A DNA stretch of 64,000 nucleotides from Ardenticatena maritima (GTDB lineage: Bacteria; Chloroflexota; Anaerolineae; Ardenticatenales; Ardenticatenaceae). Below the pieces are notes generated by a model. That model searched no databases. It was not told the DNA's origin and saw nothing but the letters and a program-made list of their open reading frames with translations. Positions 1 through 64,000 of the stretch are shown piece after piece. The first letter of the stretch is position 1; the number at the start of each line of letters is the position of its first letter. The translations under genes and the position numbers were made by a program. Location of the stretch: assembly GCF_001306175.1 (NCBI RefSeq), contig NZ_LGKN01000003.1:310001-374000 (forward strand). Direction: 5' to 3'.

Positions 1-2324
1 ACATCCGCCAGCCCCATAATGCCCAGCCCGATACGGCGGGCGCGTTCCGCGGCTTCACGCAGTTCGGGCACGGCCGGCACGTACTTGTTGGCGGTGACCA
101 CATCGTCAAGGAAACGGGTGGCTTTGCGGACGGTCTGCGCTAGTTTCTCCCAGTCGAGGCGGGCGCGGCCGTTTTCCCACGCCAGGTGGCGCGCCAGATT
201 GACCGAGCCGAGGCAGCAGTTTTCGTAGGGACCAAGCCATTGTTCGCCGCATGGGTTTGTTGCTTCTAACTCATACAAATGCGGCACCGGGTTATCGCGG
301 TTGGCGGCGTCAATGAAGAGCACGCCGGGCTCGCCGTTGTGGTGCGCGTATTTCACAATCTCGTCGAACAACTCACGGGCGCGCACGCGCTCCCACACAC
401 TGCCATCTTGTGGACTGACCAACTCGAATTCAGCGTCGTTCTTGACGGCTTCCATGAAGGCGTCGGTGATGGCGACGGAGATGTTGAAGTTTTCCAGTTC
501 GCCTTCCTGCGCTTTACACGAGATAAATTCGCGGATGTCGGGGTGGTCAACACGCAGAACCCCCATATTCGCGCCACGCCGCGAGCCACCCTGGGCGATT
601 TCACCGAACGCTTTATCGTACACCCGCAAGAACCCCACAGGGCCTGTCGCGATGCCTGCGCTGGAATGCACAGGCGCTCCTTTGGGGCGCAAGCGGCTAA
701 ACGAGAACCCATTGCCGCCCCCCGTTTGCTGGATGAGCGCCGCGTTGCGCAACGTGTCGAAAATACCGCCTTCGATTTTGCCCATGTCGTCTTCGATAGG
801 AAGGACGAAACAGTTGTGGGCGGCGATACCTTCGGTGATGTAGGAATGATCTTCGGCGACTTCACAGTTATAGACTGTGCCGCTGAATGGAACAATTTCA
901 ATGCGTTCGATTTCAAAGAAGGGACGCCCATCAATCTCCGTGACATATGTTCGCACAAAACGTTCATCTGGCTCTGGTAGTTCGATACCAAAGATACGAT
1001 GAATCAAATCACGTGATTGGAGTGGCGGCATGCTGACTTGGGCGGTTTCACTCGCATTGGGCGTGACGTAAGTGGTATCAGTCGGGCGGATAGCCGCGTG
1101 GTAGCCGAGACGAAGAACCATTTGCCAAATTTGATGTACCAGCCCGGGATTGGCGAGCGTGATACGGAAAGATCGGAAAGTCTTTGGGCTTTTCCGTCCC
1201 TTGACAGTGTAGATGCGTTCAAAAAACAAGCCATCTCCACGGAACAAACCGACGAGAAACTCTTCTTGCACCTCACGCGAAGCAAAGAGGAGCCAGGCTG
1301 GAAGCCGCTTGTGCGCCGAACCACGCCCGAAATGAGCCTGGAACCAGGTCGCAATGGTGCGGCTGTACAGGTCAATATTCGTCCAGCGCCCTTGCTGTGA
1401 ATCGTTGACGGTAGGCGAGATGCCGAACGTGGACTCAATGAGGTTCACGATGTCGCGCTGATACTCGCGTTCTTCGGTGCTCAATGTAAATCGTACGTAA
1501 CGCCCTTCAGTATCAATCGTTCCTTCAGCGACATAGTACCCACAGAGACGTGCAAATTCTGGTGTGAGTGTGATAAAACGCCGGCACCATTGCGATTGAC
1601 GCCCCGAATGTTGGTACGTTGCAGGGCGTCGTGCACGCACTTGGGTTTTAGTGGCTTCGCTTTCAATTTCTTCAGGAAACGGCAATTCAGCGAGGTCGAA
1701 CGTTGGCGCTGGGATTTCGCCCTGCGGGAAGCCGACTGCTACCTTATCCCCCACACGCAAATCCTCGACGCGTGTCCAACCGGTTGGCGTCAGAAGCGGG
1801 TGTTCAGGTGTTACCTCTAACGTCGTTCCAATCAGTTTGACCTTGATGCGATACAGCGGGCCATTGTATGAACGTTGCATTGTTTGTGTGACTGGACGGA
1901 AACGCCCTTGATGGGTCAAAACCAAATCGCCCACTTGCAAATCGGCAATGCGTTTGAGCCCATCAATGGTTGCCACGCGCATATCGGCTGTGAAACATGC
2001 CGCAAGCTGCCCCAAAGGCGTTCCCGCGCCCGTAAACGTGGGGCTATTGGGCAAGAACTCCAGGCGCGTCAGCATATCAAAAAACGTTTCGGCCCATTTT
2101 TGGCGGTCGCCTCCCAGCACATCTTCCGCCGCCGCCACATGCCAGGCGACGCGCCAGAACATTTCATGAATGGTTTCAATCGGCTTGCCGTCCAGCCCTT
2201 TGCGCAAATAGCGTTTTTCCAGCACTTTGCGCGCGTTTTCGGTGAGCGGAATCTCGCGTTGCAACAAATGTTCTGGGACAGGCGGTGTTTCCAGCGTTTC
2301 GGTTGGCGTGTGCGATTGCACCAT
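1..2324 (-). CDS. nrdJ: Class II (adenosylcobalamin-dependent) ribonucleotide reductase, 5' part, intein-containing
   Basis: Reduces ribonucleotides to deoxyribonucleotides in the cytosol. The reading frame runs from ATG 2324 off the left edge of the window, so the C-terminus is missing. The ATG follows a GGAGGAGG ribosome binding site about 10 nt upstream. The N-extein has 109 residues and ends GQLAA. An in-frame intein (813-1997) follows, and the C-extein resumes with [10 protein letters not shown]. Visible extein motifs include [21 protein letters not shown] (the active-site Asn-Cys-Glu neighbourhood) and GLGIMGLAD. The first C-extein Cys is the conserved redox-active Cys of the family. 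The gene lies 131 bp downstream of nrdR, probably in one operon under NrdR control. Class II is inferred from overall similarity, because the cobalamin-binding region cannot be checked here. Confidence 0.95.
813..1997 (-). other. Intein with LAGLIDADG homing endonuclease domain, inside nrdJ
   Basis: A 395-codon in-frame insertion that should splice itself out of the reductase. It starts with Cys1 ([10 protein letters not shown], block A) and has a TPEH motif at residues 63-66 (block B TxxH). Block F is near residues 374-386 ([12 protein letters not shown]). It ends with GIAAHN before the +1 Cys of the extein, so Cys1, penultimate His, terminal Asn and +1 Cys are all present. Two dodecapeptide motifs, LCGYYVAEG (151-159) and LVGLFRGDG (248-256), keep their acidic residues, so the homing endonuclease may be active. 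The insertion point sits directly before the conserved redox Cys, a typical intein site in reductases. Confidence 0.95.
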
Positions 2325-2375
2325 GTGAAAAAACCTCCTCCAATTCATCCTGTGGATTGGCTGACAACAGACAAC

Positions 2376-2436
2376 AAAAACCCCACCACGCACGTTTTGG
2401 CGCGTGGTTGTGCGATTGTGGTCCTCGTTGTGGGGT
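2376..2436 (-). terminator. Possible attenuator/terminator between nrdR and nrdJ
   Basis: Read on the minus strand, ACCCCAC (2436-2430) can pair with GTGGGGT (2386-2380). An inner CACGC/GCGTG hairpin is possible between them, and a run of five T follows at 2380-2376. It lies in the 131-bp gap between the two nrd genes and could adjust the nrdJ:nrdR ratio. The long internal loop makes this uncertain. Confidence 0.4.
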
Positions 2437-2455
2437 GGGAACGCGAAAGGATGGT

Positions 2456-2947
2456 TTACAGGTTCAGCGCCAATTGGCGTTGCCGTTCGGCTTCCAACGC
2501 CTTTTGTGCTTTCCGTCGCTGAATTTCTTCGGCGAGGCTGTCGAGGTCGGCAAAGCGGCGGTAGACGCTGGCGAAGCGCACGTAGGCAACGTCATCCAAT
2601 TCAGCCAGTCGCTCCATCACCTTTTCGCCTATCAACTTGCTGGGGATTTCCGATTGCCCCAGGCTGTACAACTCGGCTTCGATTTCATTGACGATGCGGT
2701 CAATCGCTTCAATGGAGATGGGGCGTTTGGCGCAGGCTTTCTTGATGCCCATGAAGATTTTGTCCTGGTCGAACTCCTCACGGCGCCCGTCTGCCTTGAT
2801 GACCATGAGGTTGGCGCGTGCAATGCGCTCGTATGTCGTAAAACGCTGCCCGCACGCCAGGCATTCGCGCCGTCGGCGAATCCCTTCACCGACCGAGCGC
2901 GTATCAATGACGCGGTGTTGGTCTTCTGCGCAAAAGGGGCATTTCAT
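2456..2947 (-). CDS. nrdR: Transcriptional repressor NrdR
   Basis: A 163-residue regulator of ribonucleotide reductase genes, matching the usual NrdR length. The N-terminal zinc ribbon has CPFC (C3, C6) and CLAC (C29, C32), followed by the typical RRRRE/RFTTYER segment. Residues about 46-136 form the ATP-cone that senses ATP/dATP ([26 protein letters not shown]). The start ATG 2947 follows GGAGGG by about 12 nt. It is upstream of nrdJ on the same strand. Two NrdR boxes lie upstream, so it probably represses itself and nrdJ when dATP is high. Confidence 0.97.
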
Positions 2948-3016
2948 CTTTGCAAAACCCTCCTCAATGAGCCCACTTGTTTTAGAAGGATAACCTCAAT
3001 AGCTTGAAAATTGCAA

Positions 3017-3064
3017 AAACTATATGTTGTGGTTTTCGTTGAGGTTGAATACTACATGTAGTGG
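3017..3064 (-). promoter_or_regulatory. Tandem NrdR boxes upstream of nrdR
   Basis: Two 16-bp sites resemble the NrdR-box consensus (ACAC-TATATA-GTGT-like): AAACTATATGTTGTGG at 3017-3032 and ATACTACATGTAGTGG at 3049-3064. Their starts are 32 bp apart, about three helical turns, which is the known spacing of paired NrdR boxes. They lie 70-117 bp upstream of the nrdR start and just downstream of a predicted promoter. Confidence 0.85.
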
Positions 3065-3078
3065 TGTAAGCGAGCGCC

Positions 3079-3107
3079 ATTCTAGCATAAAACTGAACGG
3101 TGGGCAA
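3079..3107 (-). promoter_or_regulatory. Predicted sigma70-type promoter of nrdR-nrdJ
   Basis: On the minus strand TTGCCC (3107-3102) is followed after 17 bp by TAGAAT (3084-3079), preceded by TGC as in extended -10 elements. The predicted transcription start is near 3072, immediately upstream of both NrdR boxes, so bound NrdR would block promoter clearance. Confidence 0.5.
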
Positions 3108-3213
3108 GCCCTTCACGCCCGATTTGGCTTAAAATTCTTGTTCTGCATGATGACAATTTTTTCATTGAGCGTTTCAGCCTCTCGCGTAAGCGTGTGCACA
3201 TGGGCAAAATACC

Positions 3214-3241
3214 TTGCGTGATGCCCCATCCCGATTATACT
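3214..3241 (+). promoter_or_regulatory. Predicted promoter of the Thr/Pro-rich lipoprotein gene
   Basis: TTGCGT (3214-3219) and TATACT (3236-3241) are separated by 16 bp. They lie 47 bp upstream of the lipoprotein ATG, in the divergent region with nrdR. Confidence 0.45.
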
Positions 3242-3287
3242 GACCGCCGTTTCAAAGCAATGTGGAAGAACTGAGGAGGCTTTTTCA

Positions 3288-4001
3288 ATGAAACGCAAGC
3301 AAACCGTGAGCCTGATAGCGCTCATGTTGTTGCTGGTTCTGGTTGCTGTGGCGTGCGGTTCTGGCAGCAATGGCGAACTCGCCCAGGCGCAATTTACCGC
3401 CACACCCACCAAGACGCCAAAGCCAACTTTCACGCCAACCCCTGAGGCGACCGCAACGCCGACGGCGACGTTTACGCCCTCGCCCACGCCGACGCCCGAA
3501 GCAACGGCGACCCCGACGCCGACTGATACGCCTGAACCGACGGCGACCCCATTGCCGACCAACACGCCGCGGCCACTCCCCACGGCGACCCCCGCGCCGC
3601 CGACGCCAACACCGACACCAACGTTCCCCTTCCCCTACAAGGGCACGTTGACGCAGTGGGAACCGAACTGTGGGGGCAACCAGGTCAAAGGCTATGTCTA
3701 CACGTCGGGCGGTTCACCCGTCAACGGGTTGGTCGTCAAGGTGAACCTGTATGGCACCATCATTGATGCGCCGACCGGTCCGCAGTATAGCTACCTGGGC
3801 GAAGGTGGTTGGGACTGGGGGCGCTGGCAGCAAGGCTTGCTTGAAGACCCCATTTCGGTGGCGCTCTACTCGCCCAATGGCGAGAAGATTTCCAACGACG
3901 TGGTGGTGGACTTCGATACCGGTCCGTGTGAGCCGGGCGGCAGTGGCCACCAGGTCGCGACGGTGATTTTCCAGTGCGTCAAGCCGGAGATTTGCGGCTA
4001 G
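3288..4001 (+). CDS. Secreted lipoprotein with Thr/Pro repeat linker
   Basis: A 237-residue predicted lipoprotein of unknown function. Residues 1-23 form a lipoprotein signal peptide ending LVAVAC, with Cys23 as the lipidation site. Residues about 37-112 are a low-complexity Thr/Pro/Ala linker built on TPTP and TATP units. The remaining 120 residues form a globular domain rich in Gly, Val and Trp with three Cys (two near its ends), possibly a beta-sandwich carrying a disulfide. Such linkers commonly present domains on the surface of Chloroflexota. GAGGAGG lies about 10 nt before the ATG and an intrinsic terminator follows, so this is a single-gene unit. I do not recognise the C-terminal domain. 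Confidence 0.85.
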
Positions 4002-4020
4002 TCACGTTGCATTGAAAATG

Positions 4021-4054
4021 AGCCCGGTGTTTCTGCGGGAAGCACCGGGCTTTT
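4021..4054 (+). terminator. Intrinsic terminator after the lipoprotein gene
   Basis: AGCCCGGTG (4021-4029) pairs with CACCGGGCT (4043-4051), followed by TTTT. Confidence 0.8.
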
Positions 4055-4078
4055 GCTTGAATGAAGGTGAGGCAGCGC

Positions 4079-6862
4079 ATGGCACGCCGAGCACAGAGAC
4101 GCCCAACGCGATACCGTCTCACGAACCGCCAGCGGACACTCCTGACACTGGGGTGGCTTCTGGTGCTTGCCGCCGCTTTGCGTGTCCATGCGCTCAATCT
4201 CCAACCGCTTTGGTGGGATGAGGGCTACTCGATCTTTTTCGCCACCGAGCCGATTGGGCGGCTGGTTGAGTTGACCTCGCTGGATATTCACCCGCCGCTC
4301 TACTACGTCCTCTTGAAAATCTGGTTTGGGTTGGTGGGCGTGGGCGCACTTCAAGCCCGCTTGCTCAGTGTGGTGCTGGGCGTGCTGGCGGTGCCGCTGA
4401 TGTGGCGTGTCGCGCGGCGCCTTTTTGGCTGGGATGATGCGGTGCTGGCAACGGCGCTTCTGGCAACCGCCCCCTTTCACATTTACTACTCCCAAGAAGT
4501 GCGCATGTACGCCCTCTTTTTGCTGCTCACCATCCTCGCCGTCTCTGCGCTGGTTGAATGGAGTGAAACGCGCCGCCCTGTTTGGGGGGCGGTGCTCGCC
4601 GGCGCGCTGACCGCCTTACTCTACACCCAGTACTACGCCGCGTTCATCGTCGCCGCGATTGTGCTGATGTGGGCGTGGTGGCGTCGGCATGCCGCACACG
4701 CGCCCTCACTGCGCCATTTGAGCATGGCGCTGGGGGCGAGCCTGCTCGCTTATGCGCCCTGGGTGCTCTATGCCGCGCCGCGTCTCTATACCTACGTGCG
4801 CGGCAAAGTCGCCATCGAAGCCGATGAGCCGCTGACGCCCCTCATGTTCCTCTGGCGGCATGTGCGCACGTTTGCATTGGGACATCTCATGCCGCAGCAG
4901 GAATGGCTTGCACCGGCGGCCGCTGTGGTGCTGGGCTTTGCCATCGTCGGAGGCGTGTATGGCTGGCGTACCTATCGCCGCCAGACCGGGCTTCTGCTCA
5001 TCTGGTTTGGTTTGCCGTTCGTGGGGGTTTTCATCGTCAACCTGCTGGCTCCATTCACAGACCCACGCATTGAGCGCCAGTTGATTCCCGTTTTGCCCGC
5101 CTATCTCATGCTGGTGGTGCTGGGAATTCAAGCCATGTGGCGCTTTGCCACGCGCCCCGGTGTTGAACCACGCCGCGCCATTACCGGCGCCACCGGCATG
5201 CTCATGATTCCGACCCTGGCCATGGCGGTTAGCCTTGCGGGCTTCTACACCATTCCGCGTTACGCGGATGAAGACTACCGCCCGCTTCTGGCCTACATCG
5301 CCGCACATCAGACCGATGGCGACGCCTACCTCTGGACGTACCCCTGGCAAGAAGGCTACTTGCGCGCCTATGTGCCCGACCGCCGCTTGAAGAGTATCGA
5401 AATTCCGCTGGTGTGGTCGGATGATGAAGCCGCACGACGGGAAGGCGTGCAACGCCTCTATGCGGAACATCCGCGCATTTGGTTTCCCGCTTATCAGGTC
5501 AAGGGGCGCATTTTGGAAGAGCGCCTCGCCAAAAGCCTGCACACCGCGGGCGTCTATGTGTGGGATGAATGGTATGGCAACACACGTCTCTGGCTGATGG
5601 CGCGTGCGCCTCAATCCACCCCGCAGACGCTCAACCTTGCCTTTGCCGATGGCGTGCGGTTGACCACGTTGGCGACATCGTCTCCCCAGGTGGCTTCCGG
5701 TGTGGGGGTCTTTTCCATGCTTTTGGGGCTGGACGTGGAAGCTACCCAACCGCGTGCCGTCATCAAAGCAGTGGATGAGCGCGGCAAGGTCTGGGGCGAG
5801 ATGGACGTTCCCACCGAGTCGCCGCTGACGCGCGTCGGATTGCTGATTGACCCCGGCACACCGCCCGGCTCCTACCACATCGAACTGCGCTTCTACCGTG
5901 CCGAAGATGGGCGCACGCTCGACGTACTCGACCCGCAGGGCGCACCAATCGCCCCCGCCTGGCGTCTCGCCGACATTGAGGTTGTGCGCCCCCCGCACGC
6001 CCTTCCCGCCGAAGCCGTGCCCGCCACCCAGTGGTATCGGGCGCCGTTGGGCGAGGCGGTGGAACTGATTGGCGCCACGGTCTTTACCGGCACCGTGCGC
6101 ACGGGCGATACCTTGCCGCTCACGCTCTTCTGGCGTGCCCAGCGCAATCTCGAACGCGACTACTGGGTGTTTGTGCAAGCCTTTGCCCCCAACGGCGAAC
6201 TGCGCGCCGCCCGCGACGTGCCGCCGGTGGATGGCGCTTTCCCCACCACACGCTGGCGCGCCGGCGACCTGGTGCGCGACCCGCATACCTTGCGCATTCC
6301 CGCCACGGGCCCCGCCGGCGAGTGGGTTTTGCAGGCGGGATTGTATGACCGCGAAACCGGCGCACGCCTCACGACGCCCGACGGCCAAGACCACATCATC
6401 CTGGGGCGCTTTACGGTTGAAGAACGCCCGCACACCTTCACGCCGCCCGCCGTGGCGGAGCAGATGGACGTGCTTTTTGCCGATATGGTCGTGCTCTACG
6501 GTGTCAACATTGCCTGGCCCCGCCCCGACGCCGTTCTGCACCCCGGCGACACGGTGCCCATCACGCTGGTGTGGCAGCCGCGCCGCACACCTGAACCATC
6601 GTTGCGCACCTTTGTCCAACTGTTGGACGAGCAAAGCCGACTTTTTGCCGTGAGCGACCATCTGCCGCTTGTGCCTTCTTCGGCGTGGGTGGCGGACGAA
6701 TACATCACCGATGACCATCAACTGAGCATACCGCCGCATGTGCCCCCCGGTACGTATCGCCTTGTCGTCGGCGTGTACGACGCCGAAACCGGGCAACGTT
6801 TGCGCCTTCCTGATGGCAGCGATATGCTGGTGATTGCCCACGTGCGTCTCGAAACCCCGTGA
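4079..6862 (+). CDS. GT39-like membrane glycosyltransferase with two C-terminal beta-sandwich repeats
   Basis: A large polytopic membrane protein (927 residues) resembling PMT/ArnT-type glycosyltransferases, which move sugars from polyprenyl-phosphate donors. The family hallmark WWDEGYS is followed by DIHPPLYYVLLKIW, and about ten hydrophobic segments run to residue ~385. A soluble part follows. The C-terminal ~270 residues contain two related beta-rich units, each with an ELIGA/VVLYG start, a Gly-Asp-Thr followed by ITLVW or LTLFW, and a closing AGLYDRETG or VGVYDAETG. I chose ATG 4079 because AAGGTGAGG lies 7 nt upstream. ATG 4061, directly after the terminator, is in frame but has no binding site. 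The acceptor is unknown. It stands alone between terminator and etf promoter. Confidence 0.8.
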   Translation: MARRAQRRPTRYRLTNRQRTLLTLGWLLVLAAALRVHALNLQPLWWDEGYSIFFATEPIGRLVELTSLDIHPPLYYVLLKIWFGLVGVGALQARLLSVVLGVLAVPLMWRVARRLFGWDDAVLATALLATAPFHIYYSQEVRMYALFLLLTILAVSALVEWSETRRPVWGAVLAGALTALLYTQYYAAFIVAAIVLMWAWWRRHAAHAPSLRHLSMALGASLLAYAPWVLYAAPRLYTYVRGKVAIEADEPLTPLMFLWRHVRTFALGHLMPQQEWLAPAAAVVLGFAIVGGVYGWRTYRRQTGLLLIWFGLPFVGVFIVNLLAPFTDPRIERQLIPVLPAYLMLVVLGIQAMWRFATRPGVEPRRAITGATGMLMIPTLAMAVSLAGFYTIPRYADEDYRPLLAYIAAHQTDGDAYLWTYPWQEGYLRAYVPDRRLKSIEIPLVWSDDEAARREGVQRLYAEHPRIWFPAYQVKGRILEERLAKSLHTAGVYVWDEWYGNTRLWLMARAPQSTPQTLNLAFADGVRLTTLATSSPQVASGVGVFSMLLGLDVEATQPRAVIKAVDERGKVWGEMDVPTESPLTRVGLLIDPGTPPGSYHIELRFYRAEDGRTLDVLDPQGAPIAPAWRLADIEVVRPPHALPAEAVPATQWYRAPLGEAVELIGATVFTGTVRTGDTLPLTLFWRAQRNLERDYWVFVQAFAPNGELRAARDVPPVDGAFPTTRWRAGDLVRDPHTLRIPATGPAGEWVLQAGLYDRETGARLTTPDGQDHIILGRFTVEERPHTFTPPAVAEQMDVLFADMVVLYGVNIAWPRPDAVLHPGDTVPITLVWQPRRTPEPSLRTFVQLLDEQSRLFAVSDHLPLVPSSAWVADEYITDDHQLSIPPHVPPGTYRLVVGVYDAETGQRLRLPDGSDMLVIAHVRLETP

Positions 6863-6875
6863 TACAACAATTCCC

Positions 6876-6929
6876 CAACCAAACGATTGTTTGGTTGAAT
6901 TTGACGCCCTTTGCAAGGCTTGATACAAT
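6876..6929 (+). promoter_or_regulatory. etfBA promoter with adjoining perfect palindrome
   Basis: TTGACG (6901-6906) and TACAAT (6924-6929) with a 17-bp spacer form a strong sigma70-type promoter 53 bp upstream of etfB. Three bp upstream of the -35 element lies a perfect 9-bp inverted repeat, CAACCAAAC (6876-6884) and GTTTGGTTG (6889-6897), with a 4-bp centre. It lacks a real T-tract, so it may be an operator (TetR-type operators have this form) rather than the terminator of the preceding gene. Confidence 0.6.
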
Positions 6930-6981
6930 AGCCGCGCCGTCAAACAACAAGTGATAGAGCAACCCCCGATGGAGGCTGGCA

Positions 6982-7764
6982 ATGAGAATCATCATTCCGA
7001 TGAAGCGCGTGCCCGATACAGCGGACCCCGTGACGGTGCGCGATGGGCGCGTGGACCTCGCAGCCGTGCAAACATGGGCAATTGGTCCCAACGAAGAGTA
7101 CGCCATTGAAGAAGCCTTGCGTCTGGTCGAAAAACTGGGCGAAGGCACCGTGACGCTGCTCAACATTGGCCCCGAAGAAGCCCAGGAAACAATTCGCAAG
7201 GGGCTTGCCATGGGCGCCCACGACGCCTACCAGTGCCAGGATGAAGCCTTTGAAAACCTGGACGCACTGGGGCGGGCGCGCGTGCTGGCCGCCGCAATCG
7301 AAAAAATTGGCGAGTATGACATCATTTGGGGCGGTATGCAATCGTCCGACACGAACGACGCCCAAACCACCATCATGCTCGCCGAACTGCTTGATTTGCC
7401 GCATGTCTCGGCGGTGATGACCGTCGAAGAAGTGGGCGACGGCTACATTATCGTGCGTGCCGAAGCCGAAGGCGGCGTGAAGAAGGTGAAAGTGCCCACG
7501 CCCTGCGTCCTCGCCGAAGCGCAGGGACCCAACGAACCCCGCTACCCCAGCCTGCGCGGCATTATGGGTGCGAAGAAGAAACCGCTCACCGTCTGGAACG
7601 CCGACGACCTTGGCGTGGACACTGACGAACTGCAACCACTCGTTGAAGTGGTAACACTCGAACCGCCGCCGGCGCGTACCGCTGGTCGCATTCTCGAAGG
7701 CGAACCCGAAGAAGTGGTGCGCGAACTGGTGCGCCTGCTGCACGAAGAAGCCAAAGTCATCTAA
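6982..7764 (+). CDS. etfB: Electron transfer flavoprotein subunit beta
   Basis: A 260-residue EtfB, the partner of EtfA in the heterodimer that passes electrons from acyl-CoA and other dehydrogenases to the quinone pool. The start MRIIIPMKRVPDTADPV is typical of the family. Also visible are GPNEEYAIEEALRL and the SSDTNDAQ segment of the nucleotide-binding fold. GGAGG lies 7 nt before the ATG. It is followed after 54 bp by etfA. No dehydrogenase or ETF-quinone oxidoreductase gene is adjacent, so the electron donor cannot be read from context. Confidence 0.96.
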   Translation: MRIIIPMKRVPDTADPVTVRDGRVDLAAVQTWAIGPNEEYAIEEALRLVEKLGEGTVTLLNIGPEEAQETIRKGLAMGAHDAYQCQDEAFENLDALGRARVLAAAIEKIGEYDIIWGGMQSSDTNDAQTTIMLAELLDLPHVSAVMTVEEVGDGYIIVRAEAEGGVKKVKVPTPCVLAEAQGPNEPRYPSLRGIMGAKKKPLTVWNADDLGVDTDELQPLVEVVTLEPPPARTAGRILEGEPEEVVRELVRLLHEEAKVI

Positions 7765-7818
7765 TCGCGACGATAACCGCCCAGTGTGGCGTTTGAAACA
7801 AGCAGAAGGAGTTTTCCC

Positions 7819-8814
7819 ATGGCAGAAACAGTGCTGGTTGTGGCCGAACTGGCGGACGGGAAGCCGAAGAAGATTACCTACGAAATGCTGACAGCCGCTC
7901 GCGAAGTGGCTGATGAACTCGATTACGAAGTGGCGGTGCTCGCCATTGGCAACGAACTGGACGCCGACGGCCTGGCTGAAACCTTTGGGGCGCGCGGCGC
8001 TGACGTGTTGTTCGTTGCCGATGACGAAGGGCTGGCTGAGTACGCCGTCGAACCGTATGCCGCGATTCTCGCGCAACTCATCGAAGATGAAGAGCCCGCC
8101 TTGGTCTTGTTTGGCTTCACCCCCACCGGGCGCGACCTTGCGCCTCGCGTGGCGGCGCGTGTGAAAGCCGGCCTGGCGACCGACATCACCGGCTTGCGCG
8201 TGGAAGACGACGACATCCTCTTCATCCGCCCCATGTACTCCGGGCAGGCGATTGCCACCGTCAAGATTGCTAGCGACGTGAAGATGGCAACCGTGCGTCC
8301 CAACACCTGGCCTGTCGCCCAGCCCGGTGATGGTGACGCCGCCGATGTTGAAGAACTCGACGTGGACGACTTGCCCGAACCACGCACCGAAGTGCTCGAA
8401 GTGGAAGTCTCGAAGAGCGAACGCCCTGAACTCACCGAAGCCTCAATCGTGGTGTCTGGTGGGCGTGGCGTCGGCGGTCCTGAAAACTTCAAGATTATCG
8501 AAGAACTGGCCGACCTGCTCGGCGCAGCTGTCGGGACAACCCGCGCTGTGGTGGACGCCGGCTGGCGCCCCTACGAAGAACAGGTGGGGCAGACCGGGAA
8601 GACGGTCTCGCCGCAACTCTACTTCGCTATCGGCATCAGCGGCGCGATTCAGCACATCTCCGGTATGCGCACCAGCAAGTACATCGTGGCCATCAACAAA
8701 GACCCCGAAGCGCCCATCTTCAAAATCGCCGATTACGGCATTGTGGGCGACCTGCACAAGATCGTGCCGTTGCTCATTGAGGAAATCAAGAAACTCAAAG
8801 AAGCCGAAGCGTAA
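7819..8814 (+). CDS. etfA: Electron transfer flavoprotein subunit alpha
   Basis: A 331-residue EtfA, which holds the FAD. The C-terminal FAD domain shows SGGRGVGGPENF, GWRPYEEQVGQTGKTV, the GISGAIQHISGM segment and NKDPEAPIFKIADYGIVGD. The N-terminal 190 residues carry the subunit-interaction fold and an acidic linker (about 172-188). The start ATG 7819 follows AAGGAG by 8 nt. An earlier in-frame start at 7786 lacks a binding site. It is cotranscribed with etfB and followed by a terminator. Confidence 0.96.
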   Translation: MAETVLVVAELADGKPKKITYEMLTAAREVADELDYEVAVLAIGNELDADGLAETFGARGADVLFVADDEGLAEYAVEPYAAILAQLIEDEEPALVLFGFTPTGRDLAPRVAARVKAGLATDITGLRVEDDDILFIRPMYSGQAIATVKIASDVKMATVRPNTWPVAQPGDGDAADVEELDVDDLPEPRTEVLEVEVSKSERPELTEASIVVSGGRGVGGPENFKIIEELADLLGAAVGTTRAVVDAGWRPYEEQVGQTGKTVSPQLYFAIGISGAIQHISGMRTSKYIVAINKDPEAPIFKIADYGIVGDLHKIVPLLIEEIKKLKEAEA

Positions 8815-8833
8815 ATCGGCGTGAGCGCACCCA

Positions 8834-8866
8834 ACAAACCCCCGTGTACCCACACGGGGTTTGTTT
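8834..8866 (+). terminator. Intrinsic terminator after etfA
   Basis: AAACCCCCGTGT pairs with ACACGGGGTTT around a 4-nt loop (arms 8836-8847 and 8852-8862), followed by GTTT. Confidence 0.75.
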
Positions 8867-9031
8867 ATGGGGCGGAGTGTTCAGGCACTTGCGGCATACA
8901 CGAGGGCGACGCCCCCTCCAAAGAGCGCGTGCCCTCTTTCCTTCCCCCATCATACCCGAAAAACCGGCTTTTGATGCCTCTTGTTTTGTGCTATCGTGTA
9001 GCGTGCAATGCAACCATGCAGGAGCAAGCGC

Positions 9032-9979
9032 ATGACCACGCGCAGTGTGGAAGTTGACGGGCGCACAATCGAAGTGCCGCGTTGGGACAAGGTGCTCTTT
9101 CCCGATGATGGGCTGACCAAGGGCGATCTGGTCTGCTATTACCAGCGTATCGCCCCGACCATGTTGCCGCATGTGCGTGGTCGCCTCGTCTCTCTACAAC
9201 GCTTCCCCAATGGCATTGCCGAAGCGGGCTTTTTCCAGAAAGAAGCCCCCGACTACTTTCCCGACTGGATGCCCCGCTGGTCTGTCTATGTGCATGAAGA
9301 TGAGCGCCACCAGCCCCAAGTCTATCTCGATACCGCCGCGACGCTTGTGTACCTGGCGGCGCAAGCCACCATCACCCCCCATGTGTGGCTGAGCCGTGTG
9401 CCGCACATCACGCGCCCCGACCGTCTCATTTTCGACCTCGACCCACCCGAAGGCGCGTCGTTTGAGGTGGTGCGCCGCGCCGCGCTCGACTTGCGCGCTA
9501 CATTGCAGCAACTCGACGTCCCCGCGTTTGCCATGACAACCGGCTCGCGCGGTTTGCATGTCGTGGTGCCGCTCCAAGCCGACGCCGTGTTTGAAGAAAC
9601 ACGCGCACTGGCGCGCGCCATTGCTGAACACCTGGCGCGGCAATTCCCTGAACGCTACACCACCGCCCTGCGGCGTGAAGAACGCCGGGGGCGGCTCTTC
9701 CTCGATTACCTGCGCAACGCCTACGGGCAAACCACCGTCGCCCCGTACGCCGTTCGGGCGCGTCCTGGTGCACCGGTTGCCACACCGCTTGACTGGCGCG
9801 ACGTGCAACGTCCCGACATGCACGCCCAACGGTTCACCGTGCGCACCATTTTTCGCCGCCTGGCGCAAAAACCCGACCCCTGGCGGGAGATAGACCGCCG
9901 GGCGGTTTCAGTGCGTTCCTTGCACAACGCCCTTCAGCGCCACGGTATCAATCCTAGCCCAGAGGATGAGAGACGATGA
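9032..9979 (+). CDS. Stand-alone LigD-type polymerase domain (archaeo-eukaryotic primase superfamily)
   Basis: A 315-residue protein equal to the polymerase domain of LigD, the bacterial end-joining enzyme, without ligase or 3'-phosphoesterase domains. Such domains add ribo- or deoxynucleotides at broken DNA ends or gaps. Visible motifs are VPRWDKVLFP near the start, FDLDPPEG (catalytic DxD), GSRGLHVVVPL (second motif with His) and FLDYLRN (third acidic motif). AGGAG lies 7 nt before ATG 9032. The frame also opens at ATG 9008, without a binding site. Its stop overlaps the start of the MalT-like gene by 4 bp. No ku gene is in the window, so an end-joining role is inference. Confidence 0.88.
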   Translation: MTTRSVEVDGRTIEVPRWDKVLFPDDGLTKGDLVCYYQRIAPTMLPHVRGRLVSLQRFPNGIAEAGFFQKEAPDYFPDWMPRWSVYVHEDERHQPQVYLDTAATLVYLAAQATITPHVWLSRVPHITRPDRLIFDLDPPEGASFEVVRRAALDLRATLQQLDVPAFAMTTGSRGLHVVVPLQADAVFEETRALARAIAEHLARQFPERYTTALRREERRGRLFLDYLRNAYGQTTVAPYAVRARPGAPVATPLDWRDVQRPDMHAQRFTVRTIFRRLAQKPDPWREIDRRAVSVRSLHNALQRHGINPSPEDERR

Positions 9980-12618
9980 CCGAGCGAGAACCGACCACCC
10001 TGTTATTGGCAACCAAATGGCGCATTCCCCCCACGCGGGAAACACTGGTTGTGCGCACGCGCCTGCTCGATGCACTCGACGCCGCTGTGCAGAATGCCAT
10101 CACGCTGGTTTCGGCGCCCGCTGGGTATGGCAAAACCACCTTGCTCGCCCATTGGGCGCGTGAACGCCGCCAACCCGTCGCCTGGTTCACCATTGACGAA
10201 ACCGACAACGAGCCGGTGCGGTTTTGGGCGTATGTAGTGCAAGCGTTGCGCACCCATTGGCCTGCTGTGGCACAGGTGGCGCATTGGCTGGAAGCCCCCC
10301 AACCGTTCGACGAGCACGCCTTCGTGATGAATGTGCTCAATGTCCTGCTCGACCTCGGCGAACCCGTCATCCTGGTGCTTGACGATTACCACCTTATCCA
10401 CCATGCGGGTATTCATCGCGCGCTCACCTTCTGGCTGGAACACCAGCCGCCCAACGTGCATGTCGTGTTCGCCACGCGCAGCGACCCCCCATTGCCGTTG
10501 GCGCGCTGGCGCGTGCGCAACCGTATCAGCGAATTGCGCGCCGCCGATTTGCGCTTCACCATCGAAGAAGCCGGCGCGTTTCTCAACGAAATCATGGGGT
10601 TGCACCTGGCGGATGACGTGGTGGCGACGCTGGAAGCCCGCACCGATGGCTGGGCGGCAGCGTTGCACCTGGCGGCGCTTTCGTTGCAAGAAACAGGCGA
10701 CGTCCAGCGCCTGCTCAATTCGTTTGAAGGCGACCATCATTACATTGTTGACTATCTCGCGCAGGAAGTGTTGGTGCAACAACCGGAAACGGTGCGCACC
10801 TTCTTGCTCTTCACCGCCCCACTCGACACGTTCAACGCTGATTTGTGCAACGCCGTGCTTCAGCGTGAGGATAGCCGCGCACTGCTGGATGAACTCGAAC
10901 AGCGCAACCTGTTCATCGAACCGCTCGACGCCCGCCGCGAGTGGTATCGCTACCACCCACTGATGCAAACCTTCTTGCGCGCCATGCTGAAACGCGAACA
11001 CCCTGAGGGTGTGCGCCTGGTACACCGCCGCGCTGCGCACCGGTATGCCGCGCGCGACATGGTGCGCGAAGCGGTTCACCATGCGCTTGCCGCCGAAGAA
11101 TGGCCCCTGGCGGTTTCACTCTTACAGCACGCCGGGCCGGTCATGTTGCTCAAAGGGGAATGGCACACCGTGCGCACCTGGCTGGAACGCTTGCCCGACG
11201 CCTGGCGGCGGCGCGAACCGCACATGGCGATGCTCTTTGCGTGGACCATGCTCGACCCCACACACCGCCACCTGCTTGATGAACAGATTGCCCTTGCCGA
11301 ACAGGTGCTTTCACAAGCCGAAGGGCTTCCCCCTGATGAACGCCGCTTGCTCGAAGGGCAACTGGAAGCCCTGCACGCATACGCCGCCCTGACCGACGGC
11401 AAGCCTGACCTGGCGGTGGAGCATGCCGAAGCCGCGCTGGATTTGTTGCCGCATGATGAAACCTTATTGCGGGGGCTGCTTTCGCTCATGCTGACCTACG
11501 CCTACCGCCTGCAAGGTGAAAACGACGCCGCCAATGAAGCCCTGGCGCGAATTGAAAGGCTCTCACAGCGCGCCGAAGGGACGCCCATTCGCCTCATGCG
11601 GGCGGCGTTGCACCTGATGCAGGGACATTTGCGCCTTGCCGCCGAGCAGTTTCGCTTTCTGCTCAACCAGGAAGAAAGCCCTTTCTATCGGAGCGTGGCG
11701 GCGTTTGGTTTGGTGCAATTGCTCTACCAGTGGAACCGTCTCGACGAAGCCGAGGCGCTCATCCAGCAGACATTGGCGATGGTGGGCGACGAGATGCCCG
11801 TGCTTGTCATGGGCTTGCACGCCATGAGCGCCTTCATCTGGCAGGCGCGCGGGCGAGCGGAAGAAGCGTCGCAGCAGATGGAGATTGTGCGTCAACATGT
11901 GGCGCGGTTGCCCCTGCTCTCCGCCCAGCGTGATTTGCAGGCGCTGGATGCGCTTCTGGCGTTGCGCCAGGGGCGTTTGGAAGAGGCGCGCGCCTGGGCG
12001 GCACGCCAGCCCAACGGGCGACAGAGTGAGCATTTGCCCGCCATGCACGAACTCACCATGCTGGTGCTCGTGCGCGTCTATCTTGCCGACCGTCAGCCGG
12101 ACAAAGCGTTGGAGATGTTGGAACGCGCCATGCCGTTTTCGCCTGGGCTGGCGGGGCGGCACCGTATTGAACTGCGTCTGTTGCGTGCGATGGCGCTCTA
12201 CCAGAAAGGCACTTTGACGGCGGCGCTGGATGTGCTGGAAGAAGCCTTGCGCCTGGCTGCTCCCGAAGCATACGTGCGCCTCTTTTTGGATGAAGGCGAA
12301 CTGATGCGGCAAATGTTGCTGGCGTTTCGCCGCCACAAACCCGACAGCGATGCTTGGGCGTTTGCGGCGGACCTGCTGGACATGATGCAGGGCGAACACA
12401 TGCCGGCGTCTGCAATGGTGTTGGAAGAACCATTGACCGAGCGCGAAATCGAAGTGGTGCGCTTGCTCGCCGCCGGTTTGACAGCCCCCCAGATTGCTGA
12501 GCAACTGACCGTTGCCCCAAGCACTGTACGCACGCATATCAAGAGCATTTACCGCAAACTCAACGTGCATAACAAAGTCGAAGCCGTGGAAGCGGCACGC
12601 CAACTTGGGTTGACATAA
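9976..12618 (+). CDS. MalT-like STAND ATPase with LuxR-type HTH (LAL regulator)
   Basis: An 880-residue one-component regulator. The N-terminal STAND NTPase has Walker A APAGYGKTT (47-55), Walker B VILVLDDYH (about 134-142) and the FATRSDPPLPLARWR segment typical of MalT/LAL proteins. A helical TPR-like region follows from about 370 to 800. The C-terminal LuxR HTH (about 816-875) shows LTEREIEVVRLLAAG and PSTVRTHIKSIYRKLNV. Its start (ATGA) overlaps the stop of the LigD-type polymerase gene, so the two are translated together. Family members bind DNA as ATP-dependent oligomers after sensing a ligand. The ligand is unknown here. Confidence 0.93.
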   Translation: MTEREPTTLLLATKWRIPPTRETLVVRTRLLDALDAAVQNAITLVSAPAGYGKTTLLAHWARERRQPVAWFTIDETDNEPVRFWAYVVQALRTHWPAVAQVAHWLEAPQPFDEHAFVMNVLNVLLDLGEPVILVLDDYHLIHHAGIHRALTFWLEHQPPNVHVVFATRSDPPLPLARWRVRNRISELRAADLRFTIEEAGAFLNEIMGLHLADDVVATLEARTDGWAAALHLAALSLQETGDVQRLLNSFEGDHHYIVDYLAQEVLVQQPETVRTFLLFTAPLDTFNADLCNAVLQREDSRALLDELEQRNLFIEPLDARREWYRYHPLMQTFLRAMLKREHPEGVRLVHRRAAHRYAARDMVREAVHHALAAEEWPLAVSLLQHAGPVMLLKGEWHTVRTWLERLPDAWRRREPHMAMLFAWTMLDPTHRHLLDEQIALAEQVLSQAEGLPPDERRLLEGQLEALHAYAALTDGKPDLAVEHAEAALDLLPHDETLLRGLLSLMLTYAYRLQGENDAANEALARIERLSQRAEGTPIRLMRAALHLMQGHLRLAAEQFRFLLNQEESPFYRSVAAFGLVQLLYQWNRLDEAEALIQQTLAMVGDEMPVLVMGLHAMSAFIWQARGRAEEASQQMEIVRQHVARLPLLSAQRDLQALDALLALRQGRLEEARAWAARQPNGRQSEHLPAMHELTMLVLVRVYLADRQPDKALEMLERAMPFSPGLAGRHRIELRLLRAMALYQKGTLTAALDVLEEALRLAAPEAYVRLFLDEGELMRQMLLAFRRHKPDSDAWAFAADLLDMMQGEHMPASAMVLEEPLTEREIEVVRLLAAGLTAPQIAEQLTVAPSTVRTHIKSIYRKLNVHNKVEAVEAARQLGLT

Positions 12619-12638
12619 AACCAAGAGGGGGACATGCA

Positions 12639-13160
12639 ATGAGCACAGGCACAATTCGCGTTGGGATTTTGACCGTGAGCGACCGCACAGCACGCGGCGA
12701 ATACGAAGACCGCAGTGGTCCCGTGATTGCTGAACTCATCGAGACCGAATTGGCGGGGGCGGTGGTTGCCGAGCGTGCCGTGGTTCCTGATGACGTGGAG
12801 GCGATTCAGCGGGTTTTGCGCCATTGGGCGGACGATGTGCGCCTCGACCTTATCCTCACCACGGGGGGCACAGGCTTCGCCCCGCGCGACCGCACCCCCG
12901 AAGCCACCCGCCCACTGCTTGATCGTGAAGCGCCGGGGCTGGTGGTGGCGATGCTCGTTGCCAGTTTGCAGGTGACGCCCCATGCCATGCTGAGCCGCCC
13001 GGCGGCGGGCATGCGTGGGCAAACGCTCATCATCAACTTGCCGGGAAGCCCCAAAGCCGTGCGTGAAAATCTGCAAACAATTTTGCCTGCCTTGCCGCAT
13101 GGGCTGGAATTGTTGCGTGAAGCGCCGGGCGCGTCCGAACGTCACGACCATCGGCGGTAG
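12639..13160 (+). CDS. Molybdenum cofactor biosynthesis protein, MogA/MoaB family
   Basis: A 173-residue protein of the family that adenylylates molybdopterin before molybdenum insertion. It shows VGILTVSDRTARGEYEDRSGP at the N-terminus, the nucleotide-binding TTGGTGFAPRDRTPEAT and INLPGSPKAVRENL. The length fits single-domain MogA/MoaB. A GAGGGGG site precedes the ATG, 20 bp after the MalT-like gene, so it may be third in that operon. No other molybdopterin genes are near. MogA and MoaB cannot be separated by eye. Confidence 0.9.
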   Translation: MSTGTIRVGILTVSDRTARGEYEDRSGPVIAELIETELAGAVVAERAVVPDDVEAIQRVLRHWADDVRLDLILTTGGTGFAPRDRTPEATRPLLDREAPGLVVAMLVASLQVTPHAMLSRPAAGMRGQTLIINLPGSPKAVRENLQTILPALPHGLELLREAPGASERHDHRR

Positions 13161-13313
13161 CCGCTCTTCTCCGTTTGGGTACCCCTCTGACGAATGTTTG
13201 CGCACCTTGCACAACTGAACAGCGATCTGTTTTGCCGCTCTTGCCCGTAGCAAATCCTTTTGTGCAACAGTACCATAGAAGCACGATGGAAGCCGGCAGA
13301 GCGCTCAATGCCG

Positions 13314-13344
13314 AGTGCACCCCCAGCAGGGGCGTGCACTTTTT
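13314..13344 (+). promoter_or_regulatory. Terminator-like hairpin in the amt leader
   Basis: AGTGCAC-CCCC (13314-13324) pairs with GGGG-C-GTGCACT (13329-13340) around AGCA, followed by TTTTT. It is an intrinsic-terminator structure ending 40 bp before the amt start. It may end the upstream operon or act as a 5' leader attenuator. The space left for a promoter downstream is too short. Confidence 0.65.
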
Positions 13345-13383
13345 GCTTTCACCCTGTCAACCTGAACGGAGGAGGGTTTGTTT

Positions 13384-14745
13384 ATGCGGAAACGTCTCAT
13401 CACGATCGGACTGGTACTCACGGTGCTCTTGGCGGTCTGGAGCACGCCGGCCTTTGCCCAAGGCGGCGATCCCGACGGTGCGGCGACGCTCGCAGCCGAC
13501 CCCTGGGCGCCGGTCAACTTTGTGTGGGTGTTGCTGGCGACGGTGTTGGTCTTCTTCATGCAGGCGGGTTTTGCCCTGGTGGAAGCCGGACTGACACGCG
13601 CCAAAAACACCGTCAACATTCTGACCAAAAACCTGTTGGATTTCTGTATTGCGGCACTGGCGTTCTTTGCCTTCGGCTTTGCGCTCATGTTTGGCGGTTC
13701 GGGTGCGCCGGGGTTGGAATCCGGCAACGCCTTCATTGGCACGTCGGGGTTCTTCCTGCTGAACGCCGCCTATGACGTGAACACGATTTTGCTCTGGCTC
13801 TTCCAGATGGTGTTTGCGGCGACTGCGGCAACTATTATTTCCGGCGCGATGGCCGAACGCACGAAGGTTGAAACCTATCTGGCGTACTCGTTCCTCGTGA
13901 GCGCGCTCATTTATCCCGTCTATGGTCACTGGGTCTGGGGCGGCGGTTGGCTGGGTGAATTGGGTGCGGTGGACTTTGCGGGGTCTGGTGTGGTGCATGC
14001 GGTGGGCGGTGTGTTGGCGCTCATCGGCGCTTGGAAACTGGGACCGCGCAAAGGGCGCTTTGACGCTGAAGGCCGCCCGCAGACGATACCCGCGCATAAC
14101 GTTGTGTATGTGGTGCTAGGGGTCTTCATCCTCTTCTTCGGCTGGTTCGGTTTCAATGCCGGCAGCACATTGGCAGCGACTGAATTGCGTATCTCGATTA
14201 TCGCCGCGAATACGGCATTGGCTGGTGTGGCGGGTGGCGTGCTGGTCATGTATGTGGGCTTGATGCGCACCGGACGCATTGATGTACTGGCGACATGCAA
14301 CGGCATTCTGGCCGGGTTGGTGGCTGTCACAGCGCCGTGCGCCTTCATTGCTCCGTGGGCGGCGATTGTCATCGGGGCTATTGGTGGAGCGATTATGCTC
14401 TGGGCGACTTCGTTCACTGAGCGCACGCTCAAAATTGACGACCCTGTGGGCGCATTTGCAGTACACGGCGCAACGGGCATTTGGGGTGTCTTGTCGGTCG
14501 CGATTTTTGCGGATGGCACATATGGCGATGTGGCGGGTCTGGTGGCAGGCAGCACCAGCCTCATCGTTCCGCAAGTGGTGAGTGTGGTGGCCTTGCTCGC
14601 CTGGACGGGGAGCGTCGGGTTCGTGCTCTTCACCCTGCTGGACAAGACCATGGGCTTGCGTGTCCCCGACGAAGACGAAGAAAAAGGCCTGGATGTGAGT
14701 GAGCACGGCTATCCGGCTTACGTCTCTGAACCGCAAAGTGCGTAA
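13384..14745 (+). CDS. amt: Ammonium transporter
   Basis: A 453-residue Amt/Mep/Rh channel for ammonium uptake across the cytoplasmic membrane. A cleavable signal peptide (TPAFAQ near residue 25) precedes about eleven transmembrane segments. The twin pore histidines are visible in SGVVHAVGG and FAVHGATGIWG. The conserved DFAGSGVVH segment and the C-terminal GLDVSEHGYPAY tail, used for PII control in the family, are present. ATG 13384 follows GGAGGAGGG by 7 nt. A TTG at 13378 is possible but lies too close to that site. There is no glnK/glnB next to it. A 30-codon gene follows. Confidence 0.96.
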   Translation: MRKRLITIGLVLTVLLAVWSTPAFAQGGDPDGAATLAADPWAPVNFVWVLLATVLVFFMQAGFALVEAGLTRAKNTVNILTKNLLDFCIAALAFFAFGFALMFGGSGAPGLESGNAFIGTSGFFLLNAAYDVNTILLWLFQMVFAATAATIISGAMAERTKVETYLAYSFLVSALIYPVYGHWVWGGGWLGELGAVDFAGSGVVHAVGGVLALIGAWKLGPRKGRFDAEGRPQTIPAHNVVYVVLGVFILFFGWFGFNAGSTLAATELRISIIAANTALAGVAGGVLVMYVGLMRTGRIDVLATCNGILAGLVAVTAPCAFIAPWAAIVIGAIGGAIMLWATSFTERTLKIDDPVGAFAVHGATGIWGVLSVAIFADGTYGDVAGLVAGSTSLIVPQVVSVVALLAWTGSVGFVLFTLLDKTMGLRVPDEDEEKGLDVSEHGYPAYVSEPQSA

Positions 14746-14780
14746 ACAAGAAACCAAAGGAACAGAAAGGAGCAAGCACA

Positions 14781-14873
14781 ATGGAAGCCATTTTGGGAGC
14801 CGCAGCGTTTGTCGTCATGTTCGGGATGTGGGTGATTGCCCCCCGCTACTTCCGCGCCGAAGAGCGTGAGTAA
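14781..14873 (+). CDS. 30-residue single-pass membrane peptide downstream of amt
   Basis: A short frame with a good ribosome binding site (AAAGGAG, 8 nt before ATG), 35 bp after amt and before the shared terminator. The product starts MEAILGAAAFVVMFGMWV, continues IAPRYFRAEERE and is one hydrophobic helix with a charged C-terminal tail. The charge pattern predicts a cytosolic C-terminus. Function is unknown. Position suggests an accessory peptide for the ammonium transporter, which is inference. Confidence 0.7.
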   Translation: MEAILGAAAFVVMFGMWVIAPRYFRAEERE

Positions 14874-14906
14874 ATCAACACACACCGCCAAGCCTTCTCT
14901 TCACGC

Positions 14907-14944
14907 AAAAAGCGACGCACCTGCATGGTGCGTCGCTTTTTTTA
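14907..14944. terminator. Bidirectional terminator between amt operon and MFS gene
   Basis: AGCGACGCACC (14911-14921) and GGTGCGTCGCT (14927-14937) form a perfect 11-bp stem. It has T residues on the right and A residues on the left, so it serves both converging units. Confidence 0.9.
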
Positions 14945-14974
14945 TTGGCGTTCTTTGGCGGTTTGAAGCGCGTT

Positions 14975-16165
14975 TCAAGACGGACGGGAAGAAGCCGGCA
15001 GGGGCGCGCCTTCTGTGGCGGGCATGCGAACCAGGACAAAAAGCCCCACGATGAACAGCACAACAGCCGCGGAAAAGTAAGCCGCCCAGCCGCCAAACCA
15101 GCCCAGCGCGCTATTGCCCCAAACAGGGCCGATAATGCGCCCCAAACTTTCCAGAGCGCTGCTGGCGCCTTGCACGCGCCCTTGCTCGCGGGGGTCGGCG
15201 GATTGGCTGAGCAGCGCGATGAGTGCCGGTTGCGCCATGGCTTGCCCCACGGCTGCAGGGACAAGAATGGCGACGAAGATGATGGGGTGGTAGGTGAAGG
15301 CGGCTGCCGCCAGGGAAATGGCCCCCAAGAGCAAGCCGTACGCCAGCGTGCGGCGTTCACCGATGCGGCGCGCAATGATGCGTACAGCGCCGCCTTGCAC
15401 CAGCGCGCCAATCGTGCCCACAATGCCAAGCACATAGCCGACTTCTTTCACGCCAAAGCCGAAGCGTTGAGCGGCAAAGAGCGCAAATGTGGTCTGATAC
15501 ACGGCGGCGGCAGCCCAATAAACCAGGTCAATGACCAGCCATTTCCCAAGCACCGGACGGCGCAGCAGTTCGGGAATATCGTGCCAGGGAAACTGGATGC
15601 GCATAGGACCGCGTTCGGTGTGGCTTTCCGGCAAGCCGAAGAAAGTCATCACAAGGGCAATCGCCGCCAGAAGCGCCGCACCCCAGGCTGGAGCGGCAAG
15701 CCCAAAGTTGGCAAGCAGACCGGCCAGCACCGGCCCCAAAATGAACCCCAACCCAAAGGCGGCGCCAATCAGGCCGTAGGCACCGGCGCGTTCTTCCCGC
15801 GTGGTGATGTCGCTGATGTAGGCGCGTGCTGTGGGAATGTTCCCCCCCGAAATGCCGTCCACGATGCGCGCGAGGAAGAGCATGGCGAGCGAGTTGGCCA
15901 GCGCCATCATCACGAACGAGATGACAGTGCCCAACAGGCTCAGGAGCAAAATGGGGCGGCGACCATATCGGTCGGAGAGTGCGCCCAAAACAGGTGTGGC
16001 AATCAATTGTGCCACGGAGTAGGAGGCGAAAAGTAAGCCCACTTGCCACTCGGTAGCGCCAAATTCGACGGCGTAGAGTGGCAAGAGGGGAATGATGATG
16101 CCAAAGCCAATCAGGTTGACAAAGATGATGGCAAAAATAATCAGCAGTTCTTTTTTGCGTTTCAT
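14975..16165 (-). CDS. MFS transporter, DHA1 (TetA-like) family
   Basis: A 396-residue, twelve-helix major facilitator. The N-terminal half shows NLIGFGIIIPLLPLYA and the loop 2-3 signature LGALSDRYGRRPILL. ARAYISDITTREERAGAYG is the usual segment before helix 5 in tetracycline-type exporters. Substrate cannot be assigned. The ATG 16165 was chosen over longer upstream frames because similarity begins there and GGAAAG is about 9 nt upstream. It stands 125 bp downstream of the glycosyltransferase pair on the same strand. Confidence 0.9.
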   Translation of the reverse strand: MKRKKELLIIFAIIFVNLIGFGIIIPLLPLYAVEFGATEWQVGLLFASYSVAQLIATPVLGALSDRYGRRPILLLSLLGTVISFVMMALANSLAMLFLARIVDGISGGNIPTARAYISDITTREERAGAYGLIGAAFGLGFILGPVLAGLLANFGLAAPAWGAALLAAIALVMTFFGLPESHTERGPMRIQFPWHDIPELLRRPVLGKWLVIDLVYWAAAAVYQTTFALFAAQRFGFGVKEVGYVLGIVGTIGALVQGGAVRIIARRIGERRTLAYGLLLGAISLAAAAFTYHPIIFVAILVPAAVGQAMAQPALIALLSQSADPREQGRVQGASSALESLGRIIGPVWGNSALGWFGGWAAYFSAAVVLFIVGLFVLVRMPATEGAPLPASSRPS

Positions 16166-16290
16166 AGGGCTGGCTTTCCTCTCCCGCTTGTGAAAGTAGG
16201 CGCAATCGTAGTAAAGAGAGGCGAAAAGGCAAATTGGGGAGAGGAAATTGGTGAGTGGAACATGCAAAACGATGCCGTCATGGGGGCGTT

Positions 16291-17415
16291 TCACCCGTTG
16301 GCTGTTTGGCGGTAGAGCGCCACTGTTTGTTGGGCGGTGGCTTCCCATGAAAAGCGTGCGGCTTGCGCCAGCCCTTGCGCCGCCAGCGTCTCGCGGAGTG
16401 TTGTGTCGTACAGGAGGCGTTCGAGCGCGGCGGCGATTGCGTTGGCGTCGTGAGGGTCGAAGAGCAAGGCGGCCTCGCCGGCGACTTCGGGCAGGCTTGA
16501 GACGTTGCTGCATGCGACGGGGACGCCACACGCCATGGCTTCAAGCACGGGGAGCCCAAAGCCTTCGTAGAGCGAGGGGAAGACGAACGCCAGCGCGGAG
16601 GCGTAGAGCGCGGGCAGGTCGTGTTCTTCCACAGGGCCGAGGAAGCGGATGTGTTGCTCGCCAAGCCCCAAATGCATGGCTAGTTGGAGCGGTTCCGGGT
16701 AGGCTGGTAGCCACGCGCCGGCGATAATGAGTGTGGTATCGGGGGGGCGCAGGGTTGCCCACGCACGGACAAGCCGCGTGAGATTTTTGTGTGGCTTGTT
16801 CGAGCCGACATAGAGCACGTAGCGCGCAGGCAGCCCCATGCGCGTGCGGGCTTCGGCCTGTTTTTCGGGGGGCAAAGGGCGAAAATGGCGGTCGGCGGCG
16901 AGTGGAATGACGTGCATACGGGTTGGATCCACGTTGAAAAAGGTTTGCATGTCGCGCGCGGTGGCGTGTGAAATGGCGATGATGGCGTCGGCGGTGCGAA
17001 TCGCCAGGCGCTTCATGAGGCGGAACAGCAAGCGCGCCCGCCATGAGACGTAGTAGGGGTAGCGCAGGGGGATGACGTCGTACACAGTCAGCAAGGTTGG
17101 GCGTTGTGGACGGTAGGGCATGAGGTAGTAGGGGCTGTGGTAGAGAGTGGCGCGCAGGTGATGCAAGAGCGATGGGATTTGCCATTGTTGGGGCGGCGTG
17201 AACGGCGATGTGTTGATGGGCAGGCAGGTTGTGCGTTGCCAGGCGTGTGGGCAGACCGGCTGACGTGCGGGAGCGTTGGGGCGGTAGAGCACCGTCATTT
17301 CTTCATCGGGCGTCAGCAGGCGGTCGAGGGCGTGCGCGAGGTGCGCCACATAGCGCCCAATGCCGGGAAAGTGGTTGGTTGCTGTGCGTGCGTCCAACAC
17401 GTAGTGGTGTTTCAC
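16291..17415 (-). CDS. Glycosyltransferase, GT4 type
   Basis: A 374-residue GT-B fold enzyme, probably adding a sugar from a nucleotide donor to a polysaccharide or lipid-linked glycan on the cytosolic face. The N-terminal half includes FPGIGRYVAHLAHAL. The C-terminal Rossmann half has YVGSNKPHKNL, IIAGAWL and the donor-binding FPSLYEGFGLPVLEAMACGVPV with the E-x7-E pattern. Its start overlaps the stop of the upstream glycosyltransferase gene by 4 bp, so the two form an operon. Sugar and linkage are unknown. Confidence 0.9.
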   Translation of the reverse strand: MKHHYVLDARTATNHFPGIGRYVAHLAHALDRLLTPDEEMTVLYRPNAPARQPVCPHAWQRTTCLPINTSPFTPPQQWQIPSLLHHLRATLYHSPYYLMPYRPQRPTLLTVYDVIPLRYPYYVSWRARLLFRLMKRLAIRTADAIIAISHATARDMQTFFNVDPTRMHVIPLAADRHFRPLPPEKQAEARTRMGLPARYVLYVGSNKPHKNLTRLVRAWATLRPPDTTLIIAGAWLPAYPEPLQLAMHLGLGEQHIRFLGPVEEHDLPALYASALAFVFPSLYEGFGLPVLEAMACGVPVACSNVSSLPEVAGEAALLFDPHDANAIAAALERLLYDTTLRETLAAQGLAQAARFSWEATAQQTVALYRQTANG

Positions 17416-18563
17416 CGGTGCGCTCCTGTCGCCTCTTCCAGCAGGGTGGCAATGCGCGTCGCAGTGGTTTCGATGGAGAAGGTGTTTCGGGCGCGTTCAC
17501 GCCCTGCAACGCCCAATGCGTGCGCTCGTTCGGGCTGTTCCAGCAGCGCGAGAATGGCGTTTGCCGCGGCGCTGCTTTCGGTAGGGGGCACAAGGATGCC
17601 GGTCTGTTCGTGTTCAACCAGTTCGGGCAGTGCGCCGTGTGCAAAAGCAACAACGGGTTTACCAGCCGCCATGGCTTCGAGCACGACCATGCCGAACGGT
17701 TCGGGGTCGCCGGGGTGGACGAAGATGTCCATGGCGGCGAGGGCTGGGCGAACGTCTGTCAGGTGGCCGGTGAAGTGGATGAAGCGCGTCAGGCCGTGTT
17801 CGGCGACGCGCGCACGCACGAAGCGCGGGTATTCCATATCGCGTGTGAGCGGTGTGCCGCCTACGATGACAAAGTGAACGTCGGGGCGGTGCGCGTGGAC
17901 GTGGGCGGCGATTTCCACAAAGCGGTGTGCCCCCTTCCAGGGACGCAAGCGCCCGACCATGCCCACAAGGGGCGCATTGGGCGGGATGTGGTGCTGGCGG
18001 CGGAAGGTCTCGCGCCAGGCGGGGTCTTGCGCGAAGGCGTCAGCCGCGAGCCCGTTGTACACCACCTGGGCGGTGTTGGCGCAAGGGAGATACGCGGCGG
18101 TGGCGTGTGAGTTGGCTATAACCAGCCGAGCAGTGGCGCAGAGCGCGCGCTTGATGAGGGTGTCAGCCCATGTGAAGCGTGGGCGTGATTCGCTGAGCCA
18201 GAAATCGCGCATGTGCCAGATGAAGGGACGGCGAGCGATGCGGCTGGCGGGCGCGGCGAACATGGCGGCGCGTACTGTGTTGGCGTAGAGGGCGTCTGCT
18301 TCGATGGCGCGCGCGACGTGTACCAGCCCCCACGAGCCGATGTGCCAATCGAGAAAAAAGCGCAAGGGGTTGCGCAGGCGCGGCAACGGGACAATGTGCA
18401 CAGGAACGCCAAGGTGGCGGGCTTCTGCCGCCAGGTCGCCTTCGACCGTTGCCAGGTGCGGTTTGATGCGCGTCTGGTCGAGTGTGCGCAACAGCAGCAA
18501 CAGACTGCGTTCGGCTCCACCAAGTCCGGCGGCGTGGTCAACAAACAAAATGCGTCGGGTCAT
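17412..18563 (-). CDS. Glycosyltransferase, GT4 type
   Basis: A 383-residue GT-B glycosyltransferase. It begins MTRRILFVDHAAGLGGAERSL, the glycine-rich acceptor-side loop of this family. It ends with the donor-binding VHPGDPEPFGMVVLEAMAAGKPVV and a closing ERARNTFSIE helix. ATG 18563 has AAGGA 12 nt upstream. In-frame starts at 18575 and further upstream lack good spacing. It is the first gene of a two-gene unit divergent from the epimerase gene. Confidence 0.88.
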   Translation of the reverse strand: MTRRILFVDHAAGLGGAERSLLLLLRTLDQTRIKPHLATVEGDLAAEARHLGVPVHIVPLPRLRNPLRFFLDWHIGSWGLVHVARAIEADALYANTVRAAMFAAPASRIARRPFIWHMRDFWLSESRPRFTWADTLIKRALCATARLVIANSHATAAYLPCANTAQVVYNGLAADAFAQDPAWRETFRRQHHIPPNAPLVGMVGRLRPWKGAHRFVEIAAHVHAHRPDVHFVIVGGTPLTRDMEYPRFVRARVAEHGLTRFIHFTGHLTDVRPALAAMDIFVHPGDPEPFGMVVLEAMAAGKPVVAFAHGALPELVEHEQTGILVPPTESSAAANAILALLEQPERAHALGVAGRERARNTFSIETTATRIATLLEEATGAHR

Positions 18564-18640
18564 GGGCTTGTTCATCCTTACTGTGTGTGTTGGGGCAAGT
18601 GGTAGCATGAGAACGGGGAAGATGCAAGCCTGTTGAATGT

Positions 18641-18669
18641 TCGACATGATGAGCAATCATGCATATACT
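18641..18669 (+). promoter_or_regulatory. Predicted promoter of the epimerase-TPR-WecG operon
   Basis: TCGACA (18641-18646), a 17-bp spacer and TATACT (18664-18669) match the sigma70 consensus at ten of twelve positions, 42 bp before the epimerase ATG. Confidence 0.6.
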
Positions 18670-18710
18670 GACCTCTGCATTCCACAAAGAAACCAACAGG
18701 AAAAGGTTGT

Positions 18711-19694
18711 ATGCAAAGCCCAACACGTTTTTTGATTACCGGCGGTGCAGGGTTTATCGGTTCGCATTTGGCCGAAGCTTTGCTTGAGCAAGGACATGTT
18801 GTTGCGGTTGTGGATGACCTTTCCACAGGACGTTTGGAAAACATTGCCCACTTGTTGCCGCATGAGCGGTTTCATTTTGCGCGTGCCAGCATTACCGACG
18901 CGATTGTCATGGACCGTCTGGCGTCGCAGTCGGATGTGATTGTGCATTTGGCGGCGGCGGTGGGGGTCAAATTGATTGTTGAACACCCCGTGCACACCAT
19001 TGAGACCAACATTATGGGAACGGAGGCGGTGCTCAAATCGGCGTTGCGCTATGGGTGTCGTACCCTTATCGCCAGCACGTCCGAAGTGTATGGGAAGGGG
19101 AGCAAAGTCCCCTTTGCCGAAGAAGATGATGTGCTTTTGGGACCTACAAGCCGTAGCCGCTGGGCGTATGCCGCCAGCAAGATGGTGGATGAATTTTTGG
19201 GGCTTGCCTACCAGCGTGAATTTGGGTTGCCTGTGGTGATTATGCGCTTTTTCAACACCGTAGGCCCGCGCCAAACGGGACGCTATGGCATGGTGATTCC
19301 GCGGTTTGTGCGCCAGGCGTTGCGTGGTGAGCCTATCACCGTCTATGGCGACGGGGAGCAGAGCCGTTGTTTTTGTGATGTGAGTGATGTCGTGCAGGCG
19401 ATTATTGGGTTAGCCTTTCATCCCGATGCGCCGGGGCGTGTGTACAACATTGGGTCCACCGAGGAGACGACAATCAATGCATTAGCGCAGCGTGTGCGCG
19501 CCTTGGCGGAAAGCCAATCGCCGATTGTGCATATCCCCTACGAGCAGGCGTATGCCGAGGGGTTTGAAGATATGCAGCGGCGTGTACCTGATATCACACG
19601 CATTCACACGCTTTTGGGCTGGTCGCCCAAGTTGGGCTTGGACGATATTTTGCGGCGGGTGATTGCATACGAGCGCGAGCGGCTTCACGCATGA
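18711..19694 (+). CDS. NAD-dependent sugar-nucleotide epimerase/dehydratase
   Basis: A 327-residue extended short-chain dehydrogenase acting on nucleotide sugars. The NAD site GGAGFIGSH is at residues 11-19. The catalytic TSEVYGKG and YAASK motifs follow, with RFFNTVGPRQ and a substrate-binding GDGEQSRCFCDVSDV region. The family includes UDP-glucose 4-epimerase, UDP-glucuronate decarboxylase and related enzymes, and the exact reaction cannot be fixed by eye. It heads an operon with a TPR protein, a WecG-type transferase and a flippase-like protein, so it likely makes a precursor for the surface glycan. Confidence 0.9.
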   Translation: MQSPTRFLITGGAGFIGSHLAEALLEQGHVVAVVDDLSTGRLENIAHLLPHERFHFARASITDAIVMDRLASQSDVIVHLAAAVGVKLIVEHPVHTIETNIMGTEAVLKSALRYGCRTLIASTSEVYGKGSKVPFAEEDDVLLGPTSRSRWAYAASKMVDEFLGLAYQREFGLPVVIMRFFNTVGPRQTGRYGMVIPRFVRQALRGEPITVYGDGEQSRCFCDVSDVVQAIIGLAFHPDAPGRVYNIGSTEETTINALAQRVRALAESQSPIVHIPYEQAYAEGFEDMQRRVPDITRIHTLLGWSPKLGLDDILRRVIAYERERLHA

Positions 19695-20911
19695 TGTTGG
19701 CGGAAAGATGGCGACAATTGTCGTTGCGCGGGCGTGTGGGGCTCATGACGCTTGTTGCAAGTCTGGCGGGTTTGCTTTTGACAGTGCCACACGCGCGCGA
19801 AAACCTGTTGTTGGTGCGTGCTTTGAAAGAAGGCGTGCCCACCCCATTGCCTGATGATGCGCCTGCGGCGTTGCACCTGTTGGCAGCCAATACCGCCTTC
19901 AATGCAGGCGAGTGGGATAGCGCCGCATACCATTGGGAACTGGCGCGCCATGATGCGCGTGCGGCGTTTCCCGCCCAAAAGGGGCTTTGCCGTGTAGCGT
20001 TGCGCCGTCTCGACCGGCCGGCGGCGGAACGCTATTGTGCGGGCAATGCCATGCAGCCATTTTTGCTTGTGATGGAGGCGCAAGCATTATGGCGGGATCA
20101 ACAGCGCGAGGCGGCGATTTTAGCGGCCGAAGTGGCGACGCAGCGTGATCCGCAGAATGGCGAGGCGTGGAGTGTGCTGGCGGGGTATCTCCTCGCTGAG
20201 GAACGGTATGCGGAAGCCTTCGTAGCGAATGAGCGCGCCCTTGCCTTGAGTCCGGATGCGCCGTGGCTCTATGAGCGGCAGGCGCGTATCCTTATGGGAT
20301 TGGAACGCTGGGATGAGGCGGCCGCATTGTTGGATGATGCTGTGAGGCAATTTCCGGATACGGCTGGTTTGTATTTCCTTGCGGCTGAGGTAGCGCGCAA
20401 GCAGGGGGATACCGCCGCAGCGGAGCAATGGTACACGCGTATCGTTGAGCGTTGGCCTGATGATTGGCGCGCCTGGAATATGCTGGGGGTTCTGGCACGC
20501 GAACGCGGCGAATGGGAAACGGCACTGGAGCATTTTCGCCGCGCGGTTGAAAAAGGCTCGGATTCGCCGTGGGTATGGTATAGTTATGCACAAGCAGCCA
20601 TGCAAGCCGAACGTCCCGCCGAAGCCGAGCAAGCGTTGGATGACTTGTGGGCGTTCGACCCACCGCCCAATTTGCAATTGAACATGGCGCGACTCTACTG
20701 GCAGCTTGGCGCTGCGGCAAAAGCGGAACAAACGCTTGACCGTATCGCGCCGCTGGATATTCCTGTGGATTGGCAACTTGGCGTTGCCCGCTTGTATCGC
20801 GATATGGGGCTGATAGAGAAAGCACGCCGCGCCTATGAACGGGTGTTAGACGCAGACCCGCAACACGAAGCGGCGCGCAAAGAACTGGATGCCTTGCAGC
20901 AATCTCCCTAA
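19691..20911 (+). CDS. TPR-repeat membrane-anchored protein
   Basis: A 406-residue protein with one N-terminal hydrophobic helix (about 16-34) followed by tandem tetratricopeptide repeats from about 55 to the end. Examples are NGEAWSVLAGYLLAEERYAEA and the DWRAWNMLGVLARERGEWETAL segment. The topology suggests a periplasm-facing scaffold. It overlaps the epimerase stop by 4 bp and abuts the next start. TPR proteins often organise polysaccharide assembly or export complexes, which fits the neighbourhood but is inference. Confidence 0.85.
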   Translation: MMLAERWRQLSLRGRVGLMTLVASLAGLLLTVPHARENLLLVRALKEGVPTPLPDDAPAALHLLAANTAFNAGEWDSAAYHWELARHDARAAFPAQKGLCRVALRRLDRPAAERYCAGNAMQPFLLVMEAQALWRDQQREAAILAAEVATQRDPQNGEAWSVLAGYLLAEERYAEAFVANERALALSPDAPWLYERQARILMGLERWDEAAALLDDAVRQFPDTAGLYFLAAEVARKQGDTAAAEQWYTRIVERWPDDWRAWNMLGVLARERGEWETALEHFRRAVEKGSDSPWVWYSYAQAAMQAERPAEAEQALDDLWAFDPPPNLQLNMARLYWQLGAAAKAEQTLDRIAPLDIPVDWQLGVARLYRDMGLIEKARRAYERVLDADPQHEAARKELDALQQSP

Positions 20912-21792
20912 TGGAGATGCACCAAACAAGACGATCAAATGGACGAAGACGTATGCACAACTTTTCCTCATCACCTCAGGATGAATCAGAGTGGACACCC
21001 CTGTTTGATACAACACCTTTGCCAGCGCCCGTTGAGCCGATTGACTTGCTCGGTGTGCGTATTCACCCTGTGCACCTGCATGAACTGCTTGACTATATTT
21101 CGCGCACCATTGCCGAAGACCGCCGCGCTATTGTCACGAACGTCAATGTGCGTGCCATGAATCTGGCGTATGAACAGCCCTGGTTTCGTGAATACTTGAA
21201 CACAAGCGCTTTGGTGTTTTGCGATGGATTTGGCGTCAAATGGGGGGCGGCGTTGGTGGGGCGGCATTTGCCCGAACGCATGACACCGCCTGATTGGTTG
21301 CCGGATTTGGCGCGGCTGGCGGCACAACAGCGTTGGCGTGTTTATTTGCTTGGCGCACGCCCAGGTATTGCGAGTGAAGCAGCCATTGCCTTGCAGCGTG
21401 ATGAAGCCGCACGAGGTTTGTTCGTTGTGGGGACGCATCATGGCTATTTCGACAAGCGTCGTGAAAGCGCCGAGAACCGTGCCGTGGTAGCGCATATCAA
21501 CTCTGTTCGACCCCACTTGCTTCTTGTGGGATTTGGGATGCCGCTCCAGGAGCGCTGGTTGTATGAAAATTGGCATGATTTGCACGTGAACGTGGCGTTG
21601 CCCGTGGGGGCAGCATTTGATTACCTCGCAGGCGTTGTGCCACGCGCCCCCCGCTGGATGACAGACCACGGTTTGGAATGGTTGGGGCGCTTGCTGATTG
21701 AGCCGCGGCGGTTGTGGCGTCGGTATTTGATAGGCAATCCGCTTTTCTTGTGGCGCTTGCTACGGTGGTCTGTGTTCTCATCTGCTCAATAA
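20911..21792 (+). CDS. WecG/TagA/CpsF family glycosyltransferase (GT26)
   Basis: A 293-residue enzyme of the family that adds ManNAc or ManNAcA-type sugars to polyprenyl-linked intermediates. Family features visible are IVTNVNVRAMNLAYE, CDGFGVKWGA, WLPDLARLAAQQRWRVYLLG, VGFGMPLQERW and VGAAFDYLAG with PRAPRW. ATG 20911 overlaps the previous TAA (TAATG), suggesting coupled translation. ATG 20953 is an alternative start that skips a basic, poorly conserved extension. Confidence 0.9.
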   Translation: MEMHQTRRSNGRRRMHNFSSSPQDESEWTPLFDTTPLPAPVEPIDLLGVRIHPVHLHELLDYISRTIAEDRRAIVTNVNVRAMNLAYEQPWFREYLNTSALVFCDGFGVKWGAALVGRHLPERMTPPDWLPDLARLAAQQRWRVYLLGARPGIASEAAIALQRDEAARGLFVVGTHHGYFDKRRESAENRAVVAHINSVRPHLLLVGFGMPLQERWLYENWHDLHVNVALPVGAAFDYLAGVVPRAPRWMTDHGLEWLGRLLIEPRRLWRRYLIGNPLFLWRLLRWSVFSSAQ

Positions 21793-21808
21793 GGCCCGGG
21801 GCGCTTTT

Positions 21809-22810
21809 ATGAACCAACGACGCGCGTTCAGCATGTCTGCGCTGCCCATACGTCCTCTGGTGTGGGGGTGCCTCACCGGCTTGCTCACTTGGGCAACAAT
21901 TCAGGGAATCCCGTGGGCGGATGTATGGCGTGCGATGCGGCATGCCCATTTGGGCTGGTTGGTGTTTGCTTTGCTCAGTGTGCTTCTCAACAATGGAGCC
22001 AAAGTATGGCGTTGGCGCGCTTTGCTTGGTGAAGAAGGCCCACGCTTGGGGTGGGGTATCCTGGCGACTGGGCATCTTGTGGGACAATTGGTCAACACGT
22101 TTGTTCCTGGTCGGGTTGGTGAAATTGGGCGGTTGTATTTAGTCAATTCCGAACAACGGGGGCGCGCCTTTGTATTGGGGACGATTGTGCTTGAGAAAAC
22201 CATTGACCTGATAGCGTTCGGGTTAATTTTTGGCCTTTCCCTGGTGCTGGCGCCCCTCCCGACGCAGTTTGCGCCCCCCTCAATACAAGCCTTTGTGATT
22301 GCTCTGGTGCTTGGGTTGGGCTTGGCAGGGGCGGTTATCGCCCATGAGCCGCTTGCTCGCTTTGTCGTATGGCTGGTGAAGATGGTGCCAGTGCGGGGGC
22401 GGCAACGGATTGCATCACGCCTGTTGGCGATGTTGGATAGTTTGCAGGCTTTGCGGGAAAGTCGTCACGCCTGGCAGATTCTCCTCGCAACGGTAATTGT
22501 GTGGTTCACCATGGTGCTGAATAACTACGCGGTCTTGCGCGCGTTATACCTGCCTTTTGGGTTTGATGCAGCCCTGATCACCATGTTGGTCTTGCTGGTT
22601 GGGACCTCAATTCTCACTGTACCGGGGCGTATTGGTGTTTTCGAGTATTTGGCGATGGTGGGATTGGGGTTTTTTGGTGCGGAAACTGTGCAGGGCGTCA
22701 CGTTTGGGGTTCTTTTGCATGCTGTGGTGATTCTGCCGCCGACGATAGGCGCGCTTTTGCTTCTTGCATGGTATGAGGCTGGTCAGCAGAAGCGCGTCCA
22801 TGCCTCATAA
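21809..22810 (+). CDS. Flippase-like integral membrane protein (UPF0104 / LPG synthase TM family)
   Basis: A 333-residue protein with about eight transmembrane helices of the lysylphosphatidylglycerol-synthase transmembrane family. It includes the characteristic QLVNTFVPGRVGEIGRLYLV segment and the later VPGRIGVFEYLAMVGLGFFG. Members without the catalytic domain are proposed flippases in glycan pathways. It is the last gene of the epimerase operon, 16 bp after the WecG-like gene, and is followed by a terminator. ATG 21833 is a possible later start. Confidence 0.85.
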   Translation: MNQRRAFSMSALPIRPLVWGCLTGLLTWATIQGIPWADVWRAMRHAHLGWLVFALLSVLLNNGAKVWRWRALLGEEGPRLGWGILATGHLVGQLVNTFVPGRVGEIGRLYLVNSEQRGRAFVLGTIVLEKTIDLIAFGLIFGLSLVLAPLPTQFAPPSIQAFVIALVLGLGLAGAVIAHEPLARFVVWLVKMVPVRGRQRIASRLLAMLDSLQALRESRHAWQILLATVIVWFTMVLNNYAVLRALYLPFGFDAALITMLVLLVGTSILTVPGRIGVFEYLAMVGLGFFGAETVQGVTFGVLLHAVVILPPTIGALLLLAWYEAGQQKRVHAS

Positions 22811-22811
22811 A

Positions 22812-22843
22812 AAAACCTCCGCATATTCGCGGAGGTTTTGTAT
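22812..22843. terminator. Terminator shared by flippase-like and EamA genes
   Basis: CCTCCGC (22816-22822) and GCGGAGG (22829-22835) form the core stem, extended by AAAA/TTTT pairs. It lies between converging genes. Confidence 0.85.
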
Positions 22844-22860
22844 TTGTGCAACCTCTTGTC

Positions 22861-23829
22861 TTATGAAACAGCATGATGGCGATTTTCATGGAGTGTTGTC
22901 TTTCCTTCCAGCACCCCGTTTTGCATCTCCCACAACCACTTTTCGGGGCCTTCAACATCGAGGTTGGATTCCCGCCCGATGAGGAGCATACTCAACATAA
23001 TCAGCGCCGCGCCGACCCATTGCCAGGCTGTCATGCGTTCTCCCAGGAGCAAATAGGCCAGGAGAAGGGCAATCACCAGCTCAGCGACACTGAGGATGCT
23101 GGTTTGAATGCCACCCAAGCGGCTGAGCCCGGCGAAAACAAGCAAACGCGCCAACGCCATGGGAATCAACCCCAACCCGATGATAGCGAGCCAGCCTTCC
23201 AGGGAGATTGGTTCAAGCGGCTGCCCGATGGCAATACGGGCGATGCTCACAACAATGGCCATTGTAGTAATCACGTACAAGGTCACGCTGCGCGAATCTG
23301 CGTCGGCCAGTGTCCATTGCCCCAAAACGAGGTGCCAGCCATACATAGCGCCGGCGGCAATAAGGAGCATAGCGCCGAGGAAATCAAAATGGGCGCCGGG
23401 CGAAAATGTCAGGAAGAAGACACCGGCCAATGCTATCCCCAGCCGTACCAAGGCGAGACGCGAGATGGGATGGCCGGCGGCGCTCAGAAAGATAAACACC
23501 CATACCGGATAAAGCGCATAGAAGAGTTGCGCCAGAGAGGCATCAATGCGCGCCAGCCCAGGATAGTACATCAGCGAGCCAACACCATTGGCAATACCCA
23601 TGCCGATGCAGCCAAGCAAGTGTTGCCATTTGATGCGGATAGCATCGCGCCAGAAGAGCAGATAAAAGAGCCAGAGTGTCGTGGCAGCGACAACCGTACG
23701 AAGCGCAACAAGCGTGTAGGGTGTCACCGATGCCCGATAGGCAAGTTTCCCAATGATAGGCGCCGTCGCCGCTGCAAACGTTGAAAGCAACGTGAGCGTG
23801 ATGCCAACCGTGTAATCTCGATTTCGCAT
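22861..23829 (-). CDS. EamA-family (DMT) transporter
   Basis: A 322-residue drug/metabolite-superfamily protein with ten predicted helices in two repeats. The second repeat ends with SRLGGIQTSILSVAELVIALL and LGERMTAWQWVGAALI, the usual EamA pattern. The C-terminal 35 residues are hydrophilic. ATG 23829 has AGGAG 9 nt upstream. A much longer upstream extension is open but not plausible. Substrate is unknown. It sits divergent from the Wzt-like gene with 231 bp between them. Confidence 0.88.
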   Translation of the reverse strand: MRNRDYTVGITLTLLSTFAAATAPIIGKLAYRASVTPYTLVALRTVVAATTLWLFYLLFWRDAIRIKWQHLLGCIGMGIANGVGSLMYYPGLARIDASLAQLFYALYPVWVFIFLSAAGHPISRLALVRLGIALAGVFFLTFSPGAHFDFLGAMLLIAAGAMYGWHLVLGQWTLADADSRSVTLYVITTMAIVVSIARIAIGQPLEPISLEGWLAIIGLGLIPMALARLLVFAGLSRLGGIQTSILSVAELVIALLLAYLLLGERMTAWQWVGAALIMLSMLLIGRESNLDVEGPEKWLWEMQNGVLEGKTTLHENRHHAVS

Positions 23830-24060
23830 GCGTTGGGCTCCTGTCGGCAAGCGTCGTTTGATTGTGACAGGAGACACCATATTGTTTTTACGTTTCATTT
23901 GCTTGAAGATGCGTATTTGTTTGATTGGTAATTTTTTCATTCGGTTTTGCTGATGAAAAAAGTTTGACATAGTTTTACTGGCAAAGCAAAAAGGCAGGCT
24001 TGATTTGGTTTCTCTTGATGGAAACGTATAATCGGGCGTCTGAATGCGAGGAGTGTAGCG

Positions 24061-25446
24061 ATGGATGCCATACGTTTTGAACATGTTTCCAAAAAATTTA
24101 TTCTGCGTCACGAAGAGACGCGCTCATGGCAACAACGTTTTGTTGACTTGCTTGCACGACGTTCCCACGGACATGATGAGTTTTGGGTTTTGCGTGATGT
24201 CTCATTTTCAGTCCCATATGGGCGTACTGTGGGGATTATTGGCCCGAATGGAAGTGGGAAAAGTACGGCGCTCAAAATGGTAGCCGGCATTTTACAGCCC
24301 ACCGAAGGGCTGATTGAAGTCAATGGGCGGGTTGCAGCATTATTGGAATTAGGGGCTGGTTTTCACCCAGAATTGACGGGGCGTGAAAATATTTACTTGA
24401 ATGGTTCACTCTTGGGATTCTCCAAAGAGTATATTGACCAACGGTTTGATGACATCGTGGATTTTGCCGAATTGGGGCGTTTTATTGATACACCCATCAA
24501 AAACTATTCAAGCGGGATGAAAGCACGGTTGGGATTTGCCATCGCAGCGCATGTTGATGCCGATATTCTGGTGATTGATGAAGTGCTTGCTGTAGGTGAT
24601 GAGCGTTTTCAGCGGCGGTGTCTTGATTTATTACGTATTCGTCAGGCGCAAGGAAAAACGATTTTGATGGTTTCACACAATTTAGGGCAGATGGTGGAAT
24701 TTTGTAGCCACGCCATTTGGTTGCAAGATGGTGAGGTGCAGGCGTCGGGCGCGATTGAAGATGTTGTGCGTGCCTATGTGGATACCGTCAACGAGCGTGA
24801 AGCTGAGGAACTTATTCAGCGCAACGAAGCAATCAAACGCATGCTTTTGAAGGAAGCAGAGGAGCAACAGGCTACAGGGGATGGTGATCTCTCGGGAGAA
24901 GTTGATGAGGCGTTGAGTAAGTGGGCGCGTCGTTATCCCGTCAAAGTGCCCGATCATCCGCCTCCGCGCCGTTGGGGGAATGGGCCTATCAAGATTACGA
25001 ATGTTGAAATGCGCAATGCCGAGGGGGCGGCGACGTGGTCGGTTGAATCGCTTGCACCTGTTGAGTTTGTGATTGAGTATGAAGCAGTTGAACCCGTAGA
25101 AGAGCCAATTTTCAGCGTGCTTATTCACAAATTAGATGGTCATTATCTCTGGGCGTCAAATACCTATGACAACCCAGTAGATCCTATTTTGTCACCTGGG
25201 GCAGGGCGTGTTGTTGTGCGTGTGCCGGTTTTGGCCTTGCCTATGGGGCGGTATTATTTGTCTGCTGCGTGCTATCCAGAGCCGCAGTATCCACGTTGGC
25301 AGCGTCCAAGTGATTTTCATCAATGGCTTTATACGTTCCAAGTTGTTTCAGATATGCCAGCTCACGGTGATATTGCCATGCCGGTGGAATGGAAGCATGA
25401 AGCCCCACATATGGTGATGGAACATTCACAGCCATCGAGTGAATAA
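24061..25446 (+). CDS. Polysaccharide ABC exporter ATP-binding protein (Wzt/TagH-like) with C-terminal Wzt domain
   Basis: A 461-residue ABC ATPase for export of lipid-linked polysaccharide. Walker A GPNGSGKST is at 61-69, signature YSSGMKARL at 149-157 and Walker B ILVIDEVLAVGD at 169-180. The AALLELGAGFHPELTGREN stretch is specific to the Wzt/TagH/KpsT group. Residues about 300-455 form a beta-sandwich like the carbohydrate-binding Wzt C-terminal domain. GAGGAG precedes the ATG and TATAAT (24027-24032) gives a possible promoter with a weak -35. No permease (Wzm-like) is adjacent. The 3' end overlaps the converging sulfotransferase gene by 21 bp. Confidence 0.92.
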   Translation: MDAIRFEHVSKKFILRHEETRSWQQRFVDLLARRSHGHDEFWVLRDVSFSVPYGRTVGIIGPNGSGKSTALKMVAGILQPTEGLIEVNGRVAALLELGAGFHPELTGRENIYLNGSLLGFSKEYIDQRFDDIVDFAELGRFIDTPIKNYSSGMKARLGFAIAAHVDADILVIDEVLAVGDERFQRRCLDLLRIRQAQGKTILMVSHNLGQMVEFCSHAIWLQDGEVQASGAIEDVVRAYVDTVNEREAEELIQRNEAIKRMLLKEAEEQQATGDGDLSGEVDEALSKWARRYPVKVPDHPPPRRWGNGPIKITNVEMRNAEGAATWSVESLAPVEFVIEYEAVEPVEEPIFSVLIHKLDGHYLWASNTYDNPVDPILSPGAGRVVVRVPVLALPMGRYYLSAACYPEPQYPRWQRPSDFHQWLYTFQVVSDMPAHGDIAMPVEWKHEAPHMVMEHSQPSSE

Positions 25447-26334
25447 GTCGAATGCATGTGGGGTTGGTTGTTCATCGTACATATCCAGCCCCATGGCATG
25501 CGTGATTTGTAAAATGTCGGCCACCGCTTCGGCCGGCATTTCTTTTTTCCATCGCTCCAGGATGTCTATCCTTTTTTCACGTGCGTGGATGCGTTGGCGT
25601 AAGTGCGTCCATGTTTGTTCATCAACATCCCACTCCAAGAAAGAGAACACACGTTGTAATTCCTGTTCTGTATTCAGCACGAGTTGCTCATAGCTGACCA
25701 CGAGCAAAGGAAGAGTGCGCGCATAGTGAAGAGGTACAAGATTATCAATTGCCCAAAAAAGCGCCCGTTGTTGCCATTCGGTTCGGTTGTACTGATGGAT
25801 AATGGGCAAATAGGGGTGCAAATGATCTTGGAGCAATTTTTTATCCGCGAGAAATTCATCAATGGACATTTGCCATCCCTGCTGGTATTGGCTCCAAATA
25901 GTGGCACATGGGTGGCGAATGATAAAAACGACTTTTGCAAGATTGCGTGCAGCAATCCAGCCGACCAGCAAATTTGAGCGGATAGCCTTGACAACAACGT
26001 GTTCTGCATATCTGAGCTGTTGCCACCGTTGCCACCGGGGCGCTTTCTGCTTGATTTTGGGGGCAGCATACGTATAGACAACCCAGTCATTCAAGAAGAA
26101 CCCCGCGAAAATGGATTTGATAAAAAGACTCCACGTCAGAGAACTGCTCTCAGGTGGTAAGTAAGGACGCGAATGGGTCGTTCGCACGGGTGGGCGCAAT
26201 GGAGGAAGCCGCACAAAATCGGGGTTGAGTGGCTCAAATAGTTTCATTGTTTTGGGGACAAGGCCGAGTAGATTGTGAAACCAGGTTGTCCCACTACGAC
26301 CACTTCCTGCGAGCCAAACATGCTTTTGTGGCAT
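25426..26334 (-). CDS. Sulfotransferase
   Basis: A 302-residue PAPS-dependent sulfotransferase. The 5'-phosphosulfate loop GSGRSGTTW is at residues 10-18, and the 3'-phosphate-binding segment FIIRHPCATIWSQ is near residue 140. The start ATG 26334 has AGGAG 6 nt upstream, and this site lies just past the stop of the second sulfotransferase gene, so the pair is cotranscribed. The ATG at 26352 would place the binding site inside the gene. With the surrounding glycosyltransferases it likely sulfates an exported glycan, although lipid or peptide acceptors are possible. Confidence 0.9.
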   Translation of the reverse strand: MPQKHVWLAGSGRSGTTWFHNLLGLVPKTMKLFEPLNPDFVRLPPLRPPVRTTHSRPYLPPESSSLTWSLFIKSIFAGFFLNDWVVYTYAAPKIKQKAPRWQRWQQLRYAEHVVVKAIRSNLLVGWIAARNLAKVVFIIRHPCATIWSQYQQGWQMSIDEFLADKKLLQDHLHPYLPIIHQYNRTEWQQRALFWAIDNLVPLHYARTLPLLVVSYEQLVLNTEQELQRVFSFLEWDVDEQTWTHLRQRIHAREKRIDILERWKKEMPAEAVADILQITHAMGLDMYDEQPTPHAFDLFTRWL

Positions 26335-26352
26335 TGTCTTCTCCTGCTTCAC

Positions 26353-27249
26353 TCAATGCAACATGCGTGGTGATGGCAAAGGATCTTCGTCATACACTGA
26401 GACCCCCAACGTATGCACCACCTCAAGGATGGTCTGGATGGTTTGGGGATCGAGTGTATTTCGCCAGGCAGCAAGATGTTTTGGGCTTGCCGGCCTGAGC
26501 AAGCGGTGTTGCACATGCCGCCATCGATGTTCATGCCAGGTATAACCAAGTTGGTGAAGAAGGGATTGCAATGTTTCTTGCGGTGAGCACACAAGATGCT
26601 CGTAAAAGACAATGGGGATATCAAATTGTTGTGCTAGTTGCATTCCAACCAGGTTTTCAATTGCCCAAAAGGCGGCACGATGTGCCCAAGCCCCTTGTAA
26701 ATGAGCAATCTGGTTGACATACGGTTGGAGGTAGTCCTCAACAAGAAGGCTATCTTCCAGGAATTCCTGGGCGTTCATGAACCATCCAAGGCGCGCTTGA
26801 CTGCTCACAACAGCACATGGATGGCGTATGAGAAAAATAATTGGTACATCAAAATGGGATTTGAGCCATCCCAGAAGGAGTGTCGCACGAATCGATTTGA
26901 TGATTCGCGCTTGAAAAGGTGAGCGAATCATCTGTTGCAAGCGATGCCATTTCCATCGCCATCGTGAAGTGGTATAGCCTACATCCAGCCAGGGGGAATG
27001 CACTTTCCCCGTCTGAATGATCTGAACAAATGTAGCCCACGAGGGTGCGTGCTGTGTCGCGCGAAGATAGGGGCGACTGTTTGAATGTTTGATTGGTGGG
27101 TGTAGGTTGGGGAGGTTGACGTACTCTGGGTGAAGCGGCTCAAAGCAAATTTCACCATCGAGAAGCGTCGCCAAGACGCGCTGTAGCCAGGTTGTGCCGC
27201 TTCGGCCACTACCGATAAGCCAAAGAACGCGTTGATTGTTGGTTGACAT
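26353..27249 (-). CDS. Sulfotransferase (paralogue of the neighbouring gene)
   Basis: A 298-residue PAPS-dependent sulfotransferase with GSGRSGTTW at residues 13-21 and FLIRHPCAVVSSQ as the 3'-phosphate site. It resembles its downstream neighbour along its whole length: both share FEPL then a Pro-rich PP segment, SRPYL and AFWAIDNL/AFWAIENL. This indicates a tandem duplication followed by divergence. It is the first gene of the pair. No strong ribosome binding site is visible upstream. Confidence 0.9.
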   Translation of the reverse strand: MSTNNQRVLWLIGSGRSGTTWLQRVLATLLDGEICFEPLHPEYVNLPNLHPPIKHSNSRPYLRATQHAPSWATFVQIIQTGKVHSPWLDVGYTTSRWRWKWHRLQQMIRSPFQARIIKSIRATLLLGWLKSHFDVPIIFLIRHPCAVVSSQARLGWFMNAQEFLEDSLLVEDYLQPYVNQIAHLQGAWAHRAAFWAIENLVGMQLAQQFDIPIVFYEHLVCSPQETLQSLLHQLGYTWHEHRWRHVQHRLLRPASPKHLAAWRNTLDPQTIQTILEVVHTLGVSVYDEDPLPSPRMLH

Positions 27250-27363
27250 GGGCTCGCAACACCAGATGTCTCAAGGATAGCAAACCACTATCATATGAGA
27301 AAGGCGTCTTTCGTCAACAGAATTTTCAATAAAAGAAGTGGGGGGATACGTGTTAGGGGCTTT

Positions 27364-28821
27364 TTACCTTTTCTGGAACATAAGATGGAGTATGTGTGTG
27401 GTGGTCTCTTGAACAGCCGCATCGGCGCTGATGCGTACACCCGCTACCCACAAAATGCGATCGTTGGCGTCAACAAGCAGTGGGAGAGCATCGCGGACAG
27501 CCTGCGGCACTTTTTGCGCCGTGAGAAAATCGGCCAGATTGACATCGCCCGGCATGCCCAAGGGGTGAAAGCGGTCGCCTTTTTGACGTGTGCGGAGCCG
27601 CACGGGGAAGTGAATGCGATTGGCGTCAAGGAAGGCTTGCCAGCGGTCTGTGTTCTCGAAAGGCGAAACGTCCAAAGCCTCTCGAGGTATGGTGCGCAAT
27701 GTCAGCGTCCAGTCTCCAATGGTGAAAGTGGCATTGGTATCGAGGGGAGGTGTCATTGGTTCGGACAATTGCGGCCACTCTTGCACAACGGGGTCGCTTT
27801 CGATGCGAATCTGGTCGTATTCGCGGCGAAGCATGAGATGCCCTGGTAAGGTGGCCTGCGCCCCAGTTTCACCGTGGGTGGCGATGAAAAGCGCGTTGGT
27901 GATATGGTCCCATGCCACATCGCGGAGCAGTGGGCGCAATGTGAACAGAGCGCGCCGCACAAGCCGACGTTGAAGTGCCGGGTGTAGCGCCAAAAACGCG
28001 TCGCGCGGGAATGTGATGCTACCTGGATGGATTTGGGCAAGTTGCTCCCAGGCGGTGTTGACCGCCTGCTGGATGAAGTCCCAGTCAACGGCCAGTGTTT
28101 CGGCGGTGCGCGCCAGACGTGTGCGCAGTTGGGGTTGATATTCACGTTCCAAAAGCGGCAGCAGTTCGTGACGCAGGCGGTTCCGATGAAATGCCGTGTC
28201 GAAGTTGGTTTCATCTTGAACCGGATGCAGCCCCTTGCGTTCAAGATAGGCTTCGATGTCGCGCCGAGGGGTGAAGAGGAGGGGGCGTACAAGATCAACA
28301 GGCGGTTCTGCCGGCGTATCTGGTTCACGGGGGGGCAATACAAGGCGGCTGCGTGCAAGCATGCCTTTCAAACCGCTGAGCCCCGCACCACGCAGGAAAT
28401 GCATCAGCACCGTTTCAGCCTGGTCGTCGGCGGTATGCCCTGTTGCGATGACGGTTGCTTGTGTGGCGCGGGCGACCTGCGCGAGAAACTGATAGCGCAC
28501 TTCGCGGGCGGCTTCTTCCAGGCTCAAGCGGTGTGCTTTGGCATAGGCACGCACATCTTGCCGTTCGCGCACGCAAAACAGCCCCAGTTGCGCGGCAATA
28601 CGTCCCACAAAAGCGGCGTCTTCACGCGATGTGGGGCGCAGGGCATGGTCGAGATGGGCGACAATAAGCGTGAGGTCCCAGTGTGTGCGCAAGGTGTGCA
28701 AAATGTGCAGAAGCGCCAGGCTGTCGGGGCCGCCGCTTACAGCGACAACAACCCGCTCGCCTTGGCGGAGCAGGTTCAATCGTTGTATGACCTGCTTGAC
28801 GGTTTGTTCCAGGGCGTCCAT
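27364..28821 (-). CDS. tilS: tRNA(Ile)-lysidine synthase
   Basis: A 485-residue enzyme that converts C34 of the AUA-reading tRNA(Ile) to lysidine. The PP-loop SGGPDSLALLH is at residues 30-40, followed by HLDHALRP and ATGHTADDQAETVLMHFLRGAG. The C-terminal TilS domain has RTRQKGDRFHPLGMPG. The full two-domain length fits the family. AGGAAAAGGG precedes the ATG. It lies 9 bp downstream of hom and is cotranscribed with it. Confidence 0.96.
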   Translation of the reverse strand: MDALEQTVKQVIQRLNLLRQGERVVVAVSGGPDSLALLHILHTLRTHWDLTLIVAHLDHALRPTSREDAAFVGRIAAQLGLFCVRERQDVRAYAKAHRLSLEEAAREVRYQFLAQVARATQATVIATGHTADDQAETVLMHFLRGAGLSGLKGMLARSRLVLPPREPDTPAEPPVDLVRPLLFTPRRDIEAYLERKGLHPVQDETNFDTAFHRNRLRHELLPLLEREYQPQLRTRLARTAETLAVDWDFIQQAVNTAWEQLAQIHPGSITFPRDAFLALHPALQRRLVRRALFTLRPLLRDVAWDHITNALFIATHGETGAQATLPGHLMLRREYDQIRIESDPVVQEWPQLSEPMTPPLDTNATFTIGDWTLTLRTIPREALDVSPFENTDRWQAFLDANRIHFPVRLRTRQKGDRFHPLGMPGDVNLADFLTAQKVPQAVRDALPLLVDANDRILWVAGVRISADAAVQETTTHILHLMFQKR

Positions 28822-28830
28822 ACCCTTTTC

Positions 28831-29868
28831 CTAGCCGCGTGGATTGGCGAGCAAAACGATGTCGCGCAGCATGGCGGCGGCGGTGGGTGTAGGGTCTTCT
28901 TCCTCGATAGCCAGGAAGATGCGCCCATTGATGTCGGTCTCAAAGACAACGCCCATTTGGTGCCCTTCGAGTATGGCAAGCGGATGGGTTTTCGGAAGAG
29001 CGCGTGGCGCGACACGCAAGCGGTATGTTCCATTTGCCTGCCGTTCTGCGCTCGCGACCAGCCGGATCGTCTGCCCGTTGGTTTCAGCATCCAGGAGTTG
29101 CTCGCGTGTGAGGTGTTCAATGCCTTCTACGTCAACATCGTGGCGTGTCGCGTGAATGTGCAAAATCGCGTTCGCCATGATGATGAGTTTGTTGGCGGCA
29201 TCCCACCCACTCACATCGAGCGTCGGGTCGGCTTCGGCGATGCCGGCGTGTTGGGCTTCACGCAAGGCTTCGTCAAACGAGCGCCCTTTACGCATTTCAC
29301 TGAGAATGTAGTTGGTGGTGCTGTTGACAATGCCTTCGATACGGGTGATGGTGGCATGGGCGAGGTCGTAGCGTCCGACATTGATAACAGGAAGTCCACC
29401 GCACACAGTGGCCGAAAAAGCAAGACGAGCATGGCGTTGATGGGCGATTTGCACCAGGTCACGGTAGGCGAGCACCAGGGGGGCCTTGTTGGCGGAAACA
29501 ACATCCCATCCGCGTTCAAGGGCGGTGCGCATTGCACTGAGCCCCGGTTCCCCCGTCTCAAGGTTGACCGGCGTGGCTTCCAGCAAGACAGCGTGCGTGC
29601 GCACATTTGCCATGACACCTTGAAGCGTCATGCCGCGTTGCCCATGTGGCGCTTCGGCGACCGAGCCGGAGCGCTGTTTGGCGTCGAGGAGTGCGGCAAT
29701 GTCAAGCCCGTTGAGGTTGAGTGCCGCTCCACGGCTATCCACGGCAGCGATGACACGTACCGTCAGGTTGTGGCGTTCGCGCAACAGGTCGGCTTGTGTT
29801 TGAAATAGGCGCAGCAGATGCCGCCCAACATGACCAACACCGTGCAAAACAACATCAATAGTCTGCAT
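28831..29868 (-). CDS. hom: Homoserine dehydrogenase, short form without ACT domain
   Basis: A 345-residue NAD(P)-dependent enzyme reducing aspartate semialdehyde to homoserine in threonine and methionine synthesis. The nucleotide site is GVGHVGRHLL. Catalytic-domain motifs are VVSANKAPL, CGGLPVIN, GIVNSTTNYILSEM and AEADPTLDVSGWDAANKL. It lacks the C-terminal ACT regulatory domain of longer homologues. ATG 29868 follows AAGGAG by 7 nt. The open frame continues upstream, but without similarity. tilS follows. Confidence 0.95.
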   Translation of the reverse strand: MQTIDVVLHGVGHVGRHLLRLFQTQADLLRERHNLTVRVIAAVDSRGAALNLNGLDIAALLDAKQRSGSVAEAPHGQRGMTLQGVMANVRTHAVLLEATPVNLETGEPGLSAMRTALERGWDVVSANKAPLVLAYRDLVQIAHQRHARLAFSATVCGGLPVINVGRYDLAHATITRIEGIVNSTTNYILSEMRKGRSFDEALREAQHAGIAEADPTLDVSGWDAANKLIIMANAILHIHATRHDVDVEGIEHLTREQLLDAETNGQTIRLVASAERQANGTYRLRVAPRALPKTHPLAILEGHQMGVVFETDINGRIFLAIEEEDPTPTAAAMLRDIVLLANPRG

Positions 29869-29962
29869 GGTTTGCTCCTTGTTGTCAGGGAATGCGGGTG
29901 TTTTGATTGTATGGGGCTTAGCGGAAAATGTAAACCTTGAGTAAGAGGGGCAAGAAGACGTT

Positions 29963-29990
29963 TTGGCGTGAAGGCGTGTTTTCGTATAAT
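29963..29990 (+). promoter_or_regulatory. Predicted promoter of the methyltransferase-glycosyltransferase operon
   Basis: TTGGCG (29963-29968), a 16-bp spacer and a perfect TATAAT (29985-29990). The predicted start near 29997 coincides with the first base of a hairpin. Confidence 0.6.
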
Positions 29991-29996
29991 GAACCC

Positions 29997-30019
29997 GCCC
30001 CACAGATGTGGGGCATCTT
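29997..30019 (+). promoter_or_regulatory. Terminator-like hairpin at the 5' end of the glycan operon transcript
   Basis: GCCCCAC (29997-30003) and GTGGGGC (30008-30014) with loop AGAT, followed by ATCTTTTT. It begins at the predicted transcription start and ends 24 bp before the methyltransferase ATG. It could act as an attenuator or stabilise the 5' end. Confidence 0.6.
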
Positions 30020-30042
30020 TTTGCACACATGGAGTGTATCGT

Positions 30043-31017
30043 ATGGCAAACGATGTAGAGCATCAATATTACGAATACCTCTATACACGTGGATACAGCC
30101 GCCCCGAAGCCTTGCAACGTGTTTTACAGGCCTATTTGCCGCTTTTTGAAGGGTATCCTCGTGTCGTTGATGTCGGATGTGGGCGCGGGGAGTTTCTCGC
30201 ACTGCTCGAAGCCAATGGGCATGAAGCCATTGGCGTTGATATTGACGAGGGCATGATAGAAGCGTGTCGTGCTCGTGGACTGACGGCGTATCATGCTGAC
30301 GCGATCGAGTGGTTAGAGGCGCAACCGCAAGCCTTCGATGCGGTTTTTTCAACCAATGTGGTAGAACATATGTCGCCTGAACAGGTGCAGGCGCTCATCC
30401 GTGCGGCGTACACTGCTTTGCGCCCAGGCGGTCTTTTGGTGATTGGGACTCCCAATGCGGCCTCGATTGTGGTGCATTTGCATGAATTTTGGCGCGACCC
30501 AACGCACGTGCGTCTCTATAGTTCCCAATTGCTGGAATTTTTCTTTTATGCTGCGGGATTTGAGGGGATAGAGAGCGGCTCTCTTGAGGTAACGAAGTGG
30601 GAAGGTATAGACAAAATACTCGGTGAACGCCCGCCGTTTCCCAAGAATTTGCCACACGGCACGTCCCTCCCATTTCCCGCGCTCGATGTCCCTACGCCGC
30701 CTCCCTTTGAGTGGCCGAACACGTGGCGCGGGCGTTTGTGGTCTATCCTTTTTCCGCGCTTGGGGCGTTGGCTTGCACCACTTTTTGTAGATATGCGCCG
30801 CCAATTATCTTTTCAGCACATGTATTTGCAAGCCATGGAAAACATCTTGCGCCACACTTGGGAACAGCAGCAAAGCCTTACACAGTATGCTGAAGCATTG
30901 GAGCGGTACACAGAACGCCTTGAACGCGCTATCCGCTGGCTTCATCCGCCGCGCGAGGTGTATGTAACAGGACGCAAGCCAGCCGATCCTGAGAAAAGCG
31001 AGGGGGCTCTTTCATGA
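30043..31017 (+). CDS. SAM-dependent methyltransferase
   Basis: A 324-residue class I methyltransferase. The SAM loop VVDVGCGRGEF is at residues 41-51. Motif II/III regions show GVDIDEGMIEACR, AVFSTNVVEHMSPEQV and LRPGGLLVIGTPN. A C-terminal coiled-coil-like segment (about 270-310) is unusual for the core fold. ATG 30043 follows GGAG by 8 nt. It leads a six-gene run whose other members make or move sugars, so glycan methylation is likely. Its stop overlaps the next start (ATGA). Confidence 0.87.
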   Translation: MANDVEHQYYEYLYTRGYSRPEALQRVLQAYLPLFEGYPRVVDVGCGRGEFLALLEANGHEAIGVDIDEGMIEACRARGLTAYHADAIEWLEAQPQAFDAVFSTNVVEHMSPEQVQALIRAAYTALRPGGLLVIGTPNAASIVVHLHEFWRDPTHVRLYSSQLLEFFFYAAGFEGIESGSLEVTKWEGIDKILGERPPFPKNLPHGTSLPFPALDVPTPPPFEWPNTWRGRLWSILFPRLGRWLAPLFVDMRRQLSFQHMYLQAMENILRHTWEQQQSLTQYAEALERYTERLERAIRWLHPPREVYVTGRKPADPEKSEGALS

Positions 31018-32240
31018 AAGCCGCAGTCGTCACCCCATTTATGCCTTGGCCTGCAGATACAGGTGGAAAACTGCGCTCATTCCATTTGTTGCGTGGGCTG
31101 GCGGAACGGGCGGATGTAGATCTCTTTACTGTGCACTATGGAGAACAACCGCCTGAGCCCGGACCACTTGCAGAGATGTGCGCACGTGTTGAGAGTATTC
31201 AATTGCGGCGGCGTTGGTCGCGCTATGAGCCTTACCGGCGCGCCCTGCGTCCATTACCGCGTTTATTGCAGCATTTCCATACAGCGCAAAGTTTGCTCTA
31301 TCTGCAAAGTGAATTGCTGCGCGGGTATGACTTGGTTGTCTGTGATGAATTAGCCATGTGGCCGTATGTGGCACATTTACCACATGTTGGTGTGCCACTG
31401 GTTTCGATTTTACATAAAATAGACTGGATGCATTATCGAGAGCTCGCGCAAGCCCGCCCCTGGGGGGTTGACAAAGTGCTGGATTGGGTGGAATCGGTGA
31501 AATTGAAACGTATGCTGCGTCAGGTGGCGCCTTTTTTTAATGGAGCCGTAGTCTGCTCGCCGGAGGATGAGGCGCTTTTGAAAGATTTGTATGCCGATGT
31601 CCCGACACGTGTCATTATCAATGGCGCTGATACCGATTTCTTTACGCCTGCCCAGCGCCAGCCGGCTGATGAGCCAACGATCATGTTTATGGGCACGATG
31701 TCCTACTATCCCAACATTGATGCTGTGCGCTATTTCTTTGATGAAATGTATGCTTTGTTGCAAACCCGTGTGCCCAATGTGCGCATTTTGATCGTGGGGC
31801 AAAATCCTGTGCCTGACATTCGCGCATTGGAAAAGCAATATGCGAATGTCATTGTCACCGGCAAGGTGCCCGATGTACGTCCTTATTTAGCGCAATCACA
31901 TGTCCTTATGGTGCCGTTGCGTCTCGGTGGGGGGACGCGCCTCAAAATTGTTGAGGCGATGGCGGCGGGCGTGCCGGTAGTGAGTACAAGCGTGGGCGCA
32001 CAGGGGTTATTGGATGTGGCCGAGGAAGGCGCTCTTGTGCTGGCTGATACCCCACACGCATTTGTCGAAGCGCTGGTGCGCCTTTTGCAAGCTCCCGCCG
32101 AAGAAATCACCGAGATGACGCGCAAGGCGCGCCGTATTGCGGAAGAACGCTATTCCTGGCGCAAACTTGGCGCCGATTTTGCCGATTTTTGCTTTGAGGT
32201 TGCCCAACACGCCAAACAACAGGTGCGGACGCATGTCTGA
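31014..32240 (+). CDS. Glycosyltransferase, GT4 type (sugar transferase of exopolysaccharide type)
   Basis: A 408-residue GT-B glycosyltransferase. It starts with VTPFMPWPADTGGKLRSFHLLRGLA and has FMGTMSYYPNIDAVRYF and a donor-binding LRLGGGTRLKIVEAMAAGVPVVSTSVGAQGL. This architecture resembles sugar transferases found in exopolysaccharide and exosortase-linked clusters. It overlaps its neighbours on both sides, which indicates tight translational coupling. Donor and acceptor are unknown. Confidence 0.9.
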   Translation: MKAAVVTPFMPWPADTGGKLRSFHLLRGLAERADVDLFTVHYGEQPPEPGPLAEMCARVESIQLRRRWSRYEPYRRALRPLPRLLQHFHTAQSLLYLQSELLRGYDLVVCDELAMWPYVAHLPHVGVPLVSILHKIDWMHYRELAQARPWGVDKVLDWVESVKLKRMLRQVAPFFNGAVVCSPEDEALLKDLYADVPTRVIINGADTDFFTPAQRQPADEPTIMFMGTMSYYPNIDAVRYFFDEMYALLQTRVPNVRILIVGQNPVPDIRALEKQYANVIVTGKVPDVRPYLAQSHVLMVPLRLGGGTRLKIVEAMAAGVPVVSTSVGAQGLLDVAEEGALVLADTPHAFVEALVRLLQAPAEEITEMTRKARRIAEERYSWRKLGADFADFCFEVAQHAKQQVRTHV

Positions 32241-33546
32241 ATCCATTGAACCTTTGACGATTGCTCTTATTTGCAACTTATACCCGCCTTACATTGTTGG
32301 TGGGAACGAAATTTTGGCGCGTGATGTAGCCGAAGCCTTGCGCGCCCGTGGGCACACAGTCCATATCCTGACCGGGTATGGTGAACAACTTCCCCGTGAT
32401 GGGTTCACGCATGGTGTGCTTGATATCAATTTGGACCGCAAGGAGGATCTGTTTTTAGGCGGTTTGCCATTGACGGCGGCGCGTGTGATGCGTTGGAAAA
32501 TTTTCAATACACGCACGTATCGCAACGTTCGCGCTACATTGGCGGCATTGCGCCCTGACATGGTCATCGCGTGGAATTTATACCAGGCTTCTATGTCGCC
32601 GTTGGCGGCGGCGCGTGGTGGCGATTGGCCTGTTGTGGCGCATCCGGCGGATAAATGGCTGGTGGCCGGCTTGTGGGATGTCGGTTTGCAAGTGCCGGTT
32701 CACAATCGCAAGCAACAGATGGCATTGACGTTGTTGCGCTCGGGTGTTCAGCCTGTGGTGCGCCGATTTGCCATGCCTGACTATGTGTTAGCCGTCTCTG
32801 AGTTTATTCGTCAACTTCATATCGCGCGCGGTTTTCCCGCTGAACAAAGCCTGGCGACGTATCTTGGTGTACCGGCGGATATGTTCGCTTACCGCGAACG
32901 CACATTCCCCGGTGAACGCCCCTGGCGGCTTGTGTTTGCGGCGCAATTGTGGCATGGCAAAGGTCCGCAAGTGGCAATTGAAGCTGTGGCACGCTTGCGT
33001 GCACGCAACGATATACCGCCGGTGATGCTGGATATTTACGGTTCCGGGACCGACAATTTCATGGCGTTCCTGCACAAGAAGATAGCCGATCTGGGTGTTG
33101 GCGATGTGGTGCGTGTGCATGGGTTTGTGCCGCGTGCGCAATTGGCGCGTGTCTTCCAAGAAGGTGATGTGTATCTCTTCTGCTCGATTTGGGATGAACC
33201 GTTTTCGGGAGGGTTGTTGGAGGCGCTGGCAACTGGAATCCCCACCATTGCCACAACCACAGGCGGCACACCAGAAGCGATTCGCGATGGCGAAAATGGC
33301 TTGCTTGTTCCCCCGGATGACCCCGCGGCGCTCGAACAGGCGCTTGTACGGCTCATGCACGATGCCGACTTGTACCACCGTTTGAGCCAAAATGGTGCTG
33401 CTGATGTGCGACATCGTTGGACATTCGATCGCTACATTGACCGCTTAGAGCGGGTATACACGGCGATTGTGCAAGCACATCGGCGTGGTGAACGCGCCAA
33501 CTTGGTGCGTTTGGCGGCACAGGTTGCGCCACACATTCATGGGTAG
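32233..33546 (+). CDS. Glycosyltransferase, GT4 type
   Basis: A 437-residue GT-B enzyme beginning LICNLYPPYIVGGNEILARDVAEAL, with LVFAAQLWHGKGPQVAIEAVARL and the donor-site SIWDEPFSGGLLEALATGIPTI. ATG 32233 lies 8 bp inside the preceding gene. An in-frame start about 96 bp upstream would overlap it deeply and is unlikely. It is the third gene of the operon. Confidence 0.9.
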   Translation: MSESIEPLTIALICNLYPPYIVGGNEILARDVAEALRARGHTVHILTGYGEQLPRDGFTHGVLDINLDRKEDLFLGGLPLTAARVMRWKIFNTRTYRNVRATLAALRPDMVIAWNLYQASMSPLAAARGGDWPVVAHPADKWLVAGLWDVGLQVPVHNRKQQMALTLLRSGVQPVVRRFAMPDYVLAVSEFIRQLHIARGFPAEQSLATYLGVPADMFAYRERTFPGERPWRLVFAAQLWHGKGPQVAIEAVARLRARNDIPPVMLDIYGSGTDNFMAFLHKKIADLGVGDVVRVHGFVPRAQLARVFQEGDVYLFCSIWDEPFSGGLLEALATGIPTIATTTGGTPEAIRDGENGLLVPPDDPAALEQALVRLMHDADLYHRLSQNGAADVRHRWTFDRYIDRLERVYTAIVQAHRRGERANLVRLAAQVAPHIHG

Positions 33547-33549
33547 CCT

Positions 33550-35514
33550 ATGACACGCTTGACGAGCCGCACAGCGTTGGGTGGCGCCTTGGCGGTGTTG
33601 GCGCTGGTCCATTGGGTGCTCATTGGACTGGCGGCGTGGGGCATGTTTCGCCAAGGCTGGTGGTTGGCGTGGCCTCTGCTGGTAGCTGCTGCGGGGCTTG
33701 CCGTGGTCGGGTGGTGGCGGTTAGCGCCACGTGAGCGGTGGACTGTGGCGGGATTGTCATTCGTAGTGCTCCTCTTTCTTCCCCCCGATACGAACATTGC
33801 TTTACATGGCGACGCCTCCATTTACGTGAATGAAGCCACCTGGATTGCACGCACAGGCGCTTTGCATGGTGTGTATGAGCCGCTGGCGCCCCTTTCCACC
33901 AGTGAGAGCGACCCCTTTTGGGTAGCCGATACCGAGCAAGCCCATCGTCGCGACCTGCGCTCGTATGATGGACTGCTCTATGGCGCCTGGTATATCCTGG
34001 ATCCGGCCACCATGCGTATCCACGTCAGCCGCCCCCCACTATGGAGTACCTGGCTGGCGTTCGTGTTCAAGTGGGGGGGCTTGCGTGCCATGTTGTTCAG
34101 CACACCGCTCTTTGCTCTTCTGGGGATATGGGCTGTGTATGCCGTCGCACGCCAGTTTGTGATGCGCTGGGCGGCAGTGGGGGGCGTCCTGTTGCTGGCG
34201 TTGAGCTTTCCGCAGGTGCATTTTGGGCGCATGGCGTATGCCGAAATTGTGGGGCAATTTTGGATGATGGCGGGCTGCGCCACGCTGTTGGTCTGGTTAC
34301 GCACGCGTGATGAGCGCTGGCTATGGCTGACCTTGTTGGCATGGACGACAACGTGGGCGGCGCGTCTCGATGCGTTGCTCTTGTTGCCCACGGTCGCGCT
34401 GGCGTTGTTTCTGGCAGGGCTTTGGCATGAGCGGGGACGCGCACCTTCGACTCTGCTTGTGCTGGTGGCGATGGTGTTCCTGCTGGGGGTGGGCACAAAT
34501 AGGGCGTATGTTGGCGCTACGTATGAACTCGTTGCGGCGCGATGGTGGTGGTTTGCATGGGCTGTGCTGGCGGCATTCTTGGGCTGTGTCGTCGCGTGGC
34601 CGGTGGGGTGGTTGTGGGGGAAACAAGTTGTTCGATGGATGGAGGCAGCTGCGCCGCTGTTTGTGTGGGGGGCCGTCGTAGCATGGTGTGGGCTTGTCGT
34701 GTGGGGAACGTTGCCCTTGGTGATTCCTGGCTGGGAAACCCCTGCGCCTTTGCAGGAAATTGTCTGGTTTACGGGATCGTACACGTCGCCCCTTTTCTTC
34801 TGGCTGGCGGGGTTAGGGTTGTTTGCGGTGGCATGTCGTGGTGTGCGCCTGCCGCAAGGGGTATTAGGGTTTTTACTCATCAGCCTGAGCGCAGTGTTCC
34901 TCACACGGTATACTTCCGCACCTGTCTACCCTGTCTCGATGCGCCGTTTGGTGAGTGATGTTCTCCCATTGATGGCGATCTTTATCGCTTGTGTATTTGA
35001 TGTTCTCTTGCAGATGCCACAACGCCGCTGGCGCTGGTTGGCTGGTGTTGTCATGTGTATAGCCATTTTGTGGGAAGGCGCCCTGAGCTGGCCACGTATG
35101 GACGTGGCGACGGGACAACAAACACCGGAAACCATTGCGCGTTTGGCAGAGAGTCTCCCCGCCGATGCCGTTATTTGGTTTGAAGCCCAGGATAACGATT
35201 CCTGGGTGGGGTGGTTGGCTGCACCACTGTATGCGTTTGATGGGCGGTGGGCGCTTCTTTTGGATAGCGACAGCCCTGATGCGCTCGCCTTGCGTCGGGC
35301 GGCTGATACCTATATCGCGTTGGGGCGTCCGTTGTACCTTGTAGCGCAAAAACCTGAACCGCCGCGTGCGCTCGTACCAGAAGGCTACACTGTCGAACAG
35401 GTTGCTCGCGATGTTTGGGCGTCCACGATGATTGGTCAACAGCGAGCCCCCTATCCGTTTCTCGTGTGGCAATTTGCTCATCCAATTTACGTGTATAGAC
35501 TCATACCGCGCTAG
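33550..35514 (+). CDS. Polytopic membrane protein, GT39-like
   Basis: A 654-residue membrane protein with about 12-13 hydrophobic segments. The first periplasmic loop has HGDASIYVNEATWIAR, with an acidic residue in the place used by GT-C enzymes, and later SRPPLWSTWLAFVFKW. A soluble tail starts near residue 520. The layout resembles dolichyl-phosphate-mannose-type (GT-C) glycosyltransferases, but similarity is weak. The start is 3 bp after the previous stop with no separate binding site, so translation is probably coupled. Confidence 0.75.
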   Translation: MTRLTSRTALGGALAVLALVHWVLIGLAAWGMFRQGWWLAWPLLVAAAGLAVVGWWRLAPRERWTVAGLSFVVLLFLPPDTNIALHGDASIYVNEATWIARTGALHGVYEPLAPLSTSESDPFWVADTEQAHRRDLRSYDGLLYGAWYILDPATMRIHVSRPPLWSTWLAFVFKWGGLRAMLFSTPLFALLGIWAVYAVARQFVMRWAAVGGVLLLALSFPQVHFGRMAYAEIVGQFWMMAGCATLLVWLRTRDERWLWLTLLAWTTTWAARLDALLLLPTVALALFLAGLWHERGRAPSTLLVLVAMVFLLGVGTNRAYVGATYELVAARWWWFAWAVLAAFLGCVVAWPVGWLWGKQVVRWMEAAAPLFVWGAVVAWCGLVVWGTLPLVIPGWETPAPLQEIVWFTGSYTSPLFFWLAGLGLFAVACRGVRLPQGVLGFLLISLSAVFLTRYTSAPVYPVSMRRLVSDVLPLMAIFIACVFDVLLQMPQRRWRWLAGVVMCIAILWEGALSWPRMDVATGQQTPETIARLAESLPADAVIWFEAQDNDSWVGWLAAPLYAFDGRWALLLDSDSPDALALRRAADTYIALGRPLYLVAQKPEPPRALVPEGYTVEQVARDVWASTMIGQQRAPYPFLVWQFAHPIYVYRLIPR

Positions 35515-35537
35515 AAGGGTACGGAAACGAGATTGAT

Positions 35538-36842
35538 ATGCGTATTGCATTTGTTGTACATAAATTCCCCCCCGAAAGTTTGGGGGGAACCGAAATCTAC
35601 ACATGGAGCCTGGCGCGGGCTTTGGCGCGTATCGGGCATGACGTCCATGTGTTCTACCCGTTTTGGGTGGAACCAGATGCCGCCGTTCCTGCCCGTCTCG
35701 AGCGGGATGGCATACACGTATGGCGTGCATTGCTTCCTCACCAGCAAGAAAACGCCGCTCGTCAATTTTGGCATACATTCCGTAATGGTGCGATTGAGCG
35801 ACAGTTCACGCAATTTTTGCAAGAAGTGCACCCCGAGATTATTCATTTTCAGCATGTGCAAGGTGTTTCAGCACGTCTGCTGGAATTGGCAAAGGCGATT
35901 CCAACACTTTTGACACTCCATGACTACTGGTTCTTTTGCCCCAATAGCCAGCTGATTCGTCCTGATGGGCAGGTGTGTGGGGGGCCACAGTGGGGGCTCA
36001 ATTGTGTAGATTGTGCAACGGTGCGCGCTGATTTGCGTGCGCTTCGTTATGCACGCCCATTAGTAGCGCTTCCTTTTGTGTATCGCAATGCCTATTTGCG
36101 TCGTCTTTTGAAATATGTGCAGGTGTTTATTGCCCCAAGCCAGTTTTTGCGGCAACAGTACATTGCGCATGGTTTTCCCGCGGAACGTATCATCCTGCTG
36201 GAAAATGGTTTGGACACATCACGGTTGCAGGAGGCCGGGGAACTGCCACCTCCCCCACGGCGTCCCCACTTTGGCTTTTTGGGGTCGCTAGCGTGGCAAA
36301 AAGGGGTCCACGTGCTGATTGAAGCGTTCAATCGTCTTCCTCCCGATGCCGCCGCACTGACGATCTACGGCAGCGACCAGGCGTTTCCCGACTATGCGGA
36401 CTCGCTTCGTAAACGCGCCCGCCATCCCCTCATTCGGTTTGCCGGCGCGATTGATTATCGGGAAACGGGGGCGGCTTTGCGGCAGATGGATTGTCTTGTT
36501 GTGCCATCACTCTGGTTTGAAAATTCGCCGCTGGTGATTCAAGAAGCCTATGCCATGAACGTACCGGTGGTTGCGTCGCGGTTGGGAGCATTAGAAGAGA
36601 AGGTGGTAGATGGCAAAACCGGGCGGCTCTTCCCACCCGGTGATGTAGATGCCCTGGCCGCTGTACTTTACGACCTTATTATGAATCCTCAGCAACTCGT
36701 GGAGATGCGCACCCACATTCCGCCGGTGGTCACGATCGAATCGCATGCCACTCTCTTGCTCGATGTGTACGAACAGTTGTGCCGAGGCGAGCCGGTCTAT
36801 CAATCTACTGTAGCGCTCCCCGCATTTACCCCCGAAACTTGA
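35538..36842 (+). CDS. Glycosyltransferase, GT4 type
   Basis: A 434-residue GT-B glycosyltransferase starting IAFVVHKFPPESLGGTEIYTWSLARALA. It has TLHDYWFFCPNSQLI with a nearby Cys-x2-Cys (CVDC) and the donor site PSLWFENSPLVIQEAYAMNVPVV. The CVDC motif after GGPQWGL recurs in a subgroup of GT4 enzymes. It is the last gene of the six-gene operon. Its 3' end overlaps the converging FHA gene by 17 bp. Confidence 0.9.
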   Translation: MRIAFVVHKFPPESLGGTEIYTWSLARALARIGHDVHVFYPFWVEPDAAVPARLERDGIHVWRALLPHQQENAARQFWHTFRNGAIERQFTQFLQEVHPEIIHFQHVQGVSARLLELAKAIPTLLTLHDYWFFCPNSQLIRPDGQVCGGPQWGLNCVDCATVRADLRALRYARPLVALPFVYRNAYLRRLLKYVQVFIAPSQFLRQQYIAHGFPAERIILLENGLDTSRLQEAGELPPPPRRPHFGFLGSLAWQKGVHVLIEAFNRLPPDAAALTIYGSDQAFPDYADSLRKRARHPLIRFAGAIDYRETGAALRQMDCLVVPSLWFENSPLVIQEAYAMNVPVVASRLGALEEKVVDGKTGRLFPPGDVDALAAVLYDLIMNPQQLVEMRTHIPPVVTIESHATLLLDVYEQLCRGEPVYQSTVALPAFTPET

Positions 36843-37284
36843 ATATCGCGCGCCCCACTTGCACGAGGTCGCCGCTATCGAGTGGGGCGGGCGTGTTGGC
36901 GGAAAGAGGCCGCCCGTTTAAGCGTGTGGGGTTCGTTGCGCCCAGGTCTTCAATCCACCAGCGCCCCTCACGAAATTGAATGCGCGCATGTTCGGCGGAC
37001 ACATACGTATCCGGGACGACCACGTCGTTGCTCAGGTCGCGCCCGATGGTGGTGATCGTATGCACGGCGAAACGTTGCCCCTCAATCAGGTTGGCTTCTT
37101 CGCCTTCAATGACTTCGAGCAGGGCGCTCTGCTGGCGTGGCGCGGCGGGTATCGTTTCCCCCTGTGCGCTTTGCTTGACGTCACGCCAAACGAGTTGCGC
37201 CACTGCGAAGAGGAATGCATACAACAACAGCGCAAGCCCTATGCGAACGATGAAAATGGTTAGCGTGAATGCTTCGGTTGCCAT
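36826..37284 (-). CDS. FhaB-like membrane-anchored FHA protein
   Basis: A 152-residue protein with an N-terminal transmembrane helix (about 8-30), a short linker and a C-terminal FHA domain (about 70-150) that binds phosphothreonine. FHA residues visible are TIGRDLSNDVVV, YVSAEHARI and LNGRPL. The layout equals actinobacterial FhaB, which connects Ser/Thr kinases to cell-wall and division proteins. It overlaps the fhaA-like gene by 25 bp. No kinase, phosphatase, pbpA or rodA gene is adjacent, unlike the actinobacterial operon. Confidence 0.88.
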   Translation of the reverse strand: MATEAFTLTIFIVRIGLALLLYAFLFAVAQLVWRDVKQSAQGETIPAAPRQQSALLEVIEGEEANLIEGQRFAVHTITTIGRDLSNDVVVPDTYVSAEHARIQFREGRWWIEDLGATNPTRLNGRPLSANTPAPLDSGDLVQVGRAIFKFRG

Positions 37285-38012
37285 GTCTCCGGTATCTCAA
37301 AAATCAGTTCCACGTTTGCAAACCGAATACGGTCGCCATCTTGCAACACGCATTCATCTTGAATGCGTTGCCCGTTGACAAATGTCCCGTTTGCACTTTC
37401 CAGGTCGCGTAGCACGTATTGCCCCTGGCGTAATTTGATTTGCGCGTGATGACGGCTTACCCCTTCGCTTTCGATGATAATGTCGTTGTCCATACTGCGC
37501 CCAATCGTCATAAATGGGAGATCAAGAGGAATCAGGCGGTCGCCCCAGCGCAGGCGTGCGCCAGTCGCCATCACCGAAGGCGTTTCGGGCGTTTCAATCG
37601 CCATTGGGGCGGTGAACATCATGGTTTGGTCTTGGGCGGAGAGGTCAACTAATTTGGCGTCAACTTCAACGCTGCCGCGCGAAATAGCCGGGTCGGGTTT
37701 GAATTCAATATGCGGGCGCCCGGCAAATGTCAGTCCGCGTTTTTCGCCCAGTTTCAACAAGTAGGAAACCATTTCACGCTCGAGAGTCTGCCAGTATCCC
37801 TCAAACTCTGCCGCATCTTCCGGATTGAGCCGCACAACATAATGGTTGGGCGCCAGCAATTTGCCGGCGGTGAGGATACGCCCATCTTCCATGGCATACC
37901 CCAGCCGCTTGGCGATATCGGCCGGTTCCAACCGCCCACCAAAGAGCCGGAAAAAAGGCTGCTCTAGCAGGCGCTCGATTTGCTCTTCCAGGGATGACCA
38001 TCGTTTGGACAT
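37260..38012 (-). CDS. FhaA-like protein: FhaA N-terminal domain plus FHA domain
   Basis: A 250-residue protein. Residues about 1-115 match the N-terminal domain of FhaA (EEQIERLLEQPFFRLFGGRLEPADIAKRL, then NHYVVRLNPEDA). Residues about 165-245 form an FHA domain with TIGRSMDNDIII, GVSRHHAQI and SANGTFVNG, so all phosphothreonine-binding residues are present. ATG 38012 has GGAG 9 nt upstream. GTG 38027 is an alternative. It is cotranscribed with the fhaB-like gene. Confidence 0.9.
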   Translation of the reverse strand: MSKRWSSLEEQIERLLEQPFFRLFGGRLEPADIAKRLGYAMEDGRILTAGKLLAPNHYVVRLNPEDAAEFEGYWQTLEREMVSYLLKLGEKRGLTFAGRPHIEFKPDPAISRGSVEVDAKLVDLSAQDQTMMFTAPMAIETPETPSVMATGARLRWGDRLIPLDLPFMTIGRSMDNDIIIESEGVSRHHAQIKLRQGQYVLRDLESANGTFVNGQRIQDECVLQDGDRIRFANVELIFEIPETWQPKHSR

Positions 38013-38213
38013 ACGGGTTCTCCGCACATGTGGTTTGCTTGACGTGCATTATACGCCCCTCACCACGGCAGGCAAAGCCCAAGCCGCATGGGGTTTTCGC
38101 CGAAGATGAAGAAACAGGACAAAAGTTTGTTGGTTTCAGGGACGAGGGACAATTGTTTGCATTTCTTTGTGAGAAAAAAGCACTCTTTTTTGCCTAAAAA
38201 ATATGCTAGATTA

Positions 38214-38242
38214 TTGACATAACCGCCAATTTACTTTACAAT
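38214..38242 (+). promoter_or_regulatory. Near-consensus promoter of the NTPase/NACHT-cyclase pair
   Basis: A perfect TTGACA (38214-38219), a 17-bp spacer and TACAAT (38237-38242, five of six) lie in an A+T-rich 270-bp gap, 44 bp before the NTPase ATG. This is one of the strongest sigma70-type promoters in the window. Confidence 0.8.
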
Positions 38243-38286
38243 AAAGCGCGCATGGATTTGTTGAAAAATCGAAGAGAGGGATGAGG

Positions 38287-39630
38287 ATGTCCACACCATC
38301 CACACGCCTGTACCCACGGGCGGCACGCACATTCGAAGAAGCCTACGCCAACGCCGATTACCGCCTGCCCTTGCAAGACGAGCAACTGGACGCCTTCTAT
38401 GTTGCCCGTTTTGAAAGCGGCGCACGCCTGCGTCTGTTGAAGCAAGAACTGGTATGGGGAGCAGAACGCGGTCTCACGACGAAATTCCTCATCTCCGGGC
38501 ATGTCGGGTGTGGCAAGAGCACCGAATTGAACCGCCTGGTGCGCGAGATTGAACGGGATGAAACCTTGCGCCATCGCCTCTTCGTGGTCTCCTACTCTGT
38601 CAATGAAATTCTCGATCTTCAGGATGTGGACTACACCGACATTGTCTTTTCGATTGTGGTGGGCGTGTACAACCACCTGGAAAAGCTCGATCTCAGTTTC
38701 CCGCGCGACCGCATTGACGCCGTGATTGAATGGATTCAGAAGGAAATTGAGCGCTTTACGACAACCACACTGGGCGCGGAGATTGAAGTGGGGAGCGATG
38801 TCGGGGTCTCTAAATTGCTGCGTTTCATCAATGTGCTGGGGGTCAAGGTGCGGGGCGGTGGCACGATTGGGCGTGAGGTGCGCTACAAGGTGAAAAAACG
38901 CGCCCCCGAGTTGCGCGAATTGGTCAATGAGGTGTTGCGTCAGTTGAAGGCGCTGAGTGGGATGAATGTGCTCCTGGTCATTGACGACCTGGACAAACTC
39001 CCCAAGCGCGAAGCCTTGCGTGTGTTTCGTGACGATGGCCCCTTCTTGACCTTGCTGGATTGCATGGCTATCTACACCGCGCCCGTGTCGCTCATGTATG
39101 AGCTTGGGCATAGCGTGGTCACCGAAGCTTATCACTTCTATCCGGTCCCCATGTTCCGCGTCTCTTCGCGCCAGCCGGGGGAAAACAGCCACTTGCACGA
39201 TATCGAGAAGATGAAGGAGATCGTCTATCGGCGCGTTTCCCCGGAGTTGTTTGAAGATGGCGTGGTGGACCGTTTGGTACGCCTGAGCGGTGGTGTGGTG
39301 CGCCACCTCATCAAAATGGTGCAAGATGCCTCGCTCTATTGCGCAACATTCGGACACCCGCGCATCTCTCACGAAGTTGTTGAATGGGGCGTCAATGAAT
39401 TCAAGCGCGATTTTAGCCGCCGACTTTCGCTCAAAGATTACGCCCGCTTGAAGCGTATTCATGCGATCAAAGCGTATGAGGATGGCGAAGAAGCGTGGGA
39501 GTATCTACAATCGCTGTGCGTCCTTGAATACGTGGACGCTGACTATTGGTATGATGTGCATCCCATCGTTCAACTGCTGATTGCCGAGCGAGAACCGTTC
39601 TTGAATGATTTCATGGACACGAACGGATGA
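38287..39630 (+). CDS. P-loop NTPase (AAA/STAND-like), partner of the NACHT-cyclase protein
   Basis: A 447-residue ATPase. Walker A GHVGCGKST is at residues 71-79 and Walker B LLVIDDLDKL at about 229-238. A central insertion (about 165-205) is followed by a charged helix. The C-terminal third looks helical, possibly a winged-helix/lid region. I do not see an HTH or nuclease domain. ATG 38287 is preceded by GAGAGG at good spacing. ATG 38281 is too close to it. The stop overlaps the next start by 4 bp, so it is produced together with the 1179-residue protein and probably acts with it. Function is unknown. Confidence 0.8.
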   Translation: MSTPSTRLYPRAARTFEEAYANADYRLPLQDEQLDAFYVARFESGARLRLLKQELVWGAERGLTTKFLISGHVGCGKSTELNRLVREIERDETLRHRLFVVSYSVNEILDLQDVDYTDIVFSIVVGVYNHLEKLDLSFPRDRIDAVIEWIQKEIERFTTTTLGAEIEVGSDVGVSKLLRFINVLGVKVRGGGTIGREVRYKVKKRAPELRELVNEVLRQLKALSGMNVLLVIDDLDKLPKREALRVFRDDGPFLTLLDCMAIYTAPVSLMYELGHSVVTEAYHFYPVPMFRVSSRQPGENSHLHDIEKMKEIVYRRVSPELFEDGVVDRLVRLSGGVVRHLIKMVQDASLYCATFGHPRISHEVVEWGVNEFKRDFSRRLSLKDYARLKRIHAIKAYEDGEEAWEYLQSLCVLEYVDADYWYDVHPIVQLLIAEREPFLNDFMDTNG

Positions 39631-42600
39631 AGCGCATGGCGGCTGATGACCATCTGACAACTCGCACAGCCCTGGAAGCCCAATTCGGGCATCAGATTGC
39701 GCTGTTGCTCAAGATGATTGAATTGAGCAACCTGGGCGGTATTGCGACGGTTGAGTGCAACAACTTGCAACTGCGTCGCCGTCTCTTCCGCTATTTCGAT
39801 GAGCGCCTTGCCGAACGCGGCATGTTGCTCTACCCCTTGCGCATTGACCGCCATGACTTGAACCTGGTGCGTGTGTTGCGCAATATCACCGACCAACCCG
39901 GTTTCAAAGACTTGGAATTGTTGGGGCGGTATCGCCGTATTGTTTTCTTCGTCTATGGGTTGGAAGACTACACACCACGCCAGCAAAAAAAGTTTTTGGA
40001 ATTTCTCAACCTCTTCCGCGATGCCACCACCATCATCAAAGAGCCCATCATCATCTGGGCAACCAGTGATTTCATCGCCCGCATGGCGAGCGAAGCCCCC
40101 GATTTTTGGTCATGGAAGGGCTTGCTTTTCTCGTTTGATGACGATACCCCCCTGCAATTCGACGAAGCCTTACTGCCCGCCGAACAATACCTCTACAACA
40201 TCGCACGCGACCCTTCCATTGCGGTCTGGTCGGAAGTGTATGTCCCCTTGCAACTCACGCACGTGCGTTTGAAGGAAGAACGCAACGGGAACATTGCCCG
40301 CGAAAAAGAACGCAGAGCTCCGCTGTATAGTCGCCTGCAAACGCTTGGCGAAACAACCGCTGTGAAATGGGAGCGCTTCGAGCGCCACGAAGCCCTTGCG
40401 GTACTTCGTGAGTGCCAGCGTGGGGTTGTGGTTGGCGACCCCGGCGCGGGGAAGACCACGATTTTACGCATGATGGCGCACCGTATGGCGGTTGAACAGT
40501 GGGAACGCATTCAGCAAGGTGCAATCGCGCCGCACGAGCCGCGCTTGTTGCCCATTTTTGTGCGCCTGAATGCCTTGCGCAAGGGATACACGCTTGTTGA
40601 GTTGATTACCGAACAGTTGATGCGTACCACCGGGCTGGACACATTCACCGTAGACGACGTGCAGGCGCTGCTGAAAGGAGAGCGCCTTACGTTGCCCGAT
40701 GACCCCACGCCCGTGCGATTGCTCTTGTTGCTGGATGGGCTGAACGAAGTGGAATTTGATTTGCAGCGCGATGTCCTCTCCTGGTTCTACCAACTGGGGC
40801 GTGAACACCGCTTGATTGTGAGCACGCGGAATGATTATGCCCGCTTTTTGCCCCGTTTTTTGACGATGTACCTAGTGGAGCCGCTGGGTGATGAGGAAAT
40901 CAAGGCGTTTCTGGAACGCTATGTGGGGCATCGCAATAGCGCCACCTTGTACCAGCAAATTATCGAGGATAATTCTTTGCACGACCTGGCGCGCTCGCCG
41001 TTGTTGCTCTTCATGTTGACGCAGATTGCCGATGAGGCAACCGGCTTCAAATTGCCGTCCGACCATGCCCACCTCTATCGCTTGTTTACCGAGCAGTTGC
41101 TGGCGCGCATTGAGGAAGAATGGTGGAATATTTTTGGGCGTAGTAAAGCGCGCATCAAACTGGATGTTTCGCGTGTGGCGTTGGCGCGCCTGGCCATCAC
41201 CATGCAGCGCGAACGTCGGGCGACCTTGAATGTGCGGCGTTGCTTCTGGCTCATCAAGGAAGCCGCCTATCTGCAAAGCGCCCAAGGCTCGGTGCAAGAT
41301 ATTTTTGAGGGCTTGCTGTTCAGCGGGCTGATTCGGCTCACACCCAACCGCAAGGCGGTTGAATTTATGCACCAGGCGGTACGCGAATTTTACGCCGCCT
41401 GGTATTTGGTGACATACGAGGAGCCGATTGAATTCTACCTTGATGAGAGTGGGTTGACGCACTGGCAGGGCACAGCGGCGCTCTATTTGGGATTGCACCC
41501 CGATAAAGGCATCGCTTTTCGCCAGTTGCTGGGCGAGGAAGGCGCATACCAGCGCTATTGGCTGGCGGCGCGTGCATTGGAGCATGTGGGGCTGGAATCA
41601 AAAGCGTGGCAAGAGATAGAGCAGGCGTTTCTGCATGATGAGAAATGGTTGGCGCGCTTCAAGTTGGCGTGCGGGTTGGCGATGGAATGGCGTGGGAAGT
41701 TGAGCGACGCCGTGCTCTATTTGCAGGACGCCATCGCATACGACCCCGAATTGGCTATTGCGTCTTACGAATTGGGCATTGTCTATCGGTTGCTTGGCGA
41801 TTTGGAGATGGCGGCTGTCGCGTTGCGCTCGGCGATTCGCATTGACCCCACTCTGGTTGATTCGTACAACCAGTTGGGCATTGTCTACTTCGAGATGCAA
41901 GATTACACGCGCGCCATGTATGTCTTCCAGGCGGCGATTGACCTGGAACCCGAGAACCCGCATCACTACTTCAACTTGGGGCTGGCGTACAAGATGCTGG
42001 GGCAGTACGATGAAGCGTGGGCGATGTTTGAAGAAGTCCTGCGTCGCGATTCCGGGTATCGTGAAGCGCGTGAACAACAACAGTTGATTGCCCTGGCTCG
42101 CAACTTTGACCGAATCGCTTTTCTGGAACGCATCTTGCTCTTCCGTTCCCTTTCATTGGAGCACCTTGTCCTGTTGAGCCACTCGCTGGAAGAACGCACC
42201 TATGCACCTGGGGAGATGATCGTCTGGCAGGGTGAAGAAGGCGATCACCTTTTCATCATCGAATCCGGCGAAGTGGAAGTGATCGCGCGTGACGCCGAGA
42301 CGGGCGCTTTGCGGGTGCTCAACCGCTTGGGCACAGGGGATTACTTCGGCGAAATTGCCTTGCTGGAAGAGGGCGCGCGTCGCACGGCGTCGGTGCGTGC
42401 TGTGACGCCGGTGCGTGTGCTGGCGTTGCATCGCACAGATTTCATGCGCATCAAGGAAGAATCGCCTGACGTGGTCAGTATGCTTGTGCAGACACGCAAT
42501 GACCGCTTGGAAGCCGATGTGCGCCACACGTTGGAAGAAAATATCCAGCGTTTTCGTGAGTGGCGGCGTCAGGCGAGTGAGCATATTCAGCAATACAAGC

Positions 42601-43166
42601 AGGGCGAGCATCAGATGACGGTGTTGGCGGCGGATATTCGCAATTCTACGCCGCTGACGCAACAATTTGGCGCCACACGTTGGCTGCGGTTCTTGAAAGA
42701 TTTTTATAGCGACATGATCGAAGTGGTGGGGAATCGTGGCATCATCTATCAGTATGTGGGCGACCAGATTGTTGCTTTGTTTGAAAAACCGTTAGATGCG
42801 GTTGCGTGTGCGGTGGATATGCAAACCACCTACATGCGTTTGTTGCACCAGTGGGAAATGCGCCTGGAAACACCTCTGGAAAGTGGGTTGGGGGTTGGTA
42901 TTGCCACCGGCACAATTGCGATTGAGGATACGGACTTTGATGCGGTGTTGGCGGGTACGCCCGTTGTGCTGGCAACGCGGTTGAGCGCACGCAGTAAAGA
43001 GCGTAATGCAGTGTATCTCGATGAAACAACGTTCAAAGCCATTTTGGGAAGCCCTTACTGGGCGGAGATGTTGGAGCATCCCATCTTGCTGAAAGGGTTT
43101 CATGAACCGGTGCGTGTCTATCGGCTGGCGCGTGTTGCGGGGCAGCCAACTGAAAGTGTTGTGTGA
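39627..43166 (+). CDS. NACHT-type STAND NTPase - TPR - cyclic-nucleotide-binding - class III cyclase fusion protein
   Basis: An 1179-residue multidomain protein. Residues 1-200 resemble a degenerate NTPase-like domain (RRIVFFVYGLEDYT, DFWSWKGLLFSF) without Walker A. Residues about 255-600 form a NACHT NTPase with GDPGAGKTT (270-278), LLLLLDGLNE (365-374) and the closing MHQAVREFYAAWYL. TPRs follow at about 690-815. A cyclic-nucleotide-binding domain (about 840-960) keeps the phosphate cassette GDYFGEIALLEEGARRTASV. The C-terminal class III cyclase domain (about 995-1165) has both metal Asp motifs (AADIRNST, YVGDQIVALF). The base-selecting Lys is Gln, and the usual VNxAxR motif reads VVLATR, so Asn is Val. 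It starts inside the NTPase gene stop. A signalling or NLR-like defence role is inference. Confidence 0.85.
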   Translation: MKRMAADDHLTTRTALEAQFGHQIALLLKMIELSNLGGIATVECNNLQLRRRLFRYFDERLAERGMLLYPLRIDRHDLNLVRVLRNITDQPGFKDLELLGRYRRIVFFVYGLEDYTPRQQKKFLEFLNLFRDATTIIKEPIIIWATSDFIARMASEAPDFWSWKGLLFSFDDDTPLQFDEALLPAEQYLYNIARDPSIAVWSEVYVPLQLTHVRLKEERNGNIAREKERRAPLYSRLQTLGETTAVKWERFERHEALAVLRECQRGVVVGDPGAGKTTILRMMAHRMAVEQWERIQQGAIAPHEPRLLPIFVRLNALRKGYTLVELITEQLMRTTGLDTFTVDDVQALLKGERLTLPDDPTPVRLLLLLDGLNEVEFDLQRDVLSWFYQLGREHRLIVSTRNDYARFLPRFLTMYLVEPLGDEEIKAFLERYVGHRNSATLYQQIIEDNSLHDLARSPLLLFMLTQIADEATGFKLPSDHAHLYRLFTEQLLARIEEEWWNIFGRSKARIKLDVSRVALARLAITMQRERRATLNVRRCFWLIKEAAYLQSAQGSVQDIFEGLLFSGLIRLTPNRKAVEFMHQAVREFYAAWYLVTYEEPIEFYLDESGLTHWQGTAALYLGLHPDKGIAFRQLLGEEGAYQRYWLAARALEHVGLESKAWQEIEQAFLHDEKWLARFKLACGLAMEWRGKLSDAVLYLQDAIAYDPELAIASYELGIVYRLLGDLEMAAVALRSAIRIDPTLVDSYNQLGIVYFEMQDYTRAMYVFQAAIDLEPENPHHYFNLGLAYKMLGQYDEAWAMFEEVLRRDSGYREAREQQQLIALARNFDRIAFLERILLFRSLSLEHLVLLSHSLEERTYAPGEMIVWQGEEGDHLFIIESGEVEVIARDAETGALRVLNRLGTGDYFGEIALLEEGARRTASVRAVTPVRVLALHRTDFMRIKEESPDVVSMLVQTRNDRLEADVRHTLEENIQRFREWRRQASEHIQQYKQGEHQMTVLAADIRNSTPLTQQFGATRWLRFLKDFYSDMIEVVGNRGIIYQYVGDQIVALFEKPLDAVACAVDMQTTYMRLLHQWEMRLETPLESGLGVGIATGTIAIEDTDFDAVLAGTPVVLATRLSARSKERNAVYLDETTFKAILGSPYWAEMLEHPILLKGFHEPVRVYRLARVAGQPTESVV

Positions 43167-43194
43167 GCAAGACGGCGCAGTGTGCAGACGAGGC

Positions 43195-43229
43195 AGCCCT
43201 GACAGGGCTTTGGGGCACCTGTCAGGGCT
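43195..43229. repeat. Perfect 12-bp inverted repeat between converging genes
   Basis: AGCCCTGACAGG (43195-43206) and CCTGTCAGGGCT (43218-43229) are separated by 11 bp. It lies between the cyclase gene and the converging P450 gene and is probably a bidirectional transcription terminator lacking long T-tracts. Confidence 0.7.
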
Positions 43230-43237
43230 GTTGGCGT

Positions 43238-44608
43238 TTAGCGCGGACGTTTGCTAATGGTCATCAACATGCCATGTGCGGGGCGCAGTGTCACCGAAGG
43301 CCAGAGCGCAATGGGATGCCCCGGCACCAAATTCAATTCGTAGTGTTGTGCCAGGCTCGCCAGAATCAGCATGATTTCTTGCATGGCGAAATGCTTGCCG
43401 ATGCAGATGCGCGGTCCGCCGCCGAATGGGAAGTAGGCAAAGCGGTGCGCCGGCTGACGGGTTTCGTCGAGCCAGCGTTCGGGGTCGAAGCCTTCGGGGT
43501 TGTCCCAAAATGCTGGATGGCGGTGTGTGACGTATGCGCTGGTAATCACGAAGCCCCCGGCGGGAATGTGATACCCCATGATACAATCTTCTTCGCGCGC
43601 TTGCCGCCCCACGACCCAAGCCGGCGGATAGAGCCGCAAAGATTCTTTGATGACCGCCTCGGTGTAGCGCAACTTGGGGATATCTTCCCATGTCGGCAGA
43701 CGCCCGCCAAGGACTTCGTCCAGTTCCGCGTAGAGCCGTCGGCGCACGTCTGGGTGTTGTGAAAGCAGCATCCATGTCCAGGTGAGGGCGGTGGCGGTGG
43801 TTTCGTGCCCCGCCAGGAAGATGGTCATCACCTCATCGCGGAGCATGGTATCGTCCATGAAGGTGCCGTCGTCCTCATACCGGGCGCGCATCAGCAAGCC
43901 GAGCAAATCTTCGCGGGGTTGGTTTGCGCGTCGGCGTTGTTCGATAATGCCATACACAATTTCATCCAGCGCGGCGACCGCGCGTTCAAAGCGGCGTCCG
44001 GCGGGGGTGGGAATCCAGCGTTCGGGGTAGATAGCCATGGGCATGCGGGTATGGGCGAACGCCAGGATTTCATCCAGCGCGGCGCGTATGGTGGCGGCGG
44101 CGTCGCCAACGTCCACGCCAAACATGGTGTCGGCGATGATGTCCAGGGTGAGCCGCATCATTTCCTGGGCAATGTCAAGCGGCTGGTTCTCTTCGAGGGT
44201 GTCCCACGTTGCCATGAAGGCGCGGATGTGTGTCCGCATGGTGTCGGCAAACTGTTGAACGTGGCGCGGGGTGAAGATGGGCTGAATGAGGTGGCGTTGA
44301 CGCCGCCAATGTTCCCCTTCCGCCGTAATCAAGCCTTGCCCCAAAACGAGCGCAATGCGTTGGTAGGCTTCGCTTTTGACATAATTTTGATGATTGTCGC
44401 GCAAGATGTGTTGCACGCCGTCGGGATGGGCAACGAGTGTGATGGTGCGCCCTGGAAACTGTATGGCGACGATATCCCCATGTTGCGCAAATGTTTCCAG
44501 TAGAGCGCGTGTGCGGTGGCGGGCAAACTGGCGAAAGTCGCCTTTCCACCAGGAAAGTTTGACGACCGGCGGTTGGAGCCCTGTCGGTTTAGCGTGTCTC
44601 ACTGACAT
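43238..44608 (-). CDS. Cytochrome P450
   Basis: A 456-residue heme-thiolate monooxygenase. It has the oxygen-binding helix AGHETTATAL, the ExxR motif ESLRLYPP and the heme ligand region FPFGGGPRICIGKHFA with its Cys. The sequence resembles soluble bacterial CYP102/CYP110-like enzymes with fatty-acid or terpenoid substrates, but the substrate is not known. ATG 44608 lies 20 bp inside the upstream protease gene and has AGGGGGG upstream. A TTG at 44632 is possible. It is the last gene of the OsmC-protease-P450 operon. No ferredoxin or reductase gene is adjacent. Confidence 0.93.
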   Translation of the reverse strand: MSVRHAKPTGLQPPVVKLSWWKGDFRQFARHRTRALLETFAQHGDIVAIQFPGRTITLVAHPDGVQHILRDNHQNYVKSEAYQRIALVLGQGLITAEGEHWRRQRHLIQPIFTPRHVQQFADTMRTHIRAFMATWDTLEENQPLDIAQEMMRLTLDIIADTMFGVDVGDAAATIRAALDEILAFAHTRMPMAIYPERWIPTPAGRRFERAVAALDEIVYGIIEQRRRANQPREDLLGLLMRARYEDDGTFMDDTMLRDEVMTIFLAGHETTATALTWTWMLLSQHPDVRRRLYAELDEVLGGRLPTWEDIPKLRYTEAVIKESLRLYPPAWVVGRQAREEDCIMGYHIPAGGFVITSAYVTHRHPAFWDNPEGFDPERWLDETRQPAHRFAYFPFGGGPRICIGKHFAMQEIMLILASLAQHYELNLVPGHPIALWPSVTLRPAHGMLMTISKRPR

Positions 44609-46025
44609 GGATGAAGTACCCCCCTGTGTCAAATCCTACGGCATCACGCACCAGTACAAAATACGTCCCCGTTTTTGGGGCTGTGAATGACACTTGCGCA
44701 TCCAATCCGAAAAGCCCCCCGCCGCTGTCATCATCGCTGGCGAGGAACTCCTCGTTTCCTAGCGTGATTTCGTCAATCAAAATGTTGGCGTCTATGGCGA
44801 TGGATTCAACGCGCAGCGTGACCTCTTCGCCTTTTTTGAGCGGCAGGAGAAAGGTATCCATGTCGCTCGGGTAGTCAATGGCGCCGGTGTAGGTTGTTCC
44901 GGGCGTCAATTCTGTGTCATCGTCGGGGTCAGGAAAGCGGGCGATGGGCACACTGCTGGTCAGCTCCACATCGGCCGAGTATGAATTGTACTGATAGACT
45001 TCCACCCAATGGGGGATGGGGTCGAGTGGGGTGAAGGTGGCGTTTTCGTCGCCGGTGAGTGTGTTGTCGGTGTCGGTCACGATGTATGCCAGCGCGTCCA
45101 CAATGCGCACGCCCAAATCGTTGGCCGATGTAGCGGTGACTTCAATCTGGTCGGTTGTTGTGGGCCACATGACCCAGACCGCCGTGCTCCAAATGGTTTG
45201 CAGTGTGGCGGTGTCCTGATAGGTGGCGTTTTCCAGCGAGAAAGCGGGAAAACGCCCCAACCCGTCTGTTGACTCGCCTTGCGCCAGACGTTGCAGATGA
45301 GACGCAATATCGGGGCTGGAAGCCGCCAGTGCAAACTGTCCATTGCCAAACGAAAAACCGCTCAGCCCGATAACGTCGCCGCGTGGAGAGACCAGTGCGC
45401 CCCCGCTTTGTCCCCCCGTGACGGCAGCGTCGGTTTGCAAGTAGGTCAGATTGCCGGGCGTCCACTCACGCAGACGCGCCAACAGCCCGCGCGTGATGGT
45501 CGGTTGCGGCTCGTGCTCAACTTCGGCGGGGTAGCCGACCAGATAGACTTCGCTCCCAATCGGCAACGTTTCCCCATCCGTCAGGCGCAGCGGTGTGTGA
45601 GTGTCGTTGGGAAGCGTGATGACGGCGAGGTCTCTGAGCAAATCCCAACCCACAACATGGGCTTCGGCGTACTCCGTTCCATCAGGAAAACGAACGCGCA
45701 CCGTCTCAAAAGGCCACACAACATGGGCGTTTGTTGCGAGGAGCCCTTCGGCGAAGACAAAACCGCTACCGGTGGCGGTAGGCGTTTCAATGAACGCTAC
45801 GGATGGCGCAACACGTTGGAAAATCGCCGCCGAATCCAAAACCGCGGGGGTGGGCGACGGGGTTGGTGGCGGTGTTTGTGTGGGACGGGTGGCGGTTTGG
45901 GTGGCGTAAATCGCGCCGGCGACTTCGGTGGCAATCGCGGCGCGCTCGCTTTCGGAGACGCCACCGCACCCGATGAGCACCCAGACGCTGGCGAGCAAAA
46001 ACCCCAAAGCCAAGAGACGCTGCAT
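44589..46025 (-). CDS. Secreted trypsin-like serine protease lipoprotein with C-terminal pre-peptidase-like domain
   Basis: A 478-residue exported protease. A lipoprotein signal ends LIGC (Cys20). A Thr/Pro linker (about 44-60) follows. The protease domain carries His101 (TNAHVV), Asp132 (LRDLAVI) and Ser207 (GGQSGGAL), like DegP/HtrA proteases but without a PDZ domain. The C-terminal ~110 residues, with YPSDMDTFLLPLKKGEEVTLRVES and GTYFVLVRD, look like a bacterial pre-peptidase C-terminal domain. It is the second gene of a three-gene operon, 11 bp after the OsmC-family gene. Confidence 0.92.
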   Translation of the reverse strand: MQRLLALGFLLASVWVLIGCGGVSESERAAIATEVAGAIYATQTATRPTQTPPPTPSPTPAVLDSAAIFQRVAPSVAFIETPTATGSGFVFAEGLLATNAHVVWPFETVRVRFPDGTEYAEAHVVGWDLLRDLAVITLPNDTHTPLRLTDGETLPIGSEVYLVGYPAEVEHEPQPTITRGLLARLREWTPGNLTYLQTDAAVTGGQSGGALVSPRGDVIGLSGFSFGNGQFALAASSPDIASHLQRLAQGESTDGLGRFPAFSLENATYQDTATLQTIWSTAVWVMWPTTTDQIEVTATSANDLGVRIVDALAYIVTDTDNTLTGDENATFTPLDPIPHWVEVYQYNSYSADVELTSSVPIARFPDPDDDTELTPGTTYTGAIDYPSDMDTFLLPLKKGEEVTLRVESIAIDANILIDEITLGNEEFLASDDDSGGGLFGLDAQVSFTAPKTGTYFVLVRDAVGFDTGGYFIHVSETR

Positions 46026-46036
46026 GTTTCCAATCC

Positions 46037-46477
46037 TTATTCTGCTCCGTTTTCAATCGTGAAATCGTGGGTCAGTTTGGTGACGCCGCGAATGGTTGCC
46101 GCAACCGAACAGTACTTTTCTTCGGAAAGGGCGATAGCGCGGGCGACTTTCTTTTCATCCAGGTTTGTGCCGCGGATGGTGTAATGCAGGTGAATATGCG
46201 TGAAGGCATAAGGCGGTTCTGTTTGCTGAGTCGTCTCAGCGGTGATTTCGAGCGCGCGTATCTGCTGGCGTTGCCGCTTCAGAATCATCACAACGTCATA
46301 GGCGGAACAGGAAAGCAAACTCAATACAAGCAAATCGGATGGCTTGGGGGCTTTCCATTCCACCCATTCTTCATCTTCGCGCGGCCATGAACCGGAAACA
46401 ACGACATGCCCGAAACTGTCGCGTCCAATGAAGAGTTGGCTGTCGTCGCCAATCCATTTGAGTGCTACGCTACCCAT
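46037..46477 (-). CDS. OsmC family protein
   Basis: A 146-residue OsmC/Ohr-fold protein. The two redox Cys of the family are visible in [11 protein letters not shown] and [11 protein letters not shown], supporting thiol peroxidase-type activity against organic hydroperoxides. ATG 46477 follows AAGGAG by 7 nt, and longer upstream frames were rejected for this reason. It starts the operon with the secreted protease and P450. Confidence 0.92.
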
Positions 46478-46575
46478 TTGATGCTCCTTCTGCTTGGTTT
46501 TGATGATGGTGAAAAGATGCGTTCCAAGTATATCACACAGGCGCAAAAAACGCGCAGTGCGGAGGCAGAAACATG

Positions 46576-46600
46576 AAAAAACCGGGGGTTCTTCCCCCGG
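46576..46600 (-). terminator. Terminator of the Yip1-like gene
   Basis: CCGGGGG (46582-46588) and CCCCCGG (46594-46600) form the stem. On the minus strand it is followed by six T residues (46581-46576). Confidence 0.85.
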
Positions 46601-46623
46601 CAGGTGAATGTATGGCGAAAAGA

Positions 46624-47211
46624 CTATGATGCGGCGAGCCCGAAAACCGTCAGAATGATGGAGATACCTATCCTAACGATGAACTGGACAACCCACGCCA
46701 CAACAGTCGTAATGATCGCGGGCGTTGATTCAAGATTCATGCTCGCGCGGACCGCCAGATACGTGAGGTAAATCATGTAGATTTGGATGAGAAAGGTAAA
46801 TAGCAGTGCCAGGCAATTGAGGAGGGGAATGCTGCCAATGATGCTATTGAATGCCAGAAGCGGAGCGCTGATGAGTGCGATCGTGTAGAAGACTTCATCT
46901 TCCGTTCCCGTGCCGCCTTGCTGTTTGCCAATCAAGTGCACCAGATAGGCGAATACATAGAACCCTGCAACGGGAATCACAAGCCCCCTGATGAGCGCAC
47001 CAATAACACTCATCATGCTGGCGTTTCCCACGACGGCGAAAATGAGGGCTATGACTGCGGAGAAAGCAGCGCTCACAACAGCCGCTGCGATGACATATTG
47101 GAGCGCATCCTGTTTTGTGCCGTTGCGCTCAACACGTTCAAACGTAGCGACACTCGGACTCGTGAGAACAGCGATACTTTCATTCAACATTTCAGTGATT
47201 GGGCGGCTCAT
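46624..47211 (-). CDS. Yip1-family integral membrane protein
   Basis: A 195-residue membrane protein with about five transmembrane helices and a hydrophilic N-terminus ([19 protein letters not shown]). The pattern of Yip1-domain proteins is visible: an early amphipathic segment, then [23 protein letters not shown] and a paired helix end. Bacterial members have no established function. AGGAGGTG lies 8 nt before the ATG. It is a single-gene unit closed by its own terminator. Confidence 0.8.
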
Positions 47212-47334
47212 CTAGGCACCTCCTGTAAAAGGTTTGAACTTGACGGAGTGCACCGAAAGCGGGGCGGGGAAGTGTGTGCAGGTTGATTGTATCAAATACA
47301 GGTAGGGTTTGCAACCCTATATTGAATCGGCAAG

Positions 47335-47356
47335 AAAAAAGCCCCCTTGCGGGGGC
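47335..47356 (-). terminator. Terminator of the DoxX-family gene
   Basis: GCCCCC (47341-47346) and GGGGGC (47351-47356) with loop TTGC. Six T residues follow on the minus strand. Confidence 0.85.
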
Positions 47357-47377
47357 GATGAGATTACTTGCAACGAC

Positions 47378-47785
47378 CTACTCTTGCGCGCTTCGTCCTA
47401 CATTGTTGCCAGCCAGCACGAAGAAGAGTGCCAGAAGAAGCAATGTTGTCTGAAACTCCATGCCACCCATCGGGTGTGTTTCCGAAGGGACAAACGACCA
47501 TTGCCCCCAGTGGACTTTGGCAATCGCCCCAAGCATTGGCGGAATGAGCAGCAGTCCGCCGATACGTGTGACGATGTCATTTGGCAAGAAGCCGCCCACC
47601 AACACCAGCAGACCGCCCCCCGCTTCCATCAAGCCCACCAATAGCCAGACCGCCGATGAAAGCCCCATCATTGCGCCGCCGCCGGGGTTGGTGATTTTGC
47701 CCCAGCCGTGATAAATGAAGACAGCCGCCAACGCAATGCGCAGCAACCAGTGGGCGTACGGCGAAAATCGTTTCAAAGCGTCCAT
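47378..47785 (-). CDS. DoxX family membrane protein
   Basis: A 135-residue protein with four predicted transmembrane helices. Family features include LLRIALAAVFIYHGWGKI at the start and LVGLMEAGGGLLVLVGG. DoxX relatives occur in quinone-linked and redox-stress membrane complexes, but most bacterial members lack a defined reaction. It is transcribed alone, divergent from pgk. Confidence 0.9.
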   Translation of the reverse strand: MDALKRFSPYAHWLLRIALAAVFIYHGWGKITNPGGGAMMGLSSAVWLLVGLMEAGGGLLVLVGGFLPNDIVTRIGGLLLIPPMLGAIAKVHWGQWSFVPSETHPMGGMEFQTTLLLLALFFVLAGNNVGRSAQE

Positions 47786-47923
47786 AGCATTCCCTCCTCA
47801 TGGATTGATTGTGTGCACGGGGATGTGCATACTTCATAGAAGCCACAGCCTCACATAATCTTACGTCTTGCAGGCGTTGAATGGATGAATTTTTGTGTTT
47901 TGCCGGCATTGGGCACACAGGGC

Positions 47924-47951
47924 TTGCCTGAGATGCCGCCCGTGATACAAT
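47924..47951 (+). promoter_or_regulatory. Predicted promoter of pgk
   Basis: TTGCCT (47924-47929), a 16-bp spacer and TACAAT (47946-47951), 63 bp before the pgk ATG. Confidence 0.5.
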
Positions 47952-48014
47952 CGCCGACGGCACAGCGGCGTGCCTCCACCTGCAACTCAACAGACTTCAA
48001 AATGGAGGCCTGCA

Positions 48015-49208
<1,194 letters not shown>

Positions 49209-49222
49209 CCCTGCAAGCGCCA

Positions 49223-49261
49223 AGCGATTGGTTGGCATACGCCGACCAATCGCTTTTTTTT
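49223..49261 (+). terminator. Intrinsic terminator after pgk
   Basis: AGCGATTGGT (49223-49232) pairs with ACCAATCGCT (49245-49254), with further GGC/GCC pairing inside, followed by eight T residues. Confidence 0.9.
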
Positions 49262-49307
49262 GCTTTGTGTGTCCGGAAAATGTGAGTGAGAATGTGAGGA
49301 AGTCGGT

Positions 49308-51098
49308 ATGATTGACGAAACAACACATCGAGAACCGTTGCGGCGAACCAAAATCGTCGCCACTATTGGCCCCGCCTCGCGTGAGCCGCATGTGCTTGAA
49401 GAACTCATCCGCGCAGGCATGAACGTTGCCCGCCTCAATTTCTCGCACGGCACACATGCGCTGCATGCTGAAAACATCGCGCGCATTCGCGCGGCGGCGA
49501 TGCACGTGGGGCGCCCTGTGGCCATTCTCGCCGACTTGCAGGGGCCCAAACTGCGCGTGGGGCAACTGCCCGACGAGGGGCTTCCCCTGGAAGAGGGGGA
49601 AACGGTCGTGTTGACCCCCTTCCCCGACCGCGTGCAGAGCCCGCACAAGGTTATCCCCGTGCAGTACGAAGATTTGCCCCGCGCCGTCGAACCAGGCGAC
49701 CGCATTTTGCTGGACGACGGCATGCTGGAACTGCGCGTGCTGGCGTGCGATGAGGAAACCGTCACAGCCGAGGTGGTCATTGGCGGCGTGTTGAAGAGCC
49801 GCAAAGGCTTGAACCTGCCGCGCACCACGCTCAACATTTCCGCCATTACCGAAAAAGACCGCAAAGATTTGCTCTTTGTGCTTGAACAACAGGTTGATTG
49901 GGTGGCGCTCTCGTTCGTGCGCACCGCGGACGAAGTCTACGAACTCAAAGAGATCATCCGCCGTTCCAGCCCCTTTGGTCGCCCTGTGCCGGTGATTGCC
50001 AAAATCGAGAAGCCCGAGGCGCTGGAGAACCTGGATGCGATTATCGAAGCCGCCGACGGCGTCATGGTGGCGCGCGGCGACCTTGCCATTGAAACATCCA
50101 GCGAAGTGGTGCCCCTGGTGCAAAAGGACATCATCCGCCGATGCAACCGTGTGGGCAAGCCGGTGATTACAGCGACCCAGATGCTTGAATCCATGATTCA
50201 GAACCCACGCCCTACTCGCGCCGAAGCCAGCGACGTGGCGAACGCCATTTTGGACGGCACCGATGCGGTCATGCTTTCGGCGGAGACGGCGGCGGGCAAA
50301 TATCCCGTGCAAGCCGTCGAAATGATGGCGCGCATTGCCCGCGAAGCCGAAAACGTCCTGTTGCGCGAGGGACCCCGCTATTACGGGCATACGACCCACA
50401 AGGGGCGCTATGCCATTGCCGAAGCGGTTGCCCACGCCACCGTCAGTACAGCGGTTGAACTGGGCGCGACGGCGATTATCACCCCGACAATGTCGGGGAG
50501 CACGGCGCGCCAGGTGGCGAAGTATCGCCCCCCGCAAGTGATTGTTGCCACGACGCCCAACCCGAACATTCAGCGGCAGTTGGTGCTCTTTTGGGGCGTC
50601 TATCCCCTGTTGTCGCGGCGCACTGAAAACACCGACGAGATGATTCACAATGCCGTCAACATTGCGCTGGAAGGCGGTTTTGTGCAGGAAGGCGACATTG
50701 TGGTACTGACAGCGGGCACGGCGGAGAGCCCCCCCGGCAGTACCGATTTGATGAAAGTGCAGTACATTCGCCGCGTGTTGGTGCGTGGGCAGGGGATTGG
50801 CAACCAGGTGGTGACGGGACGGGTGCGGCGTCTGGAATCGCCGGTTGACCCACACCTGATTGTGGATGCGTCGGATATCATTGTGACGAGCAAGACCGAC
50901 CGCTCGTTCATTGACGTGGCACAGCGGGCGGCGGGATTGATTAGCGAGCAGGAAGGCATGAACGCCCACAGTGCCATTTTGGCGATTGAACTCGGTTTGC
51001 CGGCGGTGGTGGGCGCCAAAGACGCCACCAAAATTTTGCAGGATGGGCAGATTGTGACGATTGACGCCCGCCAGGGCGTGGTGTACGAGGGGGATTGA
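49308..51098 (+). CDS. pyk: Pyruvate kinase with C-terminal PEP-utilising-enzyme-type domain
   Basis: A 596-residue pyruvate kinase. Core motifs are [45 protein letters not shown] and [26 protein letters not shown]. After the usual ~475 residues comes a ~100-residue extension with [19 protein letters not shown], like the phosphohistidine domain of PEP-utilising enzymes. The same extension is known in Bacillus and other pyruvate kinases. GAGGAAG precedes the ATG. No promoter is evident in the 46-bp gap after the pgk terminator, so partial read-through is possible. Its stop overlaps the next ATG by one base. Confidence 0.97.
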
Positions 51099-52402
51099 TG
51101 CGCCGTTGGCTTTTGGTGCTTGGGTTTTTGGTGCTGGCGGCGTGCCGGCAGATTCAGCCGCCCCCGCCCGGCCCGCAGCCGCCGTGGGATGCACCGCCCC
51201 CGACGCCGACGCCCTCGCCGCAGGGTGTGGTGCGTGTGCTTGCCTCGTGGCGGGGTGGGGAAGAAGCGGGCTTTTTGCTGGTGGCAGAAGCGTTCAAGGC
51301 GCGAACGGGTATCGTGGTCGAGTATGTCAGCAACGCCGAGGTGGCTGACGGCTTGTTGGCGGAAATCGAAGCCGGAACCCCGCCTGACATTGTCTTTCTC
51401 CCAAAACCCAATTGGCTCACGGAATTGGCGTCGGCGAACGCGATTCCACCGCTTCCCGAAGACGTCGCCCGCGCGTTGCAAACACACTACGCCCCCGCGT
51501 GGGTGGCGCTGGTGACGTATGAGGGGCAACCGTATGGCGTGCCGTTCCGCGCCAACAGCAAAAGTTTGCTCTGGTATCGTCCCGACCGTGTGGGAACGGA
51601 GACGCCGCCCGCCACATTGGACGACCTGGACGCGCTCGCCGACCGCCTGGCGGCGCAGGGAACCGCGCCGTTGAGTGTGCCCGCCCGCGACGGCTGGCCG
51701 CTGACCGACTGGTTCGAGAACATTTTGCTTGCCGAAGCGGGGCGTGCCACAACCGAGGCGCTGGCGATGCACCGCACAACATGGACCGCGCCCGAAGTGC
51801 GGGCGACCGCCGAGCGGTATGTGGCGTTGCTGGAAGACCGCCACTTGCTGGGGGGCGCGGTGGGCGCGCTGGACTTGGCGCTTGCCGAGAGTACCGATGC
51901 GTTTGTGCAGGGGGACGCCGCCATGTGGTTGGGGCTGGGACCCGTGATGAAGAATGCGCTGCAAAAGCGCCCCGACGTGCAGTTTGGGCGCGATGTGCGC
52001 GTGTGGGATTTTCCCGCCGATGGCGGCGTGGTGGGAATTGTGGATACGGCGGTGGCGCTCAACACCCGCCCCGAGACGGCGGCGCTGTTGGCGTGGCTGG
52101 CGACGCCCGAAGCCGCCCAACTCTGGGTTGAAGCCCCGCCTGAACAGGGATACTTCATCTCGCCCAACCGGGATGTGCCGCTGGAGGCCTACACCGACCC
52201 CCTGCAACGAACCGAGGCGGCGCAGTTGCAGCAAGCGCGCACGTTCGTGTACGACCTTTCCGACCGTTTGCCGCGCTTGCTGACGGCGGATGTGCAAACG
52301 GGTTTGCAGCGCCTTTTGCGCGAACCCGATGCGCTGGATGACGTGCTGACGGCGATAGAAACCACTGCCGCCCGCGAACAAGGGATTCACGAGGCGCGCT
52401 AA
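51098..52402 (+). CDS. ABC-type sugar-binding lipoprotein
   Basis: A 434-residue extracellular solute-binding protein. The lipobox VLAAC places Cys16 at the membrane, followed by a Pro-rich linker. The mature part is the type 1 (maltose-binding-like) fold with VLASWRGGEEAGFLLVAEAFKARTG, PPDIVFLPKPNWL and FRANSKSLLWYRPD. The ATG overlaps the pyk stop (TGATG). No permease or ATPase genes are next to it, so the transporter core must lie elsewhere. The downstream glycoside phosphorylase suggests a glucoside ligand. Confidence 0.9.
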   Translation: MRRWLLVLGFLVLAACRQIQPPPPGPQPPWDAPPPTPTPSPQGVVRVLASWRGGEEAGFLLVAEAFKARTGIVVEYVSNAEVADGLLAEIEAGTPPDIVFLPKPNWLTELASANAIPPLPEDVARALQTHYAPAWVALVTYEGQPYGVPFRANSKSLLWYRPDRVGTETPPATLDDLDALADRLAAQGTAPLSVPARDGWPLTDWFENILLAEAGRATTEALAMHRTTWTAPEVRATAERYVALLEDRHLLGGAVGALDLALAESTDAFVQGDAAMWLGLGPVMKNALQKRPDVQFGRDVRVWDFPADGGVVGIVDTAVALNTRPETAALLAWLATPEAAQLWVEAPPEQGYFISPNRDVPLEAYTDPLQRTEAAQLQQARTFVYDLSDRLPRLLTADVQTGLQRLLREPDALDDVLTAIETTAAREQGIHEAR

Positions 52403-52424
52403 AAACCAGACGGAGGGAGGGCGT

Positions 52425-54164
52425 ATGCCAACACCACGGGAGCGAATGCAGGCGCGTTTGCGTTTCATCTACGGCGAAGAGACGGCGCGCGCGCTCTGGC
52501 CACGGGTGGCGGCGTTGCTGGATGCGTACCGAACACGCCACCCCGAATGGCGCGCCGCCGTGGTCCCGCCGGAAGAACGCCTGACGGAGCGCGACGCATT
52601 GGTCATCACCTATGCCGACCAGATTCAGCGCGAGGGGGAACCGCCGTTGCGCACGCTTGCCCACCTCTTGCCCGACCTGGTGACGCCTGACATCAATTGG
52701 GTGCATTTGTTGCCCTTCTACCCCTACTCGTCAGATGACGGCTTCTCGGTGATTGATTACAAGGCGGTCAATCCCGAGTTTGGTACGTGGGACGATGTCG
52801 CCCGTTTTCGTCCACGTATGCGCCTGATGTTCGATGCCGTCATCAACCACATTTCGAGCCAGAGCGCCTGGTTTCAGGCGTTTTTGCGTGGTGAACCCCC
52901 CTACCGCGATTTCTTCATCGTGGTTGACCCGAACACGGATTTGTCGCAGGTGGTGCGCCCCCGTACCACGCCTTTGCTCACGCCGTTTGAGACGGCTGAG
53001 GGCGTGAAGTACGTCTGGACGACGTTCAGCGCCGACCAGATTGACCTGAACTATGCCAACCCCGATGTGTTGCTGGCGGTGCTGGATGTGCTGTTGTTCT
53101 ACGTAGAACAGGGCGCGGAACTGATTCGACTGGACGCGATTGCCTTTTTGTGGAAGGAGATTGGGACGCCCTGCATTCATCACCCCAAAACACATGCCAT
53201 TGTCAAACTCTTTCGCGATGTGTTGGATGATGTTGCGCCCAACGTCATGCTCATTACCGAAACGAATGTGCCGCACGCCGAAAATATTTCGTACTTTGGC
53301 AACGGCTATGATGAAGCGCAGTTGGTGTACAACTTTGCGCTGCCGCCGCTGGTGTTGCACACCTTCGCCACCGCCTCGGCGGCGCAGTTGAGCGCATGGG
53401 CGGCAACGTTGCACACCCCTTCACCCGCCACCACCTTCTTCAACTTCCTGGCGTCGCACGACGGTATTGGTGTGCGTCCTGTGGAAGGCATTTTGTCGGC
53501 GGAAGAGATTGAGGCGCTGGTGGCGCGTACCCTCGCGCATGGGGGGCGTGTTTCGTACCGTGCTTTGCCCGATGGCGGACAAAGCACGTATGAACTCAAT
53601 ATTACCTATTTTGACGCGCTCAACGATCCGGCGAACCCGTCGCCGCTGGATGTCCCCCGTTTTCTGGCGGCGCACGCTATCATGTTCGCCCTGGCGGGCA
53701 TGCCCGCCGTGTATGTGCATAGCCTCTTTGGCTCGCGCAATTGCCAGTGTTGTGTAGAAGAACGGGGCTACAATCGCGCCATCAACCGCGAAAAGTTTGC
53801 CTACGAACCATTCATGCGTGAACTGAACGACCCCCAAAGCCTGCGGCGGCGCGTTTTTGATGGTATGCGCCATTTGTTGGCGGTGCGGCGCACGTTGCCC
53901 GCTTTTCATCCCACGGCGGCGCAGGAGGTGCTCACGCTGGACGACGCCGTTTTTGCGCTGGTGCGGCGTCCTGTGCATGTGGAAGCCGCGCCCGTTTTGG
54001 CGCTCATCAACGTGACGCCGACGCCGCGCCGTGTGGTGGTGCCTGTGGACGTGTTGGGGGCGGGCGTCTGGCGCGAAACCCTGGCAGGGGTGCGCTTGCA
54101 TGTTGATGGCACGAGCCAAACCGTCGAACTGCCGCCCTACGCCGTGCAATGGTGGACGGTGTAG
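52425..54164 (+). CDS. GH13_18 sucrose-phosphorylase-like glycoside phosphorylase
   Basis: A 579-residue alpha-amylase-superfamily phosphorylase that cleaves an alpha-glucoside with phosphate to glucose 1-phosphate. Subfamily features are HLLPFYPYSSDDGFSVIDY and FDAVINHISSQSAWFQ. The nucleophile is Asp237 (LIRLDAIAF), the acid/base Glu279 (LITETNV) and the third carboxylate Asp346 (ASHDGIG). GH13_18 contains sucrose, sucrose-6-phosphate, glucosylglycerol and glucosylglycerate phosphorylases, and the substrate cannot be fixed here. GGAGGGAGGG precedes the ATG. Linkage to a sugar-binding protein and pyk fits use of an imported or recycled glucoside. Confidence 0.9.
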   Translation: MPTPRERMQARLRFIYGEETARALWPRVAALLDAYRTRHPEWRAAVVPPEERLTERDALVITYADQIQREGEPPLRTLAHLLPDLVTPDINWVHLLPFYPYSSDDGFSVIDYKAVNPEFGTWDDVARFRPRMRLMFDAVINHISSQSAWFQAFLRGEPPYRDFFIVVDPNTDLSQVVRPRTTPLLTPFETAEGVKYVWTTFSADQIDLNYANPDVLLAVLDVLLFYVEQGAELIRLDAIAFLWKEIGTPCIHHPKTHAIVKLFRDVLDDVAPNVMLITETNVPHAENISYFGNGYDEAQLVYNFALPPLVLHTFATASAAQLSAWAATLHTPSPATTFFNFLASHDGIGVRPVEGILSAEEIEALVARTLAHGGRVSYRALPDGGQSTYELNITYFDALNDPANPSPLDVPRFLAAHAIMFALAGMPAVYVHSLFGSRNCQCCVEERGYNRAINREKFAYEPFMRELNDPQSLRRRVFDGMRHLLAVRRTLPAFHPTAAQEVLTLDDAVFALVRRPVHVEAAPVLALINVTPTPRRVVVPVDVLGAGVWRETLAGVRLHVDGTSQTVELPPYAVQWWTV

Positions 54165-54176
54165 GGCGGCACGCCC

Positions 54177-54653
54177 TCACCCCTGGCGCTTGCGGCGCAC
54201 ATAAAGCACTTTCTTGACCTCGGCAACGACTTCACCCGCCTCATCTACAACATTCACCATAAACGTTGGGCGATACGGCTTGCCGTCGGCGGTGGCGCGG
54301 CGGATATCCTCGATTTGCGCCTCATTCAGCGTGAACACAGCGCGCACTTTGCCGCGCCCCGGTCGGCGGAACACAATTTCAGCCGCCTGGTCCCACACCA
54401 CGTAATCGGGCCCCAAAATGTTGATGAGCATGAGCATGTAGAAGGGGTCTGTCATGCTGTAAAGACTTCCGCCGAAGTGTGTGCCCACGTAATTGCGATT
54501 GTACCAGTGCAGCCGCATTTCAACTTCCACATAGCGGTAATCGGGGCTGATGGTGCGCACTTTGATCCCCGCTCCAAGATAGGGTGGGTAGATGTTGAGC
54601 CCCCAACGAAGCCAACGGGGATCGCGCAGCCAACGACGAAACCACCTTTTCAT
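54177..54653 (-). CDS. DUF4442-type hotdog-fold protein (possible thioesterase)
   Basis: A 158-residue hotdog-fold protein. The central helix region YVGTHFGGSLYSMTDPFYMLML is typical of DUF4442/PaaI-like acyl-CoA thioesterase relatives, followed by strands with VWDQAAEIVFRRPGRGKVRAVF. GGAGG precedes ATG 54653. It converges on the phosphorylase gene with a 12-bp gap and is transcribed alone. Thioesterase activity is inferred from the fold only. Confidence 0.85.
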   Translation of the reverse strand: MKRWFRRWLRDPRWLRWGLNIYPPYLGAGIKVRTISPDYRYVEVEMRLHWYNRNYVGTHFGGSLYSMTDPFYMLMLINILGPDYVVWDQAAEIVFRRPGRGKVRAVFTLNEAQIEDIRRATADGKPYRPTFMVNVVDEAGEVVAEVKKVLYVRRKRQG

Positions 54654-54807
54654 GATGCGCCTCCGATGTCAGGGATGGGTGTTGGTGCCATGTGCGGGGT
54701 ACTATAAAACAGCTATGCTCGGCGGCAAGCTGTGCACAACGCGTGTTGCCTGTTTGTCTGAGCGGTCTATACTCGCCGGCTGATTCCACGCTGAGGAGGG
54801 AGAGAAG

Positions 54808-56889
54808 ATGACAGTGCGTGACGAGATGTCCCAAGCTGATGTTCCCGCACCTTCACAATGGGCGCTTTGGGTGGAGCGGCTGGCGGCTATTGCGCGTTGG
54901 CACCCACCCGAAGAAGTGGTGTTGTTGAGCACAGCGGTTTTCGTAGGGGTTGGCACAGGGTATGGTGCGGTTGTTTTTATCTGGCTGATTCAGCAGATTA
55001 CCAATTTGCGGCTGACGTTTGAGCAGCAGATGGGGGTCGTAGGGCTGATTGCCTTTATGGCAATCGCTGGTGTTATTGTGGGGGTGATGGTCTCGCGTTG
55101 GGCGAGTGAAGCCAAAGGGCATGGTGTCCCCGAAGTGATGGAAGCGGTAGCGGTACGTGGTGGGCGCATTCGCCCCCGTGTGGCGCTGGTGAAAATTCTG
55201 GCGTCGGGGTTGACCATTGGTGCCGGTGGGTCGGCTGGGCGTGAAGGCCCTATCGTGCAGGTGGGGGCGGCGCTTGGCTCCACAGTGGGGCAATTCTTGC
55301 GTTTTTCAAACGACCGCGTGCAGACACTTGTGGCGGCGGGCTCGGCGGCGGGGATTGCCGCAACCTTCAACGCGCCCATTGCCGGCTCGATTTTCGCGCT
55401 GGAAGTGATTTTGGGGCGTTTTAGCGCCCGCAACTTTGGGGCGGTGGTGATTAGCGCCGTCTCGGCGAGTATTATCAGCCGTATTTACCTCGGTGATCAG
55501 CCGGCCTTTGCTGTACCGGCGTATCCCCTGCACCATCTTGGTGAACTTCCCATTTACGTGGTGTTGGGACTGTTGGCGGCAGTGTTGGCGGTCATCTTCA
55601 TTCGTGTGCTTTATGCGTTGGAAGATTTCTTCGACAATTGGTCTGTGCCAATGCCCATCAAAACCGCTTTGGGGATGGTGCTCACGGGGGCGGTCGCTTT
55701 GTTGCTGCCGGGGCGTGAAGTGCTGGGACCCGGCTTGCACATGATTGGTGAGTTGATTGCTGAAAATATCCCGCTCACGTTGCAAATGATGGCGGTCTTG
55801 CTCCTGTTGAAACTGGCGGCGACCAGTTTCACGCTTGGTTCGGGGAACTCGGGCGGTGTTTTTGCGCCGAGCCTCTTCATGGGGGCGGTGCTGGGTGGTA
55901 TCGTCGGGCAGGTCGCCCATGCCATTTGGCCTGATGTGGCGGTGAACCCTGGCGCGTATGCCATTGTTGGCATGGCGGCGACGTTTGCCGGTGCGGCGCG
56001 TGCGCCCATTACGGCAGTGCTTATTGTGTTCGAGATGTCGAACGATTACAAACTGATTTTGCCGCTCATGCTGGCAACCGTGATTGCAACCTTCTTTGCC
56101 GAAGCCTTGTTCAAGGAATCCATCTACACGCTCAAACTCAAACGCAAGGGCATTACCATTCAGGCCGGGCGCGATGTGGACGTGCTGCAGGCGGTGACGG
56201 TGGGCGAAGTGATGAGCCGCGACTTTGGCGCGGTTTCCACGAATACGACCCTCACCGAATTGTCGGACTTCTTTGCCCGCACGCACCGCCACGGTGCGTT
56301 GGTGTTGGATGACAAAGGCAAACTCTGGGGGCTGGTCACCGTCAGCGACCTGGACCGCGCGGTGGAGGAAGGTTTGCCGCGGAGCACACACGTGACGGAA
56401 ATCGGCACACCGCGGGCGCGTTTGGTTGTTGCGTTCCCCGATGAAACCCTCGCCGAAGTGTTGACGCGCATGGGGATTCGCGGCTATGGGCGCTTGCCCG
56501 TGGTTGCGCGTGAAGACCCCACGCATGTGCTGGGCGTCATTCGGCGTGAGGAAGTCATACGGGCGTACAACATGGCGTTGGCGCGCCGTGCGGAACTGCA
56601 ACACCGTGCCAAACGGGCGCAGTTGCGCAATATTGACGGCACTGAATTTGTTGACATTACGTTGAATGAGGGAGATGCGGCGGTTGGCAAACGGCTTGTC
56701 GAGATTGCGCCACTCTTGCCGCAGGACAGCATTATCATCTCTGTGCGCCGTGATGGGCGCATGCTGATTCCGCATGGGCAAACCGTTTTCCAGGCGGGGG
56801 ACAGCATTACCGCATTTGTGCGCACCAGCGATATCGAGCAACTGTTCAACGCGCTCAAATCTGGCGCGGAAACGGCGCAGCAAAGCTGA
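54808..56889 (+). CDS. ClC family chloride channel with CBS pair and C-terminal TrkA-C-like domain
   Basis: A 693-residue ClC protein. The selectivity filter motifs are GHGVPEV (104-110), GSAGREGP (141-148, gating Glu146) and GSGNSGGVFAP. At the position of the internal proton Glu of ClC exchangers the sequence is ALEV with Val200, which favours a channel over an H+/Cl- exchanger. Cytosolic CBS domains span about 468-590. The C-terminal ~80 residues (VDITLNEGDAAVGKRL, IISVRRDGRMLIPHGQT) match a TrkA-C domain that may bind a small ligand. It is transcribed alone. Confidence 0.93.
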   Translation: MTVRDEMSQADVPAPSQWALWVERLAAIARWHPPEEVVLLSTAVFVGVGTGYGAVVFIWLIQQITNLRLTFEQQMGVVGLIAFMAIAGVIVGVMVSRWASEAKGHGVPEVMEAVAVRGGRIRPRVALVKILASGLTIGAGGSAGREGPIVQVGAALGSTVGQFLRFSNDRVQTLVAAGSAAGIAATFNAPIAGSIFALEVILGRFSARNFGAVVISAVSASIISRIYLGDQPAFAVPAYPLHHLGELPIYVVLGLLAAVLAVIFIRVLYALEDFFDNWSVPMPIKTALGMVLTGAVALLLPGREVLGPGLHMIGELIAENIPLTLQMMAVLLLLKLAATSFTLGSGNSGGVFAPSLFMGAVLGGIVGQVAHAIWPDVAVNPGAYAIVGMAATFAGAARAPITAVLIVFEMSNDYKLILPLMLATVIATFFAEALFKESIYTLKLKRKGITIQAGRDVDVLQAVTVGEVMSRDFGAVSTNTTLTELSDFFARTHRHGALVLDDKGKLWGLVTVSDLDRAVEEGLPRSTHVTEIGTPRARLVVAFPDETLAEVLTRMGIRGYGRLPVVAREDPTHVLGVIRREEVIRAYNMALARRAELQHRAKRAQLRNIDGTEFVDITLNEGDAAVGKRLVEIAPLLPQDSIIISVRRDGRMLIPHGQTVFQAGDSITAFVRTSDIEQLFNALKSGAETAQQS

Positions 56890-56920
56890 AACAGGGCGCG
56901 CAGAGCGCACGCACATGTTC

Positions 56921-56957
56921 AACCTGGCAGGTTGGTACACGCCTGCCAGGTTTTTTA
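56921..56957 (+). terminator. Intrinsic terminator after the ClC gene
   Basis: AACCTGGCAGG (56921-56931) pairs with CCTGCCAGGTT (56942-56952), followed by a T-tract. Confidence 0.9.
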
Positions 56958-57050
56958 TGCCAAAAAGGCTTGACGCAGCGGGCGTTTGCTTCTACTGTTT
57001 TGGGGAAAATCGGCGGTCAGATACCGCTATGTGCATGGGAGGAGCGCGAA

Positions 57051-58109
57051 ATGGCTTTCGACGAAACCATCCCAATGCGTCCGGGTGAAGAAATACCGGT
57101 TGAGCGTTTGGCGACCTATTTGCGCGGGCGTTTGCCGGGGAGTGAAAACCCTTTGCGTGTGCGTCAGTTTGGTGGCGGTGCGGCAAACCTGACCTACCTG
57201 CTCGACTACGGCACGCACCAATACGTCTTGCGCCGCCCACCCCAAGGACCGTTGCCGCCCTCGGCGCATGATATGCACCGCGAGTATCGCGTGCTTTCTG
57301 TGCTCTGGCAGGCGTTCCCGCTGGCGCCGCGTGCTTTTCTGTTTTGCGAAGATGAAAGCGTCATCGGTGCGCCCTTTTTCGTCATGGAGCGGCGCGTGGG
57401 TGTGGTGGTACGCCGCGAGATGCCGCCCCAGTTTGCCGCTATCCCCAACGCGGCGCGCTTGATGAGTGCGGCGCTGGTAGATGCGTTGGCTGATTTTCAT
57501 GCAGTGGATTTTGCAGCCTTGGGGTTGAGTGATTTGGGCAAGCCGCAGGGCTTCATCCACCGCCAAATTGAAGGCTGGTATCGGCGCTGGCAAGCCGCCC
57601 AAACGCACGATTTGCCGCTGATGGATGAGTTGCATGCCTGGCTGTTGGCGCATGAACCGCCCGAACAGCCCCCGACGCTTGTACATAACGATTACAAACT
57701 TGACAACGCCATGTTTGCCGAGGACGACCCCGCGCGCCTGGTGGCGATTTTTGATTGGGATATGTGCACGCTGGGCGACCCATTGAGTGATGTGGGGGCG
57801 CTGCTGGCCTACTGGACGGAGCCTGACGACCCACCGCATATGCGGGCGATGGCCGCCTGGATTATGCCCACGGGGTATGATTTTATGCGTCGTGAAGAGC
57901 TGGTTGAACGGTACGCCCAGCGCAGTGGCCGCGATGTTCGGCATATCGGGTTCTACCACACATTGGGGCTCTACCGCATCGTGGTCATTCTCGCGCAAAT
58001 TTACAAACGCTATGTCGCGGGGCAAACGCAAGATGAACGCTTTGCCGCCTTTGGGACACTCATTCCACTGGTTGCGCAAGCCGCTGCGGATGTTGCAGCG
58101 CGGGTGTAA
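57051..58109 (+). CDS. Phosphotransferase family protein (APH/ACAD10-like kinase fold)
   Basis: A 352-residue protein of the aminoglycoside-phosphotransferase fold. It has QFGGGAANLTYLLDY (nucleotide loop), YVLRRPPQG with the Lys/Arg strand, the Brenner-type motif VHNDYKLDNAMF and the metal-binding IFDWDMCTLGDPLSDVG. The RPPQGPLPPSAHDMHREYRV segment is typical of ACAD10/11 N-terminal-like kinases linked to acyl-CoA and hydroxy-acid metabolism, not antibiotic resistance. ATG 57051 follows GGGAGGAG at 57037-57044. The frame is open further upstream without support. Confidence 0.9.
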   Translation: MAFDETIPMRPGEEIPVERLATYLRGRLPGSENPLRVRQFGGGAANLTYLLDYGTHQYVLRRPPQGPLPPSAHDMHREYRVLSVLWQAFPLAPRAFLFCEDESVIGAPFFVMERRVGVVVRREMPPQFAAIPNAARLMSAALVDALADFHAVDFAALGLSDLGKPQGFIHRQIEGWYRRWQAAQTHDLPLMDELHAWLLAHEPPEQPPTLVHNDYKLDNAMFAEDDPARLVAIFDWDMCTLGDPLSDVGALLAYWTEPDDPPHMRAMAAWIMPTGYDFMRREELVERYAQRSGRDVRHIGFYHTLGLYRIVVILAQIYKRYVAGQTQDERFAAFGTLIPLVAQAAADVAARV

Positions 58110-58235
58110 AGCAACAAAATGCGCTCCTGTATGAATGAACGATCATTTTGCATTTACAATCCGTTCACGCTTTTTTGATAAACCATTTCTACCATGGGAG
58201 CAGAAACGCCAACCGAGTGATGAAAGGAGGCTCCC

Positions 58236-58340
58236 ATGGGCAAGAAGAAGGATCCGCGCAAGATCGCCGAGGAACTGGACAAGAAGTTGGGTCCCAGCAA
58301 GGATATCCGCGACATCGTCAAGAAGAAAAAGAAGAAATAA
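58236..58340 (+). CDS. 34-residue Lys-rich small protein
   Basis: A short frame with a very strong ribosome binding site (GAAAGGAGG, 5 nt before ATG) and its own terminator. The product begins MGKKKDPRKIAEELDKKLG, continues PSKDIRDIVK and ends in a run of six to seven Lys. It has about 14 Lys in 34 residues, with one amphipathic helix likely. The composition suggests nucleic-acid or ribosome binding. I do not recognise a family. The regulatory signals on both sides make it a real gene rather than chance. Confidence 0.75.
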   Translation: MGKKKDPRKIAEELDKKLGPSKDIRDIVKKKKKK

Positions 58341-58368
58341 CCCCGTTTGCCGACATGCTGCCAATCCT

Positions 58369-58394
58369 AGCCCACCAACACGGTGGGCTTTTTT
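58369..58394 (+). terminator. Intrinsic terminator after the small Lys-rich gene
   Basis: AGCCCACC (58369-58376) pairs with GGTGGGCT (58382-58389), followed by TTTTT. Confidence 0.9.
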
Positions 58395-58511
58395 GTTAGT
58401 GCCAGATGTCTCTGTTTTCAAGGAAATATCCCCCACAAGCGTTTTGGCGCATCGTCCACTGTGTGGCATAATTCGCCAGTCCCACAAATCCCGAACCTGG
58501 TAAAGTAACAG

Positions 58512-59939
58512 ATGCCTGCAACGATGTCAGAAGAACCGGTTTTGAGCCCGCGAGAACTGGAAGTTTTGGAATTGGTCGCCAAAGGGGCAACCAATCAGGA
58601 AATTGCCCGCGAACTCCACATTAGCCCCAACACCGTGAAGGTGCATTTGCGCAATATCTATGAAAAATTGGGCGTCTCTTCGCGCACCGAGGCTTCCATG
58701 GTCGGGTTGCGCGACGGCTTGATTACATTGCCGGGGGTTGAACAGCCCGCCGAATCACCCGAAGCCGAAACAACACCCCCGCCAGATGCAGCGCCCGCGT
58801 CTGAAGCCGTCTCGCCCACCGTGTCTGAGCTGCCTGTCGCCGCGTCGGAAGGAGCAACGGACGCAACAGCCCCAGCCCCAGCCTCAACTACCGAGACGGC
58901 GCCTGTTGTGCGCCCGCGTGAGCGCGCATGGACGCAGTGGATTGTAGGGAGTGGTGTTGTTGCGGTGATGCTTTTGCTCATGGTGATCATGTGGCGGTTG
59001 TTCCAGCCTTCTGCTGAAGAGCAGCCGGCAACCGTATTTGTGAGTGCCGAGCAACTTGTGCAACGGTGGGTGGCGCTTCAGCCAATGCCCGCCCCGTTGG
59101 CTGATATGGCCGCTACGCCGACCGACCGCTTCTTGGCGCTGGTTGGTGGTGAAAGCGAAAATGGGATGACCAGCGCCTTCTGGCTCTATGACGCCCAAGC
59201 GGATACATGGCAAGAAAGTGTTGCTGTGCCGCTTGCGCTACGTCATGCACAAAGCGCCTGGCTTGGCGGGCGGCTTTACCTTGCAGGTGGGGAAACAGCC
59301 GACGGCAGCGTGAGCGATGCCGTGTGGGTCTATACGCCTGACACAGAAACATGGGAACAGGGCGCACCGCTTCCCGCACCGCGCAGCCGTGGCGCAATGG
59401 TGGCGTTTGAAGGCGCGCTCTATCTCATCGGCGGGTGGGATGGCGCGCAGGCGCAGGCAACGATTTGGCGCTACTCCCCGGATGAAGATGCCTGGACGGA
59501 AACGGCCACGCTTGAAGAAGCACGGCTCTTTCCCGCGGCAGCCGTTACGCGGCAAGGGCTCTTTGTCTATGGAGGGGAAACGCCCGATGGTGCTCCAACT
59601 GATGAGGGGTGGCAGATACGCAAGGATGGTACGCAGCTGCTCCTTGAGCCGGTGCGCCCCTTGCCTGTGCCCATGGCGCGTGTCTCAGCGGCGGTGCTCG
59701 CCGAAACATTGTACTTCTTCGATGGAAAAGGTATCTGGCATTCCAACCCCAATACACAAGAATGGACGTACATACCGCTACCGGAAGGGCAAGCACAAAT
59801 AGGGGGCGCTTTCCTTGCCGCCGACCCCTATCTCTACATCATGGGCGGTCGCGACACCGATGGGCGCCTCACTGCTGCTGTTTGGCGCTACACGGCGCTT
59901 TTCCGCACATTTGCGCCCATCGTGCCGGGGGGGCAGTAA
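58512..59939 (+). CDS. Membrane-tethered LuxR-type HTH protein with extracellular Kelch domain
   Basis: A 475-residue protein. Residues about 9-70 form a LuxR-type HTH (LSPRELEVLELVAKGATNQE, then NTVKVHLRNIYEKLGV). A Pro/Ala/Glu-rich linker (about 75-135) leads to one transmembrane helix (143-164). The outer ~300 residues are Kelch repeats, seen as repeated LYLAGGE, LYLIGGWDG and LYIMGGRD blades, probably forming a propeller. The topology suggests a one-component sensor with the DNA-binding domain inside and a ligand or surface-sensing propeller outside. No strong ribosome binding site is visible. ATG 58524 is an alternative start. Confidence 0.88.
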   Translation: MPATMSEEPVLSPRELEVLELVAKGATNQEIARELHISPNTVKVHLRNIYEKLGVSSRTEASMVGLRDGLITLPGVEQPAESPEAETTPPPDAAPASEAVSPTVSELPVAASEGATDATAPAPASTTETAPVVRPRERAWTQWIVGSGVVAVMLLLMVIMWRLFQPSAEEQPATVFVSAEQLVQRWVALQPMPAPLADMAATPTDRFLALVGGESENGMTSAFWLYDAQADTWQESVAVPLALRHAQSAWLGGRLYLAGGETADGSVSDAVWVYTPDTETWEQGAPLPAPRSRGAMVAFEGALYLIGGWDGAQAQATIWRYSPDEDAWTETATLEEARLFPAAAVTRQGLFVYGGETPDGAPTDEGWQIRKDGTQLLLEPVRPLPVPMARVSAAVLAETLYFFDGKGIWHSNPNTQEWTYIPLPEGQAQIGGAFLAADPYLYIMGGRDTDGRLTAAVWRYTALFRTFAPIVPGGQ

Positions 59940-59959
59940 ACAGCCTGTTTACAGCCCCC
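59929..59959. terminator. Inverted repeat spanning both stop codons of converging genes
   Basis: Fifteen-bp arms (59929-59943 and 59945-59959) match with one mismatch. They contain the TAA of the LuxR-Kelch gene and the TAA of the recombinase-like gene. It probably terminates both transcripts. Confidence 0.65.
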
Positions 59960-60911
59960 GCTCGGCCAGAATCGCGATTTTCGGCTCTGTCTCGCGCCAT
60001 GTAATCTCGCTCAACCCCAATTTGCGCCGTAATCGCTCCGGCGGCATTCCCGCTTGCCAATCGCGCACGGCGCAGGTCATGCGCAGCATGGCGAATGAAC
60101 ACCCCTTGACAACCCCGGCTTCTTCGGCAAGCCCCTGCAACACGTATTCCAGATTGCGCGGCGTGCACTCGAAAAGGTGCTCGTCTGGCTCGTACTGTGC
60201 GAGATATTCACGCAACACCTCGGCAAAATCACGGGGCAATGCCAGTTTGCGCTCTTTGTGGGCATGGCGGGGGTCTTTGTAGCGCACATACAGTTCGGGG
60301 GCGTCCGCGTGACTGGTGTCAATGTCGGTCAGTTTAATGTTTGCGCATTCCCCTTTTTTGATGCCCGTTTTGAGAAGCAGCGTAAACAGCAAATAGGGGC
60401 GTGCGTCGGGCGTGTCGGGGTCAAAGCGGCGCCGGCGTGCCACGGCCAAAATGCGCTCGATTTCGTCATCGTACAGAATTTCGGGGAGCGGTGTTGCCGC
60501 ACGTTGGTGAATGATCGGCGCGGCGGGGTCGGTCGGCAGAATGCCTTCATCGTGTAGCCATTTGAAGAACGATTTGAGTGTGGTGATACGCCGTTGATAC
60601 GACTTGGGAGAGCAGGGAACGCCTCGTTCCTCGCGTAGCCACGTCAGGAATTGTTTGAGATGGGCTGTGCGAATCGTGTTGATAGGGGTTGTTTTGCCCA
60701 AATAGCGCATGAGAAGCCGCAAATCGCTGGTGAAGGCTTTGATGGTATGCTGGCTGAATTTTTTGCGGAGCATGTAGTCGCGGTAGGCGTTGATAGCGGC
60801 AGCCAACGTTGCCGTGGGGCGCAATGGTGGCGTTTCGATGATAGGCGCTGATTCATTTGATGGTGTTTCATCGTCGGTGGAAAAGAGCGAAAGTTGACGT
60901 GGTTTCCCCAT
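59949..60911 (-). CDS. Tyrosine-recombinase-fold protein lacking catalytic residues
   Basis: A 320-residue protein with the two-domain layout of XerC/D-type recombinases. The SAM-like N-terminal core-binding domain spans about 35-125 (AINAYRDYMLRKKFSQHTIKAF, LKSFFKWLH) and the catalytic-fold domain about 145-320. The expected Arg of box I is Lys185 (KTGIKKGE). The box II His is Ala274 although Arg277 remains (AMLRMT), the LGH/W position is Leu300 (LGL), and there is no Tyr after residue 256. The protein is therefore probably unable to cut DNA and may be a DNA-binding factor. GGAGG precedes the ATG. Confidence 0.85.
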   Translation of the reverse strand: MGKPRQLSLFSTDDETPSNESAPIIETPPLRPTATLAAAINAYRDYMLRKKFSQHTIKAFTSDLRLLMRYLGKTTPINTIRTAHLKQFLTWLREERGVPCSPKSYQRRITTLKSFFKWLHDEGILPTDPAAPIIHQRAATPLPEILYDDEIERILAVARRRRFDPDTPDARPYLLFTLLLKTGIKKGECANIKLTDIDTSHADAPELYVRYKDPRHAHKERKLALPRDFAEVLREYLAQYEPDEHLFECTPRNLEYVLQGLAEEAGVVKGCSFAMLRMTCAVRDWQAGMPPERLRRKLGLSEITWRETEPKIAILAERGL

Positions 60912-60940
60912 ACCGCCTCCTTTTTTTTCGTATAGCCATT

Positions 60941-60982
60941 TATGCTACACAGAAGCATAGGCCACACGGCGCAACTTGTCAA
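60941..60982 (-). promoter_or_regulatory. Promoter with overlapping palindrome upstream of the recombinase-like gene
   Basis: On the minus strand a perfect TTGACA (60982-60977) is followed after 17 bp by TATGCT (60959-60954). The -10 hexamer is one arm of the inverted repeat TATGCT-N7-AGCATA (60941-60959), a possible operator. Confidence 0.6.
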
Positions 60983-61165
60983 CGACAAGGAAGAAAGCAA
61001 AGGAGTGCAAAGTACAAAAGTCCCTTTGATTGAAAAAAGGGACCAGCAAGCCCCATGACCCTTTTCCTAGGATTTTCAACAAAAATACCTTTTCTAATTG
61101 TTCCATTTTTGTGCTTTTTCACGTATACTTACAAGGAGACAGTTCAATCACCAAAGGAGTCTCTT

Positions 61166-61540
61166 ATGAGCGCACGTATTCTTGTGCTGGAAGACAATCA
61201 GGAACTGCTCGCCCTCTATCAGAAAATGCTCTCTGCTCTAGGCGGCTACGACGTCGAAGCCGTTTCGACAATATACGATGCCACGCGCGCCTTACAGACA
61301 CGCCATTTTGACTTTTTCATCTGCGATTTGAACCTTGTGCAAGAAAACAGTTTCGACTTCCTGCGCCGTTGGACATCCATGCTGCAACATGATGGGACCC
61401 ACATCCTGGTTGTCTCCGCGGAGTCGCAGTATATGCCGATGGTGCAGGAACTGGGGATTGAGTTTTTCCTCGTGAAGCCCATTGACATGCAAGCGCTGCT
61501 TGATTTACTCGGACGCTTGAAGCACCAACCTCTTTCATAA
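61166..61540 (+). CDS. Single-domain response regulator
   Basis: A 124-residue receiver domain without an output domain. The acidic pair is in LVLEDNQE (Glu9/Asp10), the phosphoacceptor is Asp54 (FICDLNL), the switch Ser is in VVSAES and Lys104 is in VKPID, so the phosphorylation site is intact. AAAGGAG precedes ATG 61166 and TATACT (61124-61129) could be its -10 element. No histidine kinase is nearby, so its partner is unknown. It may act by protein-protein contact. Confidence 0.92.
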   Translation: MSARILVLEDNQELLALYQKMLSALGGYDVEAVSTIYDATRALQTRHFDFFICDLNLVQENSFDFLRRWTSMLQHDGTHILVVSAESQYMPMVQELGIEFFLVKPIDMQALLDLLGRLKHQPLS

Positions 61541-61573
61541 GCCCCGTCCAACGTCTCACACCCCGCACTCGAA

Positions 61574-61601
61574 ATGCCACGCATGGCGCGTGGCATTTTT
61601 G
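61574..61601 (+). terminator. Intrinsic terminator after the response regulator
   Basis: ATGCCACGC (61574-61582) pairs with GCGTGGCAT (61588-61596), followed by a T-tract. Confidence 0.9.
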
Positions 61602-61616
61602 ATTCACACACCATAC

Positions 61617-61646
61617 TTGACAGGTCTCCCCCTCTCTTGGTAGAGT
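61617..61646 (+). promoter_or_regulatory. Predicted promoter of the baeRF gene
   Basis: A perfect TTGACA (61617-61622), an 18-bp spacer and TAGAGT (61641-61646). Confidence 0.5.
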
Positions 61647-61718
61647 ACAAGCACGCCCCACACGCCACCCATCCGCACATTGAAAGGTCGAGCAAGTCAC
61701 GGACGAAAGGAGTAGTCT

Positions 61719-62894
61719 ATGGCATATCTGACCCGCGACCAATTACGCAGCCTCATGGAGTATCGTGCCCCATCATGCGTGACCATCTACATGCCCACCC
61801 TTGGTGTGGGACCGGAGACGCAAAAATTCCCCATCCACCTCAAGAACTTGCTCGCCGAAGCCCAGGAGCGGCTGATTGAACGAGGGATGCGCGCCCCCGA
61901 CGCTGAGGCTTTGTTGCAGCCGGCGCGCGCCGTTCTGGATGATCGACTTTTCTGGCGGAATGCGAGTCGTACACTGGCGATGTTTGTGGGGCCCAATCTG
62001 TTTGAGACGTATCATTTGCCGCACGATACACGTGAGCTCGTGTATGTCGCCGACCGCTTTGCCATCAAGCCTTTGTTGCGGCTGTTCGCCAATGATGGAC
62101 GTTTCTATGTCCTCGCACTCAACCTGGGGGGCGTGCGGCTGTATGAAGGCAGCAAATACACGTTGCACGAAGTCGCCGCCGAGAGCATGCCGAAGAGTTT
62201 AGGTGAAATTTTGCAGTACGATGAATTTGAACGCACATTGCAATTCCACAGTGGCGTGGTTGCTCAAACTGACCGCGGGACAACCGGCTCGGTCGTCTTC
62301 CACGGGCAGGGGGGCGGCGGCGATGAGAACTGGCGCAAAGAGGCAATGGTACGCTACCTCAAAGCCGTAGATGCGGGGCTTCGCGAGATGTTGGGCGCCG
62401 AGCAGCCTTGGGTTGTGCTGGCTGGGGTGGCGCATTTGCGTGGTATTTTTCGCGAAGTTTCCCGCTACCCGCGCCTTGCGCCCAACGATATTGACGCGAA
62501 CCCGGACACCCTCTCGTCTGACGAATTGCATGCACGCGCATACGGCATTATGCGCCCCATTTTCATGGAGCGCGAAAAGGATGCCATTGCGCTTTTTGAG
62601 CACTTGCTGGGCACACAAAGCCCCCGCGCCGCCACCGAGATGCGCGAAATTGTACCGGCGGCTTATTTTGCCCGCGTTGAGGTACTCTTTGCCGATGTTG
62701 ATCGCCCTGTGTGGGGGACGTTCAATCGTGAATCGGGCGATGTGAGCATCCATGCCGAACAAACGCCTGAAAGCATTGACCTTCTCGATTTTGCGGTCGT
62801 CCATACGTTGCGCAACGGGGGGACAGTGTTCGCCTTGCCATCCGAGCGGATGCCCGCTACAACGACGCCTGTCGCCGCCATCTTCCGATACTGA
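61719..62894 (+). CDS. baeRF-type protein (bacterial eRF1-like family)
   Basis: A 391-residue protein of the bacterial archaeo-eukaryotic release-factor-like group. The N-terminal part shows CVTIYMPTLGVGPETQKFPIHLKNLLAEA and the core FYVLALNLGGVRLYEGSKYTLHEV. A Gly-rich loop (about 195-205, GQGGGGDEN) lies where eRF1 proteins carry the GGQ motif. The C-terminal part resembles the eRF1 domain 3 (AVVHTLRNGGTVFALP). Members are proposed to act at stalled ribosomes or in defence or stress. It is a single-gene unit with its own promoter and terminator. The subfamily assignment (RF7-like) is uncertain. Confidence 0.8.
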   Translation: MAYLTRDQLRSLMEYRAPSCVTIYMPTLGVGPETQKFPIHLKNLLAEAQERLIERGMRAPDAEALLQPARAVLDDRLFWRNASRTLAMFVGPNLFETYHLPHDTRELVYVADRFAIKPLLRLFANDGRFYVLALNLGGVRLYEGSKYTLHEVAAESMPKSLGEILQYDEFERTLQFHSGVVAQTDRGTTGSVVFHGQGGGGDENWRKEAMVRYLKAVDAGLREMLGAEQPWVVLAGVAHLRGIFREVSRYPRLAPNDIDANPDTLSSDELHARAYGIMRPIFMEREKDAIALFEHLLGTQSPRAATEMREIVPAAYFARVEVLFADVDRPVWGTFNRESGDVSIHAEQTPESIDLLDFAVVHTLRNGGTVFALPSERMPATTTPVAAIFRY

Positions 62895-62914
62895 TGGCGC
62901 ACCTGGCAACAAAA

Positions 62915-62944
62915 AACGGCTCTCGCACAGAGAGCCGTTTTTTC
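62915..62944. terminator. Terminator between baeRF and FHA-winged-helix genes
   Basis: AACGGCTCTC (62915-62924) and GAGAGCCGTT (62930-62939) form a perfect 10-bp stem with A and T tracts on either side, serving both converging genes. Confidence 0.9.
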
Positions 62945-62964
62945 ATGCAGCAAAGTGGCGGGCG

Positions 62965-63597
62965 TCATTCGCGATTTTCAAAACGAAAACCATGCCCCCG
63001 AATGGTGAGGATATATTGATGGTCGGGGTCAATCTCGGCCAGGCGTTCGCGCAGGCGGCGCACAAGGGCGTCAATCGCCTGGTCGCTCACGTGGTCGGCT
63101 TCATGTGGCGGCCAAATCAGGCTGACAATCTCTTCGCGTTCAACAATTTCACCAGCCCGCCGAAGCAGAAGCAGCAAGAGCGTGTATTGGGCTGTGCTAA
63201 GTGGTGGTTCAAGCAATTGCCCGTTGACATACACTTCATGTGCTTCCGAATCAACATGCACGCCAATCAACCGCCCTGATTTGATAGTGGGTTGTTTGAT
63301 ATAAAAAAGCAACTCAAAATGTGGGGGAATGTAAATAAGATCGCCATTGTGGAGCGGTTGAGAGGAGTGCACACGTTCACCATTCACAAACGTTCCATTG
63401 TCGCTTCCCAAATCCTCAATCACAAATCCATCGCTTGAACGGTGAACCGAGGCATGATGTTGGGCTACATCACGATGGGCAAGCACAATATCGTTGTCAG
63501 GCCAGCGCCCAATCGTTAGCAACTCGCCATTGAGAATCCACTCATGCGGTTCTGCAAACCCGGCCTGACTTTTCAAGGCGGCAATTTCATCGAGCAT
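62965..63597 (-). CDS. FHA domain - OmpR-type winged-helix regulator
   Basis: A 210-residue protein. The N-terminal FHA domain (about 18-95) has TIGRWPDNDIVL, AQHHASVH and SDNGTFVNG. The usual Ser two residues before the HHA segment is Ala, which may weaken phosphothreonine binding. The C-terminal winged helix (about 120-208) has LSTAQYTLLLLLLRRAGEIV, ALVRRLRERL and LTIRGHGFRF, as in OmpR/PhoB-type regulators. An FHA-DNA-binding fusion suggests control by a Ser/Thr kinase rather than a histidine kinase. It ends at the terminator shared with the baeRF gene. Confidence 0.9.
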   Translation of the reverse strand: MLDEIAALKSQAGFAEPHEWILNGELLTIGRWPDNDIVLAHRDVAQHHASVHRSSDGFVIEDLGSDNGTFVNGERVHSSQPLHNGDLIYIPPHFELLFYIKQPTIKSGRLIGVHVDSEAHEVYVNGQLLEPPLSTAQYTLLLLLLRRAGEIVEREEIVSLIWPPHEADHVSDQAIDALVRRLRERLAEIDPDHQYILTIRGHGFRFENRE

Positions 63598-63700
63598 GGA
63601 AAACTCCCATCGGCACTTGCTTCATAGGTTTGACGGGTGAGTTAGGCACATGGTACCGAAAAACAAAACACTCGACAAGCCCCCGGCCTTTGCGAACATG

Positions 63701-63723
63701 AAAAAAGGGGGCGCATCGCCCCC
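63701..63723 (-). terminator. Terminator of hppA
   Basis: GGGGGCG (63707-63713) and CGCCCCC (63717-63723) form the stem. Six T residues follow on the minus strand. Confidence 0.85.
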
Positions 63724-63742
63724 TTTGCCAGTCGTTTGCCTG

Positions 63743-64000
63743 TTAGATGAGCAACGGTGCCAGTACCAGCGCCACAATGCTCATCAACTTGATGAGAATG
63801 TTCAGCGACGGCCCGCTCGTGTCTTTGAAGGGGTCGCCCACTGTATCACCCACCACGGCGGCTTTGTGGGCGTCTGACCCTTTGCCGCCCAGGTTGCCTG
63901 CTTCGATGTACTTCTTCGCGTTGTCCCAGGCGCCGCCGGCGTTCGCCATGGTGACCGCCAGCATGAAGCCCGAAGCAATCGCGCCAATCAGCAAGCCGCC
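63743..64000 (-). CDS. hppA: Membrane-bound H+(or Na+)-translocating pyrophosphatase, C-terminal end
   Basis: Only the last 85 residues are in the window and the gene runs off the right edge. The sequence shows [54 protein letters not shown] in pieces characteristic of V-type pyrophosphatases, followed by the last transmembrane helix. These pumps couple pyrophosphate hydrolysis to ion transport. The Lys/Ala determinants of K+ dependence lie outside the window, so the subclass is unknown. Confidence 0.95.

Follow-up and report, generated by a model that had tools for sequence, protein, structure and literature searches.

The window, the 64,000-nucleotide stretch of DNA analysed here, covers positions 310,001-374,000 of contig NZ_LGKN01000003.1 in the 3.56 Mb genome of Ardenticatena maritima (GCF_001306175.1). 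Two adjacent genes, here called A and B, carry the features given below with their positions in the window.

38214..38242, forward strand: promoter-like site before gene A, TTGACA-N17-TACAAT, matching the consensus at 11/12 positions
38281..39630, forward strand: gene A, a predicted active AAA+/STAND-type ATPase of 449 residues (Pfam AAA_22, AAA_16, and KAP; alignment of 19 homologues)
39627..43166, forward strand: gene B, a multidomain receptor/cyclase of 1179 residues that starts inside the stop of gene A (open reading frame and Pfam)
39684..40256, forward strand: B residues 20-210, a putative inactive AAA+ domain of the ORC/Cdc6/STAND clade, with no P-loop (alignments, AlphaFold, Foldseek)
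40425..40928, forward strand: B residues 267-434, NACHT domain with GDPGAGKTT and LLLLLDGLNE (Pfam, E 1.6e-7)
41697..42086, forward strand: B residues 691-820 (about 690-820), TPR repeats (Pfam TPR_11, the best TPR family, E 2.6e-21)
42174..42506, forward strand: B residues 850-960, CNB domain with the intact phosphate-binding cassette F907-GEIALLEEGAR-R919-TA (Pfam, fold)
42468..42590, forward strand: B residues 948-988, a continuous 41-residue helix running from CNB to cyclase and overlapping the CNB C-helix (AlphaFold secondary structure)
42591..43136, forward strand: B residues 989-1170, class III nucleotidyl cyclase (Pfam, PDB sequence matches, Foldseek, alignment)

Genes A and B are the two open reading frames described in an earlier note on this DNA, and only the start of A differs: the note placed it at 38287, an in-frame ATG 2 codons downstream of 38281 that is better spaced from a Shine-Dalgarno-like GAGGG run. 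The 4-bp overlap that it reported is indeed there, as the sequence ATGA at 39627-39630. Its near-consensus promoter also stands as a motif, a call made on the consensus match only, and a congeneric genome (G001, locus L062) retains the core of the site as TGGACA-17-TACAAT. Yet such sites are no commoner across the region than in shuffled sequence, with 3 found and 2.9 expected. FHA and P450 genes neighbour the pair in the window, the two FHA genes lying on the opposite strand. Also in the window, an open reading frame of 654 residues at 33550-35511 adjoins glycosyltransferase and methyltransferase genes, gives no Pfam or NCBIfam match, and is 74% identical in the congener.

Gene A is present in a single copy in the genome. 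Its product, which weakly matches DAP3, contains the Walker A motif GHVGCGKST and the Walker B motif VLLVIDDLDK, and both motifs are retained in all nine orthologues tabulated. In the distant relatives L073:324-1607, L075:1349-2596, and L076:1-1296, the P-loop Lys has been lost from gene A itself (GxGETT), and the pair at these loci may have no active AAA+ member.

The note listed the domains of B as NACHT, TPR, CNB, and cyclase. All four are present, but the N-terminal stretch of about 200 residues that precedes them was overlooked. Although residues 20-210 have no Pfam match, they are 93% identical between congeners, which places them among the most conserved parts of B. N128 and D159 are among the invariant residues in the alignments, and R131 and W144 are nearly invariant. 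The AlphaFold model of the domain has an alpha/beta AAA+ fold, the core of which has pLDDT values of about 76-95 in ten-residue blocks, mostly >85. Its top Foldseek matches are origin recognition complex subunits and archaeal ORC2 (E 1.8e-4 to 6e-4), a likeness at the level of the fold only, with a low TM of about 0.4 (0.43). The P-loop is absent from the domain in all 10 of the orthologues, and a profile comparison with A aligns the Walker B strand alone, which is a marginal, weak match. Each protein also has an invariant or near-invariant Arg that is a candidate arginine finger, R318 in A and R131 in B; in the nSTAND2 systems discussed below, both members keep such a finger. The most fitting interpretation of this part of B is a STAND-like AAA+ domain without activity.

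The remaining domains of B are more readily recognised. The NACHT domain has both Walker motifs in addition to its Pfam match; these motifs, including a Walker B of the DGLxE type, are retained in 10/10 orthologues. The TPR repeats are likely a sensor or scaffold. Pfam, together with the folds found by AlphaFold and Foldseek, bears out the note's CNB and cyclase domains. The cNMP_binding family covers residues 857-944 (E 2.8e-22), the modelled fold matches the CNBs of PKA RI-alpha and PKG, and the domain probably binds a cyclic nucleotide. The Guanylate_cyc family matches residues 990-1100 with an E value of 1.2e-4, just over the cut-off, and the cyclase model matches solved class III cyclases (CyaB 3r5g, E 3.3e-13, TMt 0.80). 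When aligned with seven other cyclase domains encoded in this genome, the cyclase of B is seen to retain the metal ligands D1003 and D1046 and the Arg R1118. The purine-specifying Lys is replaced by Q1042, the second purine position (Asp/Thr) by a hydrophobic residue, and the transition-state Asn by V1114 (Ile in relatives). The absence of the purine Lys and of the Asn places both activity and product in doubt; the domain probably makes a cyclic-nucleotide signal.

A profile of gene A was used to assemble 37 loci, and at 28 of these the inactive AAA+ domain is present in the next gene on the same strand (E <0.1 in a small database), the two reading frames mostly overlapping or nearly so. Among the other 9 loci, one lies at a contig edge, one holds a frame-broken copy, and two, from cyanobacteria, give marginal matches. 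Different modules come after the inactive AAA+ domain: TPRs only; NACHT; NACHT-TPR-CNB-cyclase; CNB-NACHT-TPR-CNB-cyclase; or, on cyanobacterial plasmids, nSTAND1 and WD40. The gene pair is thus A and an inactive AAA+ domain, followed by variable modules, and the inactive AAA+ domain is the hallmark that the partner genes of A have in common.

Ten orthologous loci represent the NACHT-TPR version, and in all ten A and B are adjacent and on the same strand. The trees of A and B have the same topology, and their identity matrices are correlated at 0.84. A gene neighbourhood is shared only by the congeners G000 and G001 and by G002 and G005, and is unrelated at the other orthologous loci; since it is conserved within a genus only, the pair moves as a unit. 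These results uphold the two-gene unit proposed in the note, which had also considered that the large protein might always occur without the NTPase gene: a B homologue without A is found at 0 of the 10 orthologous loci. The pair is conserved in Chloroflexota with a patchy distribution, A being present in 23 of 100 relatives and in 12 of 301 genomes of the phylum. Between the congeners, A is 96% identical with a dN/dS of ~0.017 (versus G001), and purifying selection acts on all domains that allowed a dN/dS estimate. Ten orthologous pairs and purifying selection argue for more than a chance arrangement. A scan of named genomes with B, a single-protein query that reaches close relatives only, gave as its sole match the congener, an Ardenticatena MAG (Chloroflexota).

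The ten orthologues also reveal how the C-terminal half of B is used. In six of them, the CNB cassette (FGE...RT) and both metal Asp residues of the cyclase are intact; the other four have lost both the cassette and the metal ligands but still have A, the inactive domain, NACHT, and TPR. In one of the four, L064, the cassette Arg has become His and the metal Asp residues Cys and Glu. The other three are the loci of genus g2: they lack the cyclase domain, and their cassettes are without the Arg and, in two cases, also without the Glu. Fitch parsimony gives two changes for each trait, that is, two independent losses, and the association between the traits has a Fisher p of 0.005, uncorrected for phylogeny. 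CNB and cyclase are therefore one coupled, dispensable accessory module that is kept or lost together, and the core of A, inactive AAA+ domain, NACHT, and TPR persists without it. The note's view of a cNMP sensor coupled to a synthase in one chain is thereby strengthened. One revision is called for: the cyclase cannot be the essential output, because 4/10 orthologous pairs live with a cyclase that is absent or broken. In two other Chloroflexota lineages, relatives of B (L069:3365-7495 and L101:5645-9625) have two canonical CNBs, of which one directly precedes NACHT and the other precedes the cyclase; the Lys and the Asn are retained in their cyclases.

The joint retention and loss suggest a detachable, self-sensing signalling module, in which the CNB would sense the product of its own cyclase. 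Co-loss demonstrates coupling rather than binding of that product by the CNB: eight further class III cyclase family matches are encoded in the genome, and their products could feed the CNB. A CNB that takes its cNMP from another class III cyclase, and regulates only the cyclase attached to it, accounts for the co-loss equally well.

A further step along this line is to regard the cyclase in the window as a pseudoenzyme that binds nucleotide or dimerises, with the CNB reading the cNMP of other cyclases. The Gln in place of the active-site Lys and the Val or Ile in place of the Asn fit this, as do the three relatives without a cyclase, the fourth without both metal Asp residues, and the eight other cyclase matches in the genome. 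However, both metal Asp residues are kept wherever the CNB cassette is kept and are lost with it, the cyclase has a dN/dS of ~0.07 between the two congeners (a rough value, as dS is near 1), and the cyclases of L069 and L101 keep both Lys and Asn. Moreover, the missing Asn is no bar to activity, because mycobacterial Rv1900c is reported to be active with a His at this position, and a mycobacterial set of cyclases has Ile there (PMC4886424). We regard a pseudoenzyme as rather unlikely. Far less probable is a one-chain Pycsar-type system, that is, a pyrimidine cyclase joined to its own cNMP receptor. In PADLOC, the cyclase is indeed hit by PycC models (E 1.4e-12) and the CNB by a PycTIR model. 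Yet of five further class III cyclases scanned in the genome, four reach 45 to 81 bits on PycC versus 45.5 here (the fifth, 33 bits), so the match is not evidence for a pyrimidine product, and assignment to Pycsar by way of PADLOC was dropped. In addition, no TM or TIR effector is attached to the pair or adjacent to it, and neither A nor B contains a TIR domain. The residue sets that specify pyrimidine vary between the PycC clades, and none of these published sets can be assigned to the cyclase of B (PMC11224242).

The reading that we favour with moderate confidence as the best explanation of the whole is a two-part STAND/AAA+ switch, made up of A and B, to which the CNB-cyclase module is an accessory. 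It starts from the anatomy, the pairing, and the co-loss, which are observed, and its further steps are argued by analogy with the behaviour of STAND proteins and class III cyclases. A would be the active ATPase half and the N-terminal domain of B its inactive AAA+ partner, and because of this the two proteins would most likely assemble through AAA+ interfaces. The NACHT domain would provide another, ATP-dependent switch that is probably set off when the TPR region senses a ligand. Upon switching, B would oligomerise and bring its C-terminal cyclases together. Class III cyclases function as head-to-tail dimers, and so oligomerisation would start the synthesis of a cyclic mononucleotide. The CNB, tied to the cyclase by the long helix, would then feed back on the enzyme upon binding a cyclic nucleotide, in the simplest case the product of that enzyme. 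In two relatives the second CNB lies directly before NACHT, an arrangement that would fit direct action of the messenger on the switch.

Such an arrangement might amount to an NLR-like receptor whose cyclic mononucleotide output gates its own switch, with synthase, sensor, and NACHT in one chain, a partner ATPase, and built-in positive or negative feedback; this fuller proposal is tentative, and we lean against it at present. If true, a bacterial NLR-like protein would contain a second-messenger loop of its own, intermediate between NACHT receptors and cyclic-nucleotide immunity, and the relatives with and without the loop would be natural controls for the effect of feedback on the receptor switch.

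The function that the switch serves is a separate question. The antiviral role suggested in the note is plausible, and the chance of a conflict or defence role for the pair is somewhat better than even; an accessory system of a conflict or stress type is likely. Patchiness, relocation as a unit, and kinship to predicted conflict systems count for defence, while the type of neighbours, the extreme conservation of A, and the failure to find phage-borne copies count against it. The defence-island location that the note had in mind is not borne out: PADLOC and Pfam scans of 79 neighbours at nine orthologous loci turn up genes of a housekeeping type, with nothing but generic matches from PADLOC. 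Searches of IMG/VR yield no relatives of gene A, those of phage records only matches to catabolite-activator CNBs, and those of plasmids no match to B residues 1-690. The evolution of A is also very slow for an arms-race gene. These neighbours and this slow evolution, with the single copy of A, an ordinary sigma-70-like promoter, and a cNMP-rich genome, would suit a regulator of housekeeping or stress functions, a hub for cNMP signalling that is gated by ATP, like the STAND-cyclase-TPR regulators, and has no part in conflict. Against such a hub are the patchy occurrence across class and phylum, the lack of a conserved neighbourhood beyond the genus, and the swapping of C-terminal modules (nSTAND1 and WD40 in the cyanobacterial plasmid relatives), as occurs in predicted conflict systems. 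It is a possibility to be taken seriously, though not one we would expect to prevail.

Genome G000 encodes three proteins that join a CNB to a patatin-like phospholipase (L120, L122, and L124), two of them close together. CNB-patatin homologues are present in all 12 genomes tested, with the lipase part only in G080, G014, and G049. As effectors acting in trans and tied to the module they were rejected, since they are present with an intact cyclase and without a cyclase alike and hence have no association with it. They are candidate targets of cNMP that are not specific to the pair.

The pair resembles several known systems in part. With the antiphage NACHT proteins (the bNACHT group and EruA) it has the NACHT switch in common, and the NCBIfam EruA model matches B residues 400-595 with an E value of 1e-12, far below the EruA cut-off; unlike those proteins, B is partnered by an ATPase encoded upstream and contains a CNB and a cyclase, and the pair is without a nuclease, protease, or membrane effector. 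Pycsar (PycC plus a CNB effector) likewise combines a class III cyclase fold with a CNB fold, but here the cyclase and receptor are in one chain under a STAND switch, and there is no effector. In mammalian soluble adenylyl cyclase and the mycobacterial Rv0386-like proteins, a single chain holds TPRs and a STAND ATPase together with a class III cyclase, which is N-terminal. Such fusions are not known to have a CNB, an inactive AAA+ domain, or an obligate ATPase partner gene. The literature that we searched holds no account of an inactive AAA+-NACHT-TPR-CNB-cyclase chain with a partner ATPase.

In its described features the pair matches, and may belong to, nSTAND2, a predicted two-gene counter-invader system whose effectors are mainly of the GT4 or HEPN type (Kaur et al. 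2021, eLife 10:e70394, PMC8195603, Fig. 6C); no model named nSTAND2 is among the Pfam matches of the pair. Like nSTAND2, it is a mobile two-gene operon of adjacent genes, each with a STAND/AAA+ core, of which one encodes an active STAND-type ATPase and the other joins variable modules to a core whose NTP-binding motifs are eroded. The DAP3 match of A and the ORC-like fold of B also correspond to clades named as related in that work (PMC8195603). The difference lies in these modules, which are TPR, NACHT, WD40, or CNB-cyclase here; the GT4 and HEPN effectors there are the most common but are not obligatory, and neither was seen on the inactive member in the partners scanned with Pfam. A GT4 glycosyltransferase encoded at 35538-36839 was considered as an effector of the nSTAND2 type and set aside, since it is a gene of its own on the far side of the two FHA genes of the opposite strand and does not accompany the pair outside the genus. 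If the likeness holds, predicted systems with an active/inactive STAND pair would gain a new detachable signalling module, as well as a hallmark domain with which more of them can be found.

The MoxR-vWA ternary systems with VMAP or iSTAND also have inactive STAND modules and cNMP cyclases among their parts (Kaur et al. 2020, eLife 9:e52696, PMC7159879), but no MoxR, vWA, or VMAP gene was recognised beside the pair in the window. An A homologue that does adjoin MoxR and VMAP genes is found on plasmid p057_J of Nostoc sp. C057 (L098:2051-7221), within a protein annotated as SAV_2336-related; it ties the gene A family to conflict systems of the vWA-MoxR type. On a Calothrix plasmid (L099:5824-13101), two A-like ATPases lie in tandem, the second with a TIR domain, and are followed by an nSTAND1 protein, annotated as WD-40, that has two matches to the inactive AAA+ domain.
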